From Gammaproteobacteria bacterium (lineage in GTDB: Bacteria; Pseudomonadota; Gammaproteobacteria; Xanthomonadales; Wenzhouxiangellaceae): 33,913 bases of DNA. Numbering within the stretch: the stretch's first letter is position 1; every line of letters starts with the position of its first letter. Below are positions 1 through 33,913 of the stretch, one piece after another. The DNA lies in NCBI GenBank assembly GCA_003560975.1, contig PWJA01000109.1:1-33913 (forward strand). Reading direction: 5' to 3'. Position numbers and translations under genes: made by a program. Under the pieces are notes generated by a model. The model saw nothing but the letters and a program-made list of their open reading frames with translations, searched no databases and was not told the DNA's origin.

Positions 1-2985
1 AACGGATGCGGGCCGGCGCTCGCGGTAGACGTTTCCGACCGGCCCGACGCCAGCCTGCAGCAGCCCTTCGGATTGCAGTCCGAGCAGAGCCAGATCCAGT
101 TCCCGGGCGGCGAGCCCGGTTTCTGCGGCCAGCTCGGCCGATTCCGCCTGCCCTGTTCGTTTGACCGCACCCAGAGCGATGCGACGAGCCGCCTCGATAC
201 GGCAATCGAGACCGGCGGGTCGTAAAGCGCGTGGATGAAAGGGGTGGAGGCGCGCATCCGGGCACAAGGTCAACCACACCGCCAGGTTGTTTGCGTGGAT
301 CCAGAGACAGGTTCGGCTGTTGCTCCACAGGGCGACCGCGGCGCCCTGCCGAACCAGCTTGACAAACGCTTCGGCCACGCCCATTCGCTCGCCGTGTTTG
401 CGCGGCAGGTACAGCCACTGCAGCAATCGCGGCTCCAGCCAGGTGGAGTTCCGCGAACCGCCAGAAGGCTCCGATGCTGCAGACCCGGCGGCCGGGATGG
501 ACGGCCGGGCAGGCCCCTCGAACGCCCGGGTGCGACGCTCCTCGGCAGCGGCCGGATCGAGGTGTCCGTAGCGCGGAGCATGGAGGATGCATTCGGCCAG
601 CACGGACGGGGCCGGGGTCTGGATCGTGACGATTTCCATGCTTCCGCGCTCGATGGTTCGGTACAAGCGTTCCAGCCCGACCAGATCCATGTGGTCTTCC
701 AGACAGTCGGCCAGGGCCTGCCGGACCAGCGGATGGTCGGGGACCTGCCTCGGGCCGCTGAGATTTTCCAGGCAGGCGAGCTGGTCGGGGAAGATCCTGG
801 CGATCAGGTTCTCGGCCTGGTTGCGCTGGATCTGGGCCGGTACCGGACCGGCATCGTCGCGGCGCCGGATCGCAAGCGCGTTGTTGGCGCACCAGCGCAG
901 GCGGGTGAAGAACAGGGGCGTATCAAGGACGGCCTGAACGAGGACCCCGCGCACGCTCTCAGCGCTGAGAAAACCGATCACGTCGGCCAGGTCGAAGCTG
1001 TGGGTGGCGCCCAGCGAGATCAGGATGGCGTTGTCGGTGGCCGCGGCCTGAAGCTCGAAATTGAACTGGCGACAGAAGCGCTTGCGCAGGGCCAGGCCCC
1101 ACGCCCGATTGATGCGCTGGCCGAATGGTGCATGAATGACCAGGTGCTCGTCCCCGCCCGGGTCGAAGAATCGTTCCAGGATGATTCGTCGGCTGCCCGG
1201 CAAGGCGCCCAGCTGCTGCCTTGCTGCCGCGAGGAATGCGCCGATCTGAGCCTGGGCCGGGAACCGGCCGCGCTCGACCGCGGCCATGTGGCGGCGCACG
1301 AAACTCGACAGCATGGACGAACGTCCGGGGCCCTCCCCCAGCCAGAACGGCAAGGCCGCCTCGGATCGATCGCAGCCGCGCACATCGACGCGTCCACAGC
1401 CAACCCGCTCGATCCGGTAATTTTCGCCCCCCAGCTGAATGACATCCCCGGGACTGGATTCAAAGGCGAACTCTTCGTCCAGGCGACCGATGCTCAGGCC
1501 GCGATCGAGATCATGAACCTCGTAATCAAACCACACGGGGATGGTGCCGGCATTGAGAAGGCAGTCGCGGACGGCGCTTTGCGCCGGCTGGACTCGACCC
1601 CCGGCCAGGCGCAGCAGGGGACCGCCGCCGGTAGCACGCCCTTCGACATAGCCGTGATGGAGCATGTCGAGCACGGCATCGAAGCGTTCCCTGGACAGCT
1701 GTGCATACGGAGCTGCGTCACGGACCAGCCGAAACATCGCATCCTCGCTTTCCTCGCCGGCCGCCGCCATGGCCACGATCTGCTGGGCGAGCGTGTCCAG
1801 CGACCCTGAGGGCAGAAAGCTGGTCTCGGTGGATTGCGCCTGCAGGGCATCGGCCAGGCCCTGGGCGTCGAGGAGATCGCTCAAGGTCAGCGGAAACAGG
1901 TGGATGCGGGGGCGCTGCCCCGGACGATGGCGTGCCCGGCCGGCGCGCTGCCGCACCGCGCCGATGCTGCCGACCTGCCCGATCTGGCAGACCCGTTCCA
2001 GCGGCCCGATATCGATGCCCAGCTCCAGCGTCGCGCTGGAGACAACCGCCCGCAGTCGTCCTGCGCGCAGCTGCCGCTCGATCGTCGCGCGCCGCTCGAT
2101 GCCCAGACTGCCATGATGCGCCGCAACCAGCTCCTGGCCGAGCGTCCGGGTCAGCTCGAACGCCACCCGCTCGACCAGGGCCCGGGTCGGGCAAAAGATC
2201 AGCGTGGTTCCGCCGCCACGGATCAGATCGGCGATCCGCTCGAAAATGCATTGCCAGCGGACCCCTCGCGGAAACGGCCCGAGCGGCTCACGCCCCGTTT
2301 CGATGTGCAGTTCCAGGTGGTTCGACGCCGCCGGCGCCACCACCGTGCAGCGTCGGCGGGCGCCGGCCAGGTAGCCCGCCACCCACTGCGCGGGCCGGGC
2401 CGTGGCGCTCATCCCGACCCGCTGCAGCGCGCCACCGGCCTGCAGGCGCTGCAGTCGCTCCAGCGACAAGGCCAGGTGGGCGCCGCGCTTGTTGTTCATC
2501 AGGGCGTGGACTTCGTCGACCACCACCGCCCTCAGCCCGCCCAGCAGGGCACGGCCGCGGCGTGAGCCCAGCAGGATGTAGAGCGATTCGGGCGTGGTCA
2601 GAAGCAGATCGGGTTTGCTCTTGATCTGGCGCTGTCGCTCCGACCGGCTGGTATCGCCGGTGCGTACCGCAACCCGCAGACGCGTGGCCGTATCGGGAAG
2701 CGAGGCCAGGTCGGCGGTCAGGCCATGAGCCATGTTGTTGGAAAGCGCGCGCAAAGGCGAAAGGTAGAGCACTCGCTCGGGCGTGGCTCCGGCGGGTTTG
2801 CTCAGCACGGCGTCAAGCAGGGGCAGCAGTGCCGCCATCGATTTTCCCTGCCCCGTGCCGGCGCTGATCAGACAGTGAGCGCCGGAGGCGACCACCGGCC
2901 ACGCGGCCTGCTGGATGGCGGTCGGTGCGCCAAAACGTTGCTGGAACCAGGCGCTCACCGAAGCGCTGAACGGCAGTTCGTGCAT
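1..2985 (-). CDS. lhr: Lhr-type superfamily 2 DNA/RNA helicase, C-terminus cut by the left edge
   Basis: The minus-strand frame stays open from ATG at 2985 to base 1, about 995 codons with no stop. Visible motifs in order are an N-terminal Q-like region (PTAIQQAAWP, ~21-30), Walker A GTGQGKS (~43-49), TTPES (~130-134), DEVH (~157-160), SATARP (~193-198), the motif V region SSATLELGIDIG, and motif VI QRAGRARHRPG. These and the following segments (PFWLGEGPGRSS, PGSRRIILERF) line up with E. coli Lhr, an ATP-dependent 3'-5' translocase linked to DNA repair. The encoded length already exceeds the shorter ligase-associated Lhr proteins (about 820 residues), so a long Lhr form is likely, but the C-terminal part is outside the window. 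A 40-base gap separates it from the lipoprotein gene upstream on the same strand, so co-transcription is possible. Helicase identity is firm; the exact Lhr subclass is inferred. Confidence 0.9.
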   Translation of the reverse strand, partial: MHELPFSASVSAWFQQRFGAPTAIQQAAWPVVASGAHCLISAGTGQGKSMAALLPLLDAVLSKPAGATPERVLYLSPLRALSNNMAHGLTADLASLPDTATRLRVAVRTGDTSRSERQRQIKSKPDLLLTTPESLYILLGSRRGRALLGGLRAVVVDEVHALMNNKRGAHLALSLERLQRLQAGGALQRVGMSATARPAQWVAGYLAGARRRCTVVAPAASNHLELHIETGREPLGPFPRGVRWQCIFERIADLIRGGGTTLIFCPTRALVERVAFELTRTLGQELVAAHHGSLGIERRATIERQLRAGRLRAVVSSATLELGIDIGPLERVCQIGQVGSIGAVRQRAGRARHRPGQRPRIHLFPLTLSDLLDAQGLADALQAQSTETSFLPSGSLDTLAQQIVAMAAAGEESEDAMFRLVRDAAPYAQLSRERFDAVLDMLHHGYVEGRATGGGPLLRLAGGRVQPAQSAVRDCLLNAGTIPVWFDYEVHDLDRGLSIGRLDEEFAFESSPGDVIQLGGENYRIERVGCGRVDVRGCDRSEAALPFWLGEGPGRSSMLSSFVRRHMAAVERGRFPAQAQIGAFLAAARQQLGALPGSRRIILERFFDPGGDEHLVIHAPFGQRINRAWGLALRKRFCRQFNFELQAAATDNAILISLGATHSFDLADVIGFLSAESVRGVLVQAVLDTPLFFTRLRWCANNALAIRRRDDAGPVPAQIQRNQAENLIARIFPDQLACLENLSGPRQVPDHPLVRQALADCLEDHMDLVGLERLYRTIERGSMEIVTIQTPAPSVLAECILHAPRYGHLDPAAAEERRTRAFEGPARPSIPAAGSAASEPSGGSRNSTWLEPRLLQWLYLPRKHGERMGVAEAFVKLVRQGAAVALWSNSRTCLWIHANNLAVWLTLCPDARLHPFHPRALRPAGLDCRIEAARRIALGAVKRTGQAESAELAAETGLAARELDLALLGLQSEGLLQAGVGPVGNVYRERRPASV

Positions 2986-3025
2986 GCCGCTCAGGCTACG
3001 GCCCGGGCTTCTCAAAACATGAGAA

Positions 3026-3457
3026 TCAGCGTCCGGCCACGCGTTCCCACGATGCCGTGATGAGTTCCCAGTCCGAGCCCTGGCGTCGCCATCCGGTCGC
3101 AACCCGGTACCAGCTGCCTTGCTCCGGAATCAGGCCGCTGCCGCCGGTCAGAACCGCCTGGAAGCTGGCGGTGGCGCGGTCTTCCTGGACCAGGTCGATC
3201 CGGATATCGAACAGCCGAACCCGAATCCTCTGGTGCGCGCGCATCTCCCGGTTCAGCAGCAGCCGCGCTCCGCGCCGATCCAGGTTCCAGGTATCGGCGC
3301 TGAAGTCGTCGGCCAGCGGCGCCATGAAGGCGCGAGCGTTCTGGTCGGCCAGCGCATCGATCATCGCGTCAAGATGCTGCCGGATGCGATCTTCATCGGC
3401 CGGGCGCGCGCAGGCGGCCAACAGCACCACGGGCAGGAGCGTGAGCCAGAGGCGCAT
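3026..3457 (-). CDS. Small predicted lipoprotein, NTF2-like fold suspected
   Basis: This 143-residue protein begins with a short basic n-region and a hydrophobic stretch ending in the lipobox LAAC, with Cys16 as the predicted lipidated residue. It should be exported and anchored to a membrane. The rest (ADEDRIRQHLDAMIDAL, then alternating strands ending GSDWELITASWERV) has the helix-then-sheet pattern of NTF2/SnoaL-like small domains, which often bind ligands or act as periplasmic accessory folds. I do not recognise a named family. Its ATG shares one base with the TGA of the upstream ligase-CBS gene (TGATG at 3459-3455), so translation is probably coupled and the two may serve one process. 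The function is unknown; lipoprotein status is well supported and the fold is a guess. Confidence 0.8.
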   Translation of the reverse strand: MRLWLTLLPVVLLAACARPADEDRIRQHLDAMIDALADQNARAFMAPLADDFSADTWNLDRRGARLLLNREMRAHQRIRVRLFDIRIDLVQEDRATASFQAVLTGGSGLIPEQGSWYRVATGWRRQGSDWELITASWERVAGR

Positions 3458-5376
3458 CAGCCGCCTTCGGCGAGATAGGTTTCCAGCAGACGACCGGCCA
3501 CAGCGACCAGGTCGTGCTCGGTGACCAGGCCGATCAGCTTGTGGTTTCGATCAACCACGGGCAGACAGCTGAGGCGTTTGTCGCGCATCAGGCGGATCGC
3601 CTGCACGGTGCTGGTATCCGGTCCGATCGCCAGGGGATCGGGGTTCATGATGTCGCGCACCATCACCGCCGAGTCCTCCCGGTTTCCGCGCGCAATCAGG
3701 CGCAAGAGCTGGCGGTGGGAAACCAGTCCCAGCAGCTGGCCGGAGTCGTCTTCCACGGGCACGTGGCGGACGTAGCGCCACTCCATCAGGCTGGCGGCAA
3801 AATCGACGATGTCGTCCGGACGAACGGTGAACAGGTCGGTGGCCATGAACTGACCGACCGTTCGATAGCTGTCGCGCCAGTCCTGGCTGTGGCAGAACTC
3901 GGCCAGCACCCAGTCCGCGACCGGCTTGCCGGACTCCTGCTGCTCGATCATGCTGCCGGTCAGCGCGCGCAGGCATTCGTGCGGACTGGCCGAGCCGCGC
4001 ATCTTTTCCAGCGATTCCAGCTGCCAGCGCGCGCCGGTGCGGCGGCGCTCGACCCGGGTCTGGACCACGCCCAGGTAGCGCTCGATGTCGGACTCGTCGA
4101 TGCCCGCCTCCTCCAGCCCCTCTCTGGCCAGGGGGATGAGCTTGTCCAGGATCAGATCCTGGGCCGTCATCTGCTCGTCGTCGAACCAGACCTGCTGGGC
4201 ACGCAGGCCTTCGCGCGCAGCGGTCGTGAAGTTGGCCTTGACGTCGGCGAAACTGAAGTGCTCCCGGATGTCGGTGACCGAGCGCGAAAGCTTCGCCATC
4301 ATCCCGAAAAAGAACGCGGCATTGGCCACTTCATCCAGCACGGTGGGACCGGATGGAATGACCCGGTTCTCGATTCGAAGGTGCGGCTTGCCGTTCTCGG
4401 AGATTCCGTAGCAGGCCCGGTTCCAGCGATACACCGTGCCGTTATGCAGACGCAAGGCGTTGAGCTTCGGAATCTCGCCGCGCGCCACCATGCCGATCGG
4501 ATCCTTCTCGAATTCGGTCGTCAGAATGACCCGGAACCGGGCGATGTCTTCCTTGAAGATATCGATGACCGATTCCTCGACCCACTGGTCACCGAAATGA
4601 ACCCGCGGCTTGTGCCCGCGCGCCGCGTGAGCCTGGGAACGGGCGTCGATGGAGTGCTCGAAAACCGCGATACGGCTTTCGTGCCAGAGCCGCTTGCCCA
4701 GCAGAATGGGGGAATTGACGCACGCAGCCAGCAGCGGTCCGGTGACCACCTGGGCGATGTTGTACAGATGCGCGAATTCTTCGGCATCCACCTGAAAATG
4801 CACCTGGAAGCTGGTATTGCACGCTTCCAGCATGAGGTTGTCGTGATTCAGGCTGAGCTGATCGATCCCCTTGATCGAGATCTGGAAGTGGCTGCCGCGC
4901 AGCCGGAGCAAAGCCTCGTTGAGCGCGAAATAGCGCGCCTTCGGCACCATCGCGTCCAGGCTCAGATGATCGGTGGTCAGGGTTGGAAGAATGCCGACCA
5001 GAGCGATGCGGCTTCCGACCCTGGCCGCTGTTTCCCGGGCGATGCCCATCACCTCCACGGTTTCGCGCTCGAGCTGCCGCAAGCAATCACCGCCCAGCTG
5101 CAGCGGCGAGAGGTTGGCCTCCAGGTTGAACAGGCCCAGCTCGTGGGTGAAGCGCGGGTCGTCGGTCAGGTCGAGAATCTGCATCGCCGACAACGCCGGC
5201 CGATTGGCCTGGTCGACGAGAAACATTTCCTGCTCGGCACCGATTCGACGGATGCCGCGCTCGAACAGGCCAGCGCTGTGCATGTCTTCCAGCGCGCGCA
5301 CCTCGTCGAGCAGTGCCTTCATGAAGGCCCGCCGCAGGCCCTCGTCGCCTGAGCGCTGTACGTTCTGTTCTCCCAT
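3457..5376 (-). CDS. GCS2-family carboxylate-amine ligase-like protein with C-terminal CBS pair
   Basis: The 639-residue protein has two parts. Residues ~20-430 resemble the GCS2 group of glutamate-cysteine ligase-like enzymes: IGAEQEMFLVD near residue 30, LNHDNLMLEACNTSFQVHFQ, and HLRIENRVIPSGPT are typical of that ATP-dependent amide-bond-forming fold. Residues ~510-564 and ~573-630 are two CBS domains (MATDLFTVRPDD...LLGLVSHRQLL and VRDIMNPDPLAIG...LIGLVTEHDLV), which usually bind AMP, ATP or SAM. The expected role is a cytosolic ligase joining an amino acid carboxylate to an amine under adenylate control, but the substrate cannot be read from the sequence and it should not be called GshA. 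It heads a two-gene unit with the overlapping lipoprotein gene. A candidate promoter lies about 30 bases upstream. Confidence 0.8.
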   Translation of the reverse strand: MGEQNVQRSGDEGLRRAFMKALLDEVRALEDMHSAGLFERGIRRIGAEQEMFLVDQANRPALSAMQILDLTDDPRFTHELGLFNLEANLSPLQLGGDCLRQLERETVEVMGIARETAARVGSRIALVGILPTLTTDHLSLDAMVPKARYFALNEALLRLRGSHFQISIKGIDQLSLNHDNLMLEACNTSFQVHFQVDAEEFAHLYNIAQVVTGPLLAACVNSPILLGKRLWHESRIAVFEHSIDARSQAHAARGHKPRVHFGDQWVEESVIDIFKEDIARFRVILTTEFEKDPIGMVARGEIPKLNALRLHNGTVYRWNRACYGISENGKPHLRIENRVIPSGPTVLDEVANAAFFFGMMAKLSRSVTDIREHFSFADVKANFTTAAREGLRAQQVWFDDEQMTAQDLILDKLIPLAREGLEEAGIDESDIERYLGVVQTRVERRRTGARWQLESLEKMRGSASPHECLRALTGSMIEQQESGKPVADWVLAEFCHSQDWRDSYRTVGQFMATDLFTVRPDDIVDFAASLMEWRYVRHVPVEDDSGQLLGLVSHRQLLRLIARGNREDSAVMVRDIMNPDPLAIGPDTSTVQAIRLMRDKRLSCLPVVDRNHKLIGLVTEHDLVAVAGRLLETYLAEGG

Positions 5377-5403
5377 GCCAGAGCCTGCGTCGATTTGTTC
5401 GAA

Positions 5404-5432
5404 ATGATAAACCGCCGCGGCGATGGGAGCAA
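5404..5432 (-). promoter_or_regulatory. Candidate sigma-70 promoter for the ligase-CBS gene
   Basis: Read on the minus strand, TTGCTC (5432-5427) is followed after 17 bases by TATCAT (5409-5404). The -10 matches the consensus at five of six positions and the -35 at three. Transcription would start near 5397, leaving a leader of about 20 bases before the ATG at 5376. This is pattern matching only. Confidence 0.4.
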
Positions 5433-5482
5433 ACCGGCCCGGCTTTGGATGGGTCGCTGAAACTCGGACATCGGGCCGTATT

Positions 5483-5539
5483 CAAGGCTTGTATCGCGGC
5501 GCGAAGCTTGTCTGTCGCCGCCGGGTATGCCAAGCTTGG
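5483..5539. repeat. Three CAAG/CTTG palindromic elements upstream of fadD
   Basis: CAAGGCTTG (5483-5491), GAAGCTTG (5503-5510) and the perfect 10-base palindrome CCAAGCTTGG (5530-5539) lie in the gap between the divergent ligase-CBS gene and fadD, the last 38 bases before the fadD ATG. Clustered short palindromes of one kind next to a start are typical of operator sites. They do not match the E. coli FadR or Pseudomonas PsrA consensus as I know it. The regulator is unknown. Confidence 0.4.
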
Positions 5540-5576
5540 AGTTTGACCACAAGACCATAACATCGGGGTAAACGCA

Positions 5577-7262
5577 ATGACCGACAAACCATGGCTCGCC
5601 GAGTATCCGGAGGGTGTACCGGCAGAAATCGACCTGGCCGAGTTCTCCTCCATCGTCGATGTCATCGACAAAAGCTGCAAGGATTTTTCCGAGAACGTCG
5701 CCTACGTCAATTTCGGCAAGGAAATGACCTACACCGAGGTGGAGGCCTACAGTCGCGCTTTCGGTGCGTATCTGCAGGACCTGGGCCTGAAGCCCGGAGA
5801 CCGGATCGCCATCATGATGCCGAACGTGCTCCAGTATCCGATCGCCGTATTCGGGGCGCTTCGGGCCGGGCTGGTCGTGGTCAACACCAATCCGCTCTAC
5901 ACCGCCCGCGAGCTGAAGCACCAGCTCAAGGACTCCGGCGCCCGGGCCATCGTGATCATGGAGAACTTCGCCAACGTCCTGGAGGCGGTGATCGACGAAA
6001 CCGGCGTCGAACACGTGATGGTCACATCCATCGGCGAGATGGTCGGTTTTCCCAAGGGCGCGATCATGGACTTTGTCCTGCGCCGGATCAAGAAAATGGT
6101 GCCCAAGTACAACCTGCCGCAAGCGGTTCGGTTCAAGCAGGTGCTGGCCGAAGGAAGCCGCAAGACCCTAGAACCGGTCAAGTTGAGCCATGAGGATCTG
6201 GCCTTTCTGCAGTACACCGGCGGCACCACCGGGGTATCCAAGGGCGCCATGCTGACCCACGGCAACATGGTTGCCAACATGCAGCAGTCCTCGGCATGGC
6301 TGGGCAACAACATCGAGCCGGGCAAGGAGATCATCGTTACCGCCCTGCCGCTGTACCACATCTTCGCCCTGACCGCGAATTGCTTCGTGTTCCTGAAGTT
6401 CGGCGGGCGCAACGTGCTGATCACCAACCCACGCGACATGGCGGGTTTCGTCAAGGAGCTCGGCAAGGAAAAATTCACCGCCATCACGGGGGTCAACACC
6501 TTGTTCAATGGTCTGCTCAATACGCCTGGATTCAGCGACCTCGACTTCTCCAACCTGCGCTTGACCCTCGGTGGCGGCATGGCGGTGCAGCGTGCCGTGG
6601 CGGAACGCTGGAAAGCGGCCACGGGGGTCACGTTGATCGAGGCCTACGGGCTGACCGAAACGTCTCCGGCAGCATGCATCAATCCGATGGACCTGTCGGA
6701 CTACAACGGCGCGATCGGGCTGCCCATTTCATCGACCGAATGCCGCGTCATCGACACCGAAGGCGAACCGGTTGCCGTCGATGAAACCGGTGAGTTGTGC
6801 GTCAAGGGGCCGCAGGTAATGAAAGGCTACTGGAACCGCCCCGAGGAAACCGACAAGGTGCTCGACCAGGACGGGTGGCTCAAGACCGGCGACATGGCCC
6901 GAATGGATGAGAAGGGCTATTTCTACATCGTCGACCGCAAGAAAGACATGATCCTGGTCTCCGGCTTCAATGTGTATCCAAACGAGGTCGAGGACGTGGT
7001 CGCCGAACATCCGAAGGTTCTCGAGGTCGGCGCCATCGGGGCGCCCGACGAGAAATCCGGAGAAGTGGTGAAGGTCGTCGTGGTGCGCAAGGACGACAGC
7101 CTCACGGTCAAGGAACTGCGCGATCACTGCCGCAATGAACTGACCGGCTACAAGGTGCCCAAGTACGTCGAGTTCGTCGACGAACTGCCCAAGACCAACG
7201 TCGGCAAGATTCTCCGGCGTGAACTGCGCGACCAGTACGGCCAGCCGCGAAGCTCGGACTAG
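5577..7262 (+). CDS. fadD: Long-chain fatty acid-CoA ligase
   Basis: This enzyme activates fatty acids to acyl-CoA through an acyl-adenylate, feeding beta-oxidation or phospholipid synthesis from imported fatty acids. The 561 residues are close to the 561 of E. coli FadD. The P-loop-like AMP-binding motif YTGGTTGVSKGA is at ~213-224, followed by GLTETSP (ATP/adenylate pocket). The FadD signature DGWLKTGDMARMDEKG is followed by VDRKKDMILVSGFNVYPNEVED, and the C-terminal catalytic lysine region is PKTNVGKILRRELR. The ATG at 5577 follows a purine-rich GGGGTAA. The gene is single, divergent from the ligase-CBS gene, and only 18 bases from the convergent dinB stop. Palindromes upstream may be operators. 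Substrate chain length is not determinable here. Confidence 0.95.
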   Translation: MTDKPWLAEYPEGVPAEIDLAEFSSIVDVIDKSCKDFSENVAYVNFGKEMTYTEVEAYSRAFGAYLQDLGLKPGDRIAIMMPNVLQYPIAVFGALRAGLVVVNTNPLYTARELKHQLKDSGARAIVIMENFANVLEAVIDETGVEHVMVTSIGEMVGFPKGAIMDFVLRRIKKMVPKYNLPQAVRFKQVLAEGSRKTLEPVKLSHEDLAFLQYTGGTTGVSKGAMLTHGNMVANMQQSSAWLGNNIEPGKEIIVTALPLYHIFALTANCFVFLKFGGRNVLITNPRDMAGFVKELGKEKFTAITGVNTLFNGLLNTPGFSDLDFSNLRLTLGGGMAVQRAVAERWKAATGVTLIEAYGLTETSPAACINPMDLSDYNGAIGLPISSTECRVIDTEGEPVAVDETGELCVKGPQVMKGYWNRPEETDKVLDQDGWLKTGDMARMDEKGYFYIVDRKKDMILVSGFNVYPNEVEDVVAEHPKVLEVGAIGAPDEKSGEVVKVVVVRKDDSLTVKELRDHCRNELTGYKVPKYVEFVDELPKTNVGKILRRELRDQYGQPRSSD

Positions 7263-7280
7263 CCGATTGGCGCGTTCTCG

Positions 7281-8339
7281 TCAATCGAGTCGTTGATCGA
7301 GGTCGGGGCTGGATTTCAGCCCCGAAATTCCGACGCCGATGAGGCGAATGGAAAACCCGCTGCGCCAGTCGGTCCAGCGTTGCAGCATGCCCCAGGCCGA
7401 CTCGGCGATACGATCGGCCGAACGCGTGTAGCCGCCCAGCGACTCGCTGCGGGTAATGGTTGAAAATCCGGTGGAGCGCAGCTTCAGGGTTACCGTGCGG
7501 CCGAACAGCGAACGCGCGGCGAGTCCCGCAGCCACCCTGCCGGCCTGCTGCTCGATCAGCGACCGCAGCGCCTGCAGGTCGTGCACGTCCTCACGAAGCG
7601 TGTTTTCCTGGCTGATCGAGCGTCGGATCCGACCCGGCTTGACCGGCCGCTCATCGATCCCCCGCGCGCGCACAGCCAGTTCGCCGCCGTGGCGTCCGAA
7701 CAGGCGGATCAGCAGGTCCGGAGCCGTCTGGCGCAGCTGGCCCACGGTCAGGATGCCGGCGTCGTTGAGCCGTTCGGCGCTGCGTTGACCGACGCCGGGC
7801 AGTCGTCGGACCGGCAGCGGATCAAGGAAGGACCGAACCCGATCCGGAGCGACCAGGACCAGCCCGTCCGGCTTGTCGTAGTCGGAAGCCAGCTTGGCCA
7901 GCAACTTGTTTGCGGCCATGCCCACCGATGCGGTCAAACCGGTGCGTCGGGCGATGCGGTCTTTCAGCTGGCGTCCGAGACCGAGCAGTTGATCGGCGCC
8001 TTCGGCGACGCTTGATACATCCAGGTAGGCTTCGTCCAGGCTCAGCCCCTCGACCCGGTCCGTCACTTCATGGAAGATGGCAAAGATCTCGGCCGACACT
8101 TCGCGGTAGCGTTCGAACCGCGCCGGCAGGAAAACGCCGTGAGGACACAACTTGCGCGCGCGCGCGGCGGGCATGGCCGACCGCACCCCGTATTGACGTG
8201 CCTCGTAGCTTGCCGCAGCCACCACGCCCCGGGCCGAACGGCCGCCGACCATGACCGGTCGTCCTCGCAGCACCGGATCGTCGCGCTGCTCGACGCTGGC
8301 GTAGAAAGCATCCATGTCGACGTGAATGACAGCGCTCAT
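7281..8339 (-). CDS. dinB: DNA polymerase IV (Y-family translesion polymerase)
   Basis: The 352-residue protein carries the Y-family metal-binding residues: Asp8 in HVDMDAFYASVEQRDDP and Asp102-Glu103 in LSLDEAYLD. It continues with MAANKLLAKLASDYDKPDG, the helix-hairpin-helix region LPGVGQRSAERLNDAG, and the little-finger domain ending RLIGVGISGL. It should perform mutagenic lesion bypass. The C-terminus ends SSPDLDQRLD, without an obvious QL-(S/D)-LF-type clamp-binding peptide as in many DinB proteins, so binding to the beta clamp may be weaker or use another site. No LexA box is evident upstream. It is transcribed in the same direction as the pilZ array, with 69 bases between pilZ stop and dinB start. 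Confidence 0.95.
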   Translation of the reverse strand: MSAVIHVDMDAFYASVEQRDDPVLRGRPVMVGGRSARGVVAAASYEARQYGVRSAMPAARARKLCPHGVFLPARFERYREVSAEIFAIFHEVTDRVEGLSLDEAYLDVSSVAEGADQLLGLGRQLKDRIARRTGLTASVGMAANKLLAKLASDYDKPDGLVLVAPDRVRSFLDPLPVRRLPGVGQRSAERLNDAGILTVGQLRQTAPDLLIRLFGRHGGELAVRARGIDERPVKPGRIRRSISQENTLREDVHDLQALRSLIEQQAGRVAAGLAARSLFGRTVTLKLRSTGFSTITRSESLGGYTRSADRIAESAWGMLQRWTDWRSGFSIRLIGVGISGLKSSPDLDQRLD

Positions 8340-8408
8340 GAGGCGGGATTATCGTCGCGTGAGACGCATGAGCCGCGTCAAGGCGTTTGTGTTGCGTTGC
8401 GCGCGAGC

Positions 8409-8747
8409 TTACATCGTGCGCGTCGGCTTTTCGCTTTCGAGCATGCCCGCGAGCAGGGAAACGATGGTGGTTTGGGCTTGTTGCCCTTCGGCGCTGTCGG
8501 CGAACTGGATGCCGACGCCGCTGTGGATGCCGCGCTGGCTGCCGGCCGGGGGGATCCAGGCCACGCGACCGGGGATGGCGATTCGTTCGTCGCCCATGAG
8601 GCTCAGCAGAATCAGGACCTCATCACCCAGGGCAAAGTTCTTGCGCGTCGGAACGAACAGGCCGCCGTTCATCAAGAAAGGCATGTAAGCGGCATACAGC
8701 TCCTGCTTGTTCTCGATGTTGTAGGACAAGATGCCTTTCTGCGCCAT
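8409..8747 (-). CDS. pilZ: PilZ-domain protein of the type IV pilus PilZ class
   Basis: The 112-residue product from ATG at 8747 (MAQKGILSYNIEN) is about the size of Pseudomonas PilZ (118 residues). The start is set by a purine-rich AAAGGTAA upstream and by the family's usual length; a longer in-frame reading to 9005 would overlap holB deeply. Seen are FALGDEVLILLSLMGD, VAWIPP and GVGIQF, the typical PilZ barrel strands. The RxxxR part of the cyclic-di-GMP motif is not obvious at the N-terminus, as in PilZ itself, which does not bind the nucleotide well and instead works with PilB and FimX-like partners in pilus assembly. It follows holB with a short overlap (the holB stop is at 8753, before this ATG is passed), the arrangement found in Pseudomonas. 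Confidence 0.88.
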   Translation of the reverse strand: MAQKGILSYNIENKQELYAAYMPFLMNGGLFVPTRKNFALGDEVLILLSLMGDERIAIPGRVAWIPPAGSQRGIHSGVGIQFADSAEGQQAQTTIVSLLAGMLESEKPTRTM

Positions 8748-8752
8748 CGGGG

Positions 8753-9715
8753 TTACCTTTCGGCCGGAAAACTCGCCGACCATTCTAGCAGCCATTTGCC
8801 GAGCAGCAGGTCCGCGCGAATCGGGCTCTCGGCAAGCTGCCGTCCCTCCAGCGCCTGCTGCCACATCCGTGCCAGCACTTCCGGCTTGACCGGCATCGGC
8901 AGGGAACCCGGCGCTGCCGGGCCGGGAGCCTTCATCGCCTGCCCCATCCACTGGTGCACCCAGTGGGCGATCCAGCCCCAGGATCGGGCCGGATGCGCGG
9001 CCCATTCCTCGGCGATGGCCGCAGCCACCGGACGGGCGTGGGCCAGTTCCAGCAAGGCCTGGCGGATTTCCAGCCCAAACGCCAGGCCGTCATCGTCGCG
9101 CAGCAATTCCAGGGCTCGCACCGGTGCGCCGCCGGCCGCCGCCAGGGCCAGGGCCAGCTGCTCTTGCGCCGAATCGGGGAGTTGCGCGCTCAGCCAGGCC
9201 ATCGCCACCTCGGCGGAAGGCGGATGCACACTGATCTTCTGGCAACGACTGCGGATCGTTGCGGGCAGTCGCTCCGGGTGATGACTGACCAGTACCAGCC
9301 AGGTTCCCGGAGCCGGTTCTTCGAGGGTTTTGAGCAGCGCGTTGGCGGCATTTCGATTCATCGCCTCGGCCGGTTCGATCCAGCCCACGCGCCGACGCCC
9401 GACGCTGGGAGTGAGCTGCAGGCCCCGGCACAGATCGCGAACAACATCCACCGGAATCTGCTGCTTTTCTTCGGGAATGCCCGCGGTGAACAGATCCGGG
9501 TGGGTGGCGGCCTCGAGCAAGGTGCAGGACCGGCAGGCACCGCACGGCGCCCGCCCCTCCTGGTCCAGACACAGAATGCGCGCGACCAGCCAGCGCGCCA
9601 GTTCGATCTTGCCCAGGCCCGAAGGACCGTGAATCAGCGGAGCATGCCCCAGGCGCTCACTGTCGAGCGCCGAGCCCAGTGCCTCGGCCTGTGCATTCAA
9701 CCACGGCAGCCTCAT
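8753..9715 (-). CDS. holB: DNA polymerase III subunit delta prime
   Basis: This is a clamp-loader subunit of the replicative polymerase. The 320 residues contain a degenerate Walker A (GPSGLGKIELA, Ile where Thr or Ser is usual), a four-cysteine zinc module (C-x8-C-x2-C-x2-C, from CLDQEGRAPCGACRSC), the LLKTLEEP segment, and the sensor SRC motif in TIRSRCQKI. In the family delta prime does not hydrolyse ATP but supplies the SRC arginine to the neighbouring subunit, which fits the imperfect P-loop. Its ATG overlaps the tmk stop by four bases (9715-9712), so translation is likely coupled. tmk-holB-pilZ is a conserved block in pseudomonads and relatives. Confidence 0.95.
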   Translation of the reverse strand: MRLPWLNAQAEALGSALDSERLGHAPLIHGPSGLGKIELARWLVARILCLDQEGRAPCGACRSCTLLEAATHPDLFTAGIPEEKQQIPVDVVRDLCRGLQLTPSVGRRRVGWIEPAEAMNRNAANALLKTLEEPAPGTWLVLVSHHPERLPATIRSRCQKISVHPPSAEVAMAWLSAQLPDSAQEQLALALAAAGGAPVRALELLRDDDGLAFGLEIRQALLELAHARPVAAAIAEEWAAHPARSWGWIAHWVHQWMGQAMKAPGPAAPGSLPMPVKPEVLARMWQQALEGRQLAESPIRADLLLGKWLLEWSASFPAER

Positions 9716-10338
9716 CCCAGTCGCTCGCTCAACACGGCGGTGATCCGGTCGCGAACCCGATCCAGCGACTGGCCGGCGTCGATGACCACAATCCGCTCCG
9801 GCTCCAGGCTCGCCTGGGTCAGGTAGGCCGCTCGAACGCGTTCGAGAAAGTCGCTGCGCGCCTGCTCAAAGCGATCGGTATCGCCGCCGCGCTCGGCAAC
9901 GCGGGCCATCCCCACCGCCACCGGCACGTCGAGCAACAGCGTCAGATCCGGCTGCAGATCGGGGTGGACAAGCCCGGCGAGCCGGTTGACCACCTGAATT
10001 CCCAGGCGACGGCCACCGCCCTGGTAGGCCCGGCTGGCGTCGCTGAAGCGATCGCACAGCACGTCCTGCCCGGCGGCCAGGGCCGGGCGAATGATCCGGG
10101 CCAGATTTTCCGCCCGCGCGGCGAACATCATCAGCAGTTCGGTCATCGGTTCCAGCTCACCGGTCGCCGGGTCGAGCAGCAGCGCACGAACTTTCTCGGC
10201 CGCCGGGGTACCGCCGGGCTCCCGGGTCCGGATCACGTGGCGGCCCTGCTCCTGCAACCAGCGCTCGACCACTTCAGCCGCGGTTGTCTTGCCGGCGCCC
10301 TCCCCGCCCTCCAGGGTGATGAACCTGCCGCGATTCAT
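9712..10338 (-). CDS. tmk: Thymidylate kinase
   Basis: The enzyme phosphorylates dTMP to dTDP in the cytosol. At 208 residues it has normal length, with P-loop EGGEGAGKTT (~11-20), the substrate-binding TREPGGT segment, the conserved DRFSDASRAYQGGGR (dTMP and magnesium contacts), and an arginine-containing lid near RGGDTDRFE. It overlaps mltG upstream and holB downstream by four bases each, part of an overlap chain that runs from pabB to holB. Identity is firm. Confidence 0.96.
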   Translation of the reverse strand: MNRGRFITLEGGEGAGKTTAAEVVERWLQEQGRHVIRTREPGGTPAAEKVRALLLDPATGELEPMTELLMMFAARAENLARIIRPALAAGQDVLCDRFSDASRAYQGGGRRLGIQVVNRLAGLVHPDLQPDLTLLLDVPVAVGMARVAERGGDTDRFEQARSDFLERVRAAYLTQASLEPERIVVIDAGQSLDRVRDRITAVLSERLG

Positions 10339-11333
10339 CGGCGCCCCCGTATGTACCGGTTGACCGCGGCATTGTGTTCTTCCAGCGTATCGGAGAACTG
10401 GTGGGTTCCGTCTCCGCGGGCGACGAAATACAGGGCGGTCCCATCGGCCGGATGGGCAGCCGCGTACAGGCTGCTCCGACCCGGCAATGCGATCGGGGTT
10501 GGAGGCAGGCCGTGGCGGGTATAGGTATTCCAGGGATGATCGGTGCGCAGGTGCACGCGTCGGAGCCGGCCCTGGAAGTCGTCGCCGAGGCCGTAGATGA
10601 CGGTGGGGTCTGTCTGCAGGCGCATCCCGATCTGCAGACGCCGGACAAATACACCGGCCACCTGGGCGCGCTCGCCGTCCTGGCCCGTCTCGCGCTCGAT
10701 GATCGATGCCAGAACGAGCAAATCGTCCACGCTCTGAAGCGGCAGGTCCGCCTGGCGCCCGGCCCAGATCGATTCGAGCGCTGAATTCATGGCCCGATGA
10801 GCACGCTCCAGCAGCTCCAGATCGCTGTCCCCGCGTTTGAAGAAGTAGGTTTCGGGTAGAAACCTGCCCTCGGCGAAACAGCCTTCGCAGCCCAGTTCCG
10901 CCATCAGTTCATTTTCGCTCAGCCCGCCGGCCAGCGGCCGCAGACGCGGGTCATCGGCCAACTCATCGCGCAGTCGTGCCAGAGTCCAGCCTTCGACGAT
11001 GGTCAGCCGGTGTTGCCGGGTCTGGCCTCTTTGCAGCGTTTCGAGCAGCCGGGGAACGGTCGTGCCGGCCGCTATCGTGTATTCGCCCGCTTTGAGATCG
11101 GCCCCGTGCAAACGTCCCACTACCCGCCATGGCCAGCCCTGGCTGGCCAGCCCCAGTCGTTCCAGGTCGCGCACCAGTGCGGGAAAATTCGTCCCCGGCG
11201 CCAGCCACAGGATCAGCTCGCCATCGGGATTGATGGTCGCGGCCTGGAACCGGTTCCAGTCTCGCCAGACCAGCGCCGCGAACAGTCCGGCAAGGGTCAG
11301 AAGGCTCAGGACAATCAGAAGAAAAAGGCGCAT
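10335..11333 (-). CDS. mltG: Endolytic murein transglycosylase MltG
   Basis: This 332-residue inner-membrane protein has one N-terminal membrane helix (~3-23, LFLLIVLSLLTLAGLFAALVW) and a periplasmic catalytic domain. The YceG signature is clear: LASIIERET (~209-216, with the catalytic glutamate), VFVRRLQIGMRLQTDP, then TVIYGLGDDF, NTYTRHGLPPTPIALPG and YFVARGDGTHQFS. In E. coli MltG cleaves nascent glycan strands and is thought to end their polymerisation. It starts one base after the pabC stop and overlaps tmk by four bases. The order pabC-mltG-tmk-holB is the same as in E. coli. Confidence 0.95.
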   Translation of the reverse strand: MRLFLLIVLSLLTLAGLFAALVWRDWNRFQAATINPDGELILWLAPGTNFPALVRDLERLGLASQGWPWRVVGRLHGADLKAGEYTIAAGTTVPRLLETLQRGQTRQHRLTIVEGWTLARLRDELADDPRLRPLAGGLSENELMAELGCEGCFAEGRFLPETYFFKRGDSDLELLERAHRAMNSALESIWAGRQADLPLQSVDDLLVLASIIERETGQDGERAQVAGVFVRRLQIGMRLQTDPTVIYGLGDDFQGRLRRVHLRTDHPWNTYTRHGLPPTPIALPGRSSLYAAAHPADGTALYFVARGDGTHQFSDTLEEHNAAVNRYIRGRR

Positions 11334-12134
11334 TCAGATCAGCTGCTCGTTCCACAAGGCCTGCAGATGACGACCCATCGGTCCCGGGGTGAAACGATCG
11401 TCATCAACGCCGATCGCCGCCCGGACTCCGGCTACCGAGTTTATCACCAGGACCTCGCTGCACCGGACCAGATCTTCCACCGCGAGGGCCTTGCGACGAA
11501 TATCGATACCCGCCTGATCGATCAGCCAGCCCAGGCCCACCCCCGACACGGCCGGCTCCGGATGGGTGAACAGCTGATCGTCCATGACCAGGAGGAGGTT
11601 GCTGCTGATCGCTTCGACGATACATCCGGCCGCATCGAGAAGCACGGCCTCGTCATGACCCGAGCGCGCGCATTCGCGGGCCGCCATGACCTGGACCAGG
11701 CGGTTTCCGTGCTTGAGCCCGGCCGCCACTTGCCCGGATTCGAGACGATGGCTGCTGATCCTCAGGCGCAAGCCGCAACGTCGCTGGCGATGGATGTCGG
11801 TCGGCCAGGCTCGGCACTGCACGATCCTGCGCTCGCGTGGCTCGGTCGCAGGCCAGTAACCGCGCCCACCGCTGCCGGCACTGATCGTGATCCGGACGAT
11901 CGCCGGGCCGCTGGCCGGAAGGATCTTCCGGCACTCGGCAAGCAGCTGCTCGGGGCGAGGCATGTTCAGGGCAAGCGCTCGGCAGCCCCGGGCCAGGCGG
12001 GTCATGTGACGCGGCCACAGCGGCGCCTGACGATCGCGAAAGGCAACCGTTTCGAACAGCGACTCGCCGTACAGGAACGCACGATCGTCGGCCGGGACAA
12101 CGGCGCAGGGCTGACCGTCGACCAGGGTCGTCAT
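11334..12134 (-). CDS. pabC: 4-amino-4-deoxychorismate lyase
   Basis: A PLP-dependent fold-type IV enzyme that splits 4-amino-4-deoxychorismate to p-aminobenzoate and pyruvate for folate synthesis. The 266 residues include RAFLYGESLFETVAF near the N-terminus, the PLP lysine as Lys141 in GLKHGNRL, and the cofactor-phosphate region EAISSNLLLVMDDQLFTH followed by SGVGLGWLIDQ. It overlaps the upstream pabB stop by four bases, so the substrate-producing and substrate-using enzymes are translationally linked. A branched-chain or D-amino acid transaminase is the alternative within the fold, but context and motifs favour PabC. Confidence 0.93.
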   Translation of the reverse strand: MTTLVDGQPCAVVPADDRAFLYGESLFETVAFRDRQAPLWPRHMTRLARGCRALALNMPRPEQLLAECRKILPASGPAIVRITISAGSGGRGYWPATEPRERRIVQCRAWPTDIHRQRRCGLRLRISSHRLESGQVAAGLKHGNRLVQVMAARECARSGHDEAVLLDAAGCIVEAISSNLLLVMDDQLFTHPEPAVSGVGLGWLIDQAGIDIRRKALAVEDLVRCSEVLVINSVAGVRAAIGVDDDRFTPGPMGRHLQALWNEQLI

Positions 12135-13471
12135 GCCGAGCCCAGAGCCTTGAGCAGCCCTCTGGCTTTATCCTCGGTCTCGGCCAGTTCGGCGGCGGGA
12201 TCGGAGTCGGCGACGATGCCTGCACCCGTGCGAAAGCTCAGGCTGCGCGCGCCGACGACCATGGAGCGGATGAGGATGTTGAAATCCATGGCGCCGTCGA
12301 GTCCGATATAGCCCATCGAACCGGTATAGCAGCCGCGGCCGGAGGTTTCGAGTTCGGCGATGATTTCCATGCATCGGACCTTGGGGCAGCCGGTGATCGT
12401 TCCACCCGGGAAGACGGCGCTGATGATCTCGTCGGCGCGAACCCCCGGCCGCAGGCGGCCGGTCACGTTGGAAACGATGTGGTGAACGTGGGAGTAGCTC
12501 TCCACGACCATCAACTCATCGACTTCGACCGTACCGTTGAGGCACACCCGGCCCAGATCATTGCGCTCCAGATCAATCAGCATGATGTGCTCTGCCCGTT
12601 CTTTCGGGTGAGCGATCAGCTCGCTGGACAAGCCGAGATCCTCTTCCGGACTGCTTCCCCGGGGGCGGGTGCCGGCGATGGGCCGGGTCTGAATCCGATC
12701 CCCGTTGACGCAGACCAGCCGTTCCGGGGACGAACTGACCACGGTCCCCCCCGGCAGCCGCGCCAGACCGGCGAACGGCGCCGGATTGCTGGCCGCCAGG
12801 GCGAGATAGATGTCGACGGGATCGAGGTCGGCAAGGCTTTGCCCGCGCCAGCCCCGCGACAGATTGACCTGGAATACGTCACCGTCCAGGATCCATTGGC
12901 GAATGCGGCGCACACCCTGCATGAACGCATCACCGGGATCGGCCTGCAGGTCGAGCCGAATCGGCGGCGGGGGCTGCGCGGCGGGCCGGCCGCGCAACCC
13001 GACCTCGACCTCATCGGCCATCCGGTCCAGCCACGAGGCCGTTTCCGCCACCAGCCAGGCTTGCTGCGCGCGGTGATCGACGACGACGGCGCCGGGGCTG
13101 CGTGCGGCATGGGCAACCGGCAGACCATCGGCAGCGGCGGGCAAATCCAGGCTCGGTTCGATTTCTGCCGCCAGCTCGTAGCCCAGGTATACGAACCAAC
13201 CACCGTAGAACGGCAGATCGGGCAGATCGGCGTTTCGTGTTGGGCGAGGCGGCAACGCCCGGCGGAGGGCATCGAGAAATCCGGCCGCGCGGTCGGAGGT
13301 GGCGGCCTGGGTAATGGTCGGGCCGCTCTGGCGCATCAACAGGCTCCAGCGCCCAAGCGCTCCGGCGCCGGCCTCGCTGGCCAACAGGAAGGGCCATGCC
13401 GCCGGGTCGCTTCGGTGCAGTTCGAGCAGATCGGGCAGGCGGTTCAGCCTGCGGGCGCAGCATTCACTCAT
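12131..13471 (-). CDS. pabB: Aminodeoxychorismate synthase component I, PIAGT subclass
   Basis: A 446-residue chorismate-using enzyme that makes 4-amino-4-deoxychorismate with ammonia from a PabA glutaminase, which is not encoded in the window. Visible are the N-terminal FYGGWFVYLGYELAAEIE, QVNLSRGW, SSSPERLV, ERAEHIMLIDLERNDLGRV, HHIVSNVTG, and FPGGTITGCPKVRCMEII. The active-site motif is PIAGT (264-268), not the PIKGT with nucleophilic lysine of E. coli PabB. A known PabB subclass, including the structurally studied Stenotrophomonas enzyme, has PIAGT and works without a covalent intermediate. PIAGT is also the TrpE signature, but the overlap with pabC and the location in the fab cluster argue for PabB. 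Its start sits at the foot of an inverted repeat. Confidence 0.9.
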   Translation of the reverse strand: MSECCARRLNRLPDLLELHRSDPAAWPFLLASEAGAGALGRWSLLMRQSGPTITQAATSDRAAGFLDALRRALPPRPTRNADLPDLPFYGGWFVYLGYELAAEIEPSLDLPAAADGLPVAHAARSPGAVVVDHRAQQAWLVAETASWLDRMADEVEVGLRGRPAAQPPPPIRLDLQADPGDAFMQGVRRIRQWILDGDVFQVNLSRGWRGQSLADLDPVDIYLALAASNPAPFAGLARLPGGTVVSSSPERLVCVNGDRIQTRPIAGTRPRGSSPEEDLGLSSELIAHPKERAEHIMLIDLERNDLGRVCLNGTVEVDELMVVESYSHVHHIVSNVTGRLRPGVRADEIISAVFPGGTITGCPKVRCMEIIAELETSGRGCYTGSMGYIGLDGAMDFNILIRSMVVGARSLSFRTGAGIVADSDPAAELAETEDKARGLLKALGSA

Positions 13472-13472
13472 G

Positions 13473-13498
13473 TGACCGGCCTGGACCGGTTCCGGTCA
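13473..13498 (-). promoter_or_regulatory. Inverted repeat spanning fabF stop and pabB start
   Basis: On the minus strand TGACCGG (13498-13492), which contains the fabF TGA, is the exact complement of CCGGTCA (13479-13473), two bases before the pabB ATG. An inner alternative, ACCGG/CCGGT around TCCAGG, would place the only purine-rich AGG in a loop. Either hairpin could control ribosome access to pabB or tie it to fabF translation. There is no T-run, so it is not an intrinsic terminator. Confidence 0.4.
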
Positions 13499-14752
13499 GG
13501 TCTGCTGCGGATAACGACGCAGCAGCAGCGAACCGTTGGTGCCGCCGAAACCGAAGGAATTGCTCAACGCGCACTGGATCGGCGCTTCCCGTGCGCTGCC
13601 GGGCACCAGGTCGATTCCCTGGCAATCCGGATCCACTTCGTCGAGGTTGATGGTGGGCGGAATGACTTGCTCGTGCAGGGCCAGCAGGGTGAAGATCGCC
13701 TCGACGCCGCCGGCGGCGCCGAGCAGATGACCGGTCATGGACTTGGTCGAACTCATCATCAGGCGCGCGGCGTGGTCGCCAAACAGGCTCTTTACCGCAT
13801 CGCATTCAGCCCGGTCGCCGACCAGGGTGGAGGTACCGTGGGCGTTGATGTAGTCGACCTGGTCCGGATGGACGCGAGCGTCGGCCAGGGCGTTGGCCAT
13901 GCAGCGAGCCGCCCCTTCTCCGCCTTCCGGGGGCGAGGTGATGTGGTGGGCGTCGCCGGACATGCCGAAACCGGCCACTTCGCCGTAAATCCTGGCCCCG
14001 CGACGGCGCGCCCGCTCGAGTTCTTCCAGCACGACCACGCCGGCCCCGTTGCTCAACACGAAACCATCTCGATCCCGGTCCCAGGGACGCGAGGCACGTT
14101 TGGGCTCGTCGTTGCGGGTCGACAGCGCACGGGCGGCGGTAAACCCCCCGTAGGCGGTCGGCGTCGTGCCGTACTCTGCTCCTCCGGCAACCATGACATC
14201 GGCATCGCCGTAGGCAATCAGGCGCGCCGCCTCCCCGATGTTGTGGGTCGCCGTGGTGCAGGCCGTGACGATGCTCAGATTCGGGCCCCTGAAGCCGAAC
14301 CGAATGGAAATGTTGCCGGCAATCATGTTGATGATGCAGCCGGGCACAAAAAATGGCGAGATCTTGCGTGGCCCGCCGTCGAGATAGGTCTGGTAGGTCT
14401 GTTCGATGGTCGCGATGCCGCCGATCCCGGAGCCGATGGCGAGCCCGTAGCGATCGGGCTGGTCCGGGTCGGGGCCCAGACCGGCGTCCTCGATCGCCTG
14501 GATGGAGGCGGCCATCCCGTAGTGGATGAACCGATCGGACTTGCGTGCTTCCTTGGGGCTGAGGTAACGAGAGACATCGAAATCCCTGATTTCTCCCGCA
14601 ATCTTTGCCGAGAACGGGCCGGCATCGAAGGCGCTCAGCCGGTCGATGCCGCTGCGACCGGCCTTGATGGCGTCCCAGGCACTGGCAACGTCATTTCCGA
14701 CCGGGGCCACGCAACCCATGCCGGTAACCACGACTCGACGATCACCGCGCAT
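13496..14752 (-). CDS. fabF: 3-oxoacyl-ACP synthase II
   Basis: A condensing enzyme that elongates acyl-ACP with malonyl-ACP in type II fatty acid synthesis. The 418 residues match the family length, and the catalytic triad is visible: Cys165 in IVTACTTATHNIG, His305 in INAHGTST, and His342 in KSMTGHLLGAAGG. MRGDRRVVVTGMGCVAPVG is a typical N-terminus. The gene lies 61 bases downstream of acpP and 24 bases before pabB. FabB would have a Cys-His-His triad too; FabF is chosen by position after acpP and the TGMGCVAPVGN start. Confidence 0.95.
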   Translation of the reverse strand: MRGDRRVVVTGMGCVAPVGNDVASAWDAIKAGRSGIDRLSAFDAGPFSAKIAGEIRDFDVSRYLSPKEARKSDRFIHYGMAASIQAIEDAGLGPDPDQPDRYGLAIGSGIGGIATIEQTYQTYLDGGPRKISPFFVPGCIINMIAGNISIRFGFRGPNLSIVTACTTATHNIGEAARLIAYGDADVMVAGGAEYGTTPTAYGGFTAARALSTRNDEPKRASRPWDRDRDGFVLSNGAGVVVLEELERARRRGARIYGEVAGFGMSGDAHHITSPPEGGEGAARCMANALADARVHPDQVDYINAHGTSTLVGDRAECDAVKSLFGDHAARLMMSSTKSMTGHLLGAAGGVEAIFTLLALHEQVIPPTINLDEVDPDCQGIDLVPGSAREAPIQCALSNSFGFGGTNGSLLLRRYPQQT

Positions 14753-14813
14753 CGTTTCGCGCCCTCGTTGTGCTTCGCCTCAAAGGCATCACGGCATCGC
14801 GTCCGTCGTCGAC

Positions 14814-15053
14814 CTACTTGTCGACGTTGTTGTTGATGTAGTCGATGGCCTGCTGGACGCTGGTGATCTTCTCGGCCTCTTCGTCGGGTATTTCGCACTC
14901 GAACTCTTCCTCGAGCGCCATAACCAGCTCCACGGTGTCGAGCGAGTCGGCTCCGAGATCGTCCACGAACGAGGCGCTCGGTGTGACCTCTTCTTCCTTC
15001 ACGCCCAGCTGCTCGATCACGATTTTCTTCACTCGATCTTCGATACTGCTCAT
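14814..15053 (-). CDS. acpP: Acyl carrier protein
   Basis: The 79-residue product ([20 protein letters not shown]) carries the phosphopantetheine attachment Ser37 in [12 protein letters not shown] and is strongly acidic, as the family requires. It shuttles acyl chains among FabD, FabH, FabF, FabG and PlsX. The start at 15053 follows AGAGGAC with suitable spacing; the open frame continues upstream to 15209, but that part has no ACP similarity. The gene is flanked by the longest gaps of the fab operon (168 bases upstream, 61 downstream), which leaves room for separate transcription or processing, in line with the high ACP demand. Confidence 0.97.
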
Positions 15054-15106
15054 GATTGCTTGTCCTCTGAAAAACAAAGATTGACGACGGGTCCGGTGAT
15101 TGCTTG
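15053..15106 (-). repeat. Ten-base direct repeat in the acpP leader
   Basis: CAAGCAATCA occurs on the minus strand at 15106-15097 and again at 15062-15053, where its last base is the A of the acpP ATG. The copies are 44 bases apart. I see no known operator in the sequence; it may be a regulatory repeat or chance. Confidence 0.35.
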
Positions 15107-15142
15107 CATCATTCGTGAACTCCGCCACTCCAGGTTGATTGG

Positions 15143-15170
15143 ATGACCCCGTGGGGCATGGCCCGCCCCA
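15143..15170 (-). promoter_or_regulatory. Mutually exclusive hairpins between fabG and acpP
   Basis: Read on the minus strand, TGGGGC (15170-15165) can pair with GCCCCA (15157-15152) across a 7-base loop. The same CCCC can instead pair with the following GGGG: ATGCCC (15159-15154) with GGG and CAT at 15149-15143, closed by CACG and with a one-base bulge. The two stems share bases and cannot coexist. No T-run follows either, so an RNA processing or stability element is more likely than a terminator. Confidence 0.4.
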
Positions 15171-15221
15171 TCGTTGCTGCTTGTCTTGTTGTGCGTTCCG
15201 AACGTTCATTCGACCACACGG

Positions 15222-15980
15222 CTACGTCATGTACATCCCGCCGTTTACGTGAACGGTCTGTCCGGTGATGTACCCGCTGTCGGGGCCAGCCAGAAAAGCC
15301 ACGCAGCCAGCGATGTCCTCGGGCCGCCCCAAAGTTCCGAGGGGAATTGTACCCTGTAGCCGCTCGCGCTGCTGTTGGCTGAGGGAGCGGGTCATGTCGG
15401 TGTCGATGAACCCCGGGGCGACCACGTTGACGGTGATCCCGCGTGCGCCGACCTCCTGGGCAAGCGCACGGGAAAACCCCGCCAGACCGGCCTTGGCCGC
15501 AGCATAATTGGTCTGACCCGGGTTGCCCGCGTAGCCGACAACCGAGGAAATGCTGATGATGCGCCCGCGACGCGCCTTGAGCATGCCGCGCAGACAGGCC
15601 CTGGCCATCCGCATCGCGCCGGTCAGGTTGGCATCGAGGACGGCGTCCCAGTCGTCGTCCTTGAGCCTCATCAGCAGCTGATCACGGGTGATGGCCGCGT
15701 TGTTGACGAGCACCGTCACCGCACCGGCCGTGTCGGTCACACGCCCGATCACCGCGTCAACCGAGGCCGGATCGGTCACGTCCAGGACCAGGCCGGTCGC
15801 GCCGCCCGAGCCGTCGCTTACCGCCTGAGCCCCGGCGGGGGTTGTCGCGGTTCCGAATACCTGCGCCCCCAGGGCGCCCAGCCTCTGCGCCACGGCCTGG
15901 CCAATCCCGCGACTGGCCCCGGTGACCAGCGCGATCTCGCCGTCCAGCGGTTTGCTCACGGTGTCTGTTGTTTGCTGCAT
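15222..15980 (-). CDS. fabG: 3-oxoacyl-ACP reductase
   Basis: An NADPH-dependent short-chain dehydrogenase performing the first reduction of the elongation cycle. The 252 residues show the nucleotide-binding TGASRGIGQAV (~20-30), NNAA (~93-96), and the catalytic set Asn118, Ser146, Tyr159 and Lys163 (Tyr and Lys in NYAAAKAGLAG). PGFIDTDMTRSL and the C-terminal GQTVHVNGGMYM are typical FabG. The ATG is three bases after the fabD stop. The N-terminus (MQQTTDTVSKPLDG) is a few residues longer than in E. coli. Confidence 0.96.
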   Translation of the reverse strand: MQQTTDTVSKPLDGEIALVTGASRGIGQAVAQRLGALGAQVFGTATTPAGAQAVSDGSGGATGLVLDVTDPASVDAVIGRVTDTAGAVTVLVNNAAITRDQLLMRLKDDDWDAVLDANLTGAMRMARACLRGMLKARRGRIISISSVVGYAGNPGQTNYAAAKAGLAGFSRALAQEVGARGITVNVVAPGFIDTDMTRSLSQQQRERLQGTIPLGTLGRPEDIAGCVAFLAGPDSGYITGQTVHVNGGMYMT

Positions 15981-15983
15981 GAA

Positions 15984-16943
15984 TCAGTCCATCGCCTTTT
16001 GGAGTTTCGCCAGCCCGGCCTCGGAGTCCATGGGAAACCACTGCGCCGACTTGTCGATGCGCCGACCCAGGCCGCTCAAAACGCGTCCCGGCCCGCATTC
16101 TGCCAGCATCTCAACGCCCATGGCGACCATTTCTCGCACGGTTGCGGTCCATCGAACCGGCGCCGAGAGCTGCTCGACCAGCGCCGTTCGGATGGACTCG
16201 ACATCGTCCCGGGCGCGCACGTCCACGTTGTGCAGCACGGGGATCGAAGGCGCTGCCAGATCGACCCCCTTTACAAGCTCGGCGAACTCCAGCGCCGCCG
16301 GACCCATCAAAGCGCAATGGGACGGTACGCTGACCGGTAGCTTCATCGCGCGCCGCGCGCCGGCATCGAGGCAGGCGGTCATTGCGCGCTCCACGGCCGC
16401 AGCATGGCCGGCAATGACCAGCTGCCCGGGAGAATTGTAATTCGCTGCCGCCACCACCTGCTTTTCGGCCATTTCGCGGCAGATCGCTTCGACGATTTCG
16501 TCATCGAGGCCAAGGATCGCGGCCATGGCACCCGTGCCGGCCGGCACGGCTTGCTGCATCAGGCGCGCCCGATCCGCGACCAGCTGGACCGCATCGACGT
16601 AGCGCAAGGCGCCGGCGGCGACCAGGGCGGAGTATTCACCCAGGCTGTGCCCGGCCATCACCCCGGGCTTTTGCCCGGAAGTTTGCGTCCATACCCGCCA
16701 GACCGCCACCCCGCCGGCCAGCATCAGCGGCTGGGTGATCTCGGTCTGGGCCAGATCCTCGGGCGCACCCTCGCGACTCAGTTTCCAGAGGTCGCGGCCC
16801 ACTACGTCGCTGGCCTCTTCGAAGGTGGCAGCAACTTCTCGGTGACGCGCGCCCAGCTCGTCCAGCATGGCCACCGACTGCGACCCCTGCCCGGGAAAGA
16901 CGAACGCCAGTTCCTTGTTTATATTGCTTTGTATATCAGGCAT
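15984..16943 (-). CDS. fabD: Malonyl-CoA:ACP transacylase
   Basis: Moves malonyl groups from CoA to ACP, supplying all elongation steps. The 319-residue protein has the substrate channel motif VFPGQGSQSVAML (~15-27), nucleophile Ser100 in AGHSLGEYSALVAAG, and catalytic His209 in SVPSHCALM. QPLMLAGG and NYNSPGQLVIAG are also conserved. The N-terminal ten residues (MPDIQSNINK) precede the usual family start. It lies 13 bases after fabH and three bases before fabG, clearly in one operon. Confidence 0.96.
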   Translation of the reverse strand: MPDIQSNINKELAFVFPGQGSQSVAMLDELGARHREVAATFEEASDVVGRDLWKLSREGAPEDLAQTEITQPLMLAGGVAVWRVWTQTSGQKPGVMAGHSLGEYSALVAAGALRYVDAVQLVADRARLMQQAVPAGTGAMAAILGLDDEIVEAICREMAEKQVVAAANYNSPGQLVIAGHAAAVERAMTACLDAGARRAMKLPVSVPSHCALMGPAALEFAELVKGVDLAAPSIPVLHNVDVRARDDVESIRTALVEQLSAPVRWTATVREMVAMGVEMLAECGPGRVLSGLGRRIDKSAQWFPMDSEAGLAKLQKAMD

Positions 16944-16956
16944 GTACAGCGCTTTT

Positions 16957-17922
16957 CTAATAGACGATCAAGGCCGATCCCCAGGTAAACCCGCCACCGA
17001 AGGCCTCCAGCAGGAGCTTGTCGCCGCGCTGGATTCGGCCGCTGCGCACCGCCTCGTCCAGGGCCAGGGGCACCGAGGCCGCCGAGGTGTTGCCGTGGCG
17101 ATCGACGGTGACGATGACCTGATCCATCGACATGTGCAGCTTTCTGGCCGTCGCCTTGATGATACGAAGATTGGCCTGATGCGGAATCAGCCAGTCGAGG
17201 TCGGTTTTTTCCAGCTGGTTGGCTTCCAGCGTTTCGTCGACGATCCGACCCAGGGTGTTGACGGCGACCTTGAAGACTTCATTGCCGCTCATGTGGACGC
17301 TGACGCCGCCGCGCGGTTCGGGCAGGAAGCCACGCGACACCCCGACGTCCACCTTGAGCAGATCGCTGTAGTTGCCGTTGGCATGAATGTGGGTCGACAG
17401 GATTCCCGGCTCCGGGTCGGCGGCCAGGACGGCGGCCCCGGCGCCATCGCCGAACAAGACGCAGGTCGATCGATCCGACCAGTCCAGCATGCGCGTCAGG
17501 GTTTCCGCTCCCACCACCAGCACGCGCTGGGCGGTGCCGGCGCGAATGAACTGATCCGCCACCGACAGACCGTAGACGAAGCCGGTGCAGGCGGCGTTGA
17601 TGTCGAAGGCTCCGCACTCTCCCATGCCGAGCCGGCGCTGCAGCAGACAGGCGGTGGACGGGAAGATGACGTCGGGGGTCGTGGTGCCGACGATCAGCAG
17701 GTCGATATCGCCCGGCTCGAGTCCGGCGGCCTCCAGAGCGGCGCGCGCCGCCTGTTCGGCGAGGTCGCAGGTGGTCTGGCCGTCGGCAGCGATGCGCCGC
17801 TCGGAGATCCCGGTGCGGTCGCGAATCCACTGGTCGCTGGTATCGACCAGATGCTCCAGGTCCTTGTTGGTCAGGATTCTTTCGGGCAAGTAGCTGCCCG
17901 TGCCGATGATTCGTGAGTACAT
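16957..17922 (-). CDS. fabH: 3-oxoacyl-ACP synthase III (initiation)
   Basis: Condenses acetyl-CoA with malonyl-ACP to start fatty acid synthesis. From the chosen ATG at 17922 the catalytic residues fall at Cys112 ([11 protein letters not shown]), His248 ([10 protein letters not shown]) and Asn278 (RHGNTSAAS); Cys112 is the number used in E. coli. An in-frame GTG lies immediately before, but AAGGGAG is six bases from the ATG and only three from the GTG, so ATG is preferred. The 321 residues match the family. It lies 38 bases after plsX. Confidence 0.96.
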
Positions 17923-17960
17923 CACTTGCTCCCTTCGCGGCGGCCGGGTCGCGGAATCCG

Positions 17961-18965
17961 CTAGTCCTGGGCCCAGAGCTGTTTCTCGAGCGCGGCAACC
18001 AGCCCGCGGCGAGCCTCCAGGGCGGCCAGGCCGACCGCGTGGGCCAGACCGCTTGCGGATGCGCCGCCGTGACTCTTGATCACGGTTCCTCTCACACCCA
18101 GCATTGGCGCTCCATTATGCCGGGCCGGATCCAGGCTGTCATGCAGGCGTCGCAGGCGCGATCGGGCCATCAGTCCGCACAGGCTACCCGCAAACGCAGT
18201 CCGGAGTTCGCCGAACATCATGCGAACCGCGCCTTCGGCGCTTTTCAGCAGGACGTTCCCGGAAAACCCGTCGCAGACCACCAGGTCGACGGTGCCGGCG
18301 AAAACCTGGTCGGCCTCGACGAAACCGCGATAATCCAGCCCTTCGATCGCCTCGATGCGCCTGCCGGCCTCGCGCACGCGGTCCGGGCCCTTGTTGGGTT
18401 CGACTCCGATATTGAGCAATCCGATCGCCGGGGGCCGACCGTTGAGGGCCGAGACCGCGACGTGCCCGAGGCGCGCGAATTCGCACAGACGGCGGGCGTC
18501 GACCTCGAGGTTGGCGCCAAGGTCCAGCATCCACGCGGTACCCGAGGCGGTTGGCAAGGCGGCCATGAGCGCGGGCCGGTCGATACCCGGGAGCATGCCG
18601 AGAAGATGGCGCGCGAGCACCATCAAGGCACCGGTGCTGCCGGCGCTGACCGCGGCTTCGGCCGAGCCGTCGGCGACCAGGCTCAGACAAACGCCCATGG
18701 AACTGTCCGCGCCGCGCCGCAAGGCGATGGCCGGACCGGCATCTGCCGGCAGCGTAGAGCCGGCGGTCAGCAGATCAATCCGGTTCCTGACGCCATCCGG
18801 CCACGCCGTCATGGTGTCGGCCAGTCGCTCGGAGTCTCCCACCAGCAGAAGCCGCAGCTGCGGATCCCTGGTCAGGGCCAGCCGGCACGCCTCGAGACTG
18901 ACGGCGCTGCCGCCGTCGCCGCTCATGGCATCGACGGCGATGCGAACGAGATCGTTCGGGTTCAA
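17961..18965 (-). CDS. plsX: Phosphate acyltransferase PlsX
   Basis: Makes acyl-phosphate from acyl-ACP, the donor for PlsY in phospholipid synthesis, at the membrane surface. The 334 residues include [11 protein letters not shown] near the start (the family usually reads DAMGGD, so one Gly is Ser here), [48 protein letters not shown] and [17 protein letters not shown]. No suitable ATG precedes the conserved region; the frame begins with TTG at 18965, 19 bases after the rpmF stop, with no strong ribosome binding site. Expression may depend on translation of rpmF. Confidence 0.92.
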
Positions 18966-18984
18966 GGCCGCACCAGCCGGCGGC

Positions 18985-19188
18985 TCAGGATTCGTCGTCG
19001 TCTTCTTCGATCTCCGGGGCTACTTCGATGACCTGGCGGCCCCGGTAGAAGCCTTCGGCGGAGACGTGGTGTCTACGGTGGGTTTCGCCCGTGCTCGCTT
19101 CTTCCGCCAGCGTCGGAGCGCTCAGGCGGTCGTGCGAGCGACGCATGCCGCGCCGGGACGGTGTTTTTCGGCTCTTCTGAACGGCCAT
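18985..19188 (-). CDS. rpmF: Large ribosomal subunit protein bL32
   Basis: The 67-residue basic protein has the family pattern [21 protein letters not shown], then [22 protein letters not shown]. It has no cysteine, so it is the zinc-free form. Compared with the 57 residues of E. coli L32 it carries a strongly acidic extension after the usual end ([12 protein letters not shown]). The ATG follows AGGAG at about nine bases. It sits between yceD and plsX, the conserved order that couples ribosome and lipid synthesis genes. Confidence 0.95.
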
Positions 19189-19209
19189 TGCTGTGTACTC
19201 CTGCTCGGT

Positions 19210-19722
19210 CTAGTCCTTGTCTACCTTGCCGGCCAGTCGGGCCAGGTCGGCGAACGGTCGATGTGTCTCGGACGGCGCAGATCGTTCGCGATCCCCAACC
19301 GGTGCCGAGTCCGGCGCCCTGGGTACCAGCGGCAAACCCAGCAGCAATTCTTCTGCAATCAAATCTTCCAGCCGAATCCTGGACTCCTCCAGCACCAGCG
19401 GATCGTAATCTTCGGGCAGCGCTTCGGCCGCTCGAAGGCTGTCCACCATGCCGACTACCGATGCACTGTCGATGGGCTGCTGGTAGCGTTTCAGAGTGCG
19501 CTGACAGACCATCGGCACGAGGCCGTAGACCCGCACGCGGGCACACGCCTGGCGCTGGTCATCGAGATGGAAGCCGATCTCGAAGCCGATTTCATCGCCG
19601 TCGGCCGGGTCGATCAAGTCCAGTACCCGGTCCAGTCGCGTCAGCAATACACTGCCGCTGAACTCTCGCCGGGCCTGGGCTGCCTTGTGCGGATTGATCC
19701 AATCCGGATAGTCACGCGACAT
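19210..19722 (-). CDS. yceD: YceD/DUF177 large rRNA accumulation protein
   Basis: The 170-residue acidic protein matches the DUF177 family: GFHLDDQRQACARVRVYG, the single-cysteine MVCQRTLKRYQQPID, and a C-terminal PFADLARLAGK similar to the family's NPFAAL end. In E. coli YceD is needed for normal 23S rRNA levels and is linked to ribosome assembly. It is the first gene of the minus-strand array, with a promoter-like sequence just upstream, and lies 57 bases from divergent maf. An extra variable segment (~130-155) precedes the C-terminal motif. Confidence 0.88.
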   Translation of the reverse strand: MSRDYPDWINPHKAAQARREFSGSVLLTRLDRVLDLIDPADGDEIGFEIGFHLDDQRQACARVRVYGLVPMVCQRTLKRYQQPIDSASVVGMVDSLRAAEALPEDYDPLVLEESRIRLEDLIAEELLLGLPLVPRAPDSAPVGDRERSAPSETHRPFADLARLAGKVDKD

Positions 19723-19731
19723 AAGCCCGCC

Positions 19732-19761
19732 AGTATATCATTCAGAATCCGTCACTCACAA
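19732..19761 (-). promoter_or_regulatory. Candidate sigma-70 promoter for the yceD-rpmF-fab array
   Basis: On the minus strand TTGTGA (19761-19756) is followed after 18 bases by TATACT (19737-19732). The -10 is close to consensus. Start would fall near 19725, only a few bases before the yceD ATG at 19722, so the transcript would be nearly leaderless for yceD unless the start or promoter call is wrong. Confidence 0.4.
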
Positions 19762-19779
19762 TAGCTGCTGGCCACTTTC

Positions 19780-20361
19780 ATGCCTGATCTGCCCGAACTG
19801 ATTCTTGCTTCGAGTTCCCGCTATCGTCGGGAACTGCTCCAGCGTCTGAATCTCGCCTTTTCCAGTATCGCGCCGGACGTCGACGAGTCGGCCGAACCCG
19901 ATGAGGGCGGTGCCGATCTGGCGATGCGTCTGGCCCAGCGGAAGGCGTCGACGGTCGCCGCTGCCCATCCGTCAGCGCTGGTGATCGGCTCCGACCAGGT
20001 CGCCGAGTGCGAGCACCGCCTGCTCGGCAAGCCGGGCAGCAGCGACCGGGCGCTGGCTCAGCTGGAGTCCATGCAGGGCCGAATCGTGGTCTTCCACACG
20101 GCAGTGGCCGTCGCCCTGGCGGGCCGGATGGTCGTCGAGCGCGTTCCTACGGAGGTCCGGATGAAGCGCCTCAGCCGCGCCCGACTCCGGAAATACGTGG
20201 ATGCCGACCGGCCGGTCGACTGCGCCGGCGCATTCAAAAGCGAGAGCATGGGCGTGATCCTGGTCGACTACATGCGCAGCGATGACCCGACCGCGCTGGT
20301 TGGCTTGCCGCTGATCGCGACCGTGCGCCTGCTCGAACGGCTCGGCGTGGAATTGCCCTGA
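19780..20361 (+). CDS. yceF: Maf/YceF-type nucleotide pyrophosphatase
   Basis: The 193-residue protein is a Maf-family house-cleaning pyrophosphatase. It has LILASSSRYRRELLQRLNL at the N-terminus, the PDVDE segment, IGSDQVAE (with the catalytic aspartate) and the GAFKSESMG-LVGLPLIATVRLL end. These match the E. coli YceF subgroup, which hydrolyses m7GTP, more closely than YhdE, which prefers dTTP and UTP. It is divergent from yceD, as in E. coli. No good promoter is seen in the 57-base gap for this direction. Confidence 0.93.
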   Translation: MPDLPELILASSSRYRRELLQRLNLAFSSIAPDVDESAEPDEGGADLAMRLAQRKASTVAAAHPSALVIGSDQVAECEHRLLGKPGSSDRALAQLESMQGRIVVFHTAVAVALAGRMVVERVPTEVRMKRLSRARLRKYVDADRPVDCAGAFKSESMGVILVDYMRSDDPTALVGLPLIATVRLLERLGVELP

Positions 20362-20452
20362 GCGACGCTCCAGGAGCGCCCGAAACGGCCGGACCCGGGG
20401 CCGCAAGTGCTAAACTGAAGACCGATTGCCACCAACTTGGGAAGGAATGCGC

Positions 20453-22471
20453 ATGGCCGCCTCCGCATCCGAATTGCAGGAATTCAAGCACTGGAAGATC
20501 GAACACGACCAGGATGGAATCGCCTGGCTCTGGATCGACCACGGCAAGGAAAAGGTCAACAGCCTGGGAACCGAAATTCTGGCCGAGCTGGAAACCATCG
20601 TCGCCGAGCTGGAAAACAACCGGCCGACGGGACTGGTTCTGATGTCGGGCAAGCCCAAGAGCTTCATCGTGGGCGCGGACGTGCGCGAATTCGACGCCAC
20701 CAGCGACGTCAGCGTGCTGGAAGAAAACGTGCGCAAGGTGCACGGCCTGTTTCAGCGCATCGAAGACCTGCCCTTCCCCACCGTGGTCGCCTTCGAGGGA
20801 TACTGCCTGGGCGGCGGACTGGAACTGGCCTTGTGCTTCGACTGGCGCATCGCCCTGGATGCCGAACACACCCGGATCGGGTTCCCCGAGGTCAACCTGG
20901 GCATCTATCCCGGTTTCGGTGGCTCGGGACGCGCGATTTCCGCCATCGGTCCGGTCAAGGCCATGCAGATCATGCTGACCGGGCGCATGCTGCGGGCCCG
21001 GGCGGCGCGCGCCATGGGCCTGGTCGATCAGGTCGTCGATATCCACGGCTCCCTTCGCTGGGCAGCCCGCAATGCCGTCCTGCGCAAAAAGCGGCACAAG
21101 CGCCCCGGCGTATTCACCCGCATGAGCGCAGCCGGTCCGGTTCGGGGCATCCTGGCCCGGCAAATGCGCAAGCAGACGGCAGCCAAGGCACGCCAGGAGC
21201 ACTATCCGGCGCCGTTCGAACTGATCGATGCCTTCGAGGCGGCCGGGAACTCCCAGGCGGGCATGATCCGGCTGGAAGCGGAAAAAGTGCCGCGCCTGCT
21301 GGCCGGCGAGACCTCGCGCAATCTTCGACGGGTGTTTCGTCTGATGGAGCAGCTCAAGGCCCAGGGCAAGCGGTCCTCGTTCCGGGCACGCAGAGTCCAC
21401 GTCATTGGCGCCGGCGTCATGGGGGGCGATATCGCCGCCTGGTGCGCGACGCGGGGTCTGGAGGTCACGCTCCAGGACCGGGAACTGAAATACGTCAAAC
21501 CGGCCCTGAAACGGGCCGAATCGCTGTTCAAGCGCAAGCTGAAGACGCCTCAGGCGGTGGCAGCGGCACGCCAGCGCCTGATGGCCGATGTCGACGGCGC
21601 TGGCGCGGCCCGGGCCGATGTCATCATCGAGGCGATTTTCGAAGACCGGGATGCCAAGCGCGAGCTGTTTGCCAACCTCAAGGGCAAGCTGGCCGAACAC
21701 GCCCTGGTTGCCACCAACACCTCGGCGATCCCGCTGGCGGAACTGTCCGATGTTCTGGACGATCCGTCGCGCATGATCGGCCTGCACTTTTTCAATCCGG
21801 TGGCGAAAATGCCGTTGGTCGAAATCGTTCACGACGCCAAGAGCGATCCGCAGCGGGTGGCGGACGGATCGAGTTTCGCCACCCAGATCGGAAAGTACGC
21901 GTTGCCGGTCACGTCGACTCCTGGATTCCTGGTCAACCGGGTTCTGGCGCCGTACATGCGCAATGCCATGAAAATGCACCGCGAGGGCATCCCAAGGGAA
22001 GCGCTGGACAAGGCGGCCGAACAGTTCGGAATGCCGATGGGACCGGTCGAGCTGGCCGATACCGTCGGGCTGGACGTCGGCCTGGGCGTGATCGACACCC
22101 TGATGGGAGAGAACGCCGGTGAAGACCGGAAGGTGCTGGAGGAAATGGTCAAGGAAGGCAAGCTCGGCAAGAAGTCCGGCGAGGGCTTTTATCAGTGGAA
22201 GAAAGGCAAGCCACAGCGCGAGCCCAAGGCGCATGAGGGATACGATCTCGACCATCTGGCCCGCCAGCTCATGGCGCCCTATTTCGAGGAGTGCCAGGCA
22301 TGCCTGAAAGACGAGGTCGTGGAAAACGCGGATCTGCTCGATGCCGGAATGATCTTTGGTACCGGCTTCGCCCCCTTCCGCGGTGGCCCGCTGCACTACC
22401 TCGATCAACAGGACGATCATCCAGACCCGTCTGAAACCGAATCCGAATCAACTGAAGGGGAGGCATCCTGA
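20453..22471 (+). CDS. fadJ: Multifunctional beta-oxidation enzyme, FadJ/FadB-like alpha subunit
   Basis: A fusion of enoyl-CoA hydratase and 3-hydroxyacyl-CoA dehydrogenase. Residues ~15-200 are the crotonase domain with Glu124 in LGGGLELALCFDW and Glu146 in GFPEVNLGIYPGFGG. From about residue 315 the NAD-binding VHVIGAGVMGGDIA begins, followed by GLHFFNPVAKMPLVEIV and STPGFLVNRVLAPY. The ATG at 20453 is chosen because AAGGA ends six bases before it; earlier in-frame starts lack a ribosome site. At 672 residues it is somewhat shorter than E. coli FadJ (714). Its TGA shares one base with the fadI ATG. FadJ rather than FadB is favoured by the alpha-then-FadI-like-thiolase pair, with moderate certainty. 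Confidence 0.9.
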   Translation: MAASASELQEFKHWKIEHDQDGIAWLWIDHGKEKVNSLGTEILAELETIVAELENNRPTGLVLMSGKPKSFIVGADVREFDATSDVSVLEENVRKVHGLFQRIEDLPFPTVVAFEGYCLGGGLELALCFDWRIALDAEHTRIGFPEVNLGIYPGFGGSGRAISAIGPVKAMQIMLTGRMLRARAARAMGLVDQVVDIHGSLRWAARNAVLRKKRHKRPGVFTRMSAAGPVRGILARQMRKQTAAKARQEHYPAPFELIDAFEAAGNSQAGMIRLEAEKVPRLLAGETSRNLRRVFRLMEQLKAQGKRSSFRARRVHVIGAGVMGGDIAAWCATRGLEVTLQDRELKYVKPALKRAESLFKRKLKTPQAVAAARQRLMADVDGAGAARADVIIEAIFEDRDAKRELFANLKGKLAEHALVATNTSAIPLAELSDVLDDPSRMIGLHFFNPVAKMPLVEIVHDAKSDPQRVADGSSFATQIGKYALPVTSTPGFLVNRVLAPYMRNAMKMHREGIPREALDKAAEQFGMPMGPVELADTVGLDVGLGVIDTLMGENAGEDRKVLEEMVKEGKLGKKSGEGFYQWKKGKPQREPKAHEGYDLDHLARQLMAPYFEECQACLKDEVVENADLLDAGMIFGTGFAPFRGGPLHYLDQQDDHPDPSETESESTEGEAS

Positions 22472-23910
22472 TGTCGACCAGTGCGTTGCGCAAGATTGTC
22501 GTCGTCGGCGGTACACGAATTCCTTTCTGTCGCTCGAATACCCTGTACGCCGACCAGACCAACCAGGACATGCTCACCAGCGCCATTCAGGGGCTGGTCG
22601 ACCGCTATGAGCTCGACGGCAAGCAGCTCGACCAGGTCATCGCCGGCGCCGTGACCACGCATTCCAAGGACTGGAACCTGGCCCGCGAAGCCGTGCTGTC
22701 GACCTCGCTGTCGCCGCTGACCCCGGCGGTGACCATGCAGCAAGCCTGTGGAACCAGTCTGCAGGCCGCGCTACTGGCCGGGGCCCAGATCGCCTCCGGC
22801 CAGATCGAGTGCGCGATCGTGGCAGGCACCGACACCACCAGCGATGTCCCGGTCGTTTTTCAGCGCCGTTTCGCTCAGCGCCTGGTCAAGCTCAGCCGGG
22901 CCCGTTCGCTGGGGCAGAAATTGGCCACCCTGAAGGGATTCGGTTTCGGCGAACTTGCCCCCCAGCCGCCACGCAACGCCGAGCCCCGAACCGGGCTGTC
23001 CATGGGCCAGCATTGCGAACGCATGGCCAAGGAGTGGCAAATCAGCCGCTCGGATCAAGACGAACTCACTCTGGAAAGTCACCGCAAGGCGGCGGCGGCC
23101 TGGGACGCGGGCTTTTTCGATGACCTGGTCATCAGCCACAACGGCGTGATTCGCGACAACATCGTGCGGCCGGACACCAGCCTGGACAAGCTGGCATCGC
23201 TGAAACCGGCCTTCGACCGCAAGAATGGCACGCTTACGGCCGGCAACAGCACCACGCTCAGCGACGGCGCGGCCGCGGTTCTGATCTGCTCCGAAGAATG
23301 GGCGCGCGCCAACGATCTGCCGATTACCGCCTACCTCTCCCACGGCCGCAGCGCCGCGGTCGATTACGTCAACCGCGACGAAGGTCTGCTGATGGCGCCG
23401 ACCGTGGCCGTGGCCGAGATGCTGCAGCGGGCGGAGCTTGGCCTGGACCAGTTCGACTTCTTCGAGATTCATGAAGCGTTCGCCGCGCAGGTCCTGTGCA
23501 CCCTCAAAGCCTGGGAGTCGAAAGACTACTGCTCCGATCGACTCGGCCTGGACAAACCGCTGGGCAGGGTGGATCGCAGCCGCATGAACGTGCGCGGCGG
23601 CTCCGTGGCCATTGGCCACCCGTTTGCCGCCACCGGCGCCCGGGTTCTGGCAACGCTGGCCGCCACCCTGGAACAGGCCGGCTCCGGGCGTGGCCTGATC
23701 TCGGTGTGCACGGCCGGCGGCATGGGCGTTGCCGCGATCCTTGAGCGGCCCAGTGCCGCGGCAAAAGGCGGCGCCAAAGCGCCTGACCCGGAACCGGCGA
23801 CTGAACCCACGCAACCCGCCACCCCCAGGCCGAAACGGGCCGGGAAGAAAACCGGGAAGAAAAAAACCGCGAAAAAGGCCGACCCGCCTACGGGCGTCGA
23901 CCCCGAGTAA
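22471..23910 (+). CDS. fadI: 3-ketoacyl-CoA thiolase, FadI-like, with lysine-rich C-terminal tail
   Basis: Cleaves 3-ketoacyl-CoA in the last beta-oxidation step, as the beta subunit partner of the preceding gene. Catalytic residues are Cys93 (QQACGTSLQAA), His334 (FEIHEAFAAQV), His383 (GGSVAIGHPFAATGAR) and Cys413 (SVCTAGGMGVA). The thiolase fold ends near residue 427 (AAILERP), close to the usual 436. A further ~52 residues rich in Pro, Ala and Lys follow, including KKTGKKKTAKKA, a disordered basic tail that is not part of the family. A run of seven A lies at 23860-23866 inside it. Translation is coupled to fadJ by TGATG. The stop is three bases from the convergent TRAP-like gene. Confidence 0.93.
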   Translation: MSTSALRKIVVVGGTRIPFCRSNTLYADQTNQDMLTSAIQGLVDRYELDGKQLDQVIAGAVTTHSKDWNLAREAVLSTSLSPLTPAVTMQQACGTSLQAALLAGAQIASGQIECAIVAGTDTTSDVPVVFQRRFAQRLVKLSRARSLGQKLATLKGFGFGELAPQPPRNAEPRTGLSMGQHCERMAKEWQISRSDQDELTLESHRKAAAAWDAGFFDDLVISHNGVIRDNIVRPDTSLDKLASLKPAFDRKNGTLTAGNSTTLSDGAAAVLICSEEWARANDLPITAYLSHGRSAAVDYVNRDEGLLMAPTVAVAEMLQRAELGLDQFDFFEIHEAFAAQVLCTLKAWESKDYCSDRLGLDKPLGRVDRSRMNVRGGSVAIGHPFAATGARVLATLAATLEQAGSGRGLISVCTAGGMGVAAILERPSAAAKGGAKAPDPEPATEPTQPATPRPKRAGKKTGKKKTAKKADPPTGVDPE

Positions 23911-23913
23911 CGC

Positions 23914-25089
23914 TTACAGCAGTCCCGGCAGCCACACCGTCAAGGCGGGCCACAGCGCCACGCCCACCAGCGCGGTCAGCGACAGCGCTTCGACTCGCGA
24001 GGGGCGAAGGCCGGCCCTGATCGAGGGCCAGGTGTGGCCGACGCTCAGCGCCAGCACGGTCAAGACAACCAGCTGCTCGGGCGCCAGGCCTCCTCTCAGG
24101 CCCATCGGAAGCAGGATCGGCGCACAAACGATCAGGGCTGGAAGTGGGCGGAGCAGCGCGGCTGCCGACAGCCAGGCCGCAGCGACCGCCAGGGCCAGTA
24201 GAGCCTCAGCAGTGCCGGACACGATCCGGGTCCCGACCCAGACTTCACTCAGGCCCAGGCTGGCGACCACGCTCGACCAGACCACGCCCAGGCCGAACAA
24301 CACCCCCACACTGCCGAAAGGCATCAGCGCGCGCGCCATCGCGGCCGACCCTTGAGGCCAGCGCTGCTGCCCGGCCAGCAACCGATTCAGCCCCAGGCTG
24401 AGTGCAATCGCCCCTGCCGCGGCAAAAGGGGGCCAGAAACCGGCATACAGACCAACCACCAGCAGCAACGGCAGCAGGCGCAAAAGGACAAGCTCGGAAC
24501 CGCGCCGGTCGACCGCCCCCGGCAGGGACGCCGATGGTGTCCTTGCAGCCAGCGACAGCAGCCAGGATGTCGCCAGGAGGATCAGGGCCGGCAGCAAGCC
24601 GGCCAGGAGCAGAGCCTGAAAACCCGGCGTTTGCGCGGGCGCGACGACTTCGAGCATCAGGGCGGCCAGAAGCAGGTAGAGGCTGGGGGCGAAGAGGCGC
24701 CCGGCCACGCTCTGCATGGACGCAACCGGTGAATCCCCGCCGCGGGGCGCGCCGTGGCCTTGAAGCGCATGGCCGGCGGGCCGCTCCGGAAAATCTTTCG
24801 TGCAGGTCCGCAAGGGCAGCAGGAAGAACACATCGGCAGTCCGGCCCAGTGCGCTCAGCGCTCGCCAACCCGGGCCACCGGCTGCTTCCCTGCGCCTGAC
24901 GAGGTCTCGACCGCGGGCGAACGGCGACCCCACTGGTTGTCCGCTCAGCATCAGCAAGGCCAAGACCGCCAGCAGTTCGAAATTCTCGATTCGACGGAAC
25001 TCCATGGCGATCACCGCCGAATCGATCCCGAAAAGGAAATAGCAACCGAAGGCCGCCAGGACCAGTGCCGCGAACCAGAACAGGGTCAT
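23914..25089 (-). CDS. Degenerate TRAP transporter large permease-like membrane protein
   Basis: The 391-residue protein is mostly hydrophobic, with about ten membrane segments. Parts resemble DctM: IENFELLAVLALLMLSGQ recalls the PLF-L-AG-L entry, and LFAPSLYLLLAALMLEV plus LLLAGLLPALILLATSWLL match the family's IPPS-P-I-Y and LAGI-PGLLLAL region. Between them (~60-130) the small-residue ion-site segment of DctM is replaced by a charged, cysteine-containing stretch, and the large permease is shorter than the usual ~425. It overlaps the upstream small-subunit gene by four bases. No DctP binding protein is present. It may be a divergent transporter, a binding-protein-independent variant, or a decaying one. 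Transport is inferred only. Confidence 0.65.
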   Translation of the reverse strand: MTLFWFAALVLAAFGCYFLFGIDSAVIAMEFRRIENFELLAVLALLMLSGQPVGSPFARGRDLVRRREAAGGPGWRALSALGRTADVFFLLPLRTCTKDFPERPAGHALQGHGAPRGGDSPVASMQSVAGRLFAPSLYLLLAALMLEVVAPAQTPGFQALLLAGLLPALILLATSWLLSLAARTPSASLPGAVDRRGSELVLLRLLPLLLVVGLYAGFWPPFAAAGAIALSLGLNRLLAGQQRWPQGSAAMARALMPFGSVGVLFGLGVVWSSVVASLGLSEVWVGTRIVSGTAEALLALAVAAAWLSAAALLRPLPALIVCAPILLPMGLRGGLAPEQLVVLTVLALSVGHTWPSIRAGLRPSRVEALSLTALVGVALWPALTVWLPGLL

Positions 25090-25616
25090 GCCCGGCCGGT
25101 CGGATCGTTCGTGTCGACCGCGCGAACCGCCTGCTTCCCGCTCAGCGCCCGCGCCAGCAGACGAGCGCTCATCAGCGAAAAGCCGTAGGGGAGAATCAGC
25201 AGCGGAACCCAGCCCGGCAGGCCCAGCGGCCCCGATGAACCGAGACGCAGATCAACGATCAGGTAGCGCAGACTTGCCCAGGCCAGCATCAGGCAACACA
25301 CGGCGCAAATCAGCAGGCCCGAAATTTGCGCGGCGCCGCCCGCAGCGGCAGGCTTCCGACCACCCAGCCGCCGCGATTGCCCGCAGTCTCCTGCGGACGC
25401 GGCCAGCATCGCCGAGAGCATGACGATCCAGAGCAGCGCGGCTGACAAGACGTTGCCGTGGGTCCGCCGGGCCGGGCTTGTGCCGATGGACTGAATCAGT
25501 TCGAGCAGACCGAGAGACAGCATGAGAAGAACCAGCAACATCAGCAGCGTGCGCTCGCCCCACTGCAGCATCTGATCCAGATCCCGCCAGGCCTGTCGCA
25601 AGGGTCCTGGGTCCAT
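25086..25616 (-). CDS. TRAP small permease-like (DctQ-like) membrane protein
   Basis: A 176-residue protein with four predicted membrane segments (TLLMLLVLLMLSLGLLELIQ, LSAALLWIVMLSAMLAAS, ISGLLICAVCCLMLAWASLRYL and GWVPLLILPYGFSLMSARLLARAL). The four-helix layout and the late PY/RLLAR pattern fit the DctQ small subunit of TRAP transporters, as does the four-base overlap with the DctM-like gene. The ATG at 25616 is preferred to an in-frame TTG six bases earlier; neither has a clear ribosome site. It lies 58 bases after folD on the same strand and may share its transcript. The family call is by topology and context. Confidence 0.65.
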   Translation of the reverse strand: MDPGPLRQAWRDLDQMLQWGERTLLMLLVLLMLSLGLLELIQSIGTSPARRTHGNVLSAALLWIVMLSAMLAASAGDCGQSRRLGGRKPAAAGGAAQISGLLICAVCCLMLAWASLRYLIVDLRLGSSGPLGLPGWVPLLILPYGFSLMSARLLARALSGKQAVRAVDTNDPTGRA

Positions 25617-25674
25617 GCTCAAGCGACCGGCACGCGTTCGAAATGGCGAGACCCGCCAGCCCTGGCAAACGGCA

Positions 25675-26544
25675 TCAAGGCGCCATGACCACCAGGCCGG
25701 CCGCCTCGGCGGTGTTCTGCATGAGCGTTGCGACCGTCATCGGGCCGACCCCGCCCGGCACCGGGGTGATCCAGGCTGCCCGCCTGGCACAGGCCTCGAA
25801 GTCCAGGTCTCCCCGAATGCGCCCGTGGGCGTCACGGGTGATACCGATATCCACAACGATTGCGTCGCGGGCAATCCAGTCGGCCTGGACGATATCGGGC
25901 TTGCCGACCGCCACGCAAACCACCTCGGCCATCTCGACATGTTTTTTCAGGTTTCGGGTGAAGCGGTGAGCGACGTTGACCGTTGCCCCGGCCAGGAGCA
26001 TCTCGAGCGCCAGCGGCCGACCTACGATATTGGATGCCCCGACCACGAGTACGTCCCGCCCCTTGACGTCGATACCTTTGGCCCGCAGCAAGGTCATGAC
26101 CCCGCGCGGGGTGCAGGGTCGCAGGCCAGGATCGCGCAGCGTCAGCCTTCCGACGTTGACCGGATGGAAACCGTCCACGTCCTTGGACGGGGAAATCCGG
26201 GCCGTCACCGCCTTTTCATCCAGGTGACCGGGCAGGGGCAACTGAACCAGGATGCCGTCAATTTCCGGATCCTCGTTCAGGGAGTCGAGCAGGGCCAGCA
26301 ATTCCCCTCGGCCGACGCCGTGCTGCAGCGGATAGGAGCGCGAGAGGATGCCGGCGCGCTGGCAGGCCTTGACCTTGTTTCCGACATACACCCTGGATGC
26401 GGGATCGTCACCGACCAGTACGACCGCCAGGCCCGGAGGTCGACCGCCGCGCTCCACGTGACTGCCCACGGCAGCGGCGACGTTGGCGATCAAGCGATCG
26501 GCCACGCTGCGTCCGTCCAGAATCCTTGCGCCTGCATCGTTCAT
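25675..26544 (-). CDS. folD: Methylenetetrahydrofolate dehydrogenase/cyclohydrolase
   Basis: A bifunctional cytosolic enzyme interconverting methylene- and formyl-tetrahydrofolate. Conserved features are YVGNK (Tyr53 and Lys57 of the catalytic YxxxK), VQLPLPGHLDE, PCTPRGVM, the NADP-binding GASNIVGRPLALEML, and the C-terminal PGGVGPMTVATLM. The start at ATG 26544 gives 289 residues, near the usual 285; a GTG three codons upstream is an alternative. It is divergent from the glutathione peroxidase gene across 64 bases and precedes the TRAP-like pair. Confidence 0.95.
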   Translation of the reverse strand: MNDAGARILDGRSVADRLIANVAAAVGSHVERGGRPPGLAVVLVGDDPASRVYVGNKVKACQRAGILSRSYPLQHGVGRGELLALLDSLNEDPEIDGILVQLPLPGHLDEKAVTARISPSKDVDGFHPVNVGRLTLRDPGLRPCTPRGVMTLLRAKGIDVKGRDVLVVGASNIVGRPLALEMLLAGATVNVAHRFTRNLKKHVEMAEVVCVAVGKPDIVQADWIARDAIVVDIGITRDAHGRIRGDLDFEACARRAAWITPVPGGVGPMTVATLMQNTAEAAGLVVMAP

Positions 26545-26608
26545 GTCGTCCACATTCTAGCCGCTACAGGTTAGGATGGCGGAGGGAACCACGCTCCGGG
26601 AGATGGTC

Positions 26609-27097
26609 ATGAACCTGTTCGAATATTCCTTCGCCGCACTCGGCGGTGGCGCGCTCTCGATGGAGCGCTTTCGCAACCAGCCGATTCTGCTGGTCAATAC
26701 CGCATCCGAATGCGGATTTACCCCCCAGTACAAGCAGCTGCAGGCCATTTACAACGACTACAGGCAGTCGGGCCTGGTGGTCGTGGGCATTCCCTGCAAC
26801 GACTTCGGCGAGCAGGAGCCGGGCGACGACGAGGAGATTGCCCGTTTTACGCGCGAGGAATACAGCATCACTTTCCCCATGACCAGCAAGTATTCCGTCA
26901 TCGGTCCGCAATCGCACCCGCTGTTCAAGACCATGGCCGAAGAGTTCGGCGGCGACGTTCTGCCGCGCTGGAATTTCCACAAATACCTTTTCAGCCGCAA
27001 AGGCCAGCTGGTCGAACACTGGCCGTCCAAGGTACCGCCCGACGACCCGGCCGTGACCCATCAGATCACGCGCAACCTGCAGTCCTGGTCGCTCTGA
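26609..27097 (+). CDS. Glutathione peroxidase-family thiol peroxidase
   Basis: A 162-residue thioredoxin-fold peroxidase that reduces hydroperoxides. The peroxidatic Cys35 is in VNTASECGFTPQY; Gln69 (FGEQEPG) and Trp121-Asn122 (RWNFHKYLF) complete the catalytic set. PCNDFG replaces the usual PCNQFG. Start 26609 is chosen because GGGAG lies about six bases upstream and the family normally begins just before this point; a longer open frame from 26576 is less likely. No clear resolving cysteine is visible beyond the conserved PCN cysteine (Cys63). Whether glutathione or thioredoxin is the donor is unknown. It is a single gene, convergent with der. Confidence 0.92.
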   Translation: MNLFEYSFAALGGGALSMERFRNQPILLVNTASECGFTPQYKQLQAIYNDYRQSGLVVVGIPCNDFGEQEPGDDEEIARFTREEYSITFPMTSKYSVIGPQSHPLFKTMAEEFGGDVLPRWNFHKYLFSRKGQLVEHWPSKVPPDDPAVTHQITRNLQSWSL

Positions 27098-27141
27098 AAT
27101 TCGGAGCGGGCAGATGAAGCGACGGGATCCGGAGGGCGCGT

Positions 27142-28551
27142 TCAGCCCCTGCCCCGCTGGGTGAACTTCTTGAGGCGGCGGCGTTTCTGGATCTGGCGGG
27201 GAGTCAGGGGATTGCGTCGACCCGCGTAGGGGTTGTCGGACTCGCGGAACACCAGACTGATCGAGACCCCGGTCAGGTCGAAAGCGCGTCGAAAACTGTT
27301 GATCAGGTAGCGCTGATACTGTTCGCTCACCTGCCGGGTGCGGCTGCCATGGATGACGATCCGGGTCGGGAAAACGCCTCCGGCATGAGCGTAGCGCAGT
27401 TTCGGCGTTGCCTGTTTTCCGCCCGGCGGCGCGTGCGCCTCGACGGCCGCGCGCAGGGCCCGGGTCAGTTTCGGAGTTGGCAACTCCACCACGGCGCAGC
27501 GGTGGACATGGGTCACCGCATCGATCAGTTCGCCCAGCCCGCTGCCGTGCAGCGCCGAGAGCGTGACCACCGGCGCAAACAAGGCGAAATAGAGTCGATC
27601 CGACGCGGCCTGGAGCAGCGCCTGGCGCTCCTTTTCGGACAATCCATCCCATTTGTTGAGGGCCAGGACCAGTCCGCGTCCGGCCTCGACCACGTGTCCG
27701 GCCAAGCGCGCATCCTGATCCGTAATTCCTTCGACCGCGTCCATCATCAAGACCACAACCTGGGCTTGCTCCATCGCCTGAAGCGCCTTGATCGTGCTGA
27801 ACCGCTCTATTCCCTCGTGGCTTCCGCGCCGTCGTCGAATCCCGGCCGTATCGACCAGATGAAAGCGTTGCCCATCACGCTCGACCTGGGCATGAATCGG
27901 ATCGCGGGTCGTCCCCGGCACCGGGGTGGCCAGGGCCCGCTCGTATCCCAGGAAACGATTGAGCAAGGTCGACTTGCCCGCGTTGGGCCGGCCAATCAGG
28001 GCCAGGTGGATTCCCTCCCCGGAAAACGTCGCACCGGCCGCGACCGGTTCCGGCAACGAGTCGACGACGGCCTGGCCCAGTTGATCGAGACCGCGTCGAT
28101 GGCTGGAAGAAATCAGGCAATACGGGGAAACGCCCAGCTCGAGGTTTTCGGCCAGAACCGCATCGGCGTCCAGGCCGTCGCTTTTGTTGATGGCATGGAT
28201 GATCGGCTTTCCCAGGGCGCGCAGCCAGCCGGTGATTTCGAGATCGGCGGGAACGATGCCGGATCGGGCATCGGTGAGAAGAATCACGACATCGGACTCG
28301 TCGATGGCCATCCGGGTCTGGCGCTCGCGGCCTCTCTCGATTTCGTCGCCCGCCGCCTCCAGCCCGCCCGTGTCAATCAGAATGAGCCGCTGTCCGGCCA
28401 CTTCCGCCCGACCGTAGATCCGGTCGCGCGTCACTCCGGGCATGTCCGCCACCAGGGCATCGCGCGTTCGCGTCAGCGCGTTGAAAAGAGTCGACTTCCC
28501 GACGTTCGGCCGCCCGACGATGGCCACCACGGGCAAGCCGGAGCCGGTCAT
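27142..28551 (-). CDS. der: Ribosome-associated double GTPase Der
   Basis: Essential GTPase for 50S subunit maturation. The 469 residues contain two G domains: GRPNVGKST (13-21) with DTGG and NKSD (122-125), and GRPNAGKST (187-195) with DTAG and NKWD, then a C-terminal KH-like domain with NPLTPRQIQKRRRLKKF at the end. The ATG follows the bamB TAG with no gap. der downstream of bamB is the conserved arrangement. Confidence 0.97.
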   Translation of the reverse strand: MTGSGLPVVAIVGRPNVGKSTLFNALTRTRDALVADMPGVTRDRIYGRAEVAGQRLILIDTGGLEAAGDEIERGRERQTRMAIDESDVVILLTDARSGIVPADLEITGWLRALGKPIIHAINKSDGLDADAVLAENLELGVSPYCLISSSHRRGLDQLGQAVVDSLPEPVAAGATFSGEGIHLALIGRPNAGKSTLLNRFLGYERALATPVPGTTRDPIHAQVERDGQRFHLVDTAGIRRRRGSHEGIERFSTIKALQAMEQAQVVVLMMDAVEGITDQDARLAGHVVEAGRGLVLALNKWDGLSEKERQALLQAASDRLYFALFAPVVTLSALHGSGLGELIDAVTHVHRCAVVELPTPKLTRALRAAVEAHAPPGGKQATPKLRYAHAGGVFPTRIVIHGSRTRQVSEQYQRYLINSFRRAFDLTGVSISLVFRESDNPYAGRRNPLTPRQIQKRRRLKKFTQRGRG

Positions 28552-29718
28552 CTACGAGTCCAGCCGCCAGGCGGTCAGGCCTCCGTCCACATCCAGGACA
28601 TACAGGGTGTTTCCGACCACCAGCGGGGCGTCAGCCGGCGAATTTCGACCAATTCGGCTGCGGGCGGCAAATTCTCCGTTGGCGGTATCGAACCAGTGCA
28701 TGTAGCCGTCCTGATCGACCGTGACCAGGTGCTGGCCGAAAAACACCGGTCGCGTGAGCTGACGGCGCGCCAGACGCTCGTCGCGCCAAACGGTCGAGCC
28801 GTTGCGCCGGTCGACCAGCCAGACCGCGTCGTCCTGGTCTACTGCAGCCAGCAGCGTGCGTTGCAGACTGACCCCCTGGTGCGAGGAGACATCCTTGACC
28901 CAGAGAACGCGACCTCCGTCCAGGGTCAGGCTGGCCATCTGTCCCTTGTAGGTCACCAGGTACAACTCCGAGCCCACGATCACCATGGGCCCGTCGATGT
29001 CCGCCAGGCGATCCAGCTCGGTGCGTCCCTCGGGGACGCTGACTCGCTGTTCCCAGACAATGCTGCCGTCGTTCGCGCGCAGGGCGCTGACCATGCCGTC
29101 GTCGTAGCCAATGAACACCTGGCCGGCTCGTCCCAACGGGTCGCTGGTGCCGCGCAGGGTCAGCAGCGGCACGCTGCGATCATGCACCCAGATTCTGGAG
29201 CCGGTCTGGCGATCGAGCCCGAACACTCTGCCATCGATGCAGCGTACAACGATCACGCCGTCCTGAATCACCGGCAAGGCCAGGATCTCCGAGGAGAGCT
29301 GGGCTCGCCACGCAACCTCCCCGCTTTGTCTGTGCATTACGATCAATTCGCCGTCGAACGTGCCGAAATAAGCATGCTCGGAATCGAGCGTCGGACCGGC
29401 CGAGAAAGGGAAACCGGTGTCGTGGCGACGCAGCTCCCGGCCCGAGTCGGCGTCCACGACGCTGACCCGGCCCCGGTAGTCGGCAACCCAGATTTCCTGC
29501 CGATCGTAGACCGGGGTCAGGCGCGGCTTGCTGTTGCCCAGACCGCGGCCGGTATTCGTCGACCAGAGACGCTCAGGCTGCGCCGTCGGCTCGAAGTCGA
29601 GCAGCGGCGCCGGCCCGTCCTCGACGTCTTCGCGGCCGAACCATCCACCCACGGTCTGGCAACCGGCCAGCGTCAGGGCGAGCCCGAGGGCGATGAAAAT
29701 GCGGATCGCGGCGCTCAC
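28552..29718 (-). CDS. bamB: Outer membrane assembly lipoprotein BamB
   Basis: Part of the BAM complex that inserts beta-barrel proteins. The 388-residue product starts with a signal peptide and lipobox LAGC (Cys20), then a PQQ-type eight-bladed beta-propeller, visible as repeated segments such as GRVSVVDADSGRELRRH, DGELIVMHRQSGEVAW, DGRVFGLDRQTGSRIW and DGGRVLWVKD, and ends GNTLYVLDVDGGLTAWRLDS. The start codon is GTG at 29718, overlapping the yfgM TGA by four bases, with AGGAG upstream. Length and position between yfgM and der match other gammaproteobacteria. Confidence 0.95.
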   Translation of the reverse strand: MSAAIRIFIALGLALTLAGCQTVGGWFGREDVEDGPAPLLDFEPTAQPERLWSTNTGRGLGNSKPRLTPVYDRQEIWVADYRGRVSVVDADSGRELRRHDTGFPFSAGPTLDSEHAYFGTFDGELIVMHRQSGEVAWRAQLSSEILALPVIQDGVIVVRCIDGRVFGLDRQTGSRIWVHDRSVPLLTLRGTSDPLGRAGQVFIGYDDGMVSALRANDGSIVWEQRVSVPEGRTELDRLADIDGPMVIVGSELYLVTYKGQMASLTLDGGRVLWVKDVSSHQGVSLQRTLLAAVDQDDAVWLVDRRNGSTVWRDERLARRQLTRPVFFGQHLVTVDQDGYMHWFDTANGEFAARSRIGRNSPADAPLVVGNTLYVLDVDGGLTAWRLDS

Positions 29719-30368
29719 GAGCGCTCCTGTCCATCCGGGCCGGTTGCATCGATCTTCATTTGCAGCAGGCGTTGGCCCGCCCCGCCGCCTTCGCCCAGTT
29801 CAAGGGCCTCGTGATACGCCAGGCGAGCCTCATCGAGCTGTCCCAGGCCGGTCAGCAGATCTCCCCGAAGTTCGGCCCAGGCCTGGCCAAAACCGGGCGG
29901 CGCCGAGTGATCCTGGATCAGGGCAAGCGCATCGCGCAGGTCGCCCTGGGCCTCGAGAACCCGGGCCAGGCGCAGGCGGGTCACCGGCCAGAGCGTGCTC
30001 ATGCGACGGTCGTCGAGCACGTTTCGATAGAGCCGAGCGGCCGGTTCCAGACGACCGTCGCTTACAAAGGCCGAAGCCAGCGCCAGTTCGGCAAGCCCTA
30101 CGTAGGCGCTGCGCGAAACCTGTTCGCGCATCAGCTCCAGCTGCTCTGCGGCCCGCTCGGTTTGGCCGGCCTCGACTTCGTTCTGAACCACGCTGAAAAA
30201 ATCAGCGGCCAGCAGGCTCTGCGCGGTCTGGTGGTCCTGCCAGTAGCGAAAGCCGAAAATGCCGCCAAAGGCCAGGATCAGCCCCGCGGCGATCGCAGTG
30301 CCATATTCGCGGATCCATTTGCGGACGCGCTCGCCCTGTTCGTGTTCGTCGTACAGCTCAACAGCCAT
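29715..30368 (-). CDS. yfgM: YfgM-like TPR protein, inner membrane
   Basis: The 217-residue protein has a short cytosolic N-terminus (MAVELYDEHEQGERVRKW), one membrane helix (~23-43, GTAIAAGLILAFGGIFGFRYW) and a periplasmic TPR-like region of helical repeats (AAEQLELMREQV, LAELALASAFVSDGRLEPAARLYRNVL). In E. coli YfgM (now also called AncA) associates with PpiD and the Sec translocon. Position between hisS and bamB is conserved. It lies 49 bases after the hisS stop. Confidence 0.92.
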   Translation of the reverse strand: MAVELYDEHEQGERVRKWIREYGTAIAAGLILAFGGIFGFRYWQDHQTAQSLLAADFFSVVQNEVEAGQTERAAEQLELMREQVSRSAYVGLAELALASAFVSDGRLEPAARLYRNVLDDRRMSTLWPVTRLRLARVLEAQGDLRDALALIQDHSAPPGFGQAWAELRGDLLTGLGQLDEARLAYHEALELGEGGGAGQRLLQMKIDATGPDGQERS

Positions 30369-30417
30369 GAGTTCTTTTCCCGGGGATCATGAATCGGTGC
30401 CAGTGGGCAATGGTAAA

Positions 30418-31695
30418 TCAGACGGAGGCCAGTTCGGGCACGAGACGCGCAAGCCGAGCGGGAAGTTCCGCGACGAGCACGCTTTCCTGGGCCCGTTCAC
30501 CGCGCAGGTCCTTGATCTGACAGCGTCCGGACGCGATTTCGTCCGGGCCGAGGATCAGGGCCAGTTCCGCCCCGCTGCGGTCGGCGCGCTTGAACTGCGC
30601 CTTGAAGCTGCCACCGGCCAGTGAACACTCCAGCCTGAGGGCCGGCAGGGCATCGCGCAGATTTTCGGCCAGCCGCAGGGCCTGCTCAGGCTCGGTCTGA
30701 TGGACAAGATAGACCTGCGGATCGCGCCGACGTTCCGTGCCGCTTGCGCGGAGAAGCTCGATCAGCCTTTCCGCACCCAGCGCAAAGCCGATGCCCGGCG
30801 TCGGCTTTCCACCCTGGATTTCGACCAGCCCGTCGTAGCGCCCTCCGGCGCAAACCGTGCCCTGGGCGCCCAGGTCTTCCGTGATCCACTCAAACACGGT
30901 TCGGGAGTAATAGTCCAGTCCGCGCACCAGGCCGGGATTGATCCGATAGCGGATCCCCAGATGATCGAGCATGGTGCAAACCGACTGGAAATGCGCTCTG
31001 GCCGGTTCGGCCAGAACATCCTCGAGCCCCGGCGCGTCGGCCATGATCTGGCGAGTCTCCGGATTCTTGCTGTCGAAGATGCGCAGCGGGTTGCTGTGCA
31101 GGCGACGCTGGCTGTCCGCGTCAAGCCGGGCCGCATGAGGCTCAAGAAACTCGATGAGCTGCGCGCGGTAGCGGCGGCGATCGTCGGGGTCTCCGAGCGT
31201 GTTGATTTCCAGTCGAATGCGTTGACTCAGGCCCAGAACGCGCCAGATTCTCTCTCCCAGAGCGATCATCTCCACGTCCGCCTGGGGCTCGGCCAGCCCG
31301 AAGACCTCGGCCCCGAACTGGTGAAACTGGCGCTGGCGGCCGCGCTGGGGCCGCTCGTGGCGGAACATCGGCCCCTGGTACCAGACTTTCAGTCCCGGCG
31401 TCTGCAGAAGCCCATGCTGAATGGCGGCGCGCACGACCCCGGCCGTCCCCTCCGGTCGCAGACTGAGCAGGTCGCCGTTGCGGTCCTCGAAGGCGTACAT
31501 TTCCTTTTCGACGACATCGGTGGCCTGGCCGATGGCGCGGGTGAAGACTTCCGCCTTTTCCAGGATGGGGATGCGCAGCTGGGCGAACCCGTAGGCGTCG
31601 AAAATCGCGGCCAGCTGTTCGTCCAGCCAACGCCAAATCGGTGTGTCGACGGGCAGGATGTCGTGCATCCCGCGGACGGACTGGATGTTGTTCAT
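30418..31695 (-). CDS. hisS: Histidyl-tRNA synthetase
   Basis: Class II aminoacyl-tRNA synthetase of 425 residues. Motif 2 is YQGPMFRHERPQRGRQRQFHQFG, the histidine-specific GLDYYSRTVFEW and CAGGRYDGLVE follow, motif 3 is GIGFALGAERL, and a C-terminal anticodon-binding domain ends with LRGERAQESVLVAELPARL. The ribosome site is weak. In E. coli and Pseudomonas ispG lies immediately upstream; here the upstream 101-base gap leads straight to rodZ. Confidence 0.97.
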   Translation of the reverse strand: MNNIQSVRGMHDILPVDTPIWRWLDEQLAAIFDAYGFAQLRIPILEKAEVFTRAIGQATDVVEKEMYAFEDRNGDLLSLRPEGTAGVVRAAIQHGLLQTPGLKVWYQGPMFRHERPQRGRQRQFHQFGAEVFGLAEPQADVEMIALGERIWRVLGLSQRIRLEINTLGDPDDRRRYRAQLIEFLEPHAARLDADSQRRLHSNPLRIFDSKNPETRQIMADAPGLEDVLAEPARAHFQSVCTMLDHLGIRYRINPGLVRGLDYYSRTVFEWITEDLGAQGTVCAGGRYDGLVEIQGGKPTPGIGFALGAERLIELLRASGTERRRDPQVYLVHQTEPEQALRLAENLRDALPALRLECSLAGGSFKAQFKRADRSGAELALILGPDEIASGRCQIKDLRGERAQESVLVAELPARLARLVPELASV

Positions 31696-31796
31696 GCTGT
31701 GCTCATCAATGTTGCATTCGTGATCGGAGCCTGCGGCCCCTGGCTGTGACCGCCCGACGCCGGGCCGGCTGCCCGTCGAGAACGAAAAGGAATCCG

Positions 31797-32780
31797 CTAC
31801 TGGCGTCGAACGACGCCGTCGGCCAGAAGCTCGAAGCTGGCTACATCGCCCCGATCCTGGCCCTCGAACTCGATTGCCTGGCCATCGAGGGTCAGCGTGA
31901 TCGCGTTGGCCCGGCCCAGCAAAAGGCGAAAGGGAGCCTCGGCGCTGTACGTCCGCCGTTGTCCGGCCCGCAGCAAATCATATTCAAGCCGCTGGCCGTC
32001 GGCCCCGTACACTTCCAGCCAGCTGTCGTCGAGCAGCTCGATGACCAGATTGGAGCGCGGGTCCGGCGCCGCGGAACCGACCGACTCGTCTGCCAACGCC
32101 GATTCGATGCCGCCGTCTACCGTCGGCTCAACCAGATCGCGCACCGGTCGAATGCTGCTCAAGGGCAGCGCCGAGGCGGTCACCGGGACGGTCACCGGAT
32201 CATTGATCCCGCTATCGGCGACCTGAGCATCGTCAGCACTGCGCGAAGTTTGCTCCGCCGCCGACAGCAAAGGCCGCTCGGTCCGGTCAGCCCGAACGAC
32301 GGACGCTTGTTCGGAGCCGTTTTCGCGGTCCAGCAGATGCCAGCCACCCTGGATGTAAATCCACACGATGGGTGGAATAATCACCGTTGTTACAATGGCA
32401 TATGTGGCAATCTTGAGAAAACGATCGAACTTTGCTGCCCGACGTTGCGCAGGCAAAACGGGCCGCAAGGGGGGCGCCTCTTCCCCTTCGAGCAGAGCCA
32501 TCAACGGCGCCGCGTCCAGGCCCAGGAAGCGCGCATAGTTTCGGACATAACCGCGCCGGTACAAATGCGGATGCCGGTCGAGCGCGCCCTTTTCCAGGTC
32601 CTCGAGAATCATCGGCGAGAGCTTCAGCGCCGCACCAGCTCGCTCGAGTGGAATTCTTCGCTTCAATCTCTGCTCGCGCAGGATCAGGCCCACTTCTTCG
32701 TTGGCGTGTCCTACGGTCAGCTTGAGCTGGCTGGGTTCCTGGTCGGAAATCTCGGTATTCGGTGCTGGTTTATTCGTCAT
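31797..32780 (-). CDS. rodZ: Cytoskeleton-associated protein RodZ
   Basis: Links MreB to the membrane and shapes rod growth. From ATG at 32780 the 327 residues hold a cytosolic helix-turn-helix domain (~25-90, LILREQRLKRRIPLERAGAA and RGYVRNYARFLGLD), a juxtamembrane basic segment, one membrane helix (~122-145, LKIATYAIVTTVIIPPIVWIYIQ), a variable periplasmic linker, and a C-terminal domain (LLDDSWLEVYGADGQRL) of the DUF4115 type. The open frame extends to 32867, but that part lies inside pilF; the chosen start overlaps pilF by only 11 bases. The order pilF-rodZ is as in pseudomonads. Confidence 0.92.
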   Translation of the reverse strand: MTNKPAPNTEISDQEPSQLKLTVGHANEEVGLILREQRLKRRIPLERAGAALKLSPMILEDLEKGALDRHPHLYRRGYVRNYARFLGLDAAPLMALLEGEEAPPLRPVLPAQRRAAKFDRFLKIATYAIVTTVIIPPIVWIYIQGGWHLLDRENGSEQASVVRADRTERPLLSAAEQTSRSADDAQVADSGINDPVTVPVTASALPLSSIRPVRDLVEPTVDGGIESALADESVGSAAPDPRSNLVIELLDDSWLEVYGADGQRLEYDLLRAGQRRTYSAEAPFRLLLGRANAITLTLDGQAIEFEGQDRGDVASFELLADGVVRRQ

Positions 32781-33558
32781 CTCGGCGGAGACTCCGTAGT
32801 TCTCTTGCCTGAGTGGAATTCGGGAATCGTGTTTCCAGGCGGCTTGCATACCGCTCTGCTTGTTCATGATTGCCTATGCGGGTTTCGACCTGAAAGCCGA
32901 GCATCAAACTGACCTCATCGCTCTCGGCCACGCTCTCGAAGCGCTGGAGAAAGGCCCGGGCTCGGAAGGCGTCGTCGAGCTGCAGGTACAGCTCGGCAAG
33001 CTGAAACAGCGCGTCGGAATAGCCGGGGTCGAGTTCGAGCGCTTCGCGCAGCAGTTCTTCGGCCTGATCCATTCGGCCGTTGCGCCGGGCGCAGGCGCCG
33101 GCGTTGGTGAAGGCGACCTCGGGGGTCTGGTAGAACGGATCGGCGAAGGCGCGCTCGAAATGCACCTGGGCGGCATCGAAGTCGCCCTGGCGACACAAAA
33201 AGACCGCGTACGCGTTCTGAGTTGCGCCATCGTTGGGCGCCAGTCGTGAGGCCTGGCGATAGTGTTGGCCGGCGCTGCGCGCGTTGCCCAGCCGCTCGTG
33301 GATCAGCCCCAGGGTCAAGTGTGCCGGGGTGTGCTGGGGATCGTGACGAAGGGCGGTTTCAAGCTTTTCCATGGCGATTTGCATTTGCCCGCGTTCCAGG
33401 TATCCCAGACCCAGACGGGTATTGACCTCGGCGGCTCGGACCGGACTGATCCGGTCGACACCGGCACGGGCGTGGGTGTCCGCTTCCGGGACCGTCGCGC
33501 AGCCGACCACCAAGGCGCCGACCAGGACCAGGACGAGGGCCCGAAACTCCTGCCTCAT
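32770..33558 (-). CDS. pilF: Type IV pilus biogenesis lipoprotein PilF/PilW
   Basis: A 262-residue outer-membrane lipoprotein: signal peptide with lipobox VVGC (Cys20), then about six tetratricopeptide repeats ([60 protein letters not shown], and others). In Pseudomonas PilF helps assemble the PilQ secretin. It overlaps rlmN upstream by four bases and rodZ downstream by 11. No other core pilus gene is in the window apart from pilZ. Confidence 0.93.
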
Positions 33559-33913
33559 GCGTTCACGGCCTGCCTGGCGAGCTGCTCCTGGACCACTCTC
33601 CGGCGCTCGCTCGGGCTGAGCAGCCTGCCGACCAGCTGTCCGCAGGCGGCATCGATGTCGTCGCCACGAGTCTTGCGGACCGTGGTGATGATGCCAGCCG
33701 CCCGGGTGACTTTCTGAAACTCGTAAATGGCCTCATCGTCGGACGGCCGAAACGGCGTGCCCGGGAATGGGTTGAACGGGATCAGGTTGAGCTTGCAGGG
33801 CAGCCCGTTGAGCAGGCGAACGACGCCGCGGGCGTGGCGCCGCTCATCGTTGACCCCGTCGATCATGGTGTATTCAAAGGTGATCGAACGGCGGTGGTGC
33901 CGGGCGGTGAAGC
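33555..33913 (-). CDS. rlmN: 23S rRNA/tRNA adenine-C2 methyltransferase, C-terminal part only
   Basis: The frame is open to the right edge, so the N-terminal two-thirds with the radical-SAM CxxxCxxC motif is outside the window. The visible ~118 residues match the RlmN end: [33 protein letters not shown] and the [20 protein letters not shown]-type segment (here [18 protein letters not shown]) with the catalytic methyl-carrying cysteine. RlmN methylates A2503 of 23S rRNA and A37 of some tRNAs. Its TGA overlaps the pilF ATG by four bases. Confidence 0.95.

Follow-up and report, generated by a model that had tools for sequence, protein, structure and literature searches.

The DctQ-DctM gene pair described here lies in a 33,913-nt stretch of DNA (the window, by which we mean the whole of the stretch that was analysed), and it is best explained as a former TRAP permease that has become uncoupled from sodium and from its binding protein and is kept for a residual or altered role in the membrane, a reading to which we would assign a probability of roughly 0.57. 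The intact membrane parts, which are under selection, suggest that the textbook job has been lost and that there is now another role. A function of the two proteins (Q and M below) is likely, and the pattern of constraint along M together with a fixed change in its HPout segment are the main reasons for favouring an altered role. The pair descends from a TPAT-type permease (TatT-DctP-DctQ-DctM) of the kind still found complete beside folD in relatives. Synteny, tree and alignment show that TatT and DctP were deleted and that M then lost HPin, the twin proline of TM11 and the acidic substrate residue; about six lineages of the family followed this route independently, and in a few cases Q and M disappeared afterwards as well. 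The residual role may be one already held by the complete permease or, alternatively, a sodium-uncoupled one, either passive passage or ligand sensing, at the surviving HPout/TM5 half-site.

Gene pair and locus history

The DctM-like ORF (positions 23914-25089, minus strand, 391 aa; P0001) encodes the large membrane subunit, and the DctQ-like ORF (25086-25616, minus strand, 176 aa; P0002), for which an alternative TTG start is possible at 25622, encodes the small one. The four bases ATGA (25086-25089, minus strand) are common to the Q stop and the M start, and this overlap is kept in 12 of 13 loci of the window's kind and in 14 of the 16 complete loci checked. Q matched Pfam family PF04290 (E 8.2e-10, 39.1 bits against a cut-off of 28.3). 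M matched PF06808 (E 1.2e-5) over profile positions 135-369 of 413 only, reaching 24.8 bits in the protein scan against a cut-off of 23.8 and falling below that cut-off, at 23.5, in the genome scan. Neither protein was named in an NCBIfam scan, M found no match among PDB sequences, SiaQM included (phmmer, E up to 1), and Pfam, NCBIfam and structure searches with M gave no match to an unrelated family; DASS/SLC13 families were not among the Pfam or NCBIfam matches. The Wenzhouxiangella family is a group of salt-lake bacteria. The nearest named match to the window is Wenzhouxiangella sp. PLM2.Bin80 (REEW01000050.1), with an M that is 63% identical. Two synteny anchors flank the pair, folD upstream (25675-26553, minus strand; PF02882/PF00763) and a convergent, fadI-like thiolase gene (22471-23910, plus strand; PF00108/PF02803). 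The original prediction was therefore right that Q and M overlap by four bases as in TRAP transporters (ORF coordinates and Pfam), that the pair derives from a TRAP system (Pfam, fold and synteny; remote-homology searches returned TRAP families and no unrelated membrane family) and that the window contains no DctP gene.

Comparison of the folD locus among 43 genomes of the family reveals several states. A complete TPAT-type TRAP system (TatT-DctP-DctQ-DctM) lies beside folD in 18 genomes; TatT (PF16811) and the matching DctP were found, with high scores and adjoining DctM, in exactly these 18, between folD and Q in the complete loci that were read, and at the G012 locus all four genes were confirmed by Pfam. 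The window genome has no PF16811 match. It is one of 13 genomes (the others being G032, G029, G014, G019, G020, G023, G025, G026, G030, G017, G028 and G013), referred to here as P-less, in which TatT and DctP are absent and Q directly follows folD; the gap is 58 bases in the window, and the other P-less loci have gaps of about 60-200. Q and M have been lost as well in five genomes (G037, G038, G040, G041 and G042), four distant members of the family (G007-G010) have no Q-M beside folD, and three fall outside all classes, namely G011, whose M runs into a contig end, and G022 and G024, for which folD was not found.

In a nine-gene tree built from 39 genomes (G021, with too few sites, was dropped) the P-less genomes fall into six separate clades, and Fitch parsimony requires 6 changes, or 7 with the four distant genomes. 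These clades are the window's own, which also holds the Q-M-less G038, G040, G041 and G042; clade B (G023, G025, G026 and G030), joined by its Q-M-less sister G037; and G017, G028, G020 and G013. With 100% support, G017 falls inside a group of complete loci (G034/G016/G039) and G028 is sister to the complete G018; the placement of G020 has 74% support only. Gene trees of M and Q again put G017 and G028 with the same relatives, an agreement that indicates vertical descent, and G020 shifts in them to the clade of the window, which is what a long branch would be expected to do. The tree thus implies about six independent losses of TatT and DctP in the family, and synteny, the nine-gene tree and the gene trees all indicate common descent of the window permease with the complete TPAT loci.

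Several further features of these genomes were observed. The DctM motifs of G011 (locus L073) are intact up to the contig end, and no TatT or DctP was found in this 97% complete genome. In G037 folD and the thiolase gene are 1.3 kb apart (L055:10338-11655); this interval is without any frame of at least 110 residues, and a search of it for remnants of Q or M gave no convincing one (best E 0.005). G036 has a second folD copy, 46% identical, away from the locus (G036:C1:2909576-2910442), and a second, more distant TatT-like gene occurs elsewhere in seven family genomes (for example G028:C156:9157-9846). The gpx gene between folD and der (26576-27097 in the window, and the corresponding position in L031-L067) is of two types, about 60-95% or about 44-49% identical to that of the window, a pattern that would fit two glutathione peroxidases taking turns at the same site.

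Losses and retained parts in the M subunit

PMC9971032 gives the sodium-site residues of PpSiaM as S103, S106, G145, V148 and P150, and G325, G366, T369 and M372, with E329 as a substrate-site residue, and PMC10942642 agrees on the sodium and substrate sites of SiaM. These sites and four neighbours, 14 positions in all, were mapped by alignment onto the P-less loci and onto 16 of the 18 complete loci (G005 and G021 were left out). All 16 complete loci keep 13-14 of the 14 positions, the exceptions being conservative (V373I in G036 and F145L in G006). P-less loci keep 2-11, G017 the most and the window seven, each lineage eroding the sites in its own way. In the window M the Na1 site is incomplete, the small-residue motif of HPin having been lost and the F-A-P-S of TM5 kept, and the Na2 site is changed, with Ala for Gly in HPout and W-P-S for T-P-P in TM11; the sequence GHTWPSI (M residues 351-357; positions 24019-24039, minus strand) there replaces G-Y-C-T-P-P-V, which is half of the Na2 site and carries the twin proline. 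The PpSiaQM mutants S106-S108A and T369A retain about 3% activity, according to PMC9971032, and by analogy with such site mutants the loss of HPin, TM11 and the acidic residue would make a sodium-driven, binding-protein-gated elevator cycle hardly possible.

M residues 52-121 (positions 24727-24936, minus strand), where the arm and HPin have eroded and with them half of the Na1 site, form a charged region that was modelled with low confidence; 17 of its 70 residues are charged and its mean hydropathy is -0.48, compared with 7 of 74 and +1.02 in the counterpart from complete-locus M. The predicted loss of a small-residue ion/substrate segment from the large subunit was therefore correct, the HPin sodium-site segment being gone, and the charged stretch said to stand in its place does exist. 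The cysteine to which attention had been drawn (C96) is matched by Gly in the nearest relative and so is not a conserved feature, and the idea of a replacement element failed: a new charged, cysteine-bearing functional insert was rejected because the stretch is HPin in an eroded form, with the weakest constraint of any part of M and without a conserved cysteine.

HPout, by comparison, is the best conserved part of M across the window, G032 and G029, with 19 of 34 columns identical versus 66 of 310 elsewhere (p 4e-5). It includes LLRPLPALI (M residues 312-320; positions 24130-24156, minus strand), identical in these three genomes, in which Arg314 of the window M occupies the acidic substrate-site position of the complete loci, an Asp-to-Arg change seen in three species.

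The predicted structure of the window M (pLDDT 72.6, pTM 0.75; residues 101-118 under pLDDT 50) matched the TRAP M fold in Foldseek (E 2e-6) and could be superposed on 7qha_B with Z 24.1 and rmsd 5.2 over 325 aligned residues; the same prediction set-up gave a clear HPin hairpin for M of G012 (pLDDT 84.5, pTM 0.86). On this model, for which the alignment fed to the predictor included complete-locus M proteins, the window M retains the TRAP M-subunit fold.

Selection on Q and M, and slow decay as an alternative

Codon models, fitted with an in-house script, gave an omega of 0.317 for both M (dS 0.95) and Q (dS about 0.95) in the pairwise comparison of the window with G032, its nearest relative, omega = 1 being rejected in each case (LRT 56 and 23, respectively). 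Among the four P-less genomes of clade B the values were 0.272 for M (LRT 166) and 0.295 for Q (LRT 81). Four of six neighbouring genes (folD, fadI, fadJ and der) had an omega of 0.06-0.08 between the window and G032, and the other two, w31797 and w18355, had 0.21 and 0.52, so that a value of about 0.32 is not unique to Q-M in the region. The dS of w18355 (window positions 18355-19764) was 0.28, as against 0.63-0.82 in the tested neighbours, for which recombination or a different constraint is possible. The regions of M differ (window-G032, shared neutral time; LRT 43.9, 6 df), with omega 0.047 in HPout, 0.18 in TM5-6 and 0.62 in HPin; HPin, at 0.49-0.62, is the least constrained part and is not clearly distinct from 1 (LRT 2.7 and 3.2). 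For TM1-3 in clade B we used the value obtained with shared neutral time (0.23; an independent-region fit gave 0.04), and for G029 the branch behind the region omegas is long and close to saturation. In the complete loci the four-taxon omega is 0.001-0.07 by region, so constraint in the P-less loci is much weaker, but HPout in the window pair is constrained as in complete loci. These results show that purifying selection has continued to act on Q and M since TatT and DctP were lost, and the concentration of constraint in HPout and TM5-6 suggests that the Q-M complex is probably still made and acts in the membrane.

The Q and M frames are open in all 13 P-less loci, with no stops, frameshifts or loss of start. 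A neutral simulation, which modelled substitutions only, produced about 7.3 stops per lineage at the measured window-G032 divergence, and no stop at all in a fraction of 0.0005-0.001 of 2000 runs, so that open frames are not expected by chance. The claim that both frames are intact and maintained by selection is upheld by these data. Pseudogene decay in relatives, which the original prediction had named as evidence against itself, was seen in none of the 12 other P-less loci, although Q-M is missing altogether from five of the 43 genomes, which makes the pair dispensable in some.

One explanation, which we consider unlikely on balance but the most serious rival, is that Q and M became functionless once TatT and DctP were deleted and are slowly on their way out, the frames staying open through the purging of harmful stop and frameshift products, or through deletion of the genes before such changes accumulate. 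M has accelerated strongly after the loss, its branch omega being 0.107 in G017 versus 0.021 and 0.286 in G028 versus 0.047, on branches of which part of the time precedes the loss, and its branch length in the M tree being 0.44 in G017 versus 0.004 in G016 and 0.021 in G039. Decay would also fit the disappearance of Q-M from the sister of clade B and from four members of the window's clade and the erosion of the sites lineage by lineage, and a lowered omega could also arise, without any function, from selection against membrane proteins that misfold and do harm. Against it stand the 13 open loci out of 13 and the small chance per lineage of no stop, the omega of 0.27-0.32 (1 being firmly rejected) in two clades for which the comparison covers only the time after the loss, the uneven constraint, which is concentrated in HPout and TM5-6, and the fixation of residues in a changed state (LLRPLPALI).

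Possible partners, related systems and implications

That the pair is still a transporter, either borrowing the DctP of another TRAP system or working without a binding protein by means of another ion or facilitated passage, we regard as improbable. It would be in keeping with the two further DctP genes of the window genome, with the largely intact fold of the model and with the rare TctA without binding protein discussed for the unrelated TTT family in PMC5812351. Each of these DctP genes, however, is on a contig with another Q-M pair, one of them being cut by the contig end beside the pair on C70, and an unpaired DctP elsewhere in the window genome was rejected because both adjoin other Q-M pairs. 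The search of the rest of the genome that had been proposed thus found no unpaired DctP, and neither a DctP-type nor a TAXI binding protein was found with the window pair or left unpaired in its genome. Among 14 genomes examined (the 13 P-less ones and G037) DctP matches were present in ten and wholly absent from the P-less G032, G020, G028 and G013, and neither a DctP of TPAT-locus type nor a TAXI protein is left unpaired in G032 and G019. No TAXI protein was found in the window genome; seven of the 13 P-less genomes have one above the cut-off, with a fused-permease match near each, at about 0.5 kb, and G014 has a match below threshold. A shared TAXI partner was accordingly rejected. A transporter would, in addition, have to operate with both sodium sites damaged, when mutation of such sites in PpSiaQM leaves little activity. 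A fourth, weak DctM match in the window genome, on C245, is to an ORF that by eye resembles an SLC13-type or similar transporter.

It is very improbable that assembly gaps hide TatT and DctP or that frameshift errors create a false charged stretch, for although most of the genomes are metagenome assemblies and the window genome is in 286 contigs, folD and Q are contiguous, the P-less state recurs in 13 genomes, including G017 (276-kb contig) and G014 (492-kb contig), and a frameshift artefact in the window was rejected because the eroded region is common to G032 and in frame, and its GC content by codon position resembles that of the remainder.

A scan outside the family with the clade A profile, in which M had to reach an E of 1e-15 or lower (a cut-off of our choosing), yielded 79 genomes with a well-matching M, and TatT was present in 78 of these; in the exception, G185, a contig end interrupts the locus, which has DctP, Q and M. 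Six genomes with weaker matches were examined, of which G092 and G214 have complete TPAT loci; in G047, G060 and G085 a DctP adjoins a different M, and G097 has its match on a 3.9-kb contig. P-less pairs outside the family were therefore rejected, the complete system being the rule, for the well-matching M proteins covered by this profile, which missed the strongly eroded M of G020, so that similar pairs elsewhere could escape the scan. Among the matches listed in a search of the open-licence literature there was no account of TRAP permeases without a binding protein or of their decay.

The nearest known system is the TPAT TatT-TatP-TatQM of Treponema pallidum, complete copies of which occur in this family and its order; according to PMC5812351, TRAP systems with the arrangement TatT-DctP-DctQ-DctM are of the TPAT type, which is known from Treponema. 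The window pair has Q and M orthologous to these by position and sequence, the four-base overlap and, by the model, the same fold, but it lacks TatT and DctP and has lost HPin, the TM11 twin proline and the acidic residue. The best structural matches of the M model are SiaQM entries (PDB 7qha, 8thi, 8thj and 7qe5), a system with two defined sodium sites that is dependent on SiaP, as set out in PMC9971032 and PMC10942642; the window M keeps seven of the 14 positions compared. The DASS/SLC13 elevators (VcINDY and relatives), which work without a binding protein, share the same general fold with the modelled M (Z 16-17). Unlike the window M, these elevators keep both hairpins and the sodium sites. 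PMC9971032 likewise describes the hairpins and sodium sites of DASS/SLC13 proteins as present. An orphan TctA without TctC is similarly a membrane subunit without a binding protein, but it belongs to an unrelated family and, in PMC5812351, such cases are rare or possible search artefacts and not a repeated loss within one family.

The original suggestion of a repurposed, binding-protein-independent membrane system is compatible with our results, above all with the constrained HPout carrying the Asp-to-Arg change; slow decay is a less likely alternative. We put forward only tentatively, and as rather doubtful, the more far-reaching proposal that a TRAP permease has been turned repeatedly into a complex free of a binding protein, uncoupled from sodium and new in function, HPout of the window's clade having been remodelled for an anionic ligand. 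If it were true, the sodium half-sites would have been freed from constraint, and the scaffold and HPout kept, about six times, and HPout of the window's clade (Asp to Arg, LLRPLPALI) would fit a ligand-contacting sensor or a facilitator for an anionic compound.

To our knowledge, TRAP transporters are taken as strictly binding-protein-dependent. At one chromosomal position in related genomes, the family offers a series from complete systems, through binding-protein-less ones with graded erosion, to absence. The series reveals which permease parts sodium coupling requires, these being freed first, and which remain under constraint once it is gone, and it provides a natural way of testing whether Q-M has a role beyond transport. 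It is also a warning that a DctQ/DctM annotation alone does not amount to an uptake system.
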